Source: Gloeocapsa sp. DLM2.Bin57 (GTDB taxonomy: Bacteria; Cyanobacteriota; Cyanobacteriia; Cyanobacteriales; Gloeocapsaceae). Taken from it: DNA of 64,000 nt. The stretch is taken from assembly GCA_007693955.1 (NCBI GenBank), contig RECR01000066.1:1-64000 (forward strand), given 5' to 3'. This document shows, piece after piece, positions 1-64,000 of this stretch (position 1 is the stretch's first letter; every line of letters begins with the position of its first letter). The translations under genes and the position numbers were made by a program. The notes under the pieces are model-generated. The model was given only the letters and a program-made list of their open reading frames with translations, did not search any database and was not told where the DNA came from.

Positions 1-181
1 CTAATCAAGGGCTCTGAGGCGAAAATTACGGGGTGTGGGGCTTGACAGAGTACGCTTATTTGACCTACAATTTTAGATAATGGGAATCTGTCTATTAATA
101 TCTATATTTGTAATTAATTATAGTTATCAAGGTTGACTGACCTAACTTCTTCCCTCTTGCCTCTTCCCTCTTGCCTAATTC

Positions 182-2020
182 CTAAAACCCTTGGGGAATA
201 GAAGCGATCAACTGACGAGTATAAGCTTGGGTAGGAGTAAGATAGATTTGTTGGGCTGTACCGAGTTCCTCGATTTTACCGCGATTCATAACCATAATGC
301 GATCGCTGATAAATTTAACCACGCTTAAATCATGGGAAATGAAAATATAAGTTAAGCCAAATTCGCGCTGTAACTCCTTAAGTAAATTAAGTACTTGTGC
401 TTGTACAGAAACATCTAAAGCAGAGACAGACTCATCACAAATAATTAATTGAGGATTAATAGCTAATGCTCTTGCAATACAAATGCGTTGACGTTGTCCA
501 CCTGAAAACTCGTGAGGATAACGATTGCCTAAATCAGGATTAATTCCCACTCTATCTAATAAATAAACTAATCGTTGTTGACGCTTGGTGTGATTTCCCC
601 CTAATCCATGAATCAACATCGGTTCAAGAATCGCCTTACCAATAGTCATGCGAGGATTGAGGGAACTATAGGGATTTTGAAAGATAATCTGCATTTCTCG
701 ACGCAAATTCCGTAAACGGCGATCGCCCCTGGAATAGTTAGCGATATTCTCTCCCCTAAAGCTAATTTCCCCAGAGAGATGAGGAATCAAACGTAAAATA
801 GCGCGAGCTAAGGTTGACTTTCCACAACCAGACTCTCCCACTAATCCTAAAGTTTCTCCAGGATACAAGTCAAAAGAAACCTGATTTACCGCCCTTAGAT
901 AACCTTTTTCATTACCAAATACACTACGTTGAGGATAACCAACACAGAGATTCCGCACCCTCAGTAAAGGTGGTTGTTGTAAGATTTGTTCTAATCTAGC
1001 TGCTTGTGCTATCTCATCAACCACTTGAGGAGGATCAGTCTCTAGGGGTTTAATGATTACTTCTCCTGAAGAATTAGTAGTTACCTGCATAAAATCAGCG
1101 ATCGTCGGTAGATATTCCCATGATTGTTCCAAACGGGGACGACAAGCTAATAAACCTTTAGTATAGGGATGCTGGGGATTATGTAATATTTGCTTAATTT
1201 CCCCATATTCTACTATTTTGCCTTGATACATTACCGCTACGTGATCCGCCATTGACGCGATTACCCCTAAATCATGGGAAATAAAAATAACCGACATTCC
1301 CCGCTGTTGTGATAAATCTCGCAATAACTTCAGAATGGTAGCTTGTACAGTTACATCTAGTGCTGTAGTCGGTTCATCGGCGATTAGAATATCTGGATTA
1401 CAAGAAATCGCCATAGCGATCATCACTCGTTGTAATTGTCCTCCCGATAATTCATGGGGATAGCGTTTCAGTAGATTGTGTTTTTGTTGATTGATATAGC
1501 GAGTAACATCGGGCGCCTCGCTGTTGTCTTGGTGAATAGCCGTATATTGAGCGGTTAATTCTTGATCAGTTGCTAATAATTTTACCTCTTGTAATAATGA
1601 ACAAGCTCGACGTCTTGCTGAAGCTAGACTAATCTTGTCGTGTAGTTGTATAGCTTCGGTGATTTGGAAACCGATATTATAAACAGGATTAAGCGCACTC
1701 ATGGGTTCTTGAAAAATCATCCCAATTTTCCCCCCACGATAAGTTCGCTTTTCTTGTGATGTTAAAGCTAACAAGTTAATCGGTTGGGGTAAATCCCCAC
1801 TATGCAGCCAAATTTCTCCTTGAGTAATTTTACCAGGACGAGGAATTAAACCCATAATCCCGAGAGATGTTACCGATTTCCCCGATCCTGACTCCCCAAC
1901 GATTCCTAGAGTTTTACCACGTTCGAGTTGAAAGCTTACCCCTTCAACCGCGACAATCTCTCGATCATCACTATTAAATTTAATTTCTAAATCACGTACT
2001 TCTAAAGTAAGATTAGTCAT
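182..2020 (-). CDS. Dipeptide/oligopeptide ABC transporter ATP-binding protein, fused DppD-DppF type
   Basis: This 612-residue protein holds two complete ABC ATPase domains, each of the type that energises peptide or nickel uptake permeases. The first half has Walker A GESGSGKS near residue 42, signature LSGGQLQR near 190 and Walker B ILIADEP. The second has GESGCGKS near 397, signature FSGGQRQR and Walker B LIICDES. Each half ends with the oligopeptide-transporter tail (HPYTKGLLACRP; TQAYTRQLIASIP). Separate dppD and dppF products are about 330 residues each, so this is a natural fusion. It would sit on the cytoplasmic face of the membrane. No permease is adjacent; a family-5 binding protein lies at 55898-57610 and could be a partner, but that is inference. 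Confidence 0.93.
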   Translation of the reverse strand: MTNLTLEVRDLEIKFNSDDREIVAVEGVSFQLERGKTLGIVGESGSGKSVTSLGIMGLIPRPGKITQGEIWLHSGDLPQPINLLALTSQEKRTYRGGKIGMIFQEPMSALNPVYNIGFQITEAIQLHDKISLASARRRACSLLQEVKLLATDQELTAQYTAIHQDNSEAPDVTRYINQQKHNLLKRYPHELSGGQLQRVMIAMAISCNPDILIADEPTTALDVTVQATILKLLRDLSQQRGMSVIFISHDLGVIASMADHVAVMYQGKIVEYGEIKQILHNPQHPYTKGLLACRPRLEQSWEYLPTIADFMQVTTNSSGEVIIKPLETDPPQVVDEIAQAARLEQILQQPPLLRVRNLCVGYPQRSVFGNEKGYLRAVNQVSFDLYPGETLGLVGESGCGKSTLARAILRLIPHLSGEISFRGENIANYSRGDRRLRNLRREMQIIFQNPYSSLNPRMTIGKAILEPMLIHGLGGNHTKRQQRLVYLLDRVGINPDLGNRYPHEFSGGQRQRICIARALAINPQLIICDESVSALDVSVQAQVLNLLKELQREFGLTYIFISHDLSVVKFISDRIMVMNRGKIEELGTAQQIYLTPTQAYTRQLIASIPQGF

Positions 2021-2086
2021 ATTAGTTTGAGTGTTGGTAAAATAAAAATATCTTTGAGATCATCTTCGTAAGAAGGAATAATAATC

Positions 2087-3323
<1,237 letters not shown>

Positions 3324-3392
3324 TTAATTTTCTGCCTACCCCCTTTACATTACCTAATGCTTGTGCTAAGATTAATAATCGTGGAACTAAAC

Positions 3393-3474
3393 GGGTCGAT
3401 GCCCGAGGGGTTAAAGGGGGCGGACTGTAAATCCGCTGGCTATGCCTACGCTGGTTCAAATCCAGCTCGGCCCA
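3393..3474 (+). tRNA. tRNA-Tyr (anticodon GTA)
   Basis: A class II tRNA with a long variable arm. The acceptor stem GGGTCGA pairs with TCGGCCC, the T-arm is GCTGG-TTCAAAT-CCAGC, and the anticodon GTA lies at 3427-3429 in a seven-base loop closed by GCGGA/TCCGC. The discriminator base is A; no CCA is encoded. It lies 13 nt upstream of tRNA-Thr, so the two are probably one transcript. Confidence 0.97.
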
Positions 3475-3487
3475 TGTTCCCGAGATC

Positions 3488-3559
3488 GCCCGTGTGGCTC
3501 AGTGGTAGAGCACACCCTTGGTAAGGGTGAGGTCACGAGTTCAATCCTCGTCACGGGCT
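3488..3559 (+). tRNA. tRNA-Thr (anticodon GGT)
   Basis: The acceptor stem GCCCGTG pairs perfectly with CACGGGC, the D-arm reads GGCTCAGTGGTAGAGC, the anticodon GGT at 3520-3522 sits in loop TTGGTAA closed by CACCC/GGGTG, and the T-loop is TTCAATC. The discriminator base is T and no CCA is encoded. Overall length is 72 nt. Confidence 0.97.
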
Positions 3560-3643
3560 TTGAAATTAAATGTTTGAGTACTTAGAGCGATCGCTCTAAT
3601 AAATTCTATACTAATAGAGAGACGGCATAAGTACTTAGCATAT

Positions 3644-4837
3644 ATGGTTGAACAAGTAAAACCGAAATACTCTATTCATTGGTTAGCCAAAATAGCCGAA
3701 ATACCTAAACAAGCCTGGGATGCTTTGGCTAAACCCCTAAAAACCCCTTTTTTAGAATGGGAATGGTTACATAACTTAGAAACATCAGGTAGTGCAATAC
3801 CTAGTACAGGTTGGCAACCTTGTCATTTAACTATTTGGCTAGGAAAAGAACTAATCGCAGCTGCACCATTGTATATCAAAAGTCATAGTTATGGTGAGTT
3901 CGTCTTTGACCACCAATGGGCTGATTTAGCCTATCGCCTAGGAATACGCTACTATCCCAAATTGTTGGGAATGACACCCTTTACACCTGCAGTAGGTTAT
4001 CGCTTTTTGATTGCACCGGGACAAGACGAAATAGCGATTACAGAGGTAATGATTACAGCCATTGAACATTTTTGTAGTAAAAATAGAATCAATGGTTGTC
4101 ATTTTCTCTTTGTTGATCCAGATTGGCGATCGCTTTTAGAAAACTTTGGTTTTAGGAGTTGGTTACACCATAGTTATATCTGGAGTAACCAGAATTTTCA
4201 AACCTTTGACGATTACTTACAACAATTCAACGCTAATCAACGACGTAACATTAAAAGAGAACGTAAAGCAGTTACCAGCACAGGATTACAGATACAAGTC
4301 TTAACAGGAGAAGATATACCTCATCAACTATTTCCCTTAATTTATCGCTTTTATAGCAGTACCTGTGATAAATTTTGGGGAGGGAGTAAATATCTAACGC
4401 GCAAATTTTTCGCCCAACTCCATCCCAATTATAGCGATCGCGTCGTTTTAGTTACTGCTACCACCGAAGATGATCCCCATAAACCAGTGGGGATGTCTTT
4501 TTGTATTCGCAAAGAAGAAAACCTCTATGGACGTTATTGGGGATGTTTACAAGAATTTGACTGTTTACACTTTGAAGCTTGTTACTACCAACCCATAGAA
4601 TGGGCTATTAATCAAGGTATCCAAATGTTTGACCCTGGAGCTGGGGGACGTCATAAACGCCGTCGTGGTTTCCCTGCTACCCCTAATTATAGCTTACACC
4701 GTTTCTATAATCAACGTATGAGTCAAATTCTCCACAACTATATTGACCAGATTAATCAACTAGAAAACGAAGAAATCGAAGCTATTAACCAAGACTTACC
4801 CTATAGTAAACGAGAAATTAACCTACCCAACCTATGA
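3644..4837 (+). CDS. FemAB-like/GNAT-fold protein (DUF482 family)
   Basis: This 397-residue soluble protein matches the DUF482 'peptidogalycan biosynthesis' family, related to the FemAB acyl/aminoacyl-transferases that extend peptidoglycan cross-bridges. Diagnostic stretches are WLGKELIAAAPLYIKSHSYGEFVFDH near 67-92, FNANQRRNIKRERKA near 196, and GRYWGCLQEFDCLHFEACYYQPIEWAI near 300, followed by FDPGAGGRHKRRRGF. The last two are the family's most conserved part. The true substrate is not known. Its TGA stop overlaps the thiE start as ATGA, so the two genes are translationally coupled. Confidence 0.85.
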   Translation: MVEQVKPKYSIHWLAKIAEIPKQAWDALAKPLKTPFLEWEWLHNLETSGSAIPSTGWQPCHLTIWLGKELIAAAPLYIKSHSYGEFVFDHQWADLAYRLGIRYYPKLLGMTPFTPAVGYRFLIAPGQDEIAITEVMITAIEHFCSKNRINGCHFLFVDPDWRSLLENFGFRSWLHHSYIWSNQNFQTFDDYLQQFNANQRRNIKRERKAVTSTGLQIQVLTGEDIPHQLFPLIYRFYSSTCDKFWGGSKYLTRKFFAQLHPNYSDRVVLVTATTEDDPHKPVGMSFCIRKEENLYGRYWGCLQEFDCLHFEACYYQPIEWAINQGIQMFDPGAGGRHKRRRGFPATPNYSLHRFYNQRMSQILHNYIDQINQLENEEIEAINQDLPYSKREINLPNL

Positions 4838-5847
4838 ACGACCCCAGAATTAACCGTATTTTAGACGCCAATCTAGATAGAGCTAGAGAAGGACTAAGAA
4901 TTATCGAAGAATGGGCGCGTTTTGGGTTAGATAACCCCAATTTAGCTCAAATATGTAAAGAAATGCGCGCTAATTTAGGATCTTGGCACAGTCTAGAGTT
5001 AAAAATGTCTAGAAATACACCCCAAGATATAGGAACAACCCTGACTCATGACCAAGAAGAACACAGAGAAGACATACAAGCCTTACTACAAGCAAATATA
5101 GCTAGAGTCCAGGAAGCCCTAAGAGTATTAGAAGAATACGGCAAACTCTCTAACCCAGACATGGGTAAAACCTTTAAACAAATGCGTTACCAAGTCTATA
5201 CCCTAGAAAGTGAACTATTAGGTTATCCTCTCAAACAAAAACTGCAAAACGCCAATTTATATCTAATTACTGCCAACCAACCTAACTTACTGTCAATAGT
5301 AGAAGCATCCCTCCAAGGAGGACTACCCCTTGTACAATATCGTCAAAAAGAAGGAGATGATTTAACCAGACTAGCCCAAGTAAGCAAACTTAGAGAACTA
5401 TGTAGTCAATATAACGCCCTATTTATTATTAACGATCGCCTCGATTTAGCTCAAGCAGTCAAAGCAGATGGAATACATTTAGGACAACAAGACTTACCCA
5501 TAGCAGTAGCTAGACAAATTCTCGGACCTCAAGCTATGATCGGACGTTCCACCACATCCCCAGAGGAAATGAACCAAGCGATCGCCCAAGGAGCAGATTA
5601 TCTAGGAGTAGGACCTGTATATACTACCCCCACCAAACCAGGAAAACCAGCAGCAGGATTAGAATACGTACGCTACGCAGTAGCTAACTCACCCCTTCCT
5701 TGGTATGCTATTGGAGGTATAGATACCTCTAACCTTAACGCAGTAATCGACGCAGGAGCGAAAAAAGTAGCTGTAGTGCGGGCGATTATGGAAGCAGATA
5801 ACCCTACCCAAGTTACTCAAAATCTTCTTTCTCAGTTAGGAAAATGA
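4834..5847 (+). CDS. thiE: Thiamine-phosphate synthase with cyanobacterial N-terminal domain
   Basis: ThiE joins HMP pyrophosphate and thiazole phosphate to make thiamine phosphate. The TIM-barrel catalytic domain spans about 140-337: VQYRQKEGD binds the pyrimidine pyrophosphate, FIINDRLDLA and ADGIHLGQQDLP carry the Mg2+/phosphate residues, and IGRSTTSPEE, GADYLGVGPVYTTPTKPG and IGGID complete the site. Residues 1-135 form the extra helical domain (ThiD2-like, DANLDRAREGLRIIEEW) found in cyanobacterial ThiE. The start overlaps the preceding stop and the gene overlaps thiS, placing two thiamine genes in one operon. Confidence 0.96.
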   Translation: MNDPRINRILDANLDRAREGLRIIEEWARFGLDNPNLAQICKEMRANLGSWHSLELKMSRNTPQDIGTTLTHDQEEHREDIQALLQANIARVQEALRVLEEYGKLSNPDMGKTFKQMRYQVYTLESELLGYPLKQKLQNANLYLITANQPNLLSIVEASLQGGLPLVQYRQKEGDDLTRLAQVSKLRELCSQYNALFIINDRLDLAQAVKADGIHLGQQDLPIAVARQILGPQAMIGRSTTSPEEMNQAIAQGADYLGVGPVYTTPTKPGKPAAGLEYVRYAVANSPLPWYAIGGIDTSNLNAVIDAGAKKVAVVRAIMEADNPTQVTQNLLSQLGK

Positions 5848-6053
5848 CTCAAATAAACGTACAAGTTAACGGTGAAACCCATCAATCTAGCCAAGGAATA
5901 ACCCTACCCCAATTATTAGAGCAATTAGACTTAAACCCTCGCTTGGTGGTAGTAGAATATAATGGAGAAATCCTCCATAAACAGTATTGGCAACAAACCC
6001 AAATTAAACAAGGCGATCGCCTCGAAGTAGTGACCATAGTAGGTGGAGGTTAA
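5844..6053 (+). CDS. thiS: Sulfur carrier protein ThiS
   Basis: A 69-residue beta-grasp (ubiquitin-like) protein that carries sulfur as a C-terminal thiocarboxylate for thiazole synthesis. The protein ends in VTIVGGG, which gives the essential terminal Gly-Gly, and contains the family pattern LPQLLEQLDLNPRLVVVEYNGEI. The start codon lies within the thiE stop (ATGA). The thiazole synthase and sulfur-transfer partners (ThiG, ThiF) are not in this window. Confidence 0.95.
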   Translation: MTQINVQVNGETHQSSQGITLPQLLEQLDLNPRLVVVEYNGEILHKQYWQQTQIKQGDRLEVVTIVGGG

Positions 6054-6058
6054 CCATA

Positions 6059-6886
6059 ATGGAATCACAATCATTGTCAAATTTTTTGGATATTGCTACA
6101 GAAGCAGCTTTAGCAGCAGGAGCGATTATCCAAGAATCTTGGGGAAAATTAGAGACAATTAGTGAAAAAGGGCGATCGGGAGACTTAGTCACCGAAGTAG
6201 ATACCAAATCTGAACAGATAATCGTCGAAATCATCCAGCGTCATTTTCCTACTCACTCACTCTTAGCTGAAGAATCAGGAGCAATAGACAAAGGTAGTCA
6301 AGAATATCTCTGGGCGATCGACCCTTTAGATGGTACAACTAATTACGCTCATGGTTACCCCATCGCTGCTGTTTCTATTGGATTACTAATCGCAGGAATA
6401 CCTAGAGTAGGAGTCGTTTATAACCCCTTTCGTAACGAATTATTTCGTGCAGCTACAGGATTAGGAGCTACCTGTAACCGTCGTAGTATTAAAGTCTCAA
6501 ATATAGCTAAATTAGAGCAAAGCTTATTAGTAACAGGCTTCGCTTACGATCGCCGAGAAACCCAAGATAATAATTACCGAGAATTTTGCCACCTAACTCA
6601 TCTTACCCAAGGAGTACGTCGCAGTGGTTCAGCAGCATTAGACTTAACCGATGTAGCAGCAGGAAGAATCGATGGTTACTGGGAAAGAGGGATCAAACCT
6701 TGGGATATCGCCGCAGGAATAGTTATATTAGAAGAAGCAGGGGGGAAAATCACAGCTTACGACCAAACACCCTTAAATATGGTATCAGGTCGTATCCTTG
6801 CTACTAATGGTAAGATTCATAATTCTCTCAGTCAAGCTTTAAAGGAAACTCCTCCCTGGGGAGAATGGGATAACCAACACAAGTAA
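6059..6886 (+). CDS. Inositol-monophosphatase family protein
   Basis: A 275-residue Mg2+-dependent phosphatase of the IMPase/SuhB superfamily. The metal-site motifs are intact: LLAEESG near residue 67, WAIDPLDGTTNYAHG near 84 and the late WERGIKPWDIAAG near 212. Substrates in this family include inositol phosphates, histidinol phosphate and PAP, and sequence reading alone cannot separate them. hisZ downstream makes a histidinol-phosphatase-like role possible, but this is weak inference. It begins 5 nt after thiS. Confidence 0.92.
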   Translation: MESQSLSNFLDIATEAALAAGAIIQESWGKLETISEKGRSGDLVTEVDTKSEQIIVEIIQRHFPTHSLLAEESGAIDKGSQEYLWAIDPLDGTTNYAHGYPIAAVSIGLLIAGIPRVGVVYNPFRNELFRAATGLGATCNRRSIKVSNIAKLEQSLLVTGFAYDRRETQDNNYREFCHLTHLTQGVRRSGSAALDLTDVAAGRIDGYWERGIKPWDIAAGIVILEEAGGKITAYDQTPLNMVSGRILATNGKIHNSLSQALKETPPWGEWDNQHK

Positions 6887-6915
6887 TAATTTTAAGATGC
6901 TAGGAATACAAAAAT

Positions 6916-7854
6916 ATGTCATTTCAGATTAAACAGGGGTTATTCAAATTAGATATTACCGATTATCATGCCATCCTTGGAGTACCTCTTGATGCAGATG
7001 CTCGTGAAATTCGTCTCAGATATCTGAAAATCGTCCCCAAATTACACCCAGATACTTGTAAAGTTAATCATCCCGAAGCTAAAAAACTAGCTAGTAACAT
7101 TTTAGCTTGTTTAGTTAATCCTGCTTATGAGCAACTGAGTAAAGAAAAATTTAGAATAGAACATCAATTATTATTATCTCAAAAAGGGAAAACCATCGCA
7201 GCAGAGGGAAGAAGATTAACCTTAGCTTCAGATAAAGCCAAGTCTCTAGCTAAAGCGGGAAGCAAACTAGAAGAAATTTATCATAAACTAGTTAACGCTC
7301 TAGCGATGGATCAATATCGAGACTTAGATACTATCCTCGATAAAATAGCCCAAATTAGCGAAATTAACTTAGTTTACTTAGTCTTCAAAGAAACCCAAAA
7401 ACGGGAAATCAAAAAACAACAGGGAATACCAGACTCAGGTATCTTACCCCAACCACAACCAATATCCCCGGAAGCCAAAACCACACAAACACCAACAACA
7501 GAAACAAAAGCTGAAAAAACCTCCCCAATAGAATCTTGTCTGAAAAGAGCGCAAGAATATAGAGAAAACCACAAGTATAAAGAAGCTACTCTAGAATTAA
7601 GAGACGTTTTAGAAATAGAACCTAATAATAGTGCTTGTCACGCTATGTTAGGGTTAATCTATCTAGAGCAAAAAAGTCTCAGTTTAGCCAAAATTCATAT
7701 CGCCAAAGCTTGGCAAGCTGACCCCAAAAATCCTATAGTAATAGAGGCAAAAGCAGCCTTAGATCAACAAAATAAAGACAGTAAACAAACTCAGCCAAAA
7801 GAGCAAAAAACCAAGTCGGGAATGTTTTCTAATTTATTCGGCAAAAAGAAATAA
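6916..7854 (+). CDS. J-domain protein with C-terminal TPR repeats
   Basis: Residues 14-70 form a DnaJ J-domain with the catalytic HPD tripeptide (VPKLHPDTCK), so it should stimulate an Hsp70 (DnaK) ATPase. The middle (about 165-205) is a Pro/Thr/Gln-rich linker. Residues 208-280 contain two TPR-like helical pairs (CLKRAQEYRENHKYKEATLE; ACHAMLGLIYLEQKSLSLAK). The tail is strongly basic and ends FGKKK. No Zn-finger or C-terminal DnaJ domain is present, so it is a specialised type III J-protein. It lies 12 nt upstream of hisZ. Confidence 0.85.
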   Translation: MSFQIKQGLFKLDITDYHAILGVPLDADAREIRLRYLKIVPKLHPDTCKVNHPEAKKLASNILACLVNPAYEQLSKEKFRIEHQLLLSQKGKTIAAEGRRLTLASDKAKSLAKAGSKLEEIYHKLVNALAMDQYRDLDTILDKIAQISEINLVYLVFKETQKREIKKQQGIPDSGILPQPQPISPEAKTTQTPTTETKAEKTSPIESCLKRAQEYRENHKYKEATLELRDVLEIEPNNSACHAMLGLIYLEQKSLSLAKIHIAKAWQADPKNPIVIEAKAALDQQNKDSKQTQPKEQKTKSGMFSNLFGKKK

Positions 7855-7866
7855 GTCAATATTACT

Positions 7867-9075
7867 ATGATTCACCAACCACCAGCAGGAGCAAGAGATT
7901 TATTACCCTTAGAAGTAGCCCAGAAATCCTGGATCAACGATCGCCTTCAGGATATCTTCTCTCGCTGGGGCTATCAGCGCATTGTTACTTCTACAATAGA
8001 ATGGCTAGAAACCCTAGTGGCTAAAGAGGCGATTACTCCAGACAAAATAATACAACTACAACAAGCAGAGGGAGCACCCCTAGGATTACGTCCTGATTTA
8101 ACCGCTTCTATAGCTAGAGCAGCTGTAACGCGTATGTCTGATAGTAGCTATCCCCAACGTTTATGTTATCGAGCCAATATCTTCCGTAACCCCCCTTTAG
8201 GATATCATGGACGTCAATTAGAATTCTTTCAAGCAGGTGTAGAGTTACTCTTCGCAGGTGGGAATCTAGCTGATTTAGAAATTCTCTTATTAGTAGCTGA
8301 TTGTCTCGAAAAACTCGGGGTTAGTCAATGGCAAATTGTCCTAGGTGAAGTAGGATTAACTCAGTCTCTATTAGCACCCTTTCCTAGCTCTATTCGTCAA
8401 CAAGTACGTGATTGTCTAGCTAATCTAGATAGAGTAGGTTTAGAACAATTATCCCTGAGTCAAGAACTTTTAGATCAAGCTTTATTAATCTTTGACTTAC
8501 GCGGAAACCCCGAAACAGTTTTAAGTAAACTTAATCAGTTAAATTTATCGACTTCAGGGCAAAAAATAGTTAATAACTTAGAATTTCTCTGTCAACTTAT
8601 CTCAGAAACAGCTAAAATTCCTCTTACCCTAGATTTAAGCTTATTACAAACCATTGACTACTACAGTGGCATAACCTTTAAAATCCTTGGCTATACTAAC
8701 CAACAATGGCAAATTCTCGGACAAGGAGGACGATACGATCAATTATTAGAAATATATCACCCCCAAGGAGAAAGTTTACCAGGTATCGGTTTTGCTCTCA
8801 ATATCGAAGCTTTACACGCTTGTTTACTCTCTACTTATATACTACCTCAACAAACTCTCCCTGTAGATTGGTTGGTGATACCCGAAAATGACCAAGCAAT
8901 TAGCGCAGCGATACTCTACGCTCAAAAACTGCGCAACTGTAAACATCTAGTTAGAGTAGAGTTAGATTTAGGAACACGCGATCGCTCCACTATTCACGCC
9001 TATGCTCGTGATTGTAATATTCTTCATCTAGCTTGGGTTGATAGTCAAGGTCAAGCTAAGCTAGAATATTTGTAA
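7867..9075 (+). CDS. hisZ: ATP phosphoribosyltransferase regulatory subunit
   Basis: HisZ is a catalytically inactive HisRS paralogue that activates and gives histidine feedback to the short-form HisG in the first step of histidine synthesis. The 402-residue protein has the class II aminoacyl-tRNA-synthetase core: ARDLLP near the start, LGLRPDLTASIARAAV near 77, RANIFRNPPLGYHGRQLEFFQAGVELL near 100, and LGQGGRYDQLLE and GIGFALNIEAL late. A separate HisRS tRNA-binding role is not expected. hisG is not in this window. Confidence 0.9.
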   Translation: MIHQPPAGARDLLPLEVAQKSWINDRLQDIFSRWGYQRIVTSTIEWLETLVAKEAITPDKIIQLQQAEGAPLGLRPDLTASIARAAVTRMSDSSYPQRLCYRANIFRNPPLGYHGRQLEFFQAGVELLFAGGNLADLEILLLVADCLEKLGVSQWQIVLGEVGLTQSLLAPFPSSIRQQVRDCLANLDRVGLEQLSLSQELLDQALLIFDLRGNPETVLSKLNQLNLSTSGQKIVNNLEFLCQLISETAKIPLTLDLSLLQTIDYYSGITFKILGYTNQQWQILGQGGRYDQLLEIYHPQGESLPGIGFALNIEALHACLLSTYILPQQTLPVDWLVIPENDQAISAAILYAQKLRNCKHLVRVELDLGTRDRSTIHAYARDCNILHLAWVDSQGQAKLEYL

Positions 9076-9111
9076 AATTATGTTAAGTAAATTGAGGGGA
9101 GTAAATTAAAA

Positions 9112-9348
9112 GTGGCTCATACAATCCTGACAGAAACCTGTGAAGGTGTAGCTGATTGCGTAGATGCTTGTCCTGTAGCTTGTATTCATCCAGGACCTGG
9201 TAAAAATACTAAAGGTACAGATTGGTATTGGATAGACTTCGCTACTTGTATCGACTGCGGTATCTGTTTACAAGTATGTCCCGTAGAAGGAGCAATTATC
9301 CCCGAAGAGCGTCCCGATTTACAAAAAACCCCAACGGATAATGACTAA
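9112..9348 (+). CDS. Small dicluster ferredoxin
   Basis: The 78-residue protein carries two clusters of cysteines: C-x5-C-x3-C-x3-C in CEGVADCVDACPVACIHPG and C-x2-C-x2-C-x3-CP in CIDCGICLQVCPVEGA. This is the bacterial-type 7Fe/8Fe ferredoxin fold, and it should be a soluble electron carrier. The best start is the GTG at 9112, because translation of MAHTILTETC from there matches family N-termini and an upstream GAGGGGAG gives a ribosome-binding site. It overlaps the next ABC ATPase gene by 8 nt. Confidence 0.92.
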   Translation: MAHTILTETCEGVADCVDACPVACIHPGPGKNTKGTDWYWIDFATCIDCGICLQVCPVEGAIIPEERPDLQKTPTDND

Positions 9349-10063
9349 TTTATTAACCGTAGAAGAGGTTTACGCGGGCTATAATCAAGACTTAAATATC
9401 TTACAGGGTATAAATTTTAAGATCGCTCCAGGAGAATTAGTAGCGGTAATCGGTCCAAATGGAGCGGGTAAATCTACCCTAGCTAAAACCATTTTTGGCT
9501 TGCTTAAACCCAATCAAGGTAAAATAATCTTTAAAGGGGAAAATATCAGCGGACTTAAATCTAATCAAATTGTCCCCAAAGGGATGTCTTATGTACCACA
9601 AGTAGCTAACGTTTTTCCCTCCCTCTCTGTAGAGGAAAATCTTGAAATGGGAGCTTTTATTAGTTCTGGTTCTTTAAAAGAACGTAAAAACAAGATCTAT
9701 GGTATTTTCCCTATTCTAGCAGAACGACGCCGTCAAGCCGCAGGGACGCTCTCAGGAGGAGAACGTCAAATGTTAGCGATGGGTAGAGCATTAATGCTTG
9801 ATCCAGATTTATTGTTATTAGATGAACCCTCAGCCGCTTTATCTCCTATCTTGGTGGATAATGTCTTTAAGCAAATACAAGCTATTAATCAACAAGGCAA
9901 AGCGATTATACTTGTAGAACAAAACGCTAAAAAAGCTTTATTAATGGCTGATCGTGGTTATGTATTAGAAAATGGTCGCGATCGCTTTTGTGGTAGGGGA
10001 GAAGACTTACTCAATGACCCCAAAGTTGCAGGATTGTATTTAGGTACTAAATTCAAGGAATAA
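9341..10063 (+). CDS. Branched-chain/neutral amino-acid ABC transporter ATPase, LivF (NatE) type
   Basis: A 240-residue single ABC domain with Walker A GPNGAGKST near 40, Q-loop YVPQ, signature LSGGERQ near 140, Walker B LLLLDEPSAAL and the switch histidine region replaced by LVEQN as in LivF. Length and the GMSYVPQVANVFPSLSVEENL stretch match the LivF/NatE half of HAAT transporters. Related permease and ATPase genes (LivM, LivG) lie some 42 kb away at 51432-53332. In cyanobacteria the Nat genes are often scattered, so these may assemble together; that is inference. Confidence 0.9.
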   Translation: MTNLLTVEEVYAGYNQDLNILQGINFKIAPGELVAVIGPNGAGKSTLAKTIFGLLKPNQGKIIFKGENISGLKSNQIVPKGMSYVPQVANVFPSLSVEENLEMGAFISSGSLKERKNKIYGIFPILAERRRQAAGTLSGGERQMLAMGRALMLDPDLLLLDEPSAALSPILVDNVFKQIQAINQQGKAIILVEQNAKKALLMADRGYVLENGRDRFCGRGEDLLNDPKVAGLYLGTKFKE

Positions 10064-10065
10064 TC

Positions 10066-10518
10066 ATGTTCAGTACGACTAACTTATTTAACTTAGCCAA
10101 TCTATTCGTTTTACCTTTCTGGACTTTAATGATTATCCTACCCAATTGGGGAATAACCAAAAAAGTCATGGAGTCTTATTTACCTTTTATTGCTTTGATC
10201 GCTTTATATATTTACTTTATTTCTGGAGCAATTACTGGTGAATCAGCCCAAGCTTTAGCCAATCCCCAACTCGCTGATATCGCTCGTTTTTTTAGTGATG
10301 AACAAGCAGCAGCCACAGGTTGGGTACATTTTCTGGTTATGGATTTATTCGTCGGTCGTTGGATTTATCAACAAGGTCAACAAACAGGAGTCCTGACGAT
10401 ACATTCTTTGATTTTATGTCTCTTTGCAGGTCCTGTAGGTTTATTATCCCATATCATCACCCAATGGGTAAGTCAAAAAATTAAACAACCCCAAGCTGTA
10501 GAATCAACCTTACCTTAA
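10066..10518 (+). CDS. ABA4-like integral membrane protein (DUF4281)
   Basis: A 150-residue protein with four hydrophobic segments (about 5-28, 37-57, 85-105, 115-138) and the family signatures NLFVLPFW, FSDEQAAATGWVHFLVMDLFVGRWI and GPVGLLSH. The homologous plant protein ABA4 is needed for neoxanthin synthesis, and cyanobacterial relatives are candidates for carotenoid modification. A carotenoid role here is family-based inference. It starts 2 nt after the NatE-like gene. Confidence 0.85.
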   Translation: MFSTTNLFNLANLFVLPFWTLMIILPNWGITKKVMESYLPFIALIALYIYFISGAITGESAQALANPQLADIARFFSDEQAAATGWVHFLVMDLFVGRWIYQQGQQTGVLTIHSLILCLFAGPVGLLSHIITQWVSQKIKQPQAVESTLP

Positions 10519-10570
10519 CGTGAGTTCCCGATGAGCGATACTAGTCTCACATAGACTTTTTAATAATACC

Positions 10571-11458
10571 ATGAAAAAACGCTTTTCACCCCTAACTTGG
10601 TTAGATCAAGATAACTTTGCAGCTTGGTTATTTTTGACTCCCGCCTTAGTTTTACTCGGTATCTTTCTCTTTTGGCCCATTCTTTATCTCATCTACCTGA
10701 GTTTTACGGATGGTAATCTTGGTAGTCAAGGTAGTCATTGGGTAGGGATTCAAAATTATCTCAAGCTATTAACCGATGATGACTTTCGTCAAGTAATTGG
10801 TAACACTCTTTATTTTACTATTGCCACGGTTATACCTAGTATTATTATTCCTTTGATTTTAGCAGTTCTACTGAATCAATCTTTACCAACCCGAGGATTA
10901 TTGCGAACAGCTTATTTTCTTCCCTCGGTTACCTCTCTAGTTGCGGTTGGGTTAGGTTTTCGTTGGTTATTTCAAACCGATGGACCTGTCAATAGTTTAC
11001 TAGAGTTTTTCGGGATTAAAGCTATCCCTTGGTTAAGTAGTGGGGTTTGGGCGATGTTAGTTTTAATTTTACTAAGTATTTGGAAACAATTAGGTTTTAA
11101 CCTAGTAGTCTTTTTAGCAGGGTTACAAACTATCCCGGGATCTCTCTATGAAGCAGCAGAATTAGATGGGGCTAATCCTTGGGCTAAATTTTGGTACGTT
11201 ACCTTACCAGGATTAAAACCTACTTTGATCTTTGTGGTAGTAACTACGGTTATTTTTACCCTGCGCAGTTTTGAACAAGTTTACGTGATTACTGGTGGAG
11301 GTCCAGTAAATTCTACTAATATTTTAGCTTTTTATGTTTATCAAGAAGCTTTTGCTCGTTTTCAATTTGGTTATGCAGCAACTGGAGCTACTTTATTATT
11401 ATTAGTGACCTTATTTTTTGTTTATTTACAGTTAAAAACTTGGTCAGAAGAAGATTGA
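10571..11458 (+). CDS. Sugar-type ABC transporter permease, MalF/UgpA family
   Basis: A 295-residue inner-membrane permease with six predicted helices, an N-terminal AAWLFLTPALVLLGIFLFWP helix and the EAA loop EAAELDGANPWAKFWYVTLPGLKPT near 195-220, the contact point for the ATPase. It belongs to the carbohydrate-uptake CUT1 group (sugars, glycerol-3-phosphate). The second permease, binding protein and ATPase usually encoded beside it are absent, so the transporter is assembled from scattered genes or this is an orphan. Confidence 0.9.
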   Translation: MKKRFSPLTWLDQDNFAAWLFLTPALVLLGIFLFWPILYLIYLSFTDGNLGSQGSHWVGIQNYLKLLTDDDFRQVIGNTLYFTIATVIPSIIIPLILAVLLNQSLPTRGLLRTAYFLPSVTSLVAVGLGFRWLFQTDGPVNSLLEFFGIKAIPWLSSGVWAMLVLILLSIWKQLGFNLVVFLAGLQTIPGSLYEAAELDGANPWAKFWYVTLPGLKPTLIFVVVTTVIFTLRSFEQVYVITGGGPVNSTNILAFYVYQEAFARFQFGYAATGATLLLLVTLFFVYLQLKTWSEED

Positions 11459-11482
11459 AAACCAGTTATTTATGATTCCTTA

Positions 11483-12553
11483 TTACTTACCATGACTGAC
11501 TCGCCAGCTTAATTTAGAATGTAACCAAAAATTCCAAAAAGTAACCACAGCGATCGCCATTAAATTAGCTATATATTTCCCCCCAGGAAAATTGCCAAAC
11601 CTTAGATAATTATAAAGGATATATAACACCACAACACTAATCACTAAACCAGTCAAACAAACAAAATTAAACTTGAGTAACCTTTTTAACTTAGGGATAA
11701 TTCCAGGTTGTTGTTTAGCAACATCTCGAAAAGTCCAAGCATCATTCCACAAAAAGTTATGAATAACTCCTGCTTCAGCAGAAAGACTTTTACTCAAAAT
11801 AATAGGAAGATTAAACCAATTAGGATCACTAAAAATAAATAGTACAGTCATATCAACAATTACTCCACCAATTCCCACGATACAAAATTGAATAAATCGA
11901 GAAGAAATAGAGAAGCGTAACCTAATTAAATGTTGAAAATAATCAAAATATTCTCGATAGCTTAAATCACTTTTTGCTTGTGGACAAACATAATTAATCT
12001 CAGCTATTTTATAAATCTTCCCTTTACCCATTATTTCTAAAAGAATTTGAGTATCAATGGGAGTAAATTTGTGCTGTGTAATGGCTTCTCTACGTACTAA
12101 AAAATAATTACTGAGAGGATCGCCTAAACGATTGATAATTTCTGGTAAAATTAATAATCCCAAAGTCTTAGCAATAGGAGAGAAACGACGAGGAGTTAAA
12201 TTACCTACCGCTAAATCTGCACCTCTTTCTATCTCTTGCAGTAATTGTAATAATATCTCTGGGGGAGGTTGCATATCTGCGGGAATAACACCAAGAATAT
12301 TTCCTTGTGCAACTTGCCAACCACGAATGATAGTATCTGCTAAACTTAAATGGGAACTCGGTGGTATTGTTTTAAGATGAGGATATTGTCTGGCTAAATC
12401 TTCTGGAATGATTAACTCATAATTTCTCGGAATGACGCGATCGAGAAGATGTATAATAGCGTCGATAGTCGCTCTATTACTCCTAGGAAGTACTAAAGAT
12501 AGTTTCAGGGTAGGAATGAGTACAGGAATAGTTAACCCAGACTTATTAAGCAT
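11483..12553 (-). CDS. Fused GT2-like domain and GtrA membrane domain
   Basis: Residues 1-205 resemble dolichol-phosphate-mannose-synthase-like GT2 enzymes (GWQVAQGNILGVIPADMQPPPEIL; GADLAVGNLTPRR). Residues 225-350 form a GtrA domain of four helices (FCIVGIGGVIVDMTVLFIF; NFLWNDAWTFRD; FNFVCLTGLVISVVVLYIL). GtrA proteins help move polyprenyl-linked sugars across the membrane. The usual DADLQHPPE is here PADMQPPPE, and the N-terminal V(D/E)DGS motif is missing, so activity of the GT domain is doubtful. It faces away from the plus-strand neighbours. Confidence 0.83.
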   Translation of the reverse strand: MLNKSGLTIPVLIPTLKLSLVLPRSNRATIDAIIHLLDRVIPRNYELIIPEDLARQYPHLKTIPPSSHLSLADTIIRGWQVAQGNILGVIPADMQPPPEILLQLLQEIERGADLAVGNLTPRRFSPIAKTLGLLILPEIINRLGDPLSNYFLVRREAITQHKFTPIDTQILLEIMGKGKIYKIAEINYVCPQAKSDLSYREYFDYFQHLIRLRFSISSRFIQFCIVGIGGVIVDMTVLFIFSDPNWFNLPIILSKSLSAEAGVIHNFLWNDAWTFRDVAKQQPGIIPKLKRLLKFNFVCLTGLVISVVVLYILYNYLRFGNFPGGKYIANLMAIAVVTFWNFWLHSKLSWRVSHGK

Positions 12554-12626
12554 TTAACTAACAGATTGTGAATACATGGTTGAAATTAACTTAGATTAAC
12601 ATAGATATCTATCCAATTAAATATGT

Positions 12627-14309
12627 TTATTGACTTGGGGGAGTTTTCCAGATAAAACCAGCTTTAATTCCTTTCTCAGGATTGCGTAATTGAATATCAC
12701 GTTGAATTGGTAAAGTCGCACAAGGTAATTGACGCTGCCAACATTGGATTTTAAAATTGTCAGGATAATAATATTCTACATCATTTACTTGACCTTTAAC
12801 TAGGGGAAATGAAGGTAATTTAGCTGGTAATAACAAGCGATTATTTAAGTTATCCCATCCCCGAATTATTAAAATAAAAATTAAAAAGACTAAAACTAAT
12901 CTAAGGTATTTTTGTGGTTGAGATAACCTAAATTTAAGATTTAATAAGTAATTAGCAGTAAATAAAGCAGGAATCATCATCAAATAACCTACACCGAATC
13001 TAAATAAAGGACTAAGACTCATAATAAAAGTTGTCCCGGATAAGCCTAGAAAAATAACCCAATTTATCTCTGTTTTTTTACTAAATAATAATAGGTAAAA
13101 ACCTAATCCTACTGAAATAAGATAACTCACAAAGGTTATCAACATTTGTTTAGATCTAGTCAACCATTTATAACGTTGTTGCACTATTTTGACTAAAGGG
13201 TTTACCTCAGAACCTTCAAAGTCAATATGATCAATATTACCTATCATATTCACTTCAGCTGCGATTGTTTCTTGAGCTACGGTCCAAGGTAAATTTAAAC
13301 ATAAGACACTAGAAGGATATAATGGACATCCAGAAGTGCGCAGAGAAACCAAGGTATTAGGTAATAAAAGAATAATAGTTAAAGCTATTGCTACTACAAT
13401 TTTCTTGGTTCTCCATACATAAAACAATAATACTAAACCTAGCAAAGGTATCGCTGTTAATTTAATACTAAATGCACCGCTCGCTAAAATTAGAGGTATC
13501 CATTGACTATTAATACTATTGACAACTATTAGCATTGACCAAGCCACTATACCAATTAAAAACGCTATGGGTATATCTTGGGAAAAAGAAATAACACTAA
13601 AACCATTATTATTATCAGCTAAATAAATAAAAGAAATTAAACAGACAAAGATGACCGCAAACCAATCAGCTATTTTCCCATTTTGACTTAAAGCTTGATT
13701 TAAGCCAATTAAGCCCCAAAAAAAGAAGATTAAGAAGATAAAACCATTACTAACAGCCCCAATATTATCTCCTAAAGCGTTAGGTAATAAAGGTGCGGTA
13801 AAACCAAACCAAGACGAAGTAAAACCAAAGCGGGAGTGGATTAAACCTATCCCTGTCACCACACCATATTTAGCTAACCAATAAATTGAACCTACATGAT
13901 ATAAACCACTATCAAACCAGATAACTTGTTGACTGCTAAAAGCAGCAGTAGCAATAGTTAAAGCTAAACCTTGGACTAAAATAACAGGAGTAAGAAACCG
14001 TTGTAATTGTCTGAAATCTTGCCAGGTATTAGTTGATAATTGCGCAACTATCAACCAAATCAAAGCAACCAATAAACCAACCCAAGGAGATAAAGGTAAA
14101 ATGAGTGCAATAGCAAAGTTAGAAATACTCAGTAAAACAATTCCCAACCAAATAGCTACAATAAAGCGATCACCACCAGGAGTAAAAGCTTGGTCATGAC
14201 CTAAATTGAGGACAAAAAGACCAATAAATAGACAAATTGGTAGCAATATTAACCAAATAATCAATAAGTAAAGCATGCTTTCAAAATGGTAGATAATTTT
14301 CCTTGACAA
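12627..14309 (-). CDS. Polytopic membrane protein, possible glycosyltransferase C-fold
   Basis: A 560-residue protein with about twelve hydrophobic segments and a soluble C-terminal tail after residue 490 containing cysteines (FKIQCWQRQLPCATLP). An aromatic, Arg-containing loop (SRFGFTSSWFGFTAPLLPNALGD, near 160-182) lies in the region where GT-C enzymes have their catalytic first loop. I cannot place it in a named family. By location beside the GtrA fusion and GT2 genes it probably acts on lipid-linked sugars or the glycan, which is inference. Confidence 0.7.
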   Translation of the reverse strand: MSRKIIYHFESMLYLLIIWLILLPICLFIGLFVLNLGHDQAFTPGGDRFIVAIWLGIVLLSISNFAIALILPLSPWVGLLVALIWLIVAQLSTNTWQDFRQLQRFLTPVILVQGLALTIATAAFSSQQVIWFDSGLYHVGSIYWLAKYGVVTGIGLIHSRFGFTSSWFGFTAPLLPNALGDNIGAVSNGFIFLIFFFWGLIGLNQALSQNGKIADWFAVIFVCLISFIYLADNNNGFSVISFSQDIPIAFLIGIVAWSMLIVVNSINSQWIPLILASGAFSIKLTAIPLLGLVLLFYVWRTKKIVVAIALTIILLLPNTLVSLRTSGCPLYPSSVLCLNLPWTVAQETIAAEVNMIGNIDHIDFEGSEVNPLVKIVQQRYKWLTRSKQMLITFVSYLISVGLGFYLLLFSKKTEINWVIFLGLSGTTFIMSLSPLFRFGVGYLMMIPALFTANYLLNLKFRLSQPQKYLRLVLVFLIFILIIRGWDNLNNRLLLPAKLPSFPLVKGQVNDVEYYYPDNFKIQCWQRQLPCATLPIQRDIQLRNPEKGIKAGFIWKTPPSQ

Positions 14310-14360
14310 AACCTAAACAATAGGTTAATAATCAATAACATAAATTATTATAAAAATACA

Positions 14361-15356
14361 ATGCTTCAAAAAACAATTTCAGTAATTATACCTGTTTATA
14401 ACGGTGGTGAAGCTTTTTACAAATGTCTTACTAGTTTAAAAGATAGCCATAGTAAGCCATTAGAAGTCATTGTCATAGCCGATGGCGATACCGATGGTTC
14501 AGGAGAATTAGCCGCCGAGTTTGGAGCAAAAGTACTACGCAACGAAACTAGTCAAGGACCAGCAGCAGCTAGAAATAAGGGTGCAGCAATAGCTAGAGGA
14601 GATATTTTATTTTTTATAGACGCAGATGTCACCATTTATCCCGATACCCTAGAAAAAGTAGCTGAGGTTTTCACCTCTGAGCCAGATTTAGCCGCTTTAA
14701 TTGGTTCTTATGACGATGAACCAGGTGCACCTAATTTTCTCTCTCAGTATAGAAATCTTTTTCACCATTATAATCATCAAATCAGTAAAGAAGAAGCCTC
14801 AACTTTTTGGGGAGCTTGTGGGGGTATTAAAAGAGAAATTTTCTTGAAAATAGGCGGTTTTGATGAAAAATATCGTCGTCCTTGTATCGAAGATATTGAG
14901 TTAGGATACCGTCTCAAAGCCTCAGGTTATTCTATTCGTCTCTGTAAAGAGATACACGTCAAACATCTCAAGCATTGGACACCCTATTCTATGTTAAGAG
15001 CAGATGTGTTTTACCGCGCTTTACCTTGGACAGAATTAATTCATCGTCAGGGTTATCTACCCAATGACCTCAATTTACAATGGTCAAGTCGTTTGAGTGT
15101 GTTATTAGTTTATGGATTATTAGCGTTATCGTTCCAAGCAATTTGGACACCGTCTGTATTAACAATAACAGTATTAATAATTGTGGCACTATTAAGCCTT
15201 AACGCTTCGGTATATAATTTTTTCCTAGAAAAGCGGGGCGTTTTATTTACAATCAGAACTCTTCCTTGGCACTGGTTTTATTACTTCTATAGTGGTGCTA
15301 GTTTTGCCATAGGAACAATTCGTTATTGGTTACGTCAAAAATTAAAACAAGCCTAG
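14361..15356 (+). CDS. Family 2 glycosyltransferase
   Basis: A 331-residue GT-A enzyme. The N-terminal 220 residues show ISVIIPVYNGG, VIADGDTDGSGELA, ARNKGAAIARGDILFFIDADV (DxD metal site) and WGACGGIKREIFLKIGGFDEKYRRPCIEDIELGYRLKASG (acceptor/catalytic ED region). Two or three hydrophobic segments at the C-terminus (250-320) anchor it to the membrane. It stands at the head of a three-gene run with the Glf-like flavoprotein and the flippase. Confidence 0.93.
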   Translation: MLQKTISVIIPVYNGGEAFYKCLTSLKDSHSKPLEVIVIADGDTDGSGELAAEFGAKVLRNETSQGPAAARNKGAAIARGDILFFIDADVTIYPDTLEKVAEVFTSEPDLAALIGSYDDEPGAPNFLSQYRNLFHHYNHQISKEEASTFWGACGGIKREIFLKIGGFDEKYRRPCIEDIELGYRLKASGYSIRLCKEIHVKHLKHWTPYSMLRADVFYRALPWTELIHRQGYLPNDLNLQWSSRLSVLLVYGLLALSFQAIWTPSVLTITVLIIVALLSLNASVYNFFLEKRGVLFTIRTLPWHWFYYFYSGASFAIGTIRYWLRQKLKQA

Positions 15357-15358
15357 AA

Positions 15359-16837
15359 ATGATACAAGCAACCTCTCAAAATAGTGAGTTTAATGCTTAC
15401 AACCCTAATTCTCCTACTACCATTGTTATTGGCGGAGGTCCGGCCGGTTTAACTGCGGCTTACCAACTAGCTAAACAGGGCTGGCGTTCTGTCATACTAG
15501 AACAAGGCGATCGCGTAGGAGGGATATCCCGCACAGAAACTTATAAAGATTATCGCTTTGACATTGGAGGACACCGATTTTTTACCAAAGTTCCCGAAGT
15601 CCAAGAACTATGGTACGAAGTTTTAGAAGATGATTTTATTAAAGTCCCTCGTTTATCCCGTATTTACTACAAGGGTAAGTTCTTTAATTATCCTATAGAG
15701 CCTTTTAACGCGTTAATCAATTTGGGGATTGTCTATAGCTTTTTAAGTGTCTATAGTTATCTCAAAATCAAGCTAAAACCCCTACCCGTAGAGGAGAACT
15801 TTGAACAATGGGTAACTAATCGCTTTGGAGAGCGTCTTTACCAAACCTTTTTTAAAAGTTATACCGAGAAGGTCTGGGGTATTCCCTGTAACCAAATTCG
15901 GGCTGATTGGGCAGCACAACGTATTAAAGGTTTATCTTTGAAAAAAGCCTTGATTAACGCTTTTTTTGGGAGTAACGATACTAAAACCTTGATCAAAGAA
16001 TTTGATTATCCTATTTTAGGACCAGGGATGATGTGGGAAACCTTCCAACAAAAGCTAGAAAACCAAGGCTCACCAGTTTACTTAAACACAAAAGTAGTTA
16101 AGGTAGAAAGAGTTGGTCAACGTATTACCAAAGTTATTGCTGAACACCAAGGAGAAACTAGGGAAATCACAGGAGATTATTTTCTTTCTAGTATGCCTGT
16201 AACGGCTTTATTGCGTTGTCTAGACCCCTTACCCCCTGAAACAGTGCTGCAAGCGGCTAATGGTCTCAAATACCGTGATTTCTTGATTGTCCCCCTAATT
16301 ATTCAAGAAAAGGATCTCTTTCCGGATAATTGGATTTATATCCATAGTCCCGAATTTAAAGTAGGACGTATCCAAAACTTTAAAAATTGGAGTCCGAAAA
16401 TGGTCCCTGATCCTAATAAAACTTGTTTAGGGATGGAGTATTTTTGTAGCGTTGGAGATGAATTATGGTCAATGTCAGATCAAGAATTGATCCAATTGGC
16501 TAGTGAAGAAATAGTCGCACTTGGTTTAGTAGATAACCTTGGTAAAGTTGAAGATGCTACGGTGATTCGTCAGTTAAAAGCATACCCTGTTTATGACGGT
16601 GAGTACCAACAACACCTCAAGGTTATCCAAGACTATATCACTGGTTTTGAAAATCTACAGACAGTTGGACGTAATGGTATGCACCGCTATAATAACCAAG
16701 ATCATTCTATGTTGACTGGAATCTTAGCAGCTAAAAATATTCTCGGAGCTGATTTTGATTTGTGGAAAGTTAATACAGAACGTTCTTATCAAGAAGAGTT
16801 TATGACTAAAAATGAGTCAAGCAGAAGTTTTAGCTAA
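15359..16837 (+). CDS. FAD-dependent oxidoreductase/UDP-galactopyranose-mutase-like protein
   Basis: The N-terminus carries the FAD-binding GGGPAGLTAAYQLAKQG and GGISRTETYKDYRFDIGGHRFF. Later NPIP-like stretches (FFNYPIEPFNALINLG; KVWGIPCNQIRADWAAQRIKGLSLKK) and the C-terminal GRNGMHRYNNQDHSMLTGILAA, which completes FAD binding, resemble the Glf/amine-oxidase fold used to rearrange nucleotide sugars. The ATG three bases after the upstream stop is preferred over an in-frame TTG at 15326, which would extend the protein by 11 residues into the GT gene. The exact substrate is unknown. Confidence 0.87.
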   Translation: MIQATSQNSEFNAYNPNSPTTIVIGGGPAGLTAAYQLAKQGWRSVILEQGDRVGGISRTETYKDYRFDIGGHRFFTKVPEVQELWYEVLEDDFIKVPRLSRIYYKGKFFNYPIEPFNALINLGIVYSFLSVYSYLKIKLKPLPVEENFEQWVTNRFGERLYQTFFKSYTEKVWGIPCNQIRADWAAQRIKGLSLKKALINAFFGSNDTKTLIKEFDYPILGPGMMWETFQQKLENQGSPVYLNTKVVKVERVGQRITKVIAEHQGETREITGDYFLSSMPVTALLRCLDPLPPETVLQAANGLKYRDFLIVPLIIQEKDLFPDNWIYIHSPEFKVGRIQNFKNWSPKMVPDPNKTCLGMEYFCSVGDELWSMSDQELIQLASEEIVALGLVDNLGKVEDATVIRQLKAYPVYDGEYQQHLKVIQDYITGFENLQTVGRNGMHRYNNQDHSMLTGILAAKNILGADFDLWKVNTERSYQEEFMTKNESSRSFS

Positions 16838-16855
16838 TCCTTTGACTTGGTGTCT

Positions 16856-18307
16856 ATGAACATCAAAACAAAAGCTATTCAAGGTGCTATCTGGTCTATA
16901 ATCCAACACTGGGGTAGTCAAGCGGGATCTTTTATCATTTTTATGATTCTAGCTCGCTTGTTAACCCCAGAAGATTTTGGTCTAGTTAGCTTAGCTAATG
17001 TTTTTTTGATATTTTTAAATATCTTTTTAGAACAAGGTTTGACACCTGCATTAGTTCAACGGGAAGAACTAGAAACTGAACATTTAGATACAGGATTTTG
17101 GATTCAAGTAATTAGTGGTATCTTACTTTTTCTGATTAGTTTACTTTTAGCTGGGCAATTAGCAGTAATTTTTCAACAACCACAACTTACACCAATTTTA
17201 CGTTGTTTTGCAGGTTTATTGATTATAAATTCTTTGGGTCAAATACCTAAAGCAATTCTCCAGCGAGATTTTGGTTTTAAAATTATGGCAATTCGCTCAT
17301 TAATCGCTATTACAATTAGCGGAATTGTGGGCATTACTATGGCTTTTTCTGGTTTCGGTGTTTGGAGTTTAGTTGGTCAACAGTTAACCTTTGAATCTGT
17401 TGTAGTTTTAGTGATGTGGAGAGCAATAAAATGGCGTCCACAATTTAGGTTCTCAAAAAAACATTTTCAGGATTTATTTGGTTTTAGTATCTATGTTTTA
17501 CTTTATAAAGTTGTAAAATTCTTTGAAAGAAATTCTGATAATTTGTTGATTGGCTATTTTTTAGGGGAAGTAGCTTTAGGTTATTACGCGATCGCCTATC
17601 GTATCCTGGAAGTTATGACTCAATTACTAGTCAATACTATTAATCAGGTCTCTCTCCCTGTTTTCTCACGATTACAGAAACAACCAGAGTATTTTCGTCA
17701 AGCTTTTTACCGAGTAACTCAATTAATTACCTTAATCGCTTTTCCTGCTTTTTTGGGTATGCTAACATTAGCGCCTATTGTTATTACTACTTTGTTTGGT
17801 GAACAATGGAGTAATTCTGTACCTGTGATGAGAATATTAACGTTTATGGGTATTCTCTCCTCTCTTTCTTTTTTAAATTTGGCTGTTTTTGTCGCTCTGG
17901 GTAAACCTGATTGGCGACTTTGGTTGAGTTTATTTAATGGTATTTTCAGTTTTCTAGTGGCTTTATTGGTAATAGACAAAGGTATTATTGCTGTAGCAAT
18001 AGCTTTTGTGGTTGGGGTTTATAGTATTTTTCCTGCTAATTTATGGTTATTAAAGAAACTAATTAATATTTCTTGGTTAACTTATTTTAAACAGTTTCTA
18101 ACTCCTTTATTAGGTTCTTCAGTTATGGTTGCTTCTCTTTATTTAACAACATACTTTTTGGAGATTTGGTTATCTCCTATAGCTTTACTATTAGTTTGTA
18201 CAGCAGTTGGTCTGTTGAGTTATCCTTTAACCATTAGATTAATTAACCCCCAACTTTTCCAAGAGTTACTCAGTCTTTTTTCTTTAGCCACTGCTAAGAA
18301 GGATTGA
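16856..18307 (+). CDS. Polysaccharide flippase/translocase, Wzx (PST/MATE) family
   Basis: About 483 residues with twelve to fourteen hydrophobic segments. GAIWSIIQHWGSQAGSFIIFMILARLLTPEDFGLVSLANVFLIFL at the N-terminus is the hallmark of the MOP-superfamily polysaccharide flippases. It should move a lipid-linked repeat unit across the plasma membrane. I place the start at the ATG at 16856; the TTG at 16847 adds three residues without obvious conservation. It ends the GT2-Glf-Wzx run. Confidence 0.92.
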   Translation: MNIKTKAIQGAIWSIIQHWGSQAGSFIIFMILARLLTPEDFGLVSLANVFLIFLNIFLEQGLTPALVQREELETEHLDTGFWIQVISGILLFLISLLLAGQLAVIFQQPQLTPILRCFAGLLIINSLGQIPKAILQRDFGFKIMAIRSLIAITISGIVGITMAFSGFGVWSLVGQQLTFESVVVLVMWRAIKWRPQFRFSKKHFQDLFGFSIYVLLYKVVKFFERNSDNLLIGYFLGEVALGYYAIAYRILEVMTQLLVNTINQVSLPVFSRLQKQPEYFRQAFYRVTQLITLIAFPAFLGMLTLAPIVITTLFGEQWSNSVPVMRILTFMGILSSLSFLNLAVFVALGKPDWRLWLSLFNGIFSFLVALLVIDKGIIAVAIAFVVGVYSIFPANLWLLKKLINISWLTYFKQFLTPLLGSSVMVASLYLTTYFLEIWLSPIALLLVCTAVGLLSYPLTIRLINPQLFQELLSLFSLATAKKD

Positions 18308-18380
18308 TATGACTCTCCTGACACAGAGGAGAGACACCATTAATAGCTAACATGAGTGCATAAGTGCTTTGCGCGTAGCG

Positions 18381-19277
18381 CTATATATTTAGAGACCATT
18401 CGGTAAAATCATAACCAGTGTATTCTCGTAAACGATTAATATCATCTTGAAAATATTTAACTAATTTACTTTGTAAATCTGATGTTAACTGCGGTTTGTT
18501 AACAGGTGCAGAAAAAGGAAAATAAATTATCTGTTTTAGATTATATCTTACAGCAGGATGAAGATTATCAATTTTAGTCATTATTGGAAGTTCAGCTATA
18601 GCATTGCCCAGATTGTTTTTGCGACGTTTATAGATAGATTTATGCAGTTTTTTCTGATAATTGTTTAGATTAATATCTTCAGATACTGCTAAAAATCTAA
18701 AAATTGTTTGTAGGGTTTTCTGAGGGAAATGTTCTAATTGTTCAGAGGTTAAAATCAAAATGTTAGAGGAAGGAAAATAGCGTAAATACTGCTCTAATTG
18801 CCAGTAATAACGACTGCGACAAACATAAGGATTATAGGGATTATTTTCAAAATCTGCTAGTACTTCTGTAATAGAGCAATTTTCTCTACCATCAGCGTAG
18901 CGATGAACATAATGAGAAATAATTCTTTCTATTGGATCTCGAAGAATATAAATAAGTTTAGCATGGGGAATTGTAGAATAGAGTCTTTCTGGAACTCCTT
19001 GCCAATTAGGATAATAGGTATAATTTGGGGAGGCTTCGCCGTAAATTTTAGCGTTACCTGTAAATTTTGACTGATACCATTCAATTCCTTTATGCCAATT
19101 TTTTTCCTCAATGAAAAAGTTTAATTCTTTTTCCCGTGACATGGAAATATCAGGATGACAATTAAGGTAATAGTGTAAACTCGTTGTTCCGCATTTCATA
19201 CCACCAATAATAATAAAGTCTGGAAGCCTTCCTGGTTCTTCTTTCAAGAAAGATGTTTGTTTAATTGTCAAAGCCAT
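18381..19277 (-). CDS. Sulfotransferase-domain protein
   Basis: A 298-residue soluble enzyme. FIIIGGMKCGTTSLHYYL near residue 22 is the 5'-phosphosulfate-binding loop and YILRDPIERIISHYVHRYADG near 108 the 3'-phosphate site of PAPS sulfotransferases. In a glycan locus it most likely puts sulfate on an extracellular polysaccharide or glycolipid. It is convergent with the flippase gene and opposite in strand to it. Confidence 0.92.
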   Translation of the reverse strand: MALTIKQTSFLKEEPGRLPDFIIIGGMKCGTTSLHYYLNCHPDISMSREKELNFFIEEKNWHKGIEWYQSKFTGNAKIYGEASPNYTYYPNWQGVPERLYSTIPHAKLIYILRDPIERIISHYVHRYADGRENCSITEVLADFENNPYNPYVCRSRYYWQLEQYLRYFPSSNILILTSEQLEHFPQKTLQTIFRFLAVSEDINLNNYQKKLHKSIYKRRKNNLGNAIAELPIMTKIDNLHPAVRYNLKQIIYFPFSAPVNKPQLTSDLQSKLVKYFQDDINRLREYTGYDFTEWSLNI

Positions 19278-19507
19278 AGGATTAAACTTAGTTAAAATTA
19301 AATTGTTTTGACAGTCTAACTATAAAACAATAACGCCATTTACCAATAAAACGTTTCTAAGATATTCTAACCATTTTTGTAACGTAAATATTACATTATT
19401 AATTTGGTTAACTAGTTTAAAGCCCCATTTTTGGCGACTTTTCACAGATATTATTGCATATTTTTAATTGTTTGGCTATAATTTTGGTGATAAAACTAGG
19501 TTTTAAC

Positions 19508-20419
19508 TTAAATACTTTCTCCTCTTGTTAATTTCTGTTGGAAAAACCCAGCTACATTAGCAACCTGAGAAAGCCAAAATAAACTAGCTATTAATGTTCC
19601 TGGAAGCCAAGATTTATGACCAAAAGGATAAGTTAGTAAATTGACATAAAAAGTCAGAGGTTCTACTTTTATTTTACCGTCTAAACCTTGAGCTTTATTC
19701 TGATGAAAAAAATAAGCACCACGACCATAATTAAAATGCTGACGCCAAAATTTAGCTAAAGTTAAATAGTGAGAGTGAGCTATTTCTGCTTCTGGAATAT
19801 ATCTAAGAGTATAACCCAGTTGTAAAGCGCGATCGCAAAATTCCCGATCTTCTCCCGCAGCGAGAGGAAAATTAATATTAAATCCTCCCATTTTCTCAAA
19901 TATTTCTCTAGGTAAAGCGATATTATTAGAAGCAAAAAACAAAGGTGTTTCTGTTTCTACATTATAGTATTGATACAGATAATCAATCAATAATTGACTC
20001 GCTTCTGAATAAAGATTATCTGTTAACTTATTAAGAGTATGACCCCCTAATAAACTATCAGGTGTACCAGCAAAACCAGCAGCAAAAGCATTTAACCAAT
20101 CGGGTAAAGCCTCACAATCATCATCAGTAAAAACTAGAAAACAACCTTTAGCTACCTCTGCTCCCGCATTTCTCGCTTTAGCAGGACCACTATTAGCTTG
20201 TTTAATTAAGCGAAGATGTAATTGATCACCATAGGGATTAACAACTGGCTCTAAATCCATAGGACTACCATCGTCCACCACAATTACCTCAAAATCATCC
20301 CGAGGATAATTGAGACCAGTCAGAGACTGCAAACAAGCAGCGATCGATTGTGGACGAGAGTAAGTCGGAATAATGATCGAAAAAATCCGTTGATTACACC
20401 GAAGTTGTTCTGAGTTCAT
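19508..20419 (-). CDS. Family 2 glycosyltransferase
   Basis: A 303-residue GT-A protein with FSIIIPTYSRPQSIAACL, VIVVDDGSPMDLEPV, GPAKARNAGAEVAKGCFLVFTDDDCEALPDWL (DDD metal site) and AAGEDREFCDRALQLG (ED acceptor region), plus a C-terminal hydrophobic stretch (282-297). It is a close relative of the GT at 22080-22967. The first 26 nt overlap the upstream phosphodiesterase gene, indicating one transcript. Confidence 0.93.
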   Translation of the reverse strand: MNSEQLRCNQRIFSIIIPTYSRPQSIAACLQSLTGLNYPRDDFEVIVVDDGSPMDLEPVVNPYGDQLHLRLIKQANSGPAKARNAGAEVAKGCFLVFTDDDCEALPDWLNAFAAGFAGTPDSLLGGHTLNKLTDNLYSEASQLLIDYLYQYYNVETETPLFFASNNIALPREIFEKMGGFNINFPLAAGEDREFCDRALQLGYTLRYIPEAEIAHSHYLTLAKFWRQHFNYGRGAYFFHQNKAQGLDGKIKVEPLTFYVNLLTYPFGHKSWLPGTLIASLFWLSQVANVAGFFQQKLTRGESI

Positions 20420-22067
20420 TTTCTAATAAAGATTTACCATCAAAGTAATCAGGAATGGGGACATTGAGCAAATGCAACATAGTTGCGGGTAAATCTACCA
20501 CATTACCACTACCAAAACTAGAATTAGGAGTAATCCCAGGTCCTGTCGCCATTAAAAAGCCTCTTTCCCGATGTCCACCAGGGCGAAAATAGGGAACAGG
20601 TCCAATACGACCAAATTGAGGACTATCCACCACATCAACGGGAGTATCGTACCATTTAACGATTAAATCTGCATCAGGAAGTTTAGACTCATCTTCCAGG
20701 GGTGATTGACGAGTACGAATAACTCGTTTAACTACAGGTTTTCCAGTTCTCGCGTTCACAATTTGAGAGAGAAATTGGGTAATTTCCTCACAAAGTCCAT
20801 CATACTCAGATGGTTCGACGATTCCTTGAGCTTCTCGACCTTTAAGATTAATGCGAATTTGACCATCAGTAAAGGTAGGTAAAGCAAAAGCTTTCATTTG
20901 AGACCAGAGAGGTTGATACCAACGTGAAGGCATCCAAGCTAAATTATGTGACCCATCTAATAAGGAGAAAGGACAATCTAGACCATTTTGGGGAGAAGAG
21001 AGTAAATTACTTGGTGTCCATGATTTGAACAATTTTTGTGCCCAATTTTGAGGTGTATTTCTCACCCAGATTTCCCCTAGCCAAGAATTGCGCACAGGAT
21101 TAGTAATCATTGGTCCTGGAGGAGTATCAATTTCACCTGGAGCTATAGCGGTTTTACCAGGAAAATTAAAGCGATAGAGATATTCTGGTAAAAAGAGCAT
21201 AGTTAGTAGATCAGCCATATTAACATCCATACCATGAAGAGAGAAAACTAGGGTATAGGCATTTTCAGGAGCTTGAGCGAGGATTTCTCCTACAGCTTGA
21301 TCTATATGTTCATAAACCTCTAACATCACATCAGGAGAGTTTTTATCTGGTTTTAGGGTTTGATAGAGAGGGTGATCAGGGTAACTATAGCCACATAAAT
21401 CATGACCTGCTGTATGAGTTTCGCTTAAAACCGTTAAAAAGAAATCCCAGGGTTCACGAGATAATAAATCCTGACAAATAGCCGAACGTTTAGCGATGTT
21501 CGTTTTTAAAACCTCTGGTAACCATTTACGGTACTTTTTATCCCACCAAATACCAATATCATTTTGATAAATTTGATCTTTACCGTGTTTCGCGGTAAGT
21601 TCTGGTAAGAGTTCAGGAGGAAGAGAATGACTCGGAGTGAAAGGATCATGACCACCCCAACCGAGAACTTGTAAACCGTTGACTTGTTCACACAGGGTTG
21701 ACACAGGAAGGTCAAAAATGGTAGCGCGCTGATTTTCTAATAGGGTATAAAAGGGTAAATACTCTTGATAATCGTAGCCTCCATTTCTAGTATCATAAGT
21801 CACTTGATAACTATCTTGGCGATAATCAACAGGAGTCCAATAACCCGTTTTATGGGGTAAACACCCAGTAGCAAAAATCACCCAGAGACATTCAGTAATT
21901 ACAAATTGATCTTTTTGTTCGGGATATTGAACCGGGTTAAAAAGTCGTCCGTAAGTACCTTGCGATCGCAATTTAGCCAAGTTTTTTAGGTAACCTTGTT
22001 TGATGTATTTTTCTAGTAAGATTGGATCAGCTGAATCTAAACCAATAGCAATAACAGGATTTTTCAT
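20394..22067 (-). CDS. Alkaline-phosphatase-superfamily phosphodiesterase
   Basis: A 557-residue metal enzyme of the type I phosphodiesterase/nucleotide-pyrophosphatase fold. Visible elements are AIGLDSADPILLEKYI at the start (first metal Asp), SLHGMD near 280 and the late PYFRPGGHRERGFLMATGPGI with conserved His. The end, DLPATMLHLLNVPIPDYFDGKSLL, is a family hallmark. It may remove or transfer phosphate-linked groups on lipids or glycans; sulfatase activity is an alternative. No signal peptide is seen. Confidence 0.86.
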   Translation of the reverse strand: MKNPVIAIGLDSADPILLEKYIKQGYLKNLAKLRSQGTYGRLFNPVQYPEQKDQFVITECLWVIFATGCLPHKTGYWTPVDYRQDSYQVTYDTRNGGYDYQEYLPFYTLLENQRATIFDLPVSTLCEQVNGLQVLGWGGHDPFTPSHSLPPELLPELTAKHGKDQIYQNDIGIWWDKKYRKWLPEVLKTNIAKRSAICQDLLSREPWDFFLTVLSETHTAGHDLCGYSYPDHPLYQTLKPDKNSPDVMLEVYEHIDQAVGEILAQAPENAYTLVFSLHGMDVNMADLLTMLFLPEYLYRFNFPGKTAIAPGEIDTPPGPMITNPVRNSWLGEIWVRNTPQNWAQKLFKSWTPSNLLSSPQNGLDCPFSLLDGSHNLAWMPSRWYQPLWSQMKAFALPTFTDGQIRINLKGREAQGIVEPSEYDGLCEEITQFLSQIVNARTGKPVVKRVIRTRQSPLEDESKLPDADLIVKWYDTPVDVVDSPQFGRIGPVPYFRPGGHRERGFLMATGPGITPNSSFGSGNVVDLPATMLHLLNVPIPDYFDGKSLLENELRTTSV

Positions 22068-22079
22068 AATTTTAGTCTT

Positions 22080-22967
22080 TTAAATTTTCCTTCTTTCCCA
22101 AAAACAGCCTACGCTATGGACAATTTGCGTTAATACTAGTAATCCTGACATAACAGGAGCTTTAAAAGAAAACCCTCTTCTAAAAGGGTAAAGTAGTAAA
22201 TTAATGTAAAAAGGCGATGATTCTGGCTTAATTTTACCTAAATCTCGTTTAGCCCTAGCTTGATTAAAATGGATTGCACCTCTACCATAGTTAAAATGTT
22301 GACGACAGAATTTAGATAAGGTCAGATAATGATAGTGGTAAACCAAAGCTTCAGGAACATAAATCATTTTATAGCCTAATTGTAAAGCGCGATCGCATAA
22401 TTCTCGATCCTCAGCAGCAGCTAAAGGAAATTTTTCACTAAATCCCTCGAGACTTTGAAATATTTCCCGAGACACAGCAAAGTTGTTAGAAGTGAAAAAG
22501 CTAGTTTGACGAGTTTTGGTTTCCTCACTATTATAATAACCATAAAGATAATCAACTAATAACTGACTTGTCGTAGAAAAGAGATTATCTGGTAAGCCAT
22601 TGACTGTGCGACCACCGATAAAACAATCAGGATTTTTAACAAACTCCTCAGCTAATGTCTGTAACCAATTTACATCGGGTGCACAATCATCATCTGTAAA
22701 AGCGAGGAACTCTCCTTGAGCATGGTTACTACCTAAATTGCGAGCTACAGAAGGACCTTGATTCTTTTGTTTTAATAGTATCAAAGTCAGTTGAGACTGC
22801 CAAGGTGCAATCACTTCCTCTAAACTCATAGGACTACCATCGTCCACAATAATTACCTCAAACTTATCACTAGGATAATTTAACTTTGATAATGCTGCTA
22901 AACAGTTAGATAACTTGTCTGGACGTGCATAAGTAGGAATAATAATCGAAAAAAAAGGAAGGTTCAT
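22080..22967 (-). CDS. Family 2 glycosyltransferase
   Basis: A 295-residue GT-A protein whose motifs parallel those at 19508-20419: FSIIIPTYARPDKLSNCL, VIIVDDGSPMSLEEV, SVARNLGSNHAQGEFLAFTDDDCAPDVNWL and AAAEDRELCDRALQLGYKM. The two genes appear to be paralogues flanking the phosphodiesterase. A weak C-terminal hydrophobic segment (270-288) suggests membrane association. Confidence 0.93.
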   Translation of the reverse strand: MNLPFFSIIIPTYARPDKLSNCLAALSKLNYPSDKFEVIIVDDGSPMSLEEVIAPWQSQLTLILLKQKNQGPSVARNLGSNHAQGEFLAFTDDDCAPDVNWLQTLAEEFVKNPDCFIGGRTVNGLPDNLFSTTSQLLVDYLYGYYNSEETKTRQTSFFTSNNFAVSREIFQSLEGFSEKFPLAAAEDRELCDRALQLGYKMIYVPEALVYHYHYLTLSKFCRQHFNYGRGAIHFNQARAKRDLGKIKPESSPFYINLLLYPFRRGFSFKAPVMSGLLVLTQIVHSVGCFWERRKI

Positions 22968-22972
22968 TGTTC

Positions 22973-23953
22973 TTAAGATAGATAACCTTGACTACGATAC
23001 CAAGAGACTAGTTGTTTAATTGCCTCCTCTGGTGCAATTTGAGGAGAATAGTTTAACTCTGTCATAGCTTTGGAGATGTCATTATAGCGATTGCCTAAAA
23101 AAATATCATAACGATGATGACCTGGTATTTGTCTGCCTAAATTATGGTAAATCCATTCGGTGATCGCATTATAACTTTGATAGGGAAAAGCGGGTAATTG
23201 TTTGCCAGTATAGTTAACTTGAAGAGTATCAGCAATGGCTTTAACTATATTTTTGACTTTTATAGGTTCTTTAGCTGCAAGATTATAAATTTCTCCTTCG
23301 ATACCAGGAGTTTGAGCACATAATTTTAATCCTTGCACAACATCAGAAATATGTCCTAAATGATAGTAATTTTCCCCTGTTCCAATTAAAGCAAAATTAC
23401 CTGTAGCGATTTCTCGCGCTAACCCTAACCAGCTTAAATAACCTTCTCCACATACTCCTGATAATCTAGCAATGACCACAGGTAAACCCTGTTCTTGATA
23501 TGCTTGTAAAAATACCTGCTCTGCTAGTAATTTCGTAGTTCTATAATAAGTATTGGGTTTAGGAGTTGTCTGCTCATTAACTTTCGATTGTTTGTTTGTT
23601 CCATACACCCCCGCTGTACTTAGATAAACCAACCTTTCTAGACTAGTTTTGTCAGCAATTTGAGCTAAATTTTTCGCTCCTTCAACGTTTATAGCATAAT
23701 AGGCTGTTTTAGGAACATTGCTCTTGGTACATTGTGCAGCCCCATGATAGACTTGTTGACAACCGTTCATAGCTTTAGTTAAACAATCTCGATCTTGAAT
23801 ATCTCCAGTAATTATTTCTATGTCTAAGGTTTCTAATGCAGTTAAATCACTATTGGGACGCACTAATACTTTAACTTCATATCCTTGTTCTGTAAGCATT
23901 TTGGTTAAATAACTACCAATAAACCCTGATGCTCCTGTTACTAAAACTTTCAT
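22973..23953 (-). CDS. NAD-dependent epimerase/dehydratase (extended SDR)
   Basis: A 326-residue Rossmann enzyme. VTGASGFIGSYLTKML binds NAD(P), ILITGDIQDRD-like IITGDIQDRD follows, and the catalytic triad is visible as the threonine/serine in LSTAGVYG and YYRTTKLLAEQ (YxxxK). Extended SDRs make or modify nucleotide sugars. It ends 5 nt before the GT2 gene and leads the minus-strand glycan operon (epimerase - GT2 - phosphodiesterase - GT2). Confidence 0.93.
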   Translation of the reverse strand: MKVLVTGASGFIGSYLTKMLTEQGYEVKVLVRPNSDLTALETLDIEIITGDIQDRDCLTKAMNGCQQVYHGAAQCTKSNVPKTAYYAINVEGAKNLAQIADKTSLERLVYLSTAGVYGTNKQSKVNEQTTPKPNTYYRTTKLLAEQVFLQAYQEQGLPVVIARLSGVCGEGYLSWLGLAREIATGNFALIGTGENYYHLGHISDVVQGLKLCAQTPGIEGEIYNLAAKEPIKVKNIVKAIADTLQVNYTGKQLPAFPYQSYNAITEWIYHNLGRQIPGHHRYDIFLGNRYNDISKAMTELNYSPQIAPEEAIKQLVSWYRSQGYLS

Positions 23954-24006
23954 GTTAATGGGTTACTAACTTTTATCTAATCTTAATATAATGGTTTTTT
24001 GCTAAA

Positions 24007-24219
24007 TCAAACGAAGTGATCTCGAAGAGATACGTTTCGCTGTCCGCACTTAATCAAATTAGTGTCGGCGATCGCTTTTAACAGTTTTCGATTAGCAGAT
24101 ACAAAACAATCAGCTAACCCAAATTTGGCGGTTAAGAATATGTCTATATCTTCTGTTGGTATTTCTTCTGACAAGTTAATTGTTTTTGATAAGTTCCCAT
24201 ATTTTTTCTCTGCTATCAT
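24007..24219 (-). pseudogene. Truncated PIN-domain (VapC-like) toxin remnant
   Basis: The readable part (about 70 codons) keeps the C-terminal half of a PIN nuclease (TEDIDIFLTAKFGLADCFVSANRKLLKAI), with the late acidic residue in LADCFVSANR, but the N-terminal half with the first catalytic Asp is absent. The final codons run into a dispersed repeat at 24012-24052. It overlaps the antitoxin gene upstream by 44 nt, the usual toxin-antitoxin order. Confidence 0.65.
24012..24052. repeat. Dispersed repeat copy at the PIN remnant
   Basis: Contains GTGATCTCGAAGAGATACGT, a near-perfect palindrome around TCTCGAAGAGA, matching 47605-47640. It ends the frame of the PIN-domain remnant. Confidence 0.65.
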
Positions 24220-24379
24220 AGCCTTGATCTTTGGCTATTTGCCTCATACTTTCAAAGTCATCCTCTTGATCTTGGTCAATTAAAATAATATCTCTTTCAC
24301 CGTCTTGAATTTCTGGAGGTATGGTAGCTTTCAATTCTCCATTATTTACTATTGCTTTAGTGTGTAATCTGATTTTCAT
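24176..24379 (-). CDS. Antitoxin-like small protein
   Basis: The 67-residue protein has an N-terminal beta-rich region typical of AbrB-type or related antitoxins (MKIRLHTKAIVNNGELKATIPPEI) and a helical, acidic C-terminus (FESMRQIAKDQGYDSREKIW). It directly precedes and overlaps a PIN-domain remnant, which supports a former toxin-antitoxin pair. With a broken toxin it may only be a relic. Confidence 0.55.
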   Translation of the reverse strand: MKIRLHTKAIVNNGELKATIPPEIQDGERDIILIDQDQEDDFESMRQIAKDQGYDSREKIWELIKNN

Positions 24380-24475
24380 CGTGGCTAATCTAGCTAATTT
24401 AGTTTTGATACTGGCTATGATTCTATGATAAACTTACTAAAAAGCATAATCCCTTTGGTTAAATAAGCAAGATTA

Positions 24476-25885
24476 ATGAGTTTTTTTGAGAAATTAAACC
24501 AAGCGATCTCCCTCAATCAAAGTTTGTTAGTAGTAGGGTTAGATCCTAATCCTGAAATGTTACCTCAAAAATATAACCTCAGAGAATGGTTAAAGGAGAT
24601 CATCTCCCAAACTCAAGATCATGTCTGTGCTTATAAACCTACATTAGGATTTTATCAAGCCTTGGGGGTAGAGGGAATAGAATTATTAATCGAAATTATC
24701 GCTAGTATCCCTAAAAATATTCCGATTATTTTAGATGCTAAACATAGTGATCTTAACAGTAGCAGTGTCTTTGCTGAGACTATTTTTGAAAGTTGGGGAG
24801 TAGATGGGGTTACCCTTAATCCTTATCCAGGACAAGATCAAGCCACACCCTTTTTATTATATCCTGATAAAGGAGTATTTTTACTCTGTTGTACCTCTAA
24901 TCCTGGTGCAGTTATTCTACAAGAGTACCCTAGCGGAGCGTATCCTTTTTATCTACAATTAATTAAAGAAGCGAGAAACTGGGGTTCACCAGAACAAGTC
25001 TTTTTAGAAGTAGGAACTAGTCAAACCAGCGTATTAAGTAAAATTCGCTCTTTAGCACCAGAAAGAACTATACTATTACGTAGTTTTTGGGGAGAAGGAG
25101 ATCACCTCAAGGAAATCTTAACCACTGGTTTAGATCAAAATGGTACAGGTTTAATCTTACCTATTCCCCAAGATTGGTTAAGTGAAGATAATCTGCAACA
25201 GAGAGTTGAAAACCTTAAACAACAAGTCAACGAGATTAGAATTACCCATACTCAGAATAACAATAGTTGTGAATTATGGACACCTGATATCTGTTTATTA
25301 GCAGAACATCCTTATCAAGAATTAATCCTGCAATTATATGATATAGGTTGTTTACTATTTGGAGAATTTGTCCAAGCTTCTGGGGCGATTTTTCCCTACT
25401 ATGTCGATTTAAGAAAGATTATTTCTCAACCTCAATTATTCCACCAAGTTTTATTAGCTTACGCCAAAATAGTAGAGAAGTTAACCTTTGATCGTATTGC
25501 AGGGATTCCCTATGGTGCATTACCTACAGCTACTGGTTTAGCCCTAATGTTACATCATCCGATGATTTTTCCCCGTAAAGAAGTTAAAGCCCATGGTACA
25601 CGTCGTCTGATTGAGGGACATTATCAGGAAGGAGAAAAAGTAGTTGTTATTGATGATATCTTAATTTCTGGTAAAAGTGCTCTAGAAGGTGCAGAAAAGT
25701 TAACATCCTGTGGTTTAATTGTAGAAGATATCGTTGTGTTTATTAATCATGAACAGGGTGTACAAGAGAGACTACAAGCGGCGGGTTATCAAGCTCATGC
25801 AGTTTTAACTATTTCTGAGATAACCCAAACCCTATACGAAGCAGGAAGAATTACTAAAGAACAATATCAATGTCTCAAGGATTAA
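24476..25885 (+). CDS. Bifunctional orotidine-5'-phosphate decarboxylase/orotate phosphoribosyltransferase
   Basis: One 469-residue chain covers the last two steps of UMP synthesis. Residues 1-260 are a type-2 OMP decarboxylase (LVVGLDPNPEMLPQ; CAYKPTLGFYQALG; IILDAKHSDLNSSSVFAE gives the catalytic DxKxxD). Residues 290-469 are PyrE (ERL-like KLTFDRIAGIPYGALP; RKEVKAHGTRRLIEGH; PRPP loop VVVIDDILISGKSALEG). The domain order is decarboxylase first, the reverse of animal UMP synthase. Confidence 0.95.
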   Translation: MSFFEKLNQAISLNQSLLVVGLDPNPEMLPQKYNLREWLKEIISQTQDHVCAYKPTLGFYQALGVEGIELLIEIIASIPKNIPIILDAKHSDLNSSSVFAETIFESWGVDGVTLNPYPGQDQATPFLLYPDKGVFLLCCTSNPGAVILQEYPSGAYPFYLQLIKEARNWGSPEQVFLEVGTSQTSVLSKIRSLAPERTILLRSFWGEGDHLKEILTTGLDQNGTGLILPIPQDWLSEDNLQQRVENLKQQVNEIRITHTQNNNSCELWTPDICLLAEHPYQELILQLYDIGCLLFGEFVQASGAIFPYYVDLRKIISQPQLFHQVLLAYAKIVEKLTFDRIAGIPYGALPTATGLALMLHHPMIFPRKEVKAHGTRRLIEGHYQEGEKVVVIDDILISGKSALEGAEKLTSCGLIVEDIVVFINHEQGVQERLQAAGYQAHAVLTISEITQTLYEAGRITKEQYQCLKD

Positions 25886-25893
25886 TAGCGAAT

Positions 25894-26865
25894 ATGGATA
25901 TTAAAAACGGTTTTGTGGGCACAATTGGCAATACACCCTTAATTAGACTAAATACTTTTAGTGAAGCTACAGGTTGTGAGATTTTAGGTAAAGCAGAGTT
26001 TCTCAATCCTGGTGGTAGCGTCAAAGATCGCGCAGCTTTATATATTATCGAAGACGCAGAAGCAAAAGGTCTGCTCTTACCTGGTGGGACTGTGGTAGAA
26101 GGTACAGCAGGGAATACGGGTATTGGTTTAGCGCACATATGTAATGCAAAAGGTTATAAATGCTTGATTGTTATCCCCGAGACTCAATCTCAAGAGAAAA
26201 TGGACACACTCAGGTTACTAGGGGCCCAAGTTAGACCTGTACCTGCTGTACCCTATAAAAACCCCAATAACTATGTTAAACTCTCAGGGCGTATCGCTGA
26301 AGAGATGGAAAACGCGATCTGGGCTAATCAGTTTGATAATCTAGCTAATCGTCAGGCACATTATGAAACCACAGGACCAGAAATTTGGTCCCAAACCGAT
26401 GGTAAAATAGACGCTTGGGTAGCTGCTACCGGTACTGGTGGTACTTACGCGGGAGTTGCTTTATTTTTAAAGGAACAAAATCCCGACATTAAGTGCGTTG
26501 TCGCAGATCCCCTGGGGAGTGGTTTATATAGCTACGTTAAAACCGGAGAAATTAACATAGAGGGAAGTTCCATCACCGAGGGTATCGGTAATAGTCGTAT
26601 CACCGCTAATATGCAGAATGTACCTATAGATGATGCAATTCAAGTAGAAGATCCTGAAGCAGTAAAAGTAATCTATCAATTATTGCGTCAAGAAGGTCTG
26701 TTTATGGGTGGATCTGTAGGGATCAATGTAGCTGCTGCTGTAGCCTTAGCTAAGGAACTAGGACCAGGTCATACTATTGTAACGGTACTTTGTGATGGTG
26801 GGGGACGTTATCAGTCTCGACTCTATAATTCTGATTGGTTGAAAGCAAAGGGTCTTTTGATTTAA
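25894..26865 (+). CDS. cysK: Cysteine synthase (O-acetylserine sulfhydrylase), PLP enzyme
   Basis: The PLP-lysine motif is NPGGSVKDRAALYI near residue 40, the substrate loop EGTAGNTG near 68, and the phosphate-cup GTGGT near 180; SVGINVAAAVALA closes the fold. The protein makes L-cysteine from O-acetylserine and sulfide; a cystathionine-beta-synthase-like or other beta-replacement substrate cannot be ruled out. The preferred start is the ATG 8 nt after the pyrimidine gene's stop (protein MDIKNGFVG); an in-frame ATG at 25870 would overlap that gene. Confidence 0.92.
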   Translation: MDIKNGFVGTIGNTPLIRLNTFSEATGCEILGKAEFLNPGGSVKDRAALYIIEDAEAKGLLLPGGTVVEGTAGNTGIGLAHICNAKGYKCLIVIPETQSQEKMDTLRLLGAQVRPVPAVPYKNPNNYVKLSGRIAEEMENAIWANQFDNLANRQAHYETTGPEIWSQTDGKIDAWVAATGTGGTYAGVALFLKEQNPDIKCVVADPLGSGLYSYVKTGEINIEGSSITEGIGNSRITANMQNVPIDDAIQVEDPEAVKVIYQLLRQEGLFMGGSVGINVAAAVALAKELGPGHTIVTVLCDGGGRYQSRLYNSDWLKAKGLLI

Positions 26866-26886
26866 TACTATGAGGACTAATCTATT

Positions 26887-27477
26887 ATGTTATGGCCCTA
26901 CAAAACTCCAGGGATATCTGATCATCTCTTTGAAAGACTTCCTGGTATTCCTTTGAGTAAAAAAGAAGTGCGTTTATTGCTCATTTCAGCTTTACAAATC
27001 AAAGAAAAATCTATTCTCTGGGATATCGGCGCAGGAACTGGAACAATTCCTGTAGAAATTGGCTTATTATGTCCCGATGCTCAAATCATTGCGGTAGAAA
27101 GAGACGAAGAGGTAGCTAATTTAATTCGTTATAATTGCAGTAGATTTGGGGTAAGTAATGTTCAAGTCTTAGAAGAAGAAGCCCCGGAATGTTTTGCCCA
27201 TTTACAACCTCCACCAGATCGTATTTGTTTAGAAGGGGGAAAACCCGTTAAAGAAATCTTGCAAAAAGCCTGGCAATATCTACAGTCAGGAGGAAGGGTA
27301 GTAGCCACCGCGAGCAGTTTAGAGCAGTTATATTTATTATCAGAAGGCTTAGCAGAATTACAAGCTCGTAATATAGAGGTAGTTCAATCAGCGATTAATC
27401 GTTTAGAGACAAGAGGAATACAACAAGTCTTTGCTGCGGTAGATCCGATGTTTATCCTGAGTGGGGATAAGTTTTAA
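26887..27477 (+). CDS. cbiT: Cobalt-precorrin-6B (C15)-methyltransferase, stand-alone CbiT
   Basis: A 196-residue Rossmann methyltransferase of the corrin pathway. GIPLSKKEVRLLLISAL and the SAM site WDIGAGTGTIPVEIGL near 48, then AVERDEEVANLIRYN, match CbiT or the C-terminal half of CobL, which methylates C15 and decarboxylates. It stands alone here without the CbiE half and 21 nt after cysK. Confidence 0.88.
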   Translation: MLWPYKTPGISDHLFERLPGIPLSKKEVRLLLISALQIKEKSILWDIGAGTGTIPVEIGLLCPDAQIIAVERDEEVANLIRYNCSRFGVSNVQVLEEEAPECFAHLQPPPDRICLEGGKPVKEILQKAWQYLQSGGRVVATASSLEQLYLLSEGLAELQARNIEVVQSAINRLETRGIQQVFAAVDPMFILSGDKF

Positions 27478-27546
27478 CCCATTATCAGAGTTAATTTGTT
27501 AAGCTTCTATTAATAGCTTCTTAACCTTTTCTTATTTTAAGTATAA

Positions 27547-28431
27547 ATGTCACCTCAACGTCTTGTTAGCGCTTTAGTCGCGATCGCCATTGCTTTTTTA
27601 ATGATTATCCTAGGAAGTTGGTACTTTACCCTAGGATTTTCGCTGATTGTGTTTTTAGGACAATTGGAATTATTTAAACTAATCCAAGCTAAGGGTATAA
27701 TTCCTGCTACTAAAACTACTCTAGTTGCTTCGCAAATTTTGTTAATTACGGCCACTGTCACTCCCGAGTTAGTTGACGTTATTTTTCCCTTAGCTGGGGC
27801 TTTGACTTGTTTTTATTTGTTATTTCAATCTAAACCTGCGACTATTGCTGATTTATCTAGTTCTGTCTTTGGGTTATTCTACGGTGGTTACTTACCCTCT
27901 TTTTGGATTCGTTTAAGAGTAGGTTCAGATCTAACCTTACCTGATAATCAACTGTTTTTACAGGGATATTGGCCGGAATCTTGGTTGGATTGGCGCAGTT
28001 TTCCTGTGGCTTTAACAGTCACCTTATTCGCTTTTAGCTGTATTTGGGCGGCAGATATAGGCGCTTATTTAATGGGTAAATACTTTGGACGTACAAGACT
28101 CTCAGCCATTAGCCCTAAAAAAACCGTAGAAGGTGCTTTATTTGGTATCGCAGGAAGTATAGCAATTGGAGAGATTGGCGCTTGGTATTTAGGTTGGCCC
28201 GTTTGGGAGGTTACAGGGGCTATTTTTGGTTTATTGATTGGGGTAGTTAGTTTATTAGGTGATTTAACCGAATCGATGATTAAAAGAGACGCAGGGGTAA
28301 AAGACTCTGGACAACTCATACCTGGTCATGGTGGTATATTAGATCGCACTGATAGTTATGTCTTTACTGCGCCATTAGTATATTATTATATTTTTCTGTT
28401 ATTGCCCTTTATTGCCAAATTTCCCCGTTAG
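27547..28431 (+). CDS. cdsA: Phosphatidate cytidylyltransferase (CDP-diacylglycerol synthase)
   Basis: The 294-residue polytopic enzyme makes CDP-diacylglycerol for phosphatidylglycerol synthesis. The C-terminal family signature is intact: SPKKTVEGALFG near 192 and LGDLTESMIKRDAGVKDSG followed by PGHGGILDRTDS, which supplies the catalytic acidic residues. Multiple helices precede it. Its stop codon overlaps that of the convergent gene on the minus strand by 4 nt. Confidence 0.96.
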   Translation: MSPQRLVSALVAIAIAFLMIILGSWYFTLGFSLIVFLGQLELFKLIQAKGIIPATKTTLVASQILLITATVTPELVDVIFPLAGALTCFYLLFQSKPATIADLSSSVFGLFYGGYLPSFWIRLRVGSDLTLPDNQLFLQGYWPESWLDWRSFPVALTVTLFAFSCIWAADIGAYLMGKYFGRTRLSAISPKKTVEGALFGIAGSIAIGEIGAWYLGWPVWEVTGAIFGLLIGVVSLLGDLTESMIKRDAGVKDSGQLIPGHGGILDRTDSYVFTAPLVYYYIFLLLPFIAKFPR

Positions 28432-29375
28432 AGACTTTGTTGACCTTGGGGAGACCTAACAAAGCCTAAAAATGCTTCAACTTGTGGACTAGTTGGTTCT
28501 TTATAGACATAGTATAAAATTCTTTGCAGAGGATAATTACCATCATTGGGATTTAAACCATCTATTGGTAAAACTTTAGCCGTGGATTGATTGGCAATTT
28601 GACTATAGGTAGCATAGCTAATGGCGTCTGTACCAATATCCCGAATAATGGGGGTTGTTTCATCTACGGTGAGAGTAGTAATATTGGGGGTATTACCAAA
28701 CTCTTGACCTTGTAATGCTACTTCTTGGAAAAAACCATATGTCCCACTAGTAGGAGCACGATTAATTACTCTAATGGGTACATTGGGGCCGCCTACCTCT
28801 GACCAATTTTGAATTCTGCCTTGGAAAATACCAGCAACCTGTTGAGAGGTTAAACTACCTGTAAAAGGGTTATTTATACCCACAAAAACGGCGATCGCGT
28901 CTCGAACTACTGGTATGGATGCTAATCCTTGTTGTTGTTCTCCTGGAGTTAAAGGACGAGACATAGCAGCTATATCCACTTTTCCCTCTAACAATTCTCT
29001 TAGTCCTACTTCTGTACCACTTGCTCTAGCTATTACCATTGTGCCAGGGTATTGTTCCATAAAACCTTTTTTAAAAGCTTCATTTACCTGTACCATACTA
29101 GTAGAACCATTAATTCTGATGGTAGTTCCCATGGGGACTTGGGAAACAAAGGGTAAGTTTTGCTCAGTTGCAGTAGTAGGGTTAACAGGGATAGTAGGGG
29201 TTGTTTCTGCTACTGGTTCGGTAGGGGGTGTTTCTGTAATTGGTTGGGTAGGGGTTGTTTCTGCTACTGGTAAATTAGAGGATTGTTGCAAAAACCACCA
29301 GATACCCCCTCCAACTATACCACAGGTTATCAAAAAAGCTAGAACCAGAGGAAGGGTTTCGTTTTTCTGTGCCAT
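28428..29375 (-). CDS. Membrane-anchored PstS-like phosphate/substrate-binding protein
   Basis: The 315-residue protein has an N-terminal helix (LVLAFLITCGIVGGGIWWFL), a Thr/Pro-rich linker at about 38-75 built from TTPTxPV-type repeats, then a PBP-like domain (IRINGSTSMVQVNEAFKKGF; VIARASGTEVGLRELLEG; VINRAPTSGTYGFFQEVAL) with the Ser/Thr-rich oxyanion-binding loops seen in PstS. It would bind phosphate or a related anion outside the membrane, independent of the pst operon at 39-43 kb. It is convergent with cdsA. Confidence 0.85.
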   Translation of the reverse strand: MAQKNETLPLVLAFLITCGIVGGGIWWFLQQSSNLPVAETTPTQPITETPPTEPVAETTPTIPVNPTTATEQNLPFVSQVPMGTTIRINGSTSMVQVNEAFKKGFMEQYPGTMVIARASGTEVGLRELLEGKVDIAAMSRPLTPGEQQQGLASIPVVRDAIAVFVGINNPFTGSLTSQQVAGIFQGRIQNWSEVGGPNVPIRVINRAPTSGTYGFFQEVALQGQEFGNTPNITTLTVDETTPIIRDIGTDAISYATYSQIANQSTAKVLPIDGLNPNDGNYPLQRILYYVYKEPTSPQVEAFLGFVRSPQGQQSL

Positions 29376-29493
29376 GATTTTAACTCAATGAACTAATTAA
29401 ATTCTAACATCGTATTTTTTAAAGTAGCAAATTATATATACTTAATCTTTTTTTAATATAGCGCTACTTGAATAGGGAATAGGATAGTTTCAG

Positions 29494-29532
29494 AGTATGA
29501 TATATAAGAATAATAGCACCTAAAACCGTTCC
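29494..29532. repeat. Dispersed repeat copy, inverted relative to 38549-38586
   Basis: About 38 nt beginning AGTATGATATATA and ending near CCTAAAACCGTTC recur in reverse orientation at 38549-38586 with one central mismatch by eye. Both copies lie in non-coding gaps just past gene ends, which suggests a mobile or regulatory repeat. Confidence 0.7.
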
Positions 29533-29565
29533 ACCTAATATAGGTTTGATGACTCAAAAATGTCA

Positions 29566-29715
29566 GACACTCCAGATGCGTACTGCTATAATAGAGGTGG
29601 GGCACACCGTTAAAGAAAAAGCTTGTGGAGTCGGTTTGTCGGGGATACAGCAGGAATTAAAGCTGTATCCAAATAAGTTATAATGCGGTAGCATTTAGCG
29701 GGGGAGTGTCAACTT
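29566..29715 (+). repeat. Candidate non-autonomous transposon remnant (IS200/IS605 end-like)
   Basis: The interval is bounded by GACACTCC (29566-29573) and its inverse GGAGTGTC (29703-29710). It contains a perfect 9-bp hairpin GGATACAGC...GCTGTATCC (29643-29670) and a second hairpin in TAATGCGGTAGCATTTA. Subterminal hairpins and a GGGGGAGTGTCAA end are typical of IS200/IS605 right ends in cyanobacteria, but no ORF is present. A partial match to both ends occurs at 63804-63855. The last few bases overlap the end of the downstream minus-strand gene. Confidence 0.45.
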
Positions 29716-32557
29716 AACGTTGTACGATTTGCCAGTCAGTATTTTCTTGAGTTTCAAAAGCAACTGTAGCAATACGACCTAAATTGCCATTGTACAACCA
29801 AATACCATTATTACCATTAGCATTGTTACGCCAGATTAAGTCTGCGTTACCATCGCCATTAAAATCACCAGTACCGCGAATAGTCCAATCAGAGTTGAGT
29901 TCCTCATCTAGAGTAACTATCTCGTTAATATCTTGTCCTACTTCTCCACCCATTAACCAAACACCATTAGTACCAGTTTGACGATTGCGCCAGATTAAAT
30001 CGGGAACACCATTATTATTCATGTCATCTACCGCTACTAGTTGCCAATTGGGGTTATCTTGTCCACCAATCACGACTTTAGCGCTGACAGAGAAATCTTC
30101 GTTGAGATACCAGATACCATTAGTACCAGTGCGATCGTTACGCCAATATAAGTCAGGTACTCCATCCTCGTTAGCGTCACCAACACCACCGATATACCAA
30201 TCAGTATTAGTTTCAGCTTCTAGATTACGAACAGCTCTACGTTCAGCCCCATTCATCAACCAAATAGCGTTAGCACCAGTTTCAAAATTACGCCAGAGAA
30301 GATCTTCTGTACCATTACCGTTGAAATCAGCTACACCAGAAATAGCCCAATCTAGGTTAAGTTGTGACTCAATGGTAACTATCTCTTCAGGACCAAAGCT
30401 ACCACCCTCTGTCGCATCACTCATCAACCAGAGACCATTATCTCCCGTAGAGAAATTACGCCAGACTAAATCGGAAATTCCATCAAGGTTAAAATCAGCT
30501 TTGACAGGTCCATCACCAACTATGGGTGTTTCCGATAAGATAGTATCTCGACGAAAAGCAAGGTTTTGTAAGCGCTCATCTCGTTGTACAGGTGTATCTG
30601 CAACATCAAAGGGATCTTGTCCATTTTCGTTATTATAAACAGCAGCTAAATACTCTGCTAAAGCGTCTTGTTCTCTACCTGACTCTAAATCCGCTAGACT
30701 ATTAGGTTCTTCTAAGGTTACTAACTCTACGATATCGGTAATAACTTGAGGATAACTATCACCCCCATTAGCTAAAAAGTCTTGGGTAGAGATGCTAAAG
30801 GTTAAATCAGGATCAACCACTAATTCACCATTTTCTACCACTGTGAGAATCCCTTCTCCCTCATCGTTGGTAAGAACTAAATTCTGTAAACGTTCTCCTG
30901 GTTGTTCATCTGTAGCTGCAGGTGCGTCAGGATCAAAGCTAAACTTCATCCCGCTAATTTGACCAAAACGTCCGCTACCGAGTTCTACAGCAGAAACCAT
31001 ATGCTCTGCAAGTTGCTGTAGTCCTTCTGCGGTAACTTTTCCAACCACTATACCACTGTTAAAACGAAGAGAATTGTTGATATCTAGTTGAGAAATATCA
31101 CCTTGTTGTTTATCTACTTCAGGGTTAGCTGCGGTTGGTCTTTGAATCAGTTCATTAGTACCACCTTCGATATAAGACTCTCCGATCGCATCACGAATCC
31201 CACCACCATTTTTAAAGGAAATCTGAATCTCATCAAATCCTTCGAGGAGTTCGTCTCCATACTCATCTAAATACTTTTGAGCGTAAAAACGTTGAGAATC
31301 AGCAGTTAAATTACCTAAGTTAGTCTCTTCACTACGCACTGAACCACGTAACCCATTGAGAAAAACCTCGGTTTGACCAAAAATAACCGCGTCTTGAGCA
31401 TTGATGTAGTTACCAACTCCGTCAACAATGTCAACTATCTCGGGATCTGCGTTGTCTCTAACCTCAGCAAAACTGGTGATTTCGTCATCGTAAACTCGGT
31501 TAACACCACCGATATCTGTAGCAAAGGTTTGACTATCCTCTCCTATTTCAATAATATTGCCATCTTCATCAAAGGTAGTGATTAATTGACTCAGATAACG
31601 ATAATTAGAGTCGGTGTTAACATAATAAATAGTATTATCACCGTTGCTAAATTCTTGGGGATAGGGTTGCAGTAGTCTAGGTGGTTCTTGGGTTTCATCT
31701 GCGCGTAATTCAGTATCAGAATCAGCCATGACTCGGTGTGAACCACCACCGATGTGAACATCTATCGGTATTCCCTCATCTACTAGTCTTTGGGCTAAAG
31801 CTTGTTCTATTTCTGCTTCCTGTAGGTGCGTCATTAAGATGATTTTATTAATATCCTGATCCAGAAGTAAATCTACTTCAGGTTGGATACTCTCTACCAA
31901 TACATCTACTTGGGTTTCAATAGGAGTGGTAGCATTTATATTATCCCCTGTGGTCATACGAATGTTACCAATATTGGCGATCGCTGGTAAATAAGGAGTT
32001 ACTGTACCAATTATCCCTATTTCTTCTCCATTAACTTCTACTATTGTACTAGGAGCAAGGGTATTACCTTGAGCAGGTTGACCACCTTCTATTACTTCTA
32101 AACCTTCGGGTAGAGTAGCTTCTGAGTAGTCTAAATTAGTGGCTAAGTAGGGAAATGCTGTACCTGGATAACCATCCTCACCGATACCTACTCCACCTGC
32201 TTCACCGTCAACGATATCAGGATTAGAAGCGATTAAGTTAAAAAACCCTGTATCTGCAGAACTAAACTCGTGGTTTCCTACCGCGGCAGCATCCCATCCT
32301 AAAGCGTTATTAACTAAAATATCCGCTATACCTGGAACATTAGCGTTACTTTCTGTGGCTTGAGAATCATATATATCACTACTCGCACCATAAAATGGTC
32401 CTGAGATATACATATCTCCTGAAGTTAGTTTAATCGTATTTTCGTAATCATCCTCTATCGCGTTCATCACTGCAGATAATCCGATGATATCTTGTAGCGC
32501 TGGTATCCCTGCTTCTTGGTCAGAGGTATGTATAATCTGTAAAGTAAATTCAGCCAT
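29714..32557 (-). CDS. 5'-nucleotidase/metallophosphatase with C-terminal FG-GAP (VCBS-like) repeats
   Basis: The 947-residue protein has an N-terminal metallophosphatase domain (IIHTSDQEAG; GDMYISG; VGNHEFSS; ILMTHLQ; HIGGGSHRV) and a 5'-nucleotidase C-terminal domain (GNLTADSQRFYA; FKNGGGIRDAIG; TAEGLQQLAEHM). From about residue 690 to the end, five tandem units carry the repeated DLxWRNxxTGxNxIWLM signature with DxNxDG calcium loops. It probably scavenges phosphate from nucleotides or esters outside the cell. No signal peptide is visible, so type I secretion is plausible. The usual DxH metal motif reads D-Q-E, a known variant in cyanobacterial relatives. Confidence 0.88.
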   Translation of the reverse strand: MAEFTLQIIHTSDQEAGIPALQDIIGLSAVMNAIEDDYENTIKLTSGDMYISGPFYGASSDIYDSQATESNANVPGIADILVNNALGWDAAAVGNHEFSSADTGFFNLIASNPDIVDGEAGGVGIGEDGYPGTAFPYLATNLDYSEATLPEGLEVIEGGQPAQGNTLAPSTIVEVNGEEIGIIGTVTPYLPAIANIGNIRMTTGDNINATTPIETQVDVLVESIQPEVDLLLDQDINKIILMTHLQEAEIEQALAQRLVDEGIPIDVHIGGGSHRVMADSDTELRADETQEPPRLLQPYPQEFSNGDNTIYYVNTDSNYRYLSQLITTFDEDGNIIEIGEDSQTFATDIGGVNRVYDDEITSFAEVRDNADPEIVDIVDGVGNYINAQDAVIFGQTEVFLNGLRGSVRSEETNLGNLTADSQRFYAQKYLDEYGDELLEGFDEIQISFKNGGGIRDAIGESYIEGGTNELIQRPTAANPEVDKQQGDISQLDINNSLRFNSGIVVGKVTAEGLQQLAEHMVSAVELGSGRFGQISGMKFSFDPDAPAATDEQPGERLQNLVLTNDEGEGILTVVENGELVVDPDLTFSISTQDFLANGGDSYPQVITDIVELVTLEEPNSLADLESGREQDALAEYLAAVYNNENGQDPFDVADTPVQRDERLQNLAFRRDTILSETPIVGDGPVKADFNLDGISDLVWRNFSTGDNGLWLMSDATEGGSFGPEEIVTIESQLNLDWAISGVADFNGNGTEDLLWRNFETGANAIWLMNGAERRAVRNLEAETNTDWYIGGVGDANEDGVPDLYWRNDRTGTNGIWYLNEDFSVSAKVVIGGQDNPNWQLVAVDDMNNNGVPDLIWRNRQTGTNGVWLMGGEVGQDINEIVTLDEELNSDWTIRGTGDFNGDGNADLIWRNNANGNNGIWLYNGNLGRIATVAFETQENTDWQIVQR

Positions 32558-32639
32558 TTTAGCTCCTAGTCTGAGTTACTAAATTATGCTACTCTACTGA
32601 GATTAAGACCTCGTTATCTTCAGTTTAAGCTTAGTTAAA

Positions 32640-32740
32640 CTTGAATTAAAATTGCTGAATTTAAATCTCTATCTATACTTAAAACTACAATTAGGACAAG
32701 AATACCATCTATCACTTAATGTCTTTGAGACTTGATTTAA
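32640..32740 (-). pseudogene. Frameshifted fragment of a second tnpB
   Basis: Translation of the minus strand gives WYSCPNCSFKYR then stop in one frame and SIDRDLNSAILI in another. Joined by one frameshift they equal the TnpB zinc-ribbon and third RuvC acid region, which in the intact gene next door reads YNCPNCNISIDRDLNASI. Nucleotides around 32660-32700 still match the intact copy at 32954-33000. Stops and a shift show it is dead. Confidence 0.72.
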
Positions 32741-32793
32741 TACTTATGTTAATGACCAGTTAGACAATTCCGCTCTATAAGACTTATTCAATC

Positions 32794-33996
32794 TTATACA
32801 GAAAAGTCAAAAAGACTTAACTGTATAGGTTTAAAGCTTATTTCTTGCTTCAACGAAGACTCAATAGCTTTGCTATCAAGAGTAGTATCTTCTCCACAAG
32901 CTTTATTTAAAGTTTCCCCAGAGCTTGAGGTACTTGCATAATTCTTAAGATTTATACTAGCATTTAAATCTCTATCTATACTGATGTTGCAGTTAGGACA
33001 GTTATAGACTCTTGCCTTTAATGGCATTTTTTGCCTGTTCCCACAATTAGAGCAAATTTGACTAGATGGAAAGAATCTATCTGCTACGATTAATTCACTT
33101 CCGTACCAATCACATTTGTAGGTTAATTGCCTTTTAAACTCAAAAAAGCCACAATCTGCTATTGCACTTGCCAGTCTATGATTTTTCATCATTCCTGACA
33201 CATTTAAATCTTCAATTACTACCTGGCTGTGGTTTTTAGCCAGGAAAGTAGTTATTTTATGAAGATTATCTTTTCTGATATCAGATACTTTTTTGTGCGC
33301 AATCCCTAATTTAGTAATTGCTTTTTTCCTGTTACTTGAACCTTTTACTTTTTTGCTAACTCTTCGTTGCAATCTAGCTAATCTCCTTTTAGCTTTTCTA
33401 TAGGCTTTAGGATTAGGGAAAACTGTTCCTTCTGAACAGGTAGCAAGGGCATTTATTCCAACATCAACTCCTACTCTTTCTGCTTTTTTGGTAGTGATTC
33501 TATTTTCTAGTTCATAGCGAAAAGAAATAAACCATTTATTAGCTCGTTTGCTGATGGTTACATTTTTCGGAATAACTGTTGGGAGTATTTCGTCACAAGT
33601 TACCCAACCAAAAATAGGTATTTTAATTTTATTGCCTGATATCCTGATGTTTCCTTCAAGATAAAAACTATCTCCTTTTCCTTTTTTCTTAAAGACAGGA
33701 CGCTTGCAATGTTTATGTACCCACCAGTTTTTAAAGGCTGTACTTAAATGTCTTAATGCTTCTTGAGGAGCACATTTACTAACCTCATAATACCAGTCGT
33801 AAACTGATTTGACTTCAGCTACTAATTTTTTATGAAGGTCAATAGAAGATGGTAGTTTCTCGTTATTTTCTAACGCTTGAAAACAAGTGGCTAGTCCCCA
33901 ATTATAAGCGTGTCTGGCTACGCCTGCGTGTTTGGCTGCTAACGTAGCCTGCTTGTTATTGAGTCTCAAAGAAGTTTTAAATCCTACTAGGGACAT
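32794..33996 (-). CDS. tnpB: RNA-guided endonuclease TnpB (solo, IS200/IS605 family)
   Basis: A complete 400-residue TnpB, the compact ancestor of Cas12. The N-terminal helix-turn-helix region (AYNWGLATCFQAL; APQEALRHLSTAFKNWW) is followed by the RuvC active site: RVGVDVGINALATCSEG (Asp), VVIEDLNVSGMM (Glu), the zinc ribbon CSNCG...CPNC and DRDLNASINL (Asp). No tnpA sits beside it, so it is an IS1341-type solo element that could act as a homing nuclease or domesticated regulator. The omega-RNA should overlap its 3' end. A short extra tail of 50 residues follows the RuvC core. Confidence 0.93.
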   Translation of the reverse strand: MSLVGFKTSLRLNNKQATLAAKHAGVARHAYNWGLATCFQALENNEKLPSSIDLHKKLVAEVKSVYDWYYEVSKCAPQEALRHLSTAFKNWWVHKHCKRPVFKKKGKGDSFYLEGNIRISGNKIKIPIFGWVTCDEILPTVIPKNVTISKRANKWFISFRYELENRITTKKAERVGVDVGINALATCSEGTVFPNPKAYRKAKRRLARLQRRVSKKVKGSSNRKKAITKLGIAHKKVSDIRKDNLHKITTFLAKNHSQVVIEDLNVSGMMKNHRLASAIADCGFFEFKRQLTYKCDWYGSELIVADRFFPSSQICSNCGNRQKMPLKARVYNCPNCNISIDRDLNASINLKNYASTSSSGETLNKACGEDTTLDSKAIESSLKQEISFKPIQLSLFDFSV

Positions 33997-34016
33997 CTTT
34001 TAATTCCTCTACTAGC

Positions 34017-34400
34017 TTTTTATTTTTCTGGCTTCTTGAACCATAAAGTCAACACAAAAAAAACAGTTATAATTTCTCTTGATGAGTGAGAACAAGTCGA
34101 AAGACTTTATTGTCTCTAATTTTGGTAATAAGCATGACGTTTAACTAGCTACTTTTAGCTGGTCATGATAACCGATAATAAGCAACAGATGCACTTAAAT
34201 TAAATTCCCTGTTGCCTATTCTCTGTTTCCTGCTAAGCTTAGGTTAATTGACCTTAATCGAGAAAAAAGTTAGTCATTATTGTCATTTAGCTAAGTAAAT
34301 GGACAAGGTTGAGTAAGTTTGATTAGTTATTTGTTTACTGTATTTACCCCCCCTGTTTTAAAAGAAGTTAGGGGGGTTTTACACTTTTGCTGATGAGTAA
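34017..34400. other. 384-nt non-coding gap between tnpB and leuA
   Basis: No ORF with plausible coding content is seen. It holds a GC-rich inverted repeat near the leuA end (listed separately) and AT-rich sequence elsewhere; the end near tnpB could contain the transposon left end, but I see no convincing boundary. Confidence 0.6.
34347..34378. terminator. Hairpin downstream of leuA
   Basis: CCCCCC and GGGGGG arms about 16 nt apart, followed on the plus strand by TTTTACACTTTT. It lies 23 nt beyond the leuA stop, so it probably ends leuA transcription even though the U-run is better on the plus strand. Confidence 0.65.
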
Positions 34401-35990
34401 CTAAACCAATTCCTCGGTTTTTTGAGCTTGTAAAGCGCTATAAAGACGATTTAAAGCGTTAATATAGGCTCTGGCTGAAGCTACTATAATATCTGTATCC
34501 GCAGAATGACCAGAATAAATCCTGTCTTGATGACGTAAGCGTATAGTTACCTCTCCCATAGCGTCGATACCCGCGGTTACTGATTGCACAGAAAACTCAA
34601 TCAATTCGTTAGGAACTTGAACTACACGATTAATAGCTTTATAAACCGCGTCAACCGGTCCTGTACCTATAGCTGCGTCGGTGAGTTCTTCTCCCTGGGG
34701 AGTACGTAGGGTTACTGTAGCAGTAGGACGAGAATGATCGCCGCTAGATACTTGGACTAACTCTAAGCGAAATAGTTCGGGTACTTGGTGTATCTCCTCG
34801 TTGATAATCGCTTCTAAATCCCAATCGGTGATTTCTTTCTTTTTATCAGCGATTTCTTTAAAAGCCACAAAAGCGCTATTTAATTCACTTTCGGAAAGGT
34901 CAAAACCTAACTCTTTGAGACGAGTGCGAAAAGCATTACGACCTGAATGTTTGCCTAGTACAATTTGATTATTAGTTAACCCAATAGATTGAGCATCCAT
35001 AATTTCGTAGGTTAGCTTATGTTTGAGTACTCCGTCTTGGTGAATACCCGATTCATGAGCAAAAGCATTAGAGCCAACGATCGCCTTATTAGGTTGTACC
35101 ATCATTCCCGTGAGATTAGATACTAGTCGGGAGGTTTTATAGATACAGGTGGTATCGATGTTAGTTAAAGGCTCTGTGGATTCGACGGGACGTCCCAAAA
35201 AGGGGTTAAAATATTGACGGCGTACGTGTAGCGCCATAACCAACTCTTCTAGGGCTGCGTTTCCCGCTCTTTCCCCGATACCATTGATGGTGCATTCTAG
35301 TTGTCTCGCGCCGTTTTTAATTGCTTCGAGGAAGTTAGCCACTGCTAAACCCAAGTCATTATGTCCATGGACTGAGATAATCGCATTATCGATGTTGGGT
35401 ACGTTTTCTTTGATACCTCGAATTATTGCCCCAAATTCACTAGGAGTGGTATAACCTACGGTATCAGGGATATTAACCGTGGTAGCTCCTGCGGCGATCG
35501 CTCTTTCTAAGACTTGATAGAGAAATTCCGGGTCACTTCTCCCTGCGTCTTCTGGTGAGAATTCTACGTCTTCTACGAAGGATCTAGCATAAGCTACCAT
35601 TTCTGGAACTATGGCTAACACTTCCTGGCGGGTTTTTTTGAGCTTATATTCCATATGGATATCAGATGTCGCCAGAAAGGTATGTATGCGCCCTTTCGCT
35701 GCTGGTTTAATCGCTTCGGCTGCTGTTTTGATATCTTGTTGGGTTGCGCGGGCTAGAGCGCAGATTGTCGGTCCTGATTCTGTACCTACTTCTTGGGCTA
35801 CTTTTTGGACTGCGTTAAAATCCCCTGGACTTGCGAAGGGGAAACCCGCTTCAATTATATCTACTCCTAGACGCGCTAATGCTCTAGCTATGGTGATTTT
35901 TTCTTCTCCGTTTAGGGTAGCACCAGGGGATTGTTCTCCATCTCTTAAGGTGGTATCAAAGATAATAATCCGATCTGTTGTATTGGTCAT
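34401..35990 (-). CDS. leuA: 2-isopropylmalate synthase
   Basis: First committed enzyme of leucine synthesis: condenses acetyl-CoA with 2-oxoisovalerate. The 529-residue protein has the HMGL-like barrel motif [17 protein letters not shown] at the N-terminus, [14 protein letters not shown] near 211, [14 protein letters not shown] near 238 and HESGIHQDG near 312, then the regulatory C-terminal domain that binds leucine ([11 protein letters not shown]). The family is easily confused with homocitrate or citramalate synthase, but length and motifs favour LeuA. Confidence 0.95.
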
Positions 35991-36017
35991 GTTATTTTTC
36001 CTTCCTTATTTATATTT

Positions 36018-36554
36018 TTAATCATTTTTTTCGATATATTCGCGAATATCGTTTAAATCTACGTAACGATCTGTTGCATTTCTTAACTCTCTTGCGATCA
36101 TTCCTTCTGTAGAAACCACTGTTATATGGGTATTTTTAGAGCGTAATAATTCTATTGCTCTTTCAAAGTCTCCGTCACCACTAAATAAAATTACGCGATC
36201 GTATTGTTCAACGGTATTAAACATATCTACTACTATTTCTATATCTAGATTAGCTTTTTGGGAATATTTCCCCGAGCTATCGTCATAATATTCTTTTAAT
36301 ATTTTCGTTCTGACGGTGTATCCTAAACTAATTAAAGCATCTCTAAAACCTCGTTGATCTTGAGAGTCTTTTAACCCTGTGTACCAAAAAGCATTGATTA
36401 AACTTACGTGAGGATCATCTGTAAAGTAGGTTAAAACTCTTCTTGGATCGAAAAACCACCCATTTTTTTGTTGAGCATAAAACATATTGTTTCCATCTAC
36501 AAAAATCGATAATCTATCTCTTTTACACATAGGAAGGTTATTAGCATAATTCAT
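36018..36554 (-). CDS. LabA/DUF88-type NYN-domain protein
   Basis: The 178-residue protein carries the NYN (PIN-like) nuclease fold: ILFSGDGDFERAIELLRSKN near 130 and FVDGNNMFYAQQKNGW near 17 contain the acidic metal-binding residues. LabA of Synechococcus elongatus modulates circadian output, and other members are putative RNases, so a circadian role is only a family hint. An N-terminal ATG at 36554 is used; the protein begins MNYANNLPMCKRDRLSIF. Confidence 0.88.
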   Translation of the reverse strand: MNYANNLPMCKRDRLSIFVDGNNMFYAQQKNGWFFDPRRVLTYFTDDPHVSLINAFWYTGLKDSQDQRGFRDALISLGYTVRTKILKEYYDDSSGKYSQKANLDIEIVVDMFNTVEQYDRVILFSGDGDFERAIELLRSKNTHITVVSTEGMIARELRNATDRYVDLNDIREYIEKND

Positions 36555-36676
36555 ACAATTTAATGACCTAAGAATTTAATAAAAAATAAAACGATATCTA
36601 AGCCTAATCTATAATCTTAGCAAATTTTGCCTTAATTAGAGAAAGGTTAGATAATCGTATTATTTAAAAGTATATG

Positions 36677-37786
36677 TTAGGCTTTGGCTTGTTGCAAGAG
36701 GCTAATAATCCCTGGTTTTTCGATTAATCCTAGTAATTTTTGCTCTTTATCTAAAACAATGATCTCTTGGAGTTGCTTTTGTTCAATTAGTTGCACTACG
36801 TCTAGGAGATTGCGATCGCCCTCAACGGTGGTGATACTGGTAACAGGTGACAAGATATCTGTTAGTTGTTGCTCATTCCAATCAGAGGTGGAGACTTTCT
36901 TTAAATCCTCTACAGCGACTACTCCGATTAATTCTCCTTCTGGGTTAGTAATTAAAAAACGACGCCAGGATTTTTGTCCAATCACATAATCGTTAGCAAA
37001 TTCTCTGAGGGTTAAATTTCCAGGAACGATCGGACTATCTTTTAAGACTGCATCAGCTGCGGTTAAATTACTTAGTTTTCCTTGTATTTTCGCTGCTGTA
37101 GCTGAATTGGAAGCATTAGTCAGGATAAACCAACCTATTAAACCTGTCCAAAAACTACCGATGGGACTAATTCCTAAAGTAGCAAGGATACCAATAACAA
37201 TCCCTAACCACCCAAAGAATTGACCAAATCTACTAGCTATCAAGATCCCTTTATTAGGGTTACCTGTGATTTGCCAAACTATGGCTTTGAGGACATTACC
37301 ACCGTCTAGGGGTAATCCAGGAATCATGTTAAATAGGGCTAAAACTAGGTTGATCGTACCTAATAAAAACACAATCCCTTGTAGAGGTGGAGATAAGGCT
37401 AGGTTTAGACTAATTACAGTAAACAAACCGTATAATAATAGACTAACCCCAGGACCTGCGATCGCGATTAATAAGGATTGCCAAGGTTTTTCTGATTCTT
37501 TTTCTAAACTAGCAACCCCTCCAAATAAAAACAGGGTAATTGATTTAACCTCTATCCCTTGACTAATTGCTACTAAACTATGACCCAATTCGTGGGCTAA
37601 AACCGAACTAAATAGCAAGATTGCGGTTATAAATCCCAATACCCAAGGTAGAATACTTGGCTGTGGAAAAAATCCCGCTAATTGTTGTCCATAGGTTAGA
37701 GTAATTAAGCCTAAAATAAAAAACCAGGAGGGATTGAGGTAAAAAGGAATACCAAAGAGATTACCTACCCTGATGTTTCCGTTCAT
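36677..37786 (-). CDS. Site-2 protease family (M50) with CBS domains
   Basis: The 369-residue intramembrane metalloprotease has HELGHSLVA near 66 for zinc binding with the later ...LPLDGGNVLKA (near 163) that supplies the third ligand, and several helices. From about 245 to 365 there are two CBS motifs (AADAVLKDSPIVP; LLDVVQLIEQKQLQEIIVLD). Members of this subgroup cut membrane-tethered regulators and may sense nucleotides through CBS. No partner is identified here. Confidence 0.93.
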   Translation of the reverse strand: MNGNIRVGNLFGIPFYLNPSWFFILGLITLTYGQQLAGFFPQPSILPWVLGFITAILLFSSVLAHELGHSLVAISQGIEVKSITLFLFGGVASLEKESEKPWQSLLIAIAGPGVSLLLYGLFTVISLNLALSPPLQGIVFLLGTINLVLALFNMIPGLPLDGGNVLKAIVWQITGNPNKGILIASRFGQFFGWLGIVIGILATLGISPIGSFWTGLIGWFILTNASNSATAAKIQGKLSNLTAADAVLKDSPIVPGNLTLREFANDYVIGQKSWRRFLITNPEGELIGVVAVEDLKKVSTSDWNEQQLTDILSPVTSITTVEGDRNLLDVVQLIEQKQLQEIIVLDKEQKLLGLIEKPGIISLLQQAKA

Positions 37787-37928
37787 ATATTTTTGCTCCT
37801 TTTGGAGTAACTAAATTCATTGTAACGAAGTGTAAAGAACAATTCATTTAATTAAAGGTAGGGAAATCCGTGCCTGTTAATTTTAGAAACGCTATAAAGA
37901 TAGAAAAGTTATCAAAAAATTTGAACCT

Positions 37929-38519
37929 ATGAAAGCACAAACTCTTACTATTGCTAGTACTTTAGCCCTAACTGGTTTATTTTTCTCTAATTATCGTGCA
38001 GAAGCTGCTACCTTTACTTTTACAGGTGGTGGTAACCAACCTAATTTAACCGAGGTAATCCTAACTGAAGATGGTATCACTACTACAATTACCTCTACGT
38101 TCAATCAACAATCGGCTTTGATTGGTATCAGTAATGCTGAAGGTATCGGGGTTACTTCTACAGGTGAAACTGGTTTTAATCAAGGTAGAATCAATAGAGG
38201 AACTGGAAATGATGGAGAAATCCTGAGATTTAGCTTTACTCAACCTGTAATCTTAACCGCAATTGATTTTAGTATCGCTAGCCCAGGGAATTATGTTACT
38301 AGAATCGATAACGTAGTGCAGCCAGTTACAGCATTAGCTGACGTTACTGGTTTAAGTTTAACTGGTAGCTTTTTTGAATTTGGCAGACCAGCAGGTTCTC
38401 CGGGATCTTATGCGATCGCCTCTATCACCTTTCAACCCGTACCCGAGCCTACTACAATAATTACTTCTTTAATGTTATTGGGAGGTTTATTACCTTTGAA
38501 GAAACATTATCAAGGGTGA
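37929..38519 (+). CDS. PEP-CTERM sorting-domain protein
   Basis: A 196-residue exported protein with a signal peptide (MKAQTLTIASTLALTGLFF) and a C-terminal PEP-CTERM tag: VPEPTTIITSLMLLGGLLPL then a short positive tail KKHYQG. The tag is recognised by exosortase for release or anchoring in the extracellular matrix. The middle is beta-rich and of unknown function. Its location near glycan genes is not direct evidence of linkage. Confidence 0.85.
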   Translation: MKAQTLTIASTLALTGLFFSNYRAEAATFTFTGGGNQPNLTEVILTEDGITTTITSTFNQQSALIGISNAEGIGVTSTGETGFNQGRINRGTGNDGEILRFSFTQPVILTAIDFSIASPGNYVTRIDNVVQPVTALADVTGLSLTGSFFEFGRPAGSPGSYAIASITFQPVPEPTTIITSLMLLGGLLPLKKHYQG

Positions 38520-38548
38520 GGAGATTTAATGAGTTAGGTAGAACGGTT

Positions 38549-38586
38549 GAACGGTTTTAGGTGCTATTATTCCTATATATCATACT
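38549..38586. repeat. Dispersed repeat copy, inverted partner of 29494-29532
   Basis: The sequence GAACGGTTTTAGGTGC continuing to CATACT is the reverse complement of that at 29494-29532 except for one base by eye. It lies between the PEP-CTERM gene and lexA, beside a C/T-rich low-complexity stretch. Confidence 0.7.
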
Positions 38587-38635
38587 TAGAAGCTCCCTAC
38601 TCCCCCCTTTCCCGCTCTCTTCCCTATTGCTAGGG

Positions 38636-39241
38636 TTACATTTCTCGCCATACACCTACTAAAACTCCCTGTATTTCTACCTCATCGGGATTAACTGTGA
38701 TAGGCTTGTATTTAGGGTTAGAGGCTTGGAGAATAATCATACCTTGTTTTTGGTAAAATCGCTTTAGGGTTGTTCCTAATCCTTTGACTCTAGCTGCGAC
38801 AATTTCACCATTTTTAATCACTTCATCGGGAGAAAGAGAACGCATAATCACATAATCTCCTTCAGCGATTAAGTCTTGAATCATGCTATCTCCTACTACC
38901 ACTAAAGCGTAATGCTTGCTAGATTGAGATAGATAATTCAGATTCAAGGTTTCTTGAACATCATTAAAGGGTTCGACTAATCCTCCCGCGGCGATCGCTC
39001 CTAAAATAGGTAGTTGTTTCTGGTTTGATTGTTGTAAAATTCTGATAGTCCTAGCTTGTCCATCAATCCAATCGATATAACCTTTACTGCGCAATCTTTC
39101 TAAACGACTTTGAATCGGTGCGGGTGATTTCAGATTCATTGCTTGCATCATTTGGCGAATCGAGGGTGCGTGTTGAGTCTCGTTAATATATTCAAGCAAA
39201 TAACTATATAATTCCTCTTGCACTTTGGTTAACTTTTCCAT
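38636..39241 (-). CDS. lexA: LexA-family transcriptional repressor
   Basis: A 201-residue regulator with an N-terminal winged helix (ETQHAPSIRQMMQAMNLKSPAPIQSRLERL) and a C-terminal S24 peptidase domain: the cleavable Ala-Gly in GAIAAGGLVEP near 82, the nucleophile serine in VVGDSMIQDL near 118 and the lysine in TTLKRF near 157. In cyanobacteria LexA may act in carbon and redox control more than SOS. A perfect palindrome ATTAGTACTAAT lies just upstream at about 39266-39277, a possible operator. Confidence 0.93.
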   Translation of the reverse strand: MEKLTKVQEELYSYLLEYINETQHAPSIRQMMQAMNLKSPAPIQSRLERLRSKGYIDWIDGQARTIRILQQSNQKQLPILGAIAAGGLVEPFNDVQETLNLNYLSQSSKHYALVVVGDSMIQDLIAEGDYVIMRSLSPDEVIKNGEIVAARVKGLGTTLKRFYQKQGMIILQASNPKYKPITVNPDEVEIQGVLVGVWREM

Positions 39242-39265
39242 TTTAGATAAACCTTATATCAGAAC

Positions 39266-39277
39266 ATTAGTACTAAT
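39266..39277. promoter_or_regulatory. 12-bp palindrome upstream of lexA
   Basis: ATTAGTACTAAT is a perfect palindrome 25 nt upstream of the lexA start. It contains one AGTAC half-site of the cyanobacterial LexA-box consensus and could be an autoregulatory or other regulator site. Placement is good, the match is only partial. Confidence 0.35.
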
Positions 39278-39328
39278 ATAAGGGATTATCAGCAATGGCA
39301 TCGCCTCTTCAACGAGCAGCTATTGGCG

Positions 39329-40129
39329 TTAACCGAATTTACCGCTAACGTATTCTTGAGTAGCGTTTTCTTGGGGGAAACTAAAAATCTTCTCGGTGCG
39401 ATCGTATTCAACCAAATAACCTGAACGTTTACCGTCATCTCCTGCAACCACGTTAAAAAAAGCAGTCATATTAGAAACCCGAAGGGCTTGCTGCATATTA
39501 TGAGTAACAATAATAATGGTATATTGGGATTTTAACTCGTGCATCAACTCTTCAATTTTCAAAGTAGAAATCGGATCTAAAGCTGAACAGGGTTCATCCA
39601 TTAAGATCGCCTCTGGTTCAATAGCGATCGCCCTAGCGATACAAAGTCGTTGTTGTTGTCCACCCGAAAGAGAGAGTCCACTTTCTTTAAGTTTACTTTT
39701 GACCTCATCCCAGAGAGCAGCTTGACGCAGCGATCGCTCTACGAGTTCATCCATATTGCCCTTATAACCGTTGATTCTTGCTCCATAGGCGATATTATCG
39801 TAAATAGACTTAGGAAAAGGGTTAGGTTTTTGGAACACCATCCCAATTTTTTGACGAACCTCAACAGGATCAACTTTCTGACCGTATAAATCCTGACCAT
39901 GGTAATAGATTTGTCCTTGTACTTTAGCACCAGGAATCAAATCATTAAGACGATTAAAACAACGTAACAGAGTACTTTTCCCACAACCTGATGGACCAAT
40001 AAAAGCGGTAATTTGCTTTTGGGGAATATTCATGGATACCTGACGAAGGGCTTCAAATTGTTTATAGTAAACCGAAACCCCCTTAACCTCAAAAACAGTC
40101 TTTGCAGTCTCAGCCTTAGAATCAACCAT
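39329..40129 (-). CDS. pstB: Phosphate ABC transporter ATP-binding protein
   Basis: The 266-residue ATPase of high-affinity phosphate uptake. Walker [10 protein letters not shown] near 44, the PstB-specific [20 protein letters not shown] near 96, signature [14 protein letters not shown] near 153, Walker [13 protein letters not shown] and switch [13 protein letters not shown] are intact. It ends the pst operon, 8 nt after pstA. Confidence 0.97.
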
Positions 40130-40137
40130 ATCAATAA

Positions 40138-41052
40138 CTAAAAATTACGTTGAAATTTATTTCTTAGCAAAATTGCCACAGCATTCATTAACAACAAGAC
40201 AACCATTAAAACAATGATTCCGGCGGCGGCAACGGTATGAAAAGCAGCTTGAGGGCGAGAAACCCAGTTAAAAATCTGAATAGGTAAGGCGGTAAAGGGT
40301 GAATGCAATCCTTCCAAACCTAGAGGAGGTAAAAAGGCGATAAAAGTTAGTGCACCAATAGTAATCAAGGGTGCAGTTTCTCCAATAGCACGAGACAAAG
40401 CGAGAATTACTCCCGTGAGAATACCAGGAAAAGCTAGAGGAAAAACATGGTCTTTAACCACTTCCCAGCGAGTTGCTCCTAGAGCAAAACCCGCTTGACG
40501 TAAGCTATTAGGTACAGCCCGAAGGGCTTCACGAGTAGCTACAATAATAATCGGTAAAACTAACAAAGAAAGAGTCAGAGCACCTGAAATCACACTACGT
40601 CCATTAGTAATCGGACTCATCACCCTTACAAATAATTCTAACCCCAACAGACCATAAATAATCGAAGGTACAGCAGCTAAATTATTAATATTAATCTCGA
40701 TAACTTTAGCGAACCAACTATCTACGGCGAACTCTTCTAGAAAGATAGCTGCTCCTACACCTAGGGGAAAAGTGATGATACTAGTTAACACCATTAACCA
40801 AATGCTACCCACTAAAGCCGATTTTAAACCAGCTTGAGCAGGACGACGAGAAGGAAAGTTAGTCAACAAACCCCAGTCTAGACGAGGTAAACCATCGATA
40901 AATACATTAATTAGTAACACTACGAGAACGATTAAGGCTAAAGCTACTGCTAGCCAACATAAAGTAGCAAAAATCCGCCCTACTTGATAACGACGGTTGA
41001 GAGCATAATTAAATATTCCTGTCTTGGTAGAATCTGCTTGTGAGTTAATCAT
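40138..41052 (-). CDS. pstA: Phosphate ABC transporter permease PstA
   Basis: An inner-membrane permease of about 304 residues with six hydrophobic segments and the binding-protein-dependent EAA loop ([38 protein letters not shown]). I place the start at the ATG at 41052 ([10 protein letters not shown]), which overlaps pstC by 8 nt; the longer frame from 41076 would add MYVVFNRN. PstA forms the channel with PstC. Confidence 0.95.
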
Positions 41053-41974
41053 ATTTCTGTTGAAAACGACGTACAAACCAATAGCTCAAGATATTTAAAG
41101 CTAGAGTAATTAAAAATAGGGTTAAACCAACTGCATAGATAGTCTTAAAAGCTAGAGTACCATGAGGAGCATCTCCTAAGCTCACCTGTACGATAAAAGC
41201 TGTCATCGTAGCCACTGGTACAAAGGGATTAAGGGTTAAAGTTGGATTTTGTCCCGCGGCGATGGTTACAATCATCGTCTCTCCTACCGCACGAGAAACA
41301 CCGAGGATAAAAGAAGCCACAATCCCTGATAAAGCAGCAGGAATCACCACCCCTGTAACTACTTCTCGTTTAGTCGAGCCTAGGGCGTAAGCTCCTTGAC
41401 GTAAACTATTAGGTACAGCAAAAATAGCATCTTCGCTTAAAGAAGCTACGGTAGGTAAGATAGATATACCTAAGATTAAACCTGCGCTTAAAGCATTAAA
41501 GGGTTTAATCTCGGGTATAATACTTCTAAGTAAGGGAGTTACAAATAATAAGGCAAAATAACCATAAACTACTGAAGGTACTCCTGCGAGGATTTCTAAG
41601 CCTGGTTTAAGCCATCGTCTCCAGGAGCGGGGAGCGTATTCACTTAAACAGATAGCTGCTAATAAACCCAAGGGTACAGCTACGAGCAGCGCTATCACAG
41701 AAGTTAAAAAAGTTGCGCTAATTAGTACAAAAATACCGAATTGTGCGTTAGTGAATAAAGGTGTCCACTCTGTATCGGTGAGAAAGCGGGTTAGGGGTAC
41801 TTCAGCAAAAAAACCTAAAGCATCTACTACTAAAGTCACAACAATACCGATAGTGGTAGCGATAGAGATACTAGCAAACAGGGCACAAATGCCCACAATT
41901 AGACGCTGAGTCCATTTTTTGAGCTTGGTTCTAGGTCGCCAATTCTCGGATCTAGGGATATTGCTTGTTTCCAT
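41045..41974 (-). CDS. pstC: Phosphate ABC transporter permease PstC
   Basis: A 309-residue membrane permease with six helices, a basic N-terminus ([16 protein letters not shown]) and the EAA-loop region [37 protein letters not shown], paralogous to PstA. It is second in the operon after the binding protein and overlaps pstA. Confidence 0.95.
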
Positions 41975-42027
41975 AAGATTTAGGTTCAGGAGGGCTAAAC
42001 CCTCCTAATTCTGGTCAATAACTAATT

Positions 42028-43041
42028 TTAGAGCACTTCATTAAGGTTAACCCCTACGGTAGAGCCACCCTCAAAAATTGTACCGGTAGTTTGACTATTG
42101 AGACGATTGCGAGCTTTTTCGTTAACAGCTGCAGGTAAGGCTATATAACCTACTTCTGATACTAGTTCCATGTTTTCTGGGGCTAGATAAAAATCAACAA
42201 AGGCTTTAACTTCGGGACGTTCTAAAGAAGATTTCCTCACATAGATAAAAATGGGACGCGCTAGAGGTTGATAAGTACCATCTTCTACAGTTGCTACAGA
42301 AGGCTCTACACAACCATTACCCTCATCAATTTTAACAGCTCTGAGAGTATCTCTATTTTCTTCTAGGTAAGCTAGTCCAAAGAAACCTAAAGCATTTTCA
42401 TCTTGAGCCACCCCTAAAACGATGACGTTATCATCTTCACTAGCGGTGAAATCACCGCGACTATCTCCCTCCGCACCATTAATAGCGTCAGTAAAGTAAT
42501 CAAATGTTCCTGAATCTACTCCAGGTCCGTATAAGGTTAGAGGGCGATCGGGGAATCCTTCTCTAATTTGATTCCAATTGGTAACAGTACCTTGAGACTC
42601 CGTAGCCCACATTGTATTTAACTCTTCCACGGTTAGACATTCTGCCCAATCGTTGTTAGGATTGACTACCACAGAAAGAGCGTCAAAAGCGATGGGAAGT
42701 TCAATAAATTCGATTCCTGCTTGAGCACATTCTTCCATTTCTGAGGTTTTAATGGGACGAGAAGCGTTAGAAATATCGGTTTCTCCTGCACAGAATTTTT
42801 TGAACCCGCCACCAGAACCAGAAATACCAACGGTTACTCTGACACCGGGATTAGCTATTTGAAACTCTTCTGCCATCGCTTCAGTTACAGGAAATACTGT
42901 ACTAGATCCATCGATGGCGATATCGCCACTGATTTCTTGTTTAACAGAAGCGATACTTCCAGGAGCGATTAAACCTAGGGTTAAAGCCGTTAGACTTACT
43001 CCTGTTAAGATTTTACGGAACGAATGTTTGTTAATGTTCAT
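42028..43041 (-). CDS. pstS: Periplasmic phosphate-binding protein, PstS/SphX type
   Basis: About 337 residues. A signal peptide ([23 protein letters not shown]...) precedes the binding domain: [46 protein letters not shown] and [16 protein letters not shown] form the phosphate-binding loops. The best start is the internal ATG at 43041, 12 codons inside the longest frame, because the signal peptide begins there. This protein heads the pstSCAB operon, normally induced by phosphate starvation; I did not see a clear Pho box. Confidence 0.92.
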
Positions 43042-43165
43042 TACTGCCTCACTAATCACCTGATTGGGATATATCAATAAATGTTAATCCGAGAGTTATG
43101 ATAACTTATTTTTTCTATTTTGGTTATTGAGACAATATTGTTTTCACAAATCAAGTTTGGTTGAA

Positions 43166-43186
43166 GCGTTAGTAATAAACTAACGC
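43166..43186. repeat. Subterminal hairpin of the IS200/IS605-type element
   Basis: GCGTTAGT and ACTAACGC are perfect 8-nt arms with loop AATAA, 14 nt beyond the tnpB stop. Such imperfect-free hairpins at element ends are the recognition structures for the single-strand TnpA transposase. Confidence 0.65.
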
Positions 43187-43199
43187 AGTCAATCATGAA

Positions 43200-44048
43200 C
43201 TACCGCGCACTATCGTGACGCGGTTTCTGACGCTTCAACGCCCCTAGTTGCTTCATGCTTCCGCACAAAGTAGAGCTAGGCGACTCAGCATCTATAGAGG
43301 CTCGTTCCAAACCCCTTGCGTAATTGAGCATTACTTGTGCTGCTGCTACATCACGATTAGCTTTATAGCCGCATTTTTGGCAATTATGCTCTCTTTGGGC
43401 TAACGTTTTCTTTTCTTGATAACCACATTTAGGACAGGTTTGAGATGGTTTTACTTTTGTTGTAGGTACTTCAATATAAAAACCTCCTGCTTCTGTAACC
43501 TTATAGTTTATTAGAGATTTTAGGTTACCTATTCCTACATCTAAAATTGAGCGATTTAAGCCTGTTTTTTGTTTCTTTCTTTTACCTCTAGATTTTCTGG
43601 TCATCCCTTTAAGATTAAGCTTTTCTGTAGCAATTAGGCTATTATCGCTAACTATCCTGCTACTAATTTGGTGCTGCCAATCTTGTCTTTGTCTTCCTAC
43701 TTTAGACTGAATTTTACCTAAAGCTTTTTGTGCTTTTCTACATCTTCTAGACGGCTTAACTCCTTTTCTCCCTATCCTTTTTCGTCTTGCTTTTTTAGCA
43801 ATTTGTTTTATTTTTTCTTGAGCTTGTTTTAAGAATTTGGGATTATCGATTAACGCTCCTTCACTAGTGGCGATCGCATGATTAACTCCAAAGTCTAATC
43901 CTATTGCTCCTATATCTGTAGTAGGTCTTGTTGGGATACAGTCAACAGTAATTGATACATACCATTTGTTTTGTTTGAAAATAATTGTACATGTTTTGGG
44001 CATACCCCAATCTTTAGCTTTACCTCTTATGGACATTGTGCCTAAGTG
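43200..44048 (-). pseudogene. tnpB: 3' part (exon 2) of tnpB, interrupted by group II intron
   Basis: The 278-codon frame supplies the TnpB RuvC domain: GAIGLDFGVNHAIATSEGALI (Asp), LIATEKLNLKGMTRKSRGKRKKQKTGLNR (Glu), zinc ribbon CPKCGYQEKKT...CQKCGY and NRDVAAAQVMLNYA (Asp), then a serine-rich tail. The region in front of it (LGTMSIRGKAKDWG) is in frame with the expected TnpB sequence but the preceding 40-60 residues of a normal TnpB are missing in both exons. It ends in the same tail sequence that recurs at 46979-47092. Confidence 0.82.
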
Positions 44049-46711
44049 TTAGAGTCGATGGGTGTATCACTACACCGCACCTCTCTTCCGAAACCGTACG
44101 TGAGAGTTTCCCCTCATACGGCTACTCAACTAGACTGCGTATTGACATTACGCGCTTCCTTAATTCCAGATATCTTATTAGACATATCCATTATAATATG
44201 CCTCTGAATCCAGTCTTGTTTTTTTATCATGACAATGTCCGTGTAATATTTGTAGGTTTTTCAGTCCATGACCTCCACCTTTCGATTTTGGCTTTATATG
44301 GTCAACCTCCAATATATCTCCATCTTTGAAATATAGACCACACCAAGTGCATTTACCCTTCTGCCTCTGTAAAAGTTTCGCAACCTTATTAGGCGTTTCA
44401 GGATATTGTCCTCTTCGTGTAGCCCAGTACTTCCAATCTCCATCATAAGGACTTTTGTCGCCTTTCACCTTTATATAGTCAACACTTGAATGATGTTCAT
44501 CTTTAGGGTTATAGACTTCTAACTTTAAGCTAGTATCTCCTTCTTTGGTTGAAAATACCTTTCTTCCATCAATTCTATGCCAGTATTTTTCATAGAAGTT
44601 TTCTTTTACTCCCTTCGATACTGCCCAACCTCTGAGTTTTTCATATAGCATATGCTCACATTTTGATAGTATCCCCATGGTTTTTGCATCACTATATATG
44701 TAATACTGTCGCCACCCTCTTATCTTCGGATTTAATTCCTTAATTAGGGCAGCTTGTGGAGCTTTTCTTAGAGCTTTAGTTACTCTTTCAATTTCTCTCA
44801 TATGATTTGCTATTTTCTCTTTGGTCGGATGAATGAGCACTCTCCACCCCAGCGGAACACTTCTTGCATTTTTTGCACACTTATGCTTACTCATCTTATA
44901 CCCCTGAATATGAAATCCAAGGAAATTAAACCCTGCTTCTCCATCCTCACTTAGATTTTGGTTCACAGTATGTGCAAGTCGTGTCTTTTCAGGTTTTAAT
45001 TCAAGTCCTATTTCAAGTAACCATGTGGATATCAATTCCTTACATTCTAAGACCACTTCTTTATCTTTATGAAGGACTACAAAGTCGTCGGCATAACGAA
45101 TAAAAGTTAAAGATTCTACTCTATTCTTCTTACCTAGACTGTTTCCTCTTGGTGTTTTCCATCCTTTTGCATTTTCTGCATAGTTTATTAGCATTCTTTC
45201 AATCCCATCTAGGGCTATATTTGCTAATAAAGGACTTATGACTCCACCTTGAGGAGTTCCCATTTCTGTCTTAGAAAATACCTTATGGTCTAATACACCA
45301 GATTTTAACCAAGCTTTGATTTGTTGCCTTAACAAACCTTTATAACCTGCTTTATCTAGTAAGGCATTATGGTTTATGCGGTCAAAACATTTAGCTATAT
45401 CAGCATCAAGAACAAATTTCTCCGCTCCTTTTACTGTGAGTTTAATGTGATGAATTGCATCTTGACAGGACCTTCCTGGTCTGAACCCATAACTCGAAGG
45501 CTCGAATTTTGCCTCCCATTCGGGCTCTAAAGCTAATTTTACCAATGCCTGGAGTGCTCTGTCATACATTGTTGGTATTCCCAATGGTCTTTTTTCTGTT
45601 TTCCCGGGTTTTGGAATCCACACTCTGCGTGTCGATTTTGACTTACCAGTTAACTTTAATTGACCTACGAGTTTCACACGTGCTTCTGGGGATAGAGATT
45701 TAACACCATCCACACCTGCCGTTTTCTTTCCTCGATTGTCTTGTGTTACCTGTCTGACTGCCAGCACCTTAGCTGACCAAGACCTCATCAGCGTTTTTTG
45801 GAGTCTCCTTACTTTACGGACATCCCCACAACGTGAAGCTTTGTATATTCTCTTTTGGAGGCTAAAGACTGTAGTTTGAACTTTCCGCCAATTGACATCA
45901 GTCCATTCCCAGCTGTTCATATCTCTTGCCACATTTTCTGTTTTAGCCATTTACCTTTCCTACTTGAAACTATACTCTGTTCTAATTGCGGAGTACGTTT
46001 GCATATCCTGGGCATTACCCCTTCCCTTTTCAGGCGATACCTGTTAATTCAGGCTAGGCTTTAGCTTCTTACTCCATCCCTCCAATATCTACCATCTGGC
46101 TGACTAACCTACTTGGAATATCGACCATTCCAAGAGATAGATATGGGTTAATTCGTTCCGAAATTTCCATTGATTGTAATCTTTAGGTCTTATCTATACA
46201 CCGGGTCTTTTATAAATGCTCTACATGAAAAAGCAAATTCTGTAGTATTGACCTTGTTCTTTGTTCAGAACGCCAGGAACTTAACCTATATATCTCCCTG
46301 ACTGTTAACTTACGATGCTTCTAGCGATAATTTGTTTCCTAACCCACGAGTTCCGCTTCCTTGATACTATCTTAGTCCCGCTCGATTATAAATTACATGC
46401 TTACTATTCTTCCGGCGCAAGGTTATACTTTGCCTCAGTCTAGCTTTTAGCCCTGCTTCAACTCCATACGTCGTCATCGTTTATGTGTTGAGGGTCTCCT
46501 CTCTACATTTCTATAGGAGGCGCTCTATGCTTTTCCACCAGCATTAAGTGGGTAGGTCTTCCTCTTTTAAGATTAAATCTTCTACTGTCTCCGTATATAC
46601 TCGGTAGAATTCAGTCACCTACATGGAAATTTCAGTTGTCAAGGTTCATTATTGATTTCCCTTGCCTCGTTTTATAAGGTTTTATCCTATTTCAACGAGA
46701 ACGACTCGCAC
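44049..46711 (-). mobile_element. Group II intron inside tnpB
   Basis: On the minus strand the intron begins GTGCGAG at 46711, matching the GUGYG start consensus, and ends near CTAAC. Domain V is clear at about 44095-44126 (AGCCGTATGAG...CTCTCACGTACGGTT), followed by domain VI with the hairpin GGTGTA-GTGA-TACACC and a likely branch-point A. The RT-maturase-HNH ORF sits in domain IV, and about 760 nt of domains I-III precede it. Overall length 2.66 kb is usual for bacterial ORF-bearing introns. The 3' boundary is good to a few bases. Confidence 0.88.
44178..45950 (-). CDS. Group II intron reverse transcriptase/maturase with HNH endonuclease (LtrA-like)
   Basis: The 590-residue protein enables splicing and retrohoming of the intron. 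RT blocks include SYGFRPGRSCQDAIHHIK near 150, VLDADIAKCFDRINH, GTPQGGVISPLLANIALDGIE near 232 and the catalytic IRYADDFVVLHKD near 280. The X maturase domain (LGFHIQGYKM; LNPKIRGWRQYYIYSD) precedes a C-terminal HNH: CTWCGLYFKDGDILEVDHI and HGHCHDKKT. All parts look intact, so the intron could still be mobile. Confidence 0.95.
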   Translation of the reverse strand: MAKTENVARDMNSWEWTDVNWRKVQTTVFSLQKRIYKASRCGDVRKVRRLQKTLMRSWSAKVLAVRQVTQDNRGKKTAGVDGVKSLSPEARVKLVGQLKLTGKSKSTRRVWIPKPGKTEKRPLGIPTMYDRALQALVKLALEPEWEAKFEPSSYGFRPGRSCQDAIHHIKLTVKGAEKFVLDADIAKCFDRINHNALLDKAGYKGLLRQQIKAWLKSGVLDHKVFSKTEMGTPQGGVISPLLANIALDGIERMLINYAENAKGWKTPRGNSLGKKNRVESLTFIRYADDFVVLHKDKEVVLECKELISTWLLEIGLELKPEKTRLAHTVNQNLSEDGEAGFNFLGFHIQGYKMSKHKCAKNARSVPLGWRVLIHPTKEKIANHMREIERVTKALRKAPQAALIKELNPKIRGWRQYYIYSDAKTMGILSKCEHMLYEKLRGWAVSKGVKENFYEKYWHRIDGRKVFSTKEGDTSLKLEVYNPKDEHHSSVDYIKVKGDKSPYDGDWKYWATRRGQYPETPNKVAKLLQRQKGKCTWCGLYFKDGDILEVDHIKPKSKGGGHGLKNLQILHGHCHDKKTRLDSEAYYNGYV

Positions 46712-46956
46712 CGCTTAAGAGTAGCTTGCAATGCTTGACTACCAAGCTCAGCATACTCTACCCACACCTTTTTAAACTCAGGTAAACAATTTTGTTGTTC
46801 AAAATAATCAACACTGCGTCCAAATTTTTGATATTGGGTCTTACGGTTGGCAACAGCAGCATTATATAGCAAGCAATGAAGCTTACGCCAATAATGTAAT
46901 TTTGCTTCCTGAGCTTTATTTGGGTATAGCTGAAAAATAACTTGCTTGATAGCCAT
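46712..46956 (-). pseudogene. tnpB: 5' part (exon 1) of tnpB, upstream of group II intron
   Basis: About 82 codons from MAIKQVIFQLYPN to ALQATLKR, the N-terminal region of an IS200/IS605 TnpB (YNAAVANRKTQYQKFG; WVEYAELGSQALQATLK). The reading frame runs straight into the intron start. Together with 43200-44048 it gives two ends of TnpB without the middle. Confidence 0.8.
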
Positions 46957-46978
46957 AAGGTTTTTTGCTAGACATGAA

Positions 46979-47092
46979 CTACCGTGCACTATCGTGACGC
47001 GGTTTCTGACGCTTCAACGCCCCTAGTTGCTTCATACTTCCGTATAAAGTAGAGCTAGGTGACTCTGCATCTAGAGAGGACAGTTCCTGCCC
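46979..47092 (-). pseudogene. Duplicate tnpB 3'-tail fragment
   Basis: About 38 codons ending SMKQLGALKRQKPRHDSAR and a stop, nearly identical to the tail of the tnpB at 43200. It lies between the tnpB start and the tnpA start, so it is a leftover right end from another copy of the same element family. It is about 85-90 percent identical to the other copy by eye and has no start of its own. Confidence 0.75.
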
Positions 47093-47135
47093 CCTTTGCT
47101 AGACTTAACTTATTATAGTATATTCACTTAGGTAA

Positions 47136-47546
47136 ATGTCAAGCCAATTAAGAAAAAGTTCTCATGCTGTTTTTTGTATTCACTTACACATAGTACTAGT
47201 GACTAAATACAGGAGGAAAGTAATTACACCTGAGATAATGGATAGGCTTAAGACTATATTTGAGGATGTTTGCTCTCGCAATAATTCGCTACTGGTAGAA
47301 TTTAATGGTGAGTCAGACCATTGCCATTTGTTGGTTAATTTAGCGCCTAACAATAATATTTCAACTTTGATAAAGTCTCTTAAGTCTGCATCAAGTATGG
47401 TCATTAGAAAAGAATTTGAAGAGCACGTAAACCATTACTATTGGAAGCCTGTGTTTTGGTCAAGCTCCTATTTTGTTTCTTCTAGTGGTGGGGTTAGTTT
47501 AGATGTTCTCAAAAAATATATACAAAATCAAAGTGTAGAGTACTAA
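47136..47546 (+). CDS. tnpA: IS200/IS605-family transposase TnpA (Y1 HUH)
   Basis: The 136-residue enzyme cuts and joins single-stranded DNA at the element ends. HCHLLVNL near residue 64 is the HUH metal site, HIVLVTKYRRKV near 18 the early beta strand and KKYIQNQ near the end carries the catalytic tyrosine, so the protein looks intact. It is divergent from tnpB. Start at the ATG before TCAAGCCAA; the stop lies 5 nt before the IS1634-like insertion. Confidence 0.94.
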   Translation: MSSQLRKSSHAVFCIHLHIVLVTKYRRKVITPEIMDRLKTIFEDVCSRNNSLLVEFNGESDHCHLLVNLAPNNNISTLIKSLKSASSMVIRKEFEEHVNHYYWKPVFWSSSYFVSSSGGVSLDVLKKYIQNQSVEY

Positions 47547-47604
47547 TACAACGGAACTTCCCTTTTGACAAAAATAGAAATCTATGCTGTGTCTGAGTTT
47601 GAAG

Positions 47605-47640
47605 AGCGATCTCGAAGAGATCCGCTTCGCGGTGCGTTAG
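47605..47640. repeat. Dispersed repeat copy in the IS1634-like left end
   Basis: GCGATCTCGAAGAGATCCGCTT is a near-palindrome shared with 24012-24052 (GTGATCTCGAAGAGATACGTTT). The repeat lies inside the IS just beyond the transposase stop and ends in GGTGCGTTAG. Confidence 0.65.
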
Positions 47641-49408
47641 CAATTTACATGGGTACAAAAGTGGCCAACTTCGAGCAAATCCATCGCTTTCTGTTGTAGT
47701 TTAGTAAATTCTGTAATCTTTTCAAACACCGCAGATTGACCAACAGCGATTACCTCAATAGTATTTAAACAGATTGTACCTAAATCATTAAGTAAAGTCC
47801 GAAAACTATGCACAGGTTCATTTAGTTCATTTCTTTTTGTTCTACTCTTTCTTTTCGTTTTAGAATTAGCTTCATATTTCAGCACTCGACTTTCATCAAG
47901 ACTTAATTCTTCTGGCTCTTCTTCAAATAATAAACTTGTGAGCGCTCGCGTAGCGCTGCCCTGCGGGCAGACCGCTTCATATACCACTCTACATAATAAG
48001 ATAACATACATAAGAAAATATGTGCTTTAACTCGATGGTCACGATAATGATAAATTGGTCTTATTTTTAAATCTATACTCTTCAAGGAGCGAAATGCTTG
48101 CTCAACTTTGGCTAATTGTTTATAGGCTTTGACTGTCTCAATTGGGGACATATTTTCGGCTTTAACTGAGGTTCTAATCGTGTATAGTCCATCCATAATC
48201 TCGTCGGCTTTTTTTATTTCTTGTTTTAGGCAATAATTGAAACTATTCTCAGTAATTTCTAACTCAAAGTATTTGCCTACTTTATATTTATTAATTACTT
48301 TACCTACTCTTAACCCGATTTTATCTTGACCAAATAAGGCTCTTTTTTCTCTTTGAGTTGCCGCTACTATTTTATCTAATTCAATAGTTGTGGCTTTGAT
48401 TAGTTCTTCTCTTTTGTGTTGATTCCTTGCCGCTAATAGAGGATTTTTACACACCACTAGTCTTTCCCCTGGATATTCTTCCGATTCAATCTCGACTATG
48501 TTTCTCTCATCAAATAGTCCAAGCTGTATTTCTTGTCTTTCAACTAGTTGCTTGATTTGATTTTTTCTCAATGTGGTTATCCAATCGATACCTTCACTGT
48601 TCATTAATTCCTCTTTGATAACTAAACTAGTGAGCATTCCTTTATCTCCTACCCACACTACACAAGAGAGTCCAAATCTGTTTCTTACTTTTTCTATTTG
48701 TGCTTTTACTGTGGTGGCATCATTCGTATTTCCTGGAAACACTTCTACTGCAACAGGACATCCTTGACTGTTACAAATCAAGCCAAATACTATTTGAGTA
48801 TATCCTCTTTTCTTATCTCTGCTATAGCCATATTCTCCTAAATTACATGCCTCTCCTTCTAAATAAGTTGATGTGAGGTCATATAGTACTAGTGAACCTT
48901 CTCTTAATTCTTTTGCTGCCAATTTTTCTTCTATTGCTTCTTGAGAGTCTCCTAACCAATCTAAGGCTTCATACAAATCATCTTCTGTTACTTTTTCTAA
49001 GTTCAGTATTTTGCCCAAGCTACTGTTAGCCGTTTCTCTTCTTAACCCTCGACTCGTGGCTAGCTTAGATTTTGGGTCAATAATTCTGGCGGTAATTAAA
49101 CTTTTTATGATTGCGTTTCTCTTGTTATTTTCGCTTTCTATTATTGGCTCTAATCCTATCTTTTTGATTGTTCCTAATATCGCTGCTACATGACCATGTG
49201 GTAGACTTCTTTTTACCTTCAATACTGACTCAATATTATCTATAACCTTACCACCTTTAAGAGCTGCTTTGAGATTTTCAATGACATCATCTGGTAGTTG
49301 AGAAAGATTGGCTATGGTTCTTTTGCGAACCTGATCTCCCTCGCGATAGGATTCGCGAAGTAATATGGCAGGAGGAGAATTACGATTGGGAACTCTTTCT
49401 ATGTACAT
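47637..49408 (-). pseudogene. IS1634-family DDE transposase, frameshifted
   Basis: The N-terminal part (MYIERVPNRNSPPAILL; GSLVLYDLTSTYLEG with first Asp; CVVWVGDKGMLTS with second Asp; LAKVEQAFRSLKSIDLKIRP with the Glu) reads to EWYMK near 47977, then continues in a different frame from LTSLLFEEEPEE to the C-terminus. A 37-nt double-hairpin insertion between these two points (about 47941-47977) explains the shift. Start used is the ATG at 49408, 11 codons inside the open frame. The gene is broken unless a programmed shift bypasses it. Confidence 0.88.
47941..47977. repeat. Double-hairpin insertion element in the transposase gene
   Basis: Two short perfect hairpins in tandem: AGCGCT-CGCGT-AGCGCT and CTGCCC-TGC-GGGCAG on the plus strand. 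Removing this stretch rejoins the IS1634 transposase frame (EWYM to LTSLLF). It resembles small cyanobacterial palindromic repeats. Confidence 0.75.
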
Positions 49409-49551
49409 GTCTACAATTTTAACATTTTTCTTAATCCACAAATCTTAAGAAAATCTTAAATTTACATGGGTACAAACTCAATCGACAATCTTTTCAGCCG
49501 TTTCTTGCTTTTTTCTCAGGGGGAAGTTCCGATACAAGGTGTTCGCTTTCA

Positions 49552-49576
49552 TCCCCAGGCTTAACAGCACTGGGGA
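49552..49576. repeat. Subterminal hairpin at the outer side of the IS200/IS605-type element
   Basis: TCCCCAG and CTGGGGA pair across an 11-nt loop; the sequence is followed by a short stretch ending TCTCGCTCACG. It sits between the ATACAA target duplication and the HlyD-like gene and could be the element's other end, or the terminator of the upstream minus-strand gene. Confidence 0.5.
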
Positions 49577-49599
49577 CTTCTCGCTCACGTGTTAAATTT

Positions 49600-51309
49600 T
49601 TAACGTACTTTTTTGAGACTTTCGGTTTTCTCGGTAAATAGTTCGGTTAAGAGGCTTAACACTGTACGATTTTCGCGAATTTTGATGTTAACACTCACTG
49701 ACATACCTGATTGTAATTGGATATCCCGAGAGTTGATGGTTAGGTATTGTGCGTCTAATTTGATTATGGCGGGGAAGCGATAAAATTGATTAAATTGATC
49801 TGGTGGTAAAGCGTCAGATCCTATCCAAATCACTTCTCCTTTGATATCCCCAAATTCACTATAGGGAAAAGAATCAATTCTAACGTCAGTGTTCATGTTT
49901 TCTTGAACAAAACCAATATCTTTGTTACTGATATAGACTTTGGCAATGAGATGATCATCAGGGACGATTTTTAACAGTGATTCGGCTTGACTAGGTTGGG
50001 GAACAAAACCTGGAAATGCTTGTAAGTCAAATACTGTACCTGCTACAGGCGCACGCAATACTTGATAGGTTAGGGTTTGTTCAGCGCGACTGATTTGACT
50101 GGTAGTCTCAGCTATGCGTTTATCGTTTTCTACCACTAGCTTCATCAATTGACTTTCGATTTCGGCTTTTCTTTGAGTATTGGTGGCTATTTGCTGTCTA
50201 ATGTCTCTGTCTCTGAGTGCGGTAACGTTGTTTAATTCGGCTTGAGCTTGATTGATATTTAATTGTAATCTTTGTTGTTCTTGGAGTAGTTGGTCGATTT
50301 CGGCTAGACGAGTTTGTACTTGTTGTTGTTGATTGTTATATTCTACGTTGCCGTTGGCTCTTTGTTGGATTAATTCCCGCGAGCGATCGTTGACTCTTTG
50401 TCTCTGTTGTTCTAGTTGTAATCTAGCTAAAGCACCTTCATCTACAAGTGGTTCGATATCTCTGACAATACCTTGATCAATCGATAAGCTTTCTTCAGCT
50501 GCGACGATCGCTGTTTCGTTGCGTTCTTTAATTTCAGCTAAGACTTGTTGATCTGTGGCTAGTTTGGCTTGTGTATCGGCTAATTGTAGTTCATTTTGGG
50601 CTAGTTGTTTTTCTAGTTTTTGTTTTTCTAAATCAGATGCTTCTCGACGGGAGTCATATTCGGATCTAATAGCGTTTAATCTAGCTTGATCAGTGGGGGT
50701 TAATCCTGTTTCTAATTCGGCTTCGGGATAGAGATAGAAATTGAGTACTTTATTTTCGTTGTCTAATTCGATTAAATGACGAGCTAAAGAGGCTATTTCT
50801 GGTGGTATATCTAACTCGGCGATCTCCCTTTCTAATTCTACGGTTGAGAGAGAGTTATTTAATAATGTGCGGTAGAATTGGTTTTCTTGAGTTAGAGAAG
50901 CTAAAATATTTTGCAGTGCTGCTAATTCTGCTTCAGAAGTACTAGTATCAAAGATAATCAACTCTTGTCCTTGAACAACCTTTTCGCCATCTTGAACTAA
51001 AACTTCTTTAACTACGCCGTTAACTGGTGGTCTAACTTCTTGTACTCTTCCTACTGGCTCTAGTTGACCTCTTGCGTTTACTACTTGTTCTATTCTAGCT
51101 ACTGATGCCCATAATATACTAAATCCTGAGACCCCGACGATCGTCCAAGCTGCTGCTCTCGACCATACTGGTGTCTGTTTAAGAATTACCTTCTGTTCAA
51201 ATTTACTTAATTCTGATTGAGGTTTGGGTTTGGGTATCCCTAAGCTAATTTTTTTATTGGCTTTACCATTGCCGTTGGTTCCTGGTGTATTGCCGTTACT
51301 ACTTGTCAT
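49600..51309 (-). CDS. HlyD-family membrane-fusion (adaptor) protein
   Basis: The 569-residue protein has a cytoplasmic N-terminus, one helix near 53-70 (AAAWTIVGVSGFSILWASV), a lipoyl half (ARGQLEPVGRVQEVRPPVNGVVKEVLVQDGEKVVQGQELI near 80-120), long coiled coils at about 195-400 rich in Gln and Leu heptads, and the second lipoyl half (APVAGTVFDLQAFPGFVP near 440). Such proteins link an ABC exporter to an outer-membrane channel for type I secretion. No exporter lies beside it here. Confidence 0.93.
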   Translation of the reverse strand: MTSSNGNTPGTNGNGKANKKISLGIPKPKPQSELSKFEQKVILKQTPVWSRAAAWTIVGVSGFSILWASVARIEQVVNARGQLEPVGRVQEVRPPVNGVVKEVLVQDGEKVVQGQELIIFDTSTSEAELAALQNILASLTQENQFYRTLLNNSLSTVELEREIAELDIPPEIASLARHLIELDNENKVLNFYLYPEAELETGLTPTDQARLNAIRSEYDSRREASDLEKQKLEKQLAQNELQLADTQAKLATDQQVLAEIKERNETAIVAAEESLSIDQGIVRDIEPLVDEGALARLQLEQQRQRVNDRSRELIQQRANGNVEYNNQQQQVQTRLAEIDQLLQEQQRLQLNINQAQAELNNVTALRDRDIRQQIATNTQRKAEIESQLMKLVVENDKRIAETTSQISRAEQTLTYQVLRAPVAGTVFDLQAFPGFVPQPSQAESLLKIVPDDHLIAKVYISNKDIGFVQENMNTDVRIDSFPYSEFGDIKGEVIWIGSDALPPDQFNQFYRFPAIIKLDAQYLTINSRDIQLQSGMSVSVNIKIRENRTVLSLLTELFTEKTESLKKVR

Positions 51310-51431
51310 TGTTCTTATCTATCTTAGGTTAGTTTGATTTGATTCTAGCTTTTTTGTAACAAAAGTTTTCTTGCTTAAACTGAAAATTTTCTATAATTAA
51401 CAATTATTAAATATTAAGCCAATTAGAGAAG

Positions 51432-52568
51432 ATGATTTTTAATGAGGTAGATTCATTTTTAGGGATACCGATTGGTTATGGGGTTTTCCTAATTATTAAT
51501 ATAGCTTTATACGCTATTTTCGCTTTGGGTTTAAATCTACAATGGGGTTTTACGGGGTTGATTAATTTCGGTCACGTAGCTTTCATGACGATTGGGGTTT
51601 ATACAACAGTCTTGTTAAGTCTTGCTGGTGTACCTTTAATTTTAGCGGTAATAGCAGGAGGGATTTTAGCTGCTTTATTGGGGTTATTAATTGGCTTATC
51701 CACCCTCAGACTTAGAGAAGATTATCTAGCAATTATGACCATTGGTACATCAGAGGTAGTTAGGTTAATCGCTAAAAATGAAGCTTGGTTAACTAGGGGA
51801 TCTGCGGGTATTCAAGTCTATCCTCGTCCTTTAGAAAAGATTGAATCTAGTTTAATGCAGCAATGGTCTATGAGTGCTATTTTGACTGTTATCGCTATTA
51901 TAGGAATGTGGCAATTATGGCGACAATTGCGGAAAAACTGGCGCAAAGAGGCTAAAATCTGGCAGAAAATAAGCCTAGGGATAGGAGGAGTAGTCGGGAG
52001 TGGTTTAATTATCTTGACTTATATTATTGGTTTAATTGCTTTTGCTAATTATAACGCTAAAGTAGGTTTGATGTTTTTGAGTTTGATTGTCTTAGCTTTG
52101 ATGTATTGGGGATTAGAGTTTTTAGTGCGATCGCCCTGGGGAAGAATTCTCAAAGCGATTAGAGAAGATGAAGAAGTAGCCAAAGCATTAGGAAAAAACG
52201 TCTTTTGGTATAAATTACAATCCTTTATTCTAGGAGGAGCGATCGGAGGTATAGCGGGAGCATTTTACGCTTGGCAATTTAGCGTTTATCCTGATAATTT
52301 TGAACCAATTATTACCTTTAACACTTGGATGATAGTTGTTTTAGGTGGAGCTGGAAATAACCTGGGTACGATTTTAGGAGCAATTTTGTTTTGGGTTACT
52401 TTTGAACCACTAACTCGTTATTTAACTTCTAGTGAATTAGGAATACTTCAACCCTCCCAACAAGGAGCAGTGAGAATTATGCTGATTGGTATTATTCTGA
52501 TGGGTTTAATGTTATGGCAACCCCAGGGTATTCTAGGTAAAAAACAAGAATTAACCTTAAATAAATGA
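51432..52568 (+). CDS. Branched-chain/neutral amino-acid ABC permease, LivM (NatC) type
   Basis: A 378-residue permease with about nine hydrophobic segments and the HAAT-specific LGLNLQWGFTGLINFGHVAFMTIG near 27, TLRLREDYLAIMTIGTSEVVRL and the conserved PWGRILKAIREDEEVAKALGKNVFWYKLQSFILGGAIGGIAGAFYA near 235. It overlaps the LivG gene by 4 nt (ATGA). LivH and a binding protein are not in this window. Confidence 0.93.
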   Translation: MIFNEVDSFLGIPIGYGVFLIINIALYAIFALGLNLQWGFTGLINFGHVAFMTIGVYTTVLLSLAGVPLILAVIAGGILAALLGLLIGLSTLRLREDYLAIMTIGTSEVVRLIAKNEAWLTRGSAGIQVYPRPLEKIESSLMQQWSMSAILTVIAIIGMWQLWRQLRKNWRKEAKIWQKISLGIGGVVGSGLIILTYIIGLIAFANYNAKVGLMFLSLIVLALMYWGLEFLVRSPWGRILKAIREDEEVAKALGKNVFWYKLQSFILGGAIGGIAGAFYAWQFSVYPDNFEPIITFNTWMIVVLGGAGNNLGTILGAILFWVTFEPLTRYLTSSELGILQPSQQGAVRIMLIGIILMGLMLWQPQGILGKKQELTLNK

Positions 52569-53332
52569 GCGAACCTTTATTATTAGCTTCACAACTATCG
52601 AAAAACTTTGGTGGAATTAGGGCTGTAGATCAAGCTAATATTACTGTAACCAAAGGAAGGATTACTGGTTTAATCGGTCCTAATGGTGCAGGAAAAAGTA
52701 CTTTATTTAATCTATTATCTAATTTTATTACTCCTGACGCGGGTAAAGTTATCTTTGATGGTAAATCTATTGAGAAACTCAAACCTCATAAAATTGCGCA
52801 AAGAGGTTGTGTACGTACTTTTCAAGTTCCCCGAGTTTTATCTCGTCTCTCGGTATTAGAAAATATGTTATTAGCTCCCCAAAAACAAACTGGGGAGAAT
52901 TTAGTTAAAATTTGGTTTACACAAGGACAAATTAGACAAGAAGAGCGTATTAACCGAGAAAAAGCCTTAGCAATCCTCTCTGAGGTTGGTTTAAGCGCTA
53001 AAGCTAATGATTACGCGGGTTCTCTTTCTGGTGGTCAGCGGAAATTGTTAGAAATGGCTAGAGCAGTCATGGTTCAACCTAAGTTAATCTTACTAGATGA
53101 ACCTGCTGCAGGAGTTAACCCCGCTTTGATTGAGGAAATTTGCGAACATATCGTGAACTGGAATAACCAAGGTATTTCTTTCTTAATTATTGAACACAAT
53201 ATGGACGTGGTGATGTCTTTATGTGAGCATATTTGGGTTTTAGCTGAGGGAAAAAATCTGGCTGATGGTACTCCTGCTGAGATTCAAAGTAATTCTGAGG
53301 TTTTGGAAGCTTATTTAGGTGACATTACTTGA
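52565..53332 (+). CDS. Amino-acid ABC transporter ATPase, LivG (NatA) type
   Basis: A 255-residue ABC ATPase: Walker A GPNGAGKSTLFN near 39, HAAT-typical GCVRTFQVPRVLSRLSVLENM near 90, signature LSGGQRKLLEMARA near 155, Walker B LILLDEPAAGVNP and switch IEHNMDVVMSLC. It is the partner of LivM and likely of the NatE-like ATPase at 9341. Its end is convergent with the P450 gene and overlaps it by 18 nt. Confidence 0.93.
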   Translation: MSEPLLLASQLSKNFGGIRAVDQANITVTKGRITGLIGPNGAGKSTLFNLLSNFITPDAGKVIFDGKSIEKLKPHKIAQRGCVRTFQVPRVLSRLSVLENMLLAPQKQTGENLVKIWFTQGQIRQEERINREKALAILSEVGLSAKANDYAGSLSGGQRKLLEMARAVMVQPKLILLDEPAAGVNPALIEEICEHIVNWNNQGISFLIIEHNMDVVMSLCEHIWVLAEGKNLADGTPAEIQSNSEVLEAYLGDIT

Positions 53333-54658
53333 TTTAATCATAATGGGAACACCGCGAGCAGGTGCGAGGGTAAGTCCTCGTCTTTGCGGTTTTTCAGGTT
53401 TGCTGTCGGCTAAAACTATGTTGTAATTAGAAATTATTTCGGCTAAAGCTAACTTAAACTCAAATAGGGCTAAAACTTCCCCAAGACAACGACGAACACC
53501 CCCACCAAAGGGTAAAAATTCATAGGGGGAGAACTGTTTTTCTAAGAAGCGATCGGGTTTAAAACTGTCTGGATTGGGATAAATATCCTCACGGTGATGG
53601 GTTTGGTAAATACAACCCATAATGGTACTATGAGCGGGGAAAAAGTAACCGTCTATTTCGGTGTCTGTTTGGACAATCCTCGGAAAAGTAACCATAGCTA
53701 CTGGGTAAATGCGCAAAGTTTCCTGACAAACAGCGCTTAAATAGGATAAACGAGTGATTGCTGTGGGTTCGCAATCTGCTAAACTAGCTAATTCTAACAG
53801 GATTTTAGCTTTTACTTCGGGTAAATGATGTGTCCAATAAATACCCCATGCTAAAGCAGTAGCGGTTGTTTCGTGTCCTGCGAATAATAGGGTAATCAGT
53901 TCGTCGCGCAATTCTTCATCAGTTAAGGGGTTACCTTCTGCGTCTTGAGCTGAAAGCAATAGGGAGAGAATATCATCCCTGGGGGGTAGTTGGCGACGTT
54001 CGAGGATTTCAGCATAGATCTGCTCGTCAATCTCTGCTTTAAGGGCGAGAAAATTACCCCAAGGACTCCATTTACCTAAGTCTTTTTGTAAACTGGGAAA
54101 GACTAAAAAAGCGACTTTGGCGGGGACACGGAATATATCTAAAAGTGAGGTTAATAAGCTTTTGAGTTTGTTGTACCTCTCTCCACTACTAAGACCAAAG
54201 ACAGCCTCCATAATCACATTCATGGTGATGGCTTGGGTGAGGCTGCGGGCTTCTACCACTTGGTTTACGGGTGCTCTATCCATAATTTCTCTAGTAATCC
54301 GAGTGATGGTGTTAGCGTAATTATTAATCTGTTGTCCGTGAAAAGGAGGCATTAATAATTGTCGTCGCTGTTTATGTCGATCGCCGTCTAACATAATGAC
54401 GGAATAATTCCCTAGTAGGGTGGAAAGAATTTTATTTCCTTCTGCTGAAGCTATAAACTGTTGGCGATCGTTGGTAAGAATCTGTTGCAATATTTTGGGA
54501 TTACTGACAAAGATAACGTTATCCGCTGATGGTATTACTTTAGTTTGGAATAAGTCGGGATATTCTTGAGAGGTTTTGTTTAAATAATTAACGGGATCTA
54601 AAATCCAGTTGGCTACCTGTAAGAATTGGGGGTTTTTTGGTCCTGAGATGGTTAGCAT
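53315..54658 (-). CDS. Cytochrome P450 (CYP110-like)
   Basis: A 447-residue monooxygenase. The haem-thiolate loop FLPFGGGVRRCLGEVLALFEFKLA holds the Cys near residue 390, the I-helix oxygen motif AGHETTATALAWGIYW is near 256 and the K-helix ExxR is in CQETLRIYP. CYP110 enzymes of cyanobacteria oxidise fatty acids and terpenoids, but the substrate here is open. No N-terminal membrane anchor is obvious. Confidence 0.93.
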   Translation of the reverse strand: MLTISGPKNPQFLQVANWILDPVNYLNKTSQEYPDLFQTKVIPSADNVIFVSNPKILQQILTNDRQQFIASAEGNKILSTLLGNYSVIMLDGDRHKQRRQLLMPPFHGQQINNYANTITRITREIMDRAPVNQVVEARSLTQAITMNVIMEAVFGLSSGERYNKLKSLLTSLLDIFRVPAKVAFLVFPSLQKDLGKWSPWGNFLALKAEIDEQIYAEILERRQLPPRDDILSLLLSAQDAEGNPLTDEELRDELITLLFAGHETTATALAWGIYWTHHLPEVKAKILLELASLADCEPTAITRLSYLSAVCQETLRIYPVAMVTFPRIVQTDTEIDGYFFPAHSTIMGCIYQTHHREDIYPNPDSFKPDRFLEKQFSPYEFLPFGGGVRRCLGEVLALFEFKLALAEIISNYNIVLADSKPEKPQRRGLTLAPARGVPIMIKSSNVT

Positions 54659-54665
54659 AATTACT

Positions 54666-55106
54666 CTAGTTGATTCGACAACGTTGGGTTTCTGTACAGT
54701 TGAGGGTTTTTTCTCGTTCAGCGATAATTTCTTCTAGAGTTGCTCTCCCTGTGATTTTTAAGCGCCATTTTGCCCAAACTTGATAAATAGCTTCGGCGAT
54801 TGGTCCGATGATTGGTAATTTGGTAAAGCTATATAACCACCCCATGCCTAAAATGGTATATACTCGCCTGAATACCTCTAAATTGGTGATTACTGTTCCA
54901 TCTGGTAAAATGGCGTGGATTGTTCCCATAGCTGTGGCGAAGTCGATATCATTGTTTTCTGCTGGTGAGTAGTTGCGATCGCTAATATCTACAAAAGCGA
55001 TTAATCCTCTCCCATTGTCTTTGCTTTGGAGAAATTTAACCTCTCTTAGACAGAGTGGACATTCTCCATCGTATAGCAGTTTGATTTGCCAATTATTTTT
55101 AACCAT
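54666..55106 (-). CDS. DCC-family thiol-disulfide-oxidoreductase-like protein (DUF393)
   Basis: A 146-residue protein with the defining YDGECPLCLREVKFLQ (DxxCPxC) near residue 11, a thioredoxin-like fold with a presumed redox-active pair, and VFRRVYTILGMGWLYSFTKLPII later. Exact function is unknown. It begins upstream of and is 7 nt from the P450 gene, so a shared transcript and redox role are possible. Confidence 0.88.
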   Translation of the reverse strand: MVKNNWQIKLLYDGECPLCLREVKFLQSKDNGRGLIAFVDISDRNYSPAENNDIDFATAMGTIHAILPDGTVITNLEVFRRVYTILGMGWLYSFTKLPIIGPIAEAIYQVWAKWRLKITGRATLEEIIAEREKTLNCTETQRCRIN

Positions 55107-55534
55107 CTTTTTTACTTAACTCTTGATTATATTAACAATTGTAAATAGCTTTAGGCAAGACCAACCCTAAATTGTCTTAGATTTAACTAAATTCCTGTTT
55201 TAAGGTTTTGTTAACTTTTTTTTTAATAATTGTCTTGACACAATCATAGCCACTTTAAAGTTGATCCCCATTGGTTTTTAAGCAATATTCTCTGATATAT
55301 CAAATTTTTTCAAAGTGATAAAAATGAGTAGTTAATCATTTTATATGTACCTTTGTAAAGGCATTATTAAAAGATTCTAAAGTTCTGAGTATATTTTGGG
55401 ATCACTCAAAACCATACTGTATCTAGGCTTTAACCCAATAATTACAGCACAAGCGATCAGTGATAATTAAATAATAAGAAACTTGCTATAGACAAGCTTA
55501 TAATCATTCTCCACTTTAAGAGAGGTCCACCTTC
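55107..55534. other. 428-nt non-coding gap upstream of the Cys-rich gene
   Basis: AT-rich with long T-runs at about 55211-55232. A -10-like TATAAT lies at about 55499-55504, 31 nt before the Cys-rich start, and AGAGAGGTCC gives a ribosome-binding site. No tRNA, repeat family or ORF worth reporting. Confidence 0.55.
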
Positions 55535-55825
55535 ATGAACGAGCCACATCGAATCACTTCTGCTTGTCGCTATTGTCGTCATTACTGTCCTGAAGGACGT
55601 CGCGGTGGTCTATGTAATCAATTAGGAGTAGAGGTTCAAGCTAATTGGAAGTCTTGTTCTTTTGCTCTTCCTCCTTTTGTAACCCCTTGGGAAAAAATAC
55701 AAGATATTGTTTTATTGGAAAATTCTTTAAATATATCTGAAGGTAAACAAGAAACAATTCAAGCACAAAAAAAACTTAATGAATCAAAAACTTATCAACC
55801 AGTAGATTCCTACCATATCGCCTAA
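55535..55825 (+). CDS. Small Cys-rich protein of unknown function
   Basis: A 96-residue ORF with an N-terminal cysteine cluster (SACRYCRHYCPEGRRGGLCNQLG, four Cys spaced x2, x3, x8, and another at WKSCSF), compatible with metal or Fe-S binding. The second half is hydrophilic and low in conservation-type motifs. I recognise the pattern as a conserved cyanobacterial small protein but know no function. A good ribosome-binding site and promoter-like TATAAT precede it. Confidence 0.75.
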   Translation: MNEPHRITSACRYCRHYCPEGRRGGLCNQLGVEVQANWKSCSFALPPFVTPWEKIQDIVLLENSLNISEGKQETIQAQKKLNESKTYQPVDSYHIA

Positions 55826-55897
55826 TTTTTCAGTCAAAATTTAACATAAACTAGATTGCACTTCTTACTAAGGGTGCAATTTTTGCTTGTAAATTAA

Positions 55898-57610
55898 CTA
55901 TCTACGCCAATTTTGAATATTCCAAGTTCTTAAATCCCAAGGTGTTAACTCAACTCCCTGAAGACTATTACTAATAGCAATAACGTCAGCACGATGTACC
56001 ATGGGGATAAGTACAGCTTCTTGAACTAGTAAATCATTCATCTGGATTAGTATTTGTTTTCTTGTGTCAGGATCTAATTCTTGGGCTGATTGTTGCCATA
56101 ATTGATCGTAGTCGGGATTACAATAGCGAGAGGTATTATTACCACTCCAATTGTTAGACTGTTGAGGAATAGCACTACAGGTAAAACTCTGGAGATAAGC
56201 AGTAGGATCTGGGTTAGTGTTGCCAGTAGTGTACATTTGGATGTCTGCGTGAAACCTTTCAATGGTATCGTTATTAGCGGGATCACCAGAAAAGAAAACA
56301 CTAGGATCGATGCTTTTTAACTCTACTTCTACACCAATCTCTTGTAAAGCTTGTTTAACGATTTGTTGGGTTTTTTGACGCAAGGGATTAACAGAGGTTT
56401 GAAAGAGTATGTTCATTTCTTGTCCATCGCGATCGCGTATGCCATTATTATTAGTATCTACCCAACCCGCTTCATCGAGTAATTGACTAGCTTGAGCTAA
56501 ATTAAACTCATAATTAGTATTAAGAGAATTATACTCTTCTGGAGCGACTAAAACATTAGCTGTGGGTTTTCCTGTGACTCCATAAAGTTGTTCGGCGATG
56601 AGTTGGCGATCGACTGCTAAATTAAAAGCTTGACGTACTTTGACATCACTAAAAAAAGGATGAGGAAACTCTAAACTAGACCTCTCTCCTGTAGCGGTTA
56701 CTTGATTAGGATCAGTATGATTAATCAAGATTCGTTCCATCAAAGCACCGAAACTAGATAAAATTTGACCCTGTCCTACGGCTACTAACTGATTTAAAAC
56801 GTTAGCTTCTACTTGTAAATTATAAGCATAGTCAGCCTCTTGAGTTTGTAAGACTGCTCTTGCGGCTGAGGTTGCATCTCCTCCCCCTTTGAGATCCACC
56901 CGTTGAAAAGCGACGATGTCAGGGTTACGAAACTCCGAATTAGGTTCATAAATAACCGTATCACCTGGTTTAAATTCTACTACGCGATATGGACCTGTTC
57001 CCACTGGTAATTGATTCCCTGGTGCTTGACGAGCGTTATTACCGTTATAATCAGCGAATTGATGACGAGGTAAAATCATACCTTCTGTACCAACAAACAC
57101 AGCAAACCAAGCAGGATTAACGTTTTTGAAATTCACCTTAACGGTATAATCGTCGATCGCTTCCACGCTTTCCACTACTTCATAAGTTCCTGCGTTGCTT
57201 GAACCCACTTCTGGATTACTTATATAATCATAGGTAAAGACTACGTCAGCAGCTGTGAAGGGTTCACCATCAGACCATTTAAGATTCTCTTTGAGTTTCC
57301 AGGTAACAGATTTTCCGTCAGCTGCTACTTGTCCATTTTCGAGACTAGGGATTTCTGCTGCTAAAAATAAGACTAATTCTCCCTGTTGATTAAAACTAGC
57401 TAAAGGCTCTAGAGTAATTCTACCAGCTTCATAATCTTTAAATCCAGTGGAAAGATGGGGGTTAAGAATAGTTGGAGCTTGCCAATATAATAGTCTAAGT
57501 ACACCATCATCAGTATTGGTTGTTTCAGTAATAGGTGGATCAGAAGTGCAAGCGGCAAAAGAAATGCTTATAACCAAAGAAAGTAAAAATAGCCAAATAT
57601 TCTTCAACAT
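55898..57610 (-). CDS. Peptide/nickel ABC transporter substrate-binding protein (family 5)
   Basis: A 570-residue lipoprotein: the signal peptide ends at the lipobox SFAACTSDP. The SBP-family-5 core shows LNPHLSTGFKD near 53, WKLKENLKWSDGEPFTAADVVFTYDYI near 107, VGTGPYRVVEFKPGD near 203 and VRQAFNLAVDRQLIAEQLYG near 325. It delivers oligopeptides or similar ligands to a permease, and may pair with the fused ATPase at the start of the window (inference). No permease is adjacent. Confidence 0.94.
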   Translation of the reverse strand: MLKNIWLFLLSLVISISFAACTSDPPITETTNTDDGVLRLLYWQAPTILNPHLSTGFKDYEAGRITLEPLASFNQQGELVLFLAAEIPSLENGQVAADGKSVTWKLKENLKWSDGEPFTAADVVFTYDYISNPEVGSSNAGTYEVVESVEAIDDYTVKVNFKNVNPAWFAVFVGTEGMILPRHQFADYNGNNARQAPGNQLPVGTGPYRVVEFKPGDTVIYEPNSEFRNPDIVAFQRVDLKGGGDATSAARAVLQTQEADYAYNLQVEANVLNQLVAVGQGQILSSFGALMERILINHTDPNQVTATGERSSLEFPHPFFSDVKVRQAFNLAVDRQLIAEQLYGVTGKPTANVLVAPEEYNSLNTNYEFNLAQASQLLDEAGWVDTNNNGIRDRDGQEMNILFQTSVNPLRQKTQQIVKQALQEIGVEVELKSIDPSVFFSGDPANNDTIERFHADIQMYTTGNTNPDPTAYLQSFTCSAIPQQSNNWSGNNTSRYCNPDYDQLWQQSAQELDPDTRKQILIQMNDLLVQEAVLIPMVHRADVIAISNSLQGVELTPWDLRTWNIQNWRR

Positions 57611-57665
57611 CAGATTTCTGTTTATTATTGATTCTCTGAATTAGACAAAAGGAGCAAAAATTTTC

Positions 57666-57715
57666 AATTTGTTGGATGTGTTAGCGCTAGCGTAACGCAT
57701 TTTAAAAGTAATTAG
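57666..57715. repeat. REP-like repeat, copy 1 (upstream of RAYT)
   Basis: Contains GGATGTGTTAGCGCTAGCGT followed by AACGCAT. The core GCGTTACGCTAGCGC-type palindrome recurs at 57797-57830 and 58537-58586. Flanking ATTTGTTGG and AAAAGTAATTAG are shared with copy 3. Confidence 0.85.
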
Positions 57716-57796
57716 GTTTGGAAGACAATAGATTTTTATTCCCTCAAAGGGGTGCAATTCGTTCAATAAATTAGGAGCATTATACGTACGTTTAAA

Positions 57797-57830
57797 TGTA
57801 GGATGTGTTAGCGCTAGCGTAACGCATTTC
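57797..57830. repeat. REP-like repeat, copy 2
   Basis: Same core as copy 1 (GGATGTGTTAGCGCTAGCG then TAACGCATT) but with different flanks, 130 nt downstream. Confidence 0.85.
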
Positions 57831-57971
57831 AAGTTTAACTTGATTAGTCAAATGTCTAATTAGGGGAGATTAGATTAATTAGGCTTGGAGGATAATAAAC
57901 TAGGTGCATTACACTTACGTTAATGCACCCTACAAGAGAAGCTAAAATGTAGGAACGCATCTTAAACGTAA

Positions 57972-58535
57972 TTGACTAGCCAAATGCCCAATTATCGAAG
58001 ATTATATGTATCTGGGGGGACATATTTTATTACCCAAGTCACTTACCATCGCCAAAAATGGTTATGTTCTGAAATTGGACGAAAAGGATTAAGAGAAGCG
58101 ATCGAAAAAGTACGAGAAAAATATCCATTTTCTATTGATGCTTTTGTGTTGTTACCTGATCATTTTCATGGTCTTTGGACATTACCCGAACATGATAAAA
58201 ATATATCAGTTAGGTTACGATTAATTAAAACTTATGTAACCAAACATTATCGGGATCAATTAGGGATTGATTTAGGGGTTTCTTTGTCTCGACAAAAGCG
58301 AGGAGAAAGTAATCTTTGGCAACGTCGTTTTTGGGAACATTGTATTAGAGATGAGCGAGATTTTGCTTTACATTCTGATTATATTCATTATAATCCTGTG
58401 AATCATGGGTTATGTGATTCGCCTCAAGATTGGTCTTATTCGAGTCTTCATCGCTTGATTTTAGAAGGGGTATATCCCCCTGATTGGGGAAGAAATGAGC
58501 ATATAATAATACCTGATAATATAGGTCAAGAATAA
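57972..58535 (+). CDS. REP-associated tyrosine transposase (RAYT)
   Basis: A 187-residue Y1-type HUH enzyme. YRRLYVSGGTYFITQVTYHRQ near 8, the HUH motif LLPDHFHGLWTL near 61 and the C-terminal catalytic-Tyr region DYIHYNPVNHGLCDSPQDWSYSSLHRL are the RAYT hallmarks. RAYTs cut REP hairpins and are domesticated relatives of IS200 TnpA. Its bordering palindromic repeats fit a REPtron. The protein is complete. An ATG at 57984 (MPNYRR) is a likely alternative start. Confidence 0.92.
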   Translation: MTSQMPNYRRLYVSGGTYFITQVTYHRQKWLCSEIGRKGLREAIEKVREKYPFSIDAFVLLPDHFHGLWTLPEHDKNISVRLRLIKTYVTKHYRDQLGIDLGVSLSRQKRGESNLWQRRFWEHCIRDERDFALHSDYIHYNPVNHGLCDSPQDWSYSSLHRLILEGVYPPDWGRNEHIIIPDNIGQE

Positions 58536-58536
58536 C

Positions 58537-58586
58537 AATTTGTTGGATGTGTTAGCGTTAGCGTAACGCATCTCAAAAGTAATTAG
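58537..58586. repeat. REP-like repeat, copy 3 (directly after RAYT stop)
   Basis: GGATGTGTTAGCGTTAGCGT followed by AACGCAT, one base different from copies 1 and 2 in the core, and with the same flanks as copy 1 (AATTTGTTGG; AAAAGTAATTAG). Confidence 0.85.
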
Positions 58587-58641
58587 TTTTGGCTAAAAAT
58601 AAATTAGTTGCATTACACATATGTTAATAAAAACCTAAAAA

Positions 58642-60510
58642 CTACTCAACTGTTACGCTTTTAGCTAAGTTTCTGGGTTGATCTACGTCTAAACCTTTAA
58701 TCGCTGCGATATGATAAGCAAGTAATTGCAAGGGAACTACAGTCAGAATTGGAGACAATAACTCTTCTACCTTGGGAACAAATAAGATATCATTGAAGGT
58801 ATTGCTAGCTGTTTGGTCTTCTAAGGAACATATCCCAATTAAGCGAGCATCTCTGGCTTTGGCTTCTTGAGCATTAGATAAGACTTTATCGTGGACTTCT
58901 CCTGGTACAGCGATCGCCACTACAGGTACTTTAGCATCTAATAGAGCAATCGGTCCATGTTTCATTTCACCCGCGGGATATCCCTCAGCGTGAATATAGC
59001 TGATTTCTTTTAATTTGAGTGCTCCTTCTAAAGCTATAGGAAAATTAACTCCTCTGCCGATAAAAATGAAATCTTGGGTTTCGCCAAATTCATGAGCAAT
59101 TGCTTCAATTTTACTATTTTGTTCCTTAATAATTGCTTCGATTTGACTAGGAAGTTGACGTAAATCTTGAATAATGCTGTTAATTTTTTCTCCAGATAAA
59201 GTACCTCTACGGGAAGCAAAATCTAAGGCTAAAAGATAAAAACTCATTAGTTGAGCGATAAAACTTTTGGTAGAAGCTACGCCAATTTCAATCCCTCCAT
59301 GGGTATTAATAATTTGTTCAACTACTTGAGCGAGAGTACTTTCAGGACGACTAGTAATCCCTAAGATTTTAAATTTTCCTTCTTTACTTAAGTTCAAATA
59401 GCGTTGTTTTTCCATTTCTAAAGCAGCTAAAGTATCGGCTGTTTCTCCTGATTGAGTTACGCCAATGGTTAAAGTATTAGGGAGAATTGGTGAGGGAGCG
59501 TAGCGAAATTCTGAAGCGTACTGTACTGAAGTAGGAATACCTGCTAATTGTTCTAAGAGATATTTTCCCACTAAACCTGCGTGCCAACTTGTGCCACATC
59601 CTAAAATTAAAATCTGTTGGGTATTATTATATATTTGGGGATCTAAATTTAAAGAAATGGGGTTACCTTCTGTGTCACTATTGAGATAATGGTCTAAGCA
59701 GGATTGAATAACTATAGGTTGCTCGTGAATCTCTTTGAGCATAAAATGCTTAAAGCCATCTTTATCCACACTTACATGGGTTAAATCTAGATTGCGGGGG
59801 AATCTGCGTAAGCGTTTTAAAGCAAAATCGTATAATTCTACGCCAATGGGGGTTAAACGAGCTATTTCGCCATTTTCTAAGTATAAAACCGTGGAGGTGT
59901 AGGGAACTATTGCAGTAACATCTGAAGCACAAAAGAACTCACCTTGACCAAAACCTATGACTAAAGGTGCTTGATTGCGCACTATAATTATTTCATCGCT
60001 ATAATCAGCACAAAGAATCCCTAAAGCAAAAGCACCCTGTAAGCGATTAACAGTTTTTTGTACCGCAATTAAAAAATCATCTCCTTCGGGGTTGTCAGGT
60101 AGATAGCTAGATAAAAGTTGGGGGATGACTTCTGTATCTGTTTCTGAGGTAAATTGATACCCTTGATTAATTAACTCAGTTTTAATTTCTTGATAATTTT
60201 CGATAATCCCATTTTGCACCACCGCTACCCGATTATACATATCTCTGTGGGGATGAGCGTTATGTTCTGCTGGTACTCCATGAGTAGCCCAACGGGTGTG
60301 AGCTATACCAATTTGAGAGGGATTTATTTCTGTTGTTAACTTCTGACGTAGATTGAATAGTTTACCTTGAGCACGAATACAATGTAATTCACTTTGGTTA
60401 ACCGTTGCTAGCCCTGCTGAATCATAACCCCGATATTCTAATCTTTCTAATCCATTGATTAAAATATTTGTGGCTTCTTGAGTACCTACATAACCGACAA
60501 TTCCACACAT
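58642..60510 (-). CDS. glmS: Glutamine-fructose-6-phosphate aminotransferase (isomerizing)
   Basis: Makes glucosamine-6-phosphate for peptidoglycan and lipopolysaccharide. The N-terminal glutaminase starts MCGIVGYVG with Cys2 nucleophile, and TRWATHGVP and SETDTEVI are intact. Two SIS domains follow: GCGTSWHAGLVGKYLLEQLA near 306 and GRGVNFPIALEGALKLKEISYIHAEGYPAGEMKHGPIALL near 480, and the end DQPRNLAKSVTVE is the family C-terminus. 622 residues is full length. No glmS ribozyme is seen upstream. Confidence 0.97.
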   Translation of the reverse strand: MCGIVGYVGTQEATNILINGLERLEYRGYDSAGLATVNQSELHCIRAQGKLFNLRQKLTTEINPSQIGIAHTRWATHGVPAEHNAHPHRDMYNRVAVVQNGIIENYQEIKTELINQGYQFTSETDTEVIPQLLSSYLPDNPEGDDFLIAVQKTVNRLQGAFALGILCADYSDEIIIVRNQAPLVIGFGQGEFFCASDVTAIVPYTSTVLYLENGEIARLTPIGVELYDFALKRLRRFPRNLDLTHVSVDKDGFKHFMLKEIHEQPIVIQSCLDHYLNSDTEGNPISLNLDPQIYNNTQQILILGCGTSWHAGLVGKYLLEQLAGIPTSVQYASEFRYAPSPILPNTLTIGVTQSGETADTLAALEMEKQRYLNLSKEGKFKILGITSRPESTLAQVVEQIINTHGGIEIGVASTKSFIAQLMSFYLLALDFASRRGTLSGEKINSIIQDLRQLPSQIEAIIKEQNSKIEAIAHEFGETQDFIFIGRGVNFPIALEGALKLKEISYIHAEGYPAGEMKHGPIALLDAKVPVVAIAVPGEVHDKVLSNAQEAKARDARLIGICSLEDQTASNTFNDILFVPKVEELLSPILTVVPLQLLAYHIAAIKGLDVDQPRNLAKSVTVE

Positions 60511-60586
60511 AAGATAATTTTTATGATATTGCTTTGATTTAACGAAAGCACTATTCTATCAAAAACTATGTTTTAATAAACTAAAA

Positions 60587-60602
60587 CCGCCAAAATTGGC
60601 GG
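60587..60602. promoter_or_regulatory. 16-bp perfect palindrome upstream of glmS
   Basis: CCGCCAAAATTGGCGG lies 77 nt upstream of glmS and over 400 nt upstream of polA. It could be an operator for either divergent gene or a short hairpin; no U-run follows. Confidence 0.45.
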
Positions 60603-60810
60603 ATAAATCATAAACAAGCGAGTTGGACTCCTAACAATTATTATCCCACTTCTGATGATCACAGATGAGGGAATTTAGAGCGAAAATTACAAGCTCTATT
60701 GTTCATGATTAATAACCTATCATGGATAAAGAAGATATTATCTCTTTTTTCGGGTAAATTTTACAAATATTTATCAAAAAAATGGGTCTAAAACCCTGTC
60801 CTGAACAGAC

Positions 60811-61022
60811 AGCTTTGTGCTAGTATTGGTGTATAGCGTTAACGGCTATCTACTGAGAGTCCCTCAGAAAGTAACGGCTAACCTTGAATTGGCAAGGTGT
60901 CTAGCAATAGATGGAAGTATGACTAGTGGTTGCACGGTCAGCCTAGCAAACCTTTTAAAAGAGTAGGGAACTGCTAGTAATGGTGGTTCAGAATCCCCTC
61001 ACCTTGATAGTAGGGGTGTTTT
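60811..61022 (+). ncRNA. Candidate structured leader RNA or orphan transposon RNA upstream of polA
   Basis: About 210 nt rich in pairings: CTGAG-AGTCC-CTCAG (60853-60867), ACCTT-GAATTGGC-AAGGT (60881-60898), and CCCCT (60995-60999) with AGGGG (61012-61016) then TTTT. TAACGGCTA occurs twice (60840-60848; 60872-60880) and TGCTAGTAxTGGT twice (60818-60830; 60972-60984). The last hairpin contains AGGGG, the only Shine-Dalgarno-like sequence for polA, 9 nt before its ATG. It may be an RNA leader controlling polA, or a HEARO/omega-RNA-like element left by an IscB/TnpB transposon. There is no ORF. Confidence 0.5.
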
Positions 61023-61025
61023 CAA

Positions 61026-63803
61026 ATGGTATTTTTGCTGGTTGATGGTCATTCTTTAGCTTTTCGCGCTTATTATGCTTTTGCTACCTCGGGAGGGTTG
61101 CGCACTTCTACGGGTATTCCTACTAGTGTCTGTTTTGGTTTTGTTAATTCTTTGTTACAAGTGCTCGAAGCAGAAAAACCTGACTATGTGGCGATCGCTT
61201 TTGATTTAGCTGAGCCGACTTTTCGTCATCAAGCTGATCAAAATTATAAAGCAGATCGAGAAGCACCACCTCCTGATCTTTTGGTGGATTTAGCTAATTT
61301 ACAGGAGTTACTCTCTAATTTAAATTTTACTATAGTTACTGCCATTGGTTACGAAGCTGATGATGTTCTGGCTACTTTAGCTCAAAAAGCGTCTCAAGAG
61401 GGTTTTCAGGTTAAAATCATGACAGGCGATCGCGATTTATTCCAACTCGTCAATCGTAAACAAGGTATCTCTGTACTTTATCTCCATCGCAGTACGATTA
61501 AAACCGTTAATTATGCTGAATTTCATCCCGAGGAAGTCATCGAAAAACTCGGAGTTACTCCTGAGCAAATAGTTGACTATAAGGCTTTATGTGGTGATAA
61601 ATCTGATAATATTCCTGGAGTAAAAGGTATTGGGGAAAAAACCACGGTTAAGTTATTAACCGAATATGGTAGTTTAGAGCAAATATACGCTAATTTAGAC
61701 CAAATACCTGATAAATTCGCTAAAAAACTGATTGCAGGTCAAGCAGATGCTTATCACTCTCAAAAACTTGCACAAATAATCTTAGACGTTCCCTTAGATA
61801 TTAACTTAGAAAGTTGTGGTTTACAAGGATTCGATTGGCGTAAAATTGAACCTTTACTGTCTAAACTAGAATTAAATACCTTTCGTAGTAAGTTAAACCA
61901 ATTACAGGTAACAGGAAATCCAACACAACTAGAATTATTTCCCAACCAACCAGTTATTCAACCCCAAATTATTGATACTCAGGAAAAATTAACCCAATTA
62001 AGAGAAATATTAACGACAATTGAACATCCAATAGCTTGGGATACAGAAACCACTTCTTTAGAGCCTAGGGATGCTAAATTAGTAGGGATTGGTTGTTGTT
62101 GGGGAAATAAACTAGATCAAGTAGCTTATATTCCCCTAGGACATCTTCAGGGTAAACAATTACCATTGAATGAGGTATTATCATCCCTAGAGACTATTTT
62201 AACTAATCGAGATTACTCTAAAGTTTTCCACAACGCTAAATTCGATCGCAAAGTCTTCTTAACCCAGGGAATTAAATTAGCTGGGGTTGTCTTTGATACA
62301 ATGTTAGCTAGTTATGTACTTAATTCTGAACAAAGTCATAGCCTCAAAAGTCTCACCCAAAAGTATTTAACTAACCTAGAATCGAAAAGTTATCAAGATT
62401 TAAATATCCCCAAGGGAGAAAACATCGCCAGTTTAAATATAGCCACGGTAGCAGAATATTGTGGAATGGACGCTTATACAACCTTAGCTCTTTTTCCTAT
62501 TTTGCAACAAGAATTAGCCGCTATTCCCGAGTTAAATAAACTCTTACTAGAAGTAGAACTTCCCTTAGAGCCAATTCTAGCAGAGATGGAGTACCAAGGA
62601 ATCAGTTTAGATATCCCTTATTTACAAGAATTCTCTCAACAACTAGACTCAGAATTAAGCACAATTCAAAAAGAAGCTTATTTACTCGCTAAACAAGAAT
62701 TTAATCTAGATTCTCCTAGACAATTAGAAACAATTTTATTTGATAATCTAGGGTTAGATCGTCGTAAATCTCGTAAAACTAAAACGGGTTATTCTACAGA
62801 CCATGCTACTTTAGAAAAGTTACAAGGTGACCATCCAATTATAGACCAAATTTTGAGTTATCGTACCCTAGCTAAACTTAAATCTACCTACGTTGACGCC
62901 TTACCATTACTAGTTAGAAAAGATACAGGACGTGTACATACTAACTTTAATCAAACTAAGACCTCTACAGGTAGATTATCTTCTTCTAATCCTAATTTAC
63001 AAAATATCCCTATTCGTACCGCTTTTTCTCGTCAAATTCGTCGCGCGTTTATACCCCAAAGGGATTGGTTATTAGTAAGTGCAGATTATTCCCAAATAGA
63101 GTTAAGAATACTCGCCCATTTAAGTCAAGAAACTCTCTTAGTCGAAGCTTATCAAAATAATCAAGATGTCCATACTTTAACAGCACAAATTTTATTAGAA
63201 AAACCCGATATTAGTCCAGAAGAAAGACGTTTAGGTAAGATTATTAATTTTGGGGTAATTTATGGTATGGGTGCGCAAAAATTCGCTAAAGAAGCAGGAG
63301 TTAGCGCCTCAGAGGGTAAACAATTTATTGATAGATATCGTCAAAGATATTCTCGGGTTTTTACTTATTTAGAGACTGTGAAAAAACAAGCGATCGCCTC
63401 TGGTTATGTTACTACTATTTTAGGAAGAAGACGCTATTTTAATTTTAGTAGTGATGATCTGCAACAATTACGGGGTACACCTGCTAATTTAATTAATCTA
63501 GATCAACTAAAGATTAACTACGCTGATAATCAGTTACTCAGGGCTGCAGCTAATGCACCTATTCAGGGTTCAAGTGCTGATATTATTAAAATGGCGATGA
63601 TTAATCTCGACAAAATCTTAGCTAATTATCAAGGACAATTATTATTACAAGTTCATGATGAATTAATTTTAGAAGTACCCCGACAAGAATGGGAAGAGTT
63701 ACAACCACAACTTAAATCAACTATGGAAAACGTAGTTAAGTTATCAATTCCTTTAGTAGTAAATATTCATGGGAGTAAGAATTGGATGGATTTCAAGACT
63801 TGA
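61026..63803 (+). CDS. polA: DNA polymerase I
   Basis: A 925-residue repair and Okazaki-fragment polymerase. Residues 1-290 are the 5'-nuclease (VDGHSLAFRAYYAFA; MTGDRDLFQL; GDKSDNIPGVKGIGEKTT). Residues 320-500 are a 3'-5' exonuclease with active acidic residues (IAWDTETTSLEP; FHNAKFDRKVF; YCGMDAYTTLALF). Residues 520-925 are the A-family polymerase: ADYSQIELRILAHLS, GKIINFGVIYGMG, and VHDELILEVP with catalytic Asp. Proofreading thus appears functional. The ATG at 61026 has AGGGG 9 nt upstream inside a hairpin. Confidence 0.97.
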   Translation: MVFLLVDGHSLAFRAYYAFATSGGLRTSTGIPTSVCFGFVNSLLQVLEAEKPDYVAIAFDLAEPTFRHQADQNYKADREAPPPDLLVDLANLQELLSNLNFTIVTAIGYEADDVLATLAQKASQEGFQVKIMTGDRDLFQLVNRKQGISVLYLHRSTIKTVNYAEFHPEEVIEKLGVTPEQIVDYKALCGDKSDNIPGVKGIGEKTTVKLLTEYGSLEQIYANLDQIPDKFAKKLIAGQADAYHSQKLAQIILDVPLDINLESCGLQGFDWRKIEPLLSKLELNTFRSKLNQLQVTGNPTQLELFPNQPVIQPQIIDTQEKLTQLREILTTIEHPIAWDTETTSLEPRDAKLVGIGCCWGNKLDQVAYIPLGHLQGKQLPLNEVLSSLETILTNRDYSKVFHNAKFDRKVFLTQGIKLAGVVFDTMLASYVLNSEQSHSLKSLTQKYLTNLESKSYQDLNIPKGENIASLNIATVAEYCGMDAYTTLALFPILQQELAAIPELNKLLLEVELPLEPILAEMEYQGISLDIPYLQEFSQQLDSELSTIQKEAYLLAKQEFNLDSPRQLETILFDNLGLDRRKSRKTKTGYSTDHATLEKLQGDHPIIDQILSYRTLAKLKSTYVDALPLLVRKDTGRVHTNFNQTKTSTGRLSSSNPNLQNIPIRTAFSRQIRRAFIPQRDWLLVSADYSQIELRILAHLSQETLLVEAYQNNQDVHTLTAQILLEKPDISPEERRLGKIINFGVIYGMGAQKFAKEAGVSASEGKQFIDRYRQRYSRVFTYLETVKKQAIASGYVTTILGRRRYFNFSSDDLQQLRGTPANLINLDQLKINYADNQLLRAAANAPIQGSSADIIKMAMINLDKILANYQGQLLLQVHDELILEVPRQEWEELQPQLKSTMENVVKLSIPLVVNIHGSKNWMDFKT

Positions 63804-63855
63804 AAATGTCAAACACAAAGCAATACTGCTCGGTTAGTGTTGACACTCCCCCCTC
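63804..63855. repeat. Short repeat with ends like 29566-29715
   Basis: AAAATGTCAAACAC...ATACTGCT resembles 29558-29585, and TTGACACTCCCCC at 63840-63852 is the reverse of the GGGGGAGTGTCAA at 29701-29713. It looks like a tiny deletion derivative that keeps the two ends of the same element. Confidence 0.4.
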
Positions 63856-63861
63856 TCGAAC

Positions 63862-63999
63862 CTATTCCCCATTGCTTACCAGAGATTTTAAATCCTGCCA
63901 AGCTAAGAAGAAACGACCACGAAATAGATAAGTAAGACCTCTGAGAATAGTAAATTCAGGAACATCAGGATTCAAGGCGATCGCTTGGTTAATAGCCAC
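63862..63999 (-). CDS. 3' end of a TPR-type protein (partial)
   Basis: The minus strand reads VAINQAIALNPDVPEFTILR and continues GLTYLFRGRFFLAWQDLKSL to a stop at 63862-63864. AINQAIALNPDxPE is a classic TPR motif. The rest of the gene lies beyond the window, so length and role are unknown. Confidence 0.75.
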   Translation of the reverse strand: MAINQAIALNPDVPEFTILRGLTYLFRGRFFLAWQDLKSLVSNGE

Positions 64000-64000
64000 A

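Follow-up and report, generated by a model that had tools for sequence, protein, structure and literature searches.

What stands directly in front of polA, the gene for DNA polymerase I, in Gloeocapsa sp. DLM2.Bin57? A preliminary description of positions 60811-61025 of the window, the whole 64,000-nucleotide stretch that was analysed, saw a structured RNA candidate and set two readings side by side, a cis-regulatory leader of polA and an orphan guide RNA of an IscB or TnpB transposon. Judged from an empty site and from further copies, the segment 60775-61025 belongs to a dispersed family of protein-less IS200/IS605-type elements, of which it is one copy. The locus is composed as follows.

60770..60774 (+): target site TTTAT; TTAT directly precedes 14 of 15 full copies, and the empty site in the same-genus genome G002 reads TTTAT/ATGG
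60775..61025 (+): complete tnpB-less IS200/IS605-type mini-element, 251 bp, with boundaries from the empty site and 14 other full copies
60784..60811 (+): left-end hairpins GGGTCTAAAACCC and TGTCC..GACA, kept in copies and shared with the left ends of further tnpB elements from cyanobacteria
60818..60826 (+): probable extended -10 promoter TGCTAGTAT, represented by TGNTANNAT at a fixed distance in relatives
60833..61025 (+): omega-RNA scaffold with helices P1-P7 and right-end hairpin, from consensus structure and covariation
60833..60849 (+): helix P1
60853..60867 (+): helix P2
60881..60898 (+): helix P3
60899..60912 (+): helix P4
60920..60940 (+): helix P5
60941..60968 (+): helix P6
60969..60987 (+): helix P7
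60994..61016 (+): right-end hairpin of the omega-RNA
60994..61025 (+): right end, hairpin CCCCT..AGGGG and then TTTTCAA, the scaffold 3' end
61026..61045 (+): guide position ATGGTATTTTTGCTGGTTGA, the first polA codons and the flank directly 3' of the right end
61026..63803 (+): polA, 925 aa, intact, the host gene beside the insertion

The extent of the element follows from the comparison with G002, in which TTTACAAATATTTAT runs directly into ATGGTC, whereas the window carries TTTACAAATATTTAT, the element and then ATGGTA. The 240-bp flanks of the two genomes are identical at 192 of 240 positions on the left (80%) and 210 of 240 on the right (87.5%), and at the junction TTTAT/ATG no base was duplicated and none was lost on insertion. 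Insertion without target duplication or base loss is the IS200/IS605 mode. The empty site thus defines the span 60775-61025, TTTAT as the left target and a right end abutting the polA start codon; of the boundaries first proposed, the end at 61025 holds, whereas the start at 60811 has to be moved to 60775, as the empty site and the other copies agree. In the empty site, TTTAT at 60770-60774 would serve the guide as its TAM. The element ends, CAAAAAAATG and GTTTTCAA, show no terminal inverted repeats, and the conserved hairpins of the left and right ends are subterminal. The 15 full copies contain no coding capacity for a transposase, with longest stop-free frames of 32-58 codons. No tnpB is present in cis, the 251 bp being free of any ORF with polA directly 3', and the RNA is for this reason termed a tnpB-less omega-RNA.

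A BLAST search with positions 60770-61030 as the query, covering the own genome and other genomes of the order, shows that the element is dispersed, and the check proposed earlier, for the same RNA at other genomic places, gave a positive result: the own genome holds decayed copies and other genomes hold full ones. The partial copies in the own genome are a 97-bp piece on contig C8 and a copy on C136 with a deleted core and both ends kept. The 15 full copies are distributed over seven genomes, measure 251-279 bp, have unrelated flanks and end in TCAA in 15 of 15 cases. The element occurs beside unrelated genes in several cyanobacterial genera; hosts of the orphan form include Crocosphaera watsonii WH 8501, two Crocosphaera metagenome-assembled genomes (MAGs) and one Prochloron MAG, and one Prochloron genome shows near-identical copies at five loci. 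In a class-wide sample, strong matches are confined to this order; the plasmid collection gave 0 matches, and viral contigs gave 0 matches to the orphan core pattern. Two Prochloron copies (L110 120-397 and L111 207-485) have ∼25 additional bp within the left-end hairpin with the remainder conserved, which indicates that this hairpin tolerates insertions. A long perfect hairpin, TTTAGCGCAGTCCCCATCTAAAAT..ATTTTAGATGGGGACTGCGCTAAA, lies ∼100 bp from another orphan omega-RNA (L107 597-650).

The kinship of the RNA was determined with R1, a covariance model built on the 164 positions at the 3' side, which was searched in 391 genomes of the order. R1 matches the tnpB-less copies and, in about ten genomes, the 3' ends of tnpB genes, with E values of 8e-7 to 3e-17 for the tnpB-linked RNAs in local search. 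There, the matched RNA extends over the right end and the final ∼50 codons of tnpB ORFs, most of them 460-520 codons long (∼480 aa). Linked RNAs were found in G302, G159, G020, G041, G064, G014, G098, G294, G346, G323 and G326, as well as in G025, whose tnpB lies in pieces at contig ends. A representative TnpB (L127) passes for all three of the Pfam families OrfB_IS605, Cas12f1-like_TNB and HTH_OrfB_IS605, and a relic frame in the window, YLLRVPQKVTANLEL, resembles the TnpB C terminus SKLLGVTQEVTAKSEL. The layout GAATC-hairpin-..TCAA is conserved across all copies and recurs in the tnpB elements; the scaffold 3' end coincides with the element end TCAA, beyond which the flank is variable, as befits a guide position. 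In ISDra2, the tnpB 3' end together with the right end gives rise to the omega-RNA, and flanking DNA supplies the guide (PMC8612924, PMC10097598). By this homology, the RNA of the element is a TnpB omega-RNA related to the RNA at the 3' ends of one particular family of tnpB genes. Next to members of that family (L154, L155, L156, L158 and L160), a divergent small ORF resembling ribbon-helix-helix (CopG-like) proteins lies just upstream of tnpB and is a possible accessory gene.

Alignment A1, comprising 13 element copies, gives a consensus with P1-P7 between the end hairpins. Across its 48 internal pairs, 97.1% of the cells are paired, and both sides are changed in 17 pairs. These values are not reached in any of 500 shuffles, and sliding the partner reduces pairing to 33-47%; because the consensus was built from the same sequences, pairing is favoured over these slid controls, and the double changes provide the independent support. 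Covariation across relatives, on which the preliminary description had made its reading depend, is hence found far above the controls. In single-sequence folding, the window copy is no more stable than its shuffles (z = 0.22) and two related copies reach z = -4.2 and -3.0, so that the claim of structure rests on the relatives. Within its group, the window copy has diverged furthest, scoring 134 bits compared to 146-198, and its P7 and right-end helices are weakened. Read from the alignment, the RNA of the element is structured and has been kept so by compensatory changes in a clade without tnpB. The duplicated blocks that had been pointed out are indeed there, TAACGGCTA at 60840-60848 and 60872-60880 and the pair TGCTAGTATTGGT from 60818 and TGCTAGTAATGGT at 60972-60984, and carry no evident meaning: they are unconserved, the matching positions in relatives being the -10 motif on one side and helix P7 on the other. 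Since they fall into such unrelated parts, they look coincidental, and an origin by tandem duplication was rejected for the same lack of conservation.

When 24 distinct orphan RNAs and 18 tnpB-linked ones are placed in one tree, 23 of the orphans share a single clade (support 0.943), and the 391 genomes yielded no tnpB-linked RNA inside it. The one orphan outside it, L122, falls among the tnpB-linked RNAs and probably represents a tnpB element in decay. The tree indicates that the tnpB-less copies are one lineage, spanning several families, and not repeated accidents. An identical 125-nt RNA-like unit with a TnpB-type right end and no tnpB ORF directly upstream occurs in L136, L138 and L139 (1501-1625); together with L082-L084 and L088, it suggests further tnpB-less omega-RNA families. 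The orphan elements show at least three kinds of right end. The left end of the main group, GGGTTTAAAACCC, precedes unrelated tnpB genes in other genomes and resembles another IS200/IS605 lineage, in contrast to the cognate tnpB elements, which have left ends unlike the orphan's and a partly different right-end hairpin. The element therefore looks composite, with ends from one IS lineage and the guide RNA from another, and its TnpA and TnpB partners may differ.

The left end also carries a candidate promoter. The motif TGNTANNAT is located 50-52 nt before the model start, 7-10 nt before P1, in 19 of 21 main-group orphans, varies within this group only at permissive positions of the -10 hexamer, and is kept even in the G064 copies despite their different left end. 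At the equivalent spot, 0 of 17 tnpB-linked RNAs has it, and tnpB coding sequence is found there; it is also missing in four outlying orphans. A generic sigma-70 scan passes over TGCTAGTAT because of the lack of a -35 box, so that the motif is assigned by comparison. A dedicated omega-RNA promoter in the left end is likely, and the distance from the motif would place the 5' end of the omega-RNA at P1.

Taken together, the locus is very probably a protein-less IS200/IS605-type mini-element that consists of a hairpin left end with promoter, a TnpB omega-RNA and a right end, would be moved and used in trans, and is probably present here as a relic. Mobilization in trans would be carried out by a Y1 transposase (TnpA). 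The left end would transcribe the omega-RNA from the extended -10 promoter, with the first ∼16-20 nt of flanking DNA as the guide. Where a TnpB works, the orphan omega-RNA would load it in trans, and retention of the element would follow from cleavage of empty donor or sister sites by this TnpB.

The distribution of possible partners differs between the host genomes. Several fresh orphan copies and a cognate TnpB coexist in G025, G294, G323, G346 and G064, the TnpB of G025 showing about 84% identity to the query, in pieces; G014 and G098 have single orphan copies and likewise a cognate TnpB, whereas G329 has the orphan and no TnpB above 34% identity. In the own genome (G000), the sole cognate tnpB is N-truncated and begins after the RuvC-I aspartate (C89:15883-16662), which makes the window copy probably a relic. 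The guide RNA without its nuclease, foreseen for a transposon origin, accordingly applies in cis and, for this genome, also in trans. A candidate mobilizer is the intact Y1 TnpA gene at 47136-47546 (+) in the window. It belongs to an IS605-type element at 43335-47546, whose divergent tnpB (46687-46989 and 43335-43526, -) is interrupted by a group II intron (RF00029 at 44048-44126). C132 (L011) carries another tnpB divided by an intron in a similar way, and in L143, L145 and L152 the orphan omega-RNAs are immediately preceded by intron-type maturases; such elements, IS605-type and orphan alike, seem to be targets of group II introns. A weak Y1_Tnp protein of 187 aa, encoded at 57972-58535 and 2.2 kb from the insertion, resembles a REP-associated tyrosine transposase. 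In the window (32947-33147) and on C80 of the own genome (G000:C80:23165-23362), 401-codon TnpB frames are preceded by sequence like the end of a serine recombinase gene, which suggests IS607-type elements.

A stronger form of the preferred reading, with about an even chance of being right, regards the long-lived lineage of ends, dedicated promoter and TnpB guide RNA as a double parasite, borrowing TnpA for moving and TnpB for erasing empty sites. The borrowed TnpB would then be encoded elsewhere, within different transposon ends.

The most serious rival takes the element as passive debris, a PATE- or MITE-like deletion derivative moved by TnpA in which the omega-RNA is a hitchhiker without trans function and the structure is kept for the DNA hairpins of transposition. 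Gene-less PATEs are known from IS605-type transposons (PMC3119063), and G000 and G329 have no intact cognate TnpB. Although TnpA requires hairpins at the ends, covariation is seen in the internal helices P1-P7, and P7 of the window copy contains G-U pairs, which are well tolerated only in RNA. The promoter motif at a fixed distance and the monophyly of the tnpB-less lineage across several families also speak against debris, which is thus an unlikely explanation.

A second rival holds that the segment is a cis-regulatory leader of polA whose final hairpin masks the ribosome-binding site and thereby regulates the gene. The hairpins it builds on are real: AGGGG at 61012-61016, in the CCCCT..AGGGG hairpin, lies 9 nt before the polA ATG (61026), and the insertion does put this hairpin into the polA leader. 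The same hairpin, with AGGGG as its 3' arm, is the transposon right end and recurs at unrelated genes. The sequence is absent before polA in all 29 other genomes of the order that were compared (G001 and G002 of the same genus and 27 others) and dispersed beside unrelated genes, so that the proposed leader is unsupported. The masking also fails, since the element-free same-genus genomes (n = 2) show no Shine-Dalgarno sequence just before polA; with the native genus polA starting without one, there is nothing for the hairpin to hide, and any effect is incidental. As an evolved function, the leader is already contradicted, and the reading is very improbable. What the insertion most likely does to polA is to lengthen the leader by 251 nt and to add a candidate extra promoter and the AGGGG hairpin. 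Between the divergent glmS and polA, a block at 60589-60735, AATCATAAACAAGCGAGTTGGACTCCTAAC..ATCCCACTTCTGAT..TCACAGATG.., is strongly conserved in three same-genus genomes (L020-L022). It shows no Rfam match and could represent either a small RNA or the promoter or leader native to polA (TATCAT at 60718-60723).

A domesticated guide, in which the omega-RNA and a nuclease-dead, TldR-like TnpB regulate polA or another gene, is suggested by the guide position ATGGTATTTTTGCTGG, which coincides with the polA start, and by the TnpB fragment of the own genome, which begins just after the RuvC-I aspartate. The guide length of 61026-61045 is set by analogy with ISDra2 (PMC8612924). The own genome contains no site elsewhere in which TTAT precedes the window guide, as would follow from the presence of the element in every copy of the chromosome; the TnpB fragment lacks the N-terminal half, and the window RNA is degrading, all of which makes this extremely unlikely. 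An IscB omega-RNA of the HEARO type, which the preliminary description had suggested as another transposon-borne guide RNA, can practically be discounted, as HEARO (RF02033) has no match in the window or genome at E values up to 10 and both the guide-side geometry (right end, 3') and the homology are those of TnpB; the orphan omega-RNA that had been supposed to have landed before polA is upheld in its TnpB version only. Searches with all Rfam families gave none at the gathering score in the window and none inside related copies, so that no unrelated housekeeping RNA is matched. A sub-threshold hit to DUF805b at 60948-60969 (18.9 bits compared to 35.6 needed) was treated as chance.

Retention by TnpB is thought to act in cis, the same element encoding both TnpB and its guide RNA. 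If the preferred reading of a mini-element used in trans is true, guide RNAs can spread alone by using TnpB in trans; they would parallel MITEs at the level of RNA and might represent a step toward guides that are encoded separately, as in CRISPR. Such use by TnpB in trans, which the sequences suggest, is directly testable in Crocosphaera watsonii WH 8501, which is in culture and contains both orphan copies and a cognate TnpB. The element can also land exactly at a start codon, where the guide and a housekeeping mRNA coincide.

Among known systems, stand-alone IscB omega-RNAs, loci without an adjacent nuclease gene, were reportedly described by Altae-Tran in 2021. The element shares with them a guide RNA locus without an adjoining nuclease gene and differs from IscB/HEARO RNAs, which have the guide at the 5' side, in being TnpB-type and unrelated in sequence. 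Transposase-free IS605 derivatives, the PATEs (PMC3119063), and omega-RNAs are already known; the open-licence papers searched hold no report of an element made up of a TnpB omega-RNA alone with its own promoter. Compared to the PATEs of Haloquadratum, the element is likewise transposase-free, with near-terminal palindromes as in IS605 and neither target duplication nor inverted repeats (PMC3119063). Descriptions of PATEs give fused termini or degenerate cores (PMC3119063), whereas in the element an omega-RNA with covarying helices and a promoter motif are preserved. With the ISDra2-type TnpB omega-RNA or reRNA (PMC8612924, PMC10097598), it has in common a scaffold ending at the right end with GAATC-hairpin..TCAA, a guide position in the flanking DNA, a TAM-like target before the left end and homology to the RNA of the tnpB 3' end. 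Opposite the terminal UCA stands a conserved UGGA, ∼112 nt upstream of the 3' end, that may correspond to the ISDra2 pseudoknot. In contrast to the ISDra2 type, the element has no tnpB in cis, forms a separate clade and would use its own putative promoter rather than processing from tnpB mRNA. TldR guide RNAs indicate that TnpB-family guide RNAs can be uncoupled from transposition (PMC13418256); the element resembles them in carrying a guide RNA of that family and differs from them in having neither a nearby TldR gene nor a remaining target.
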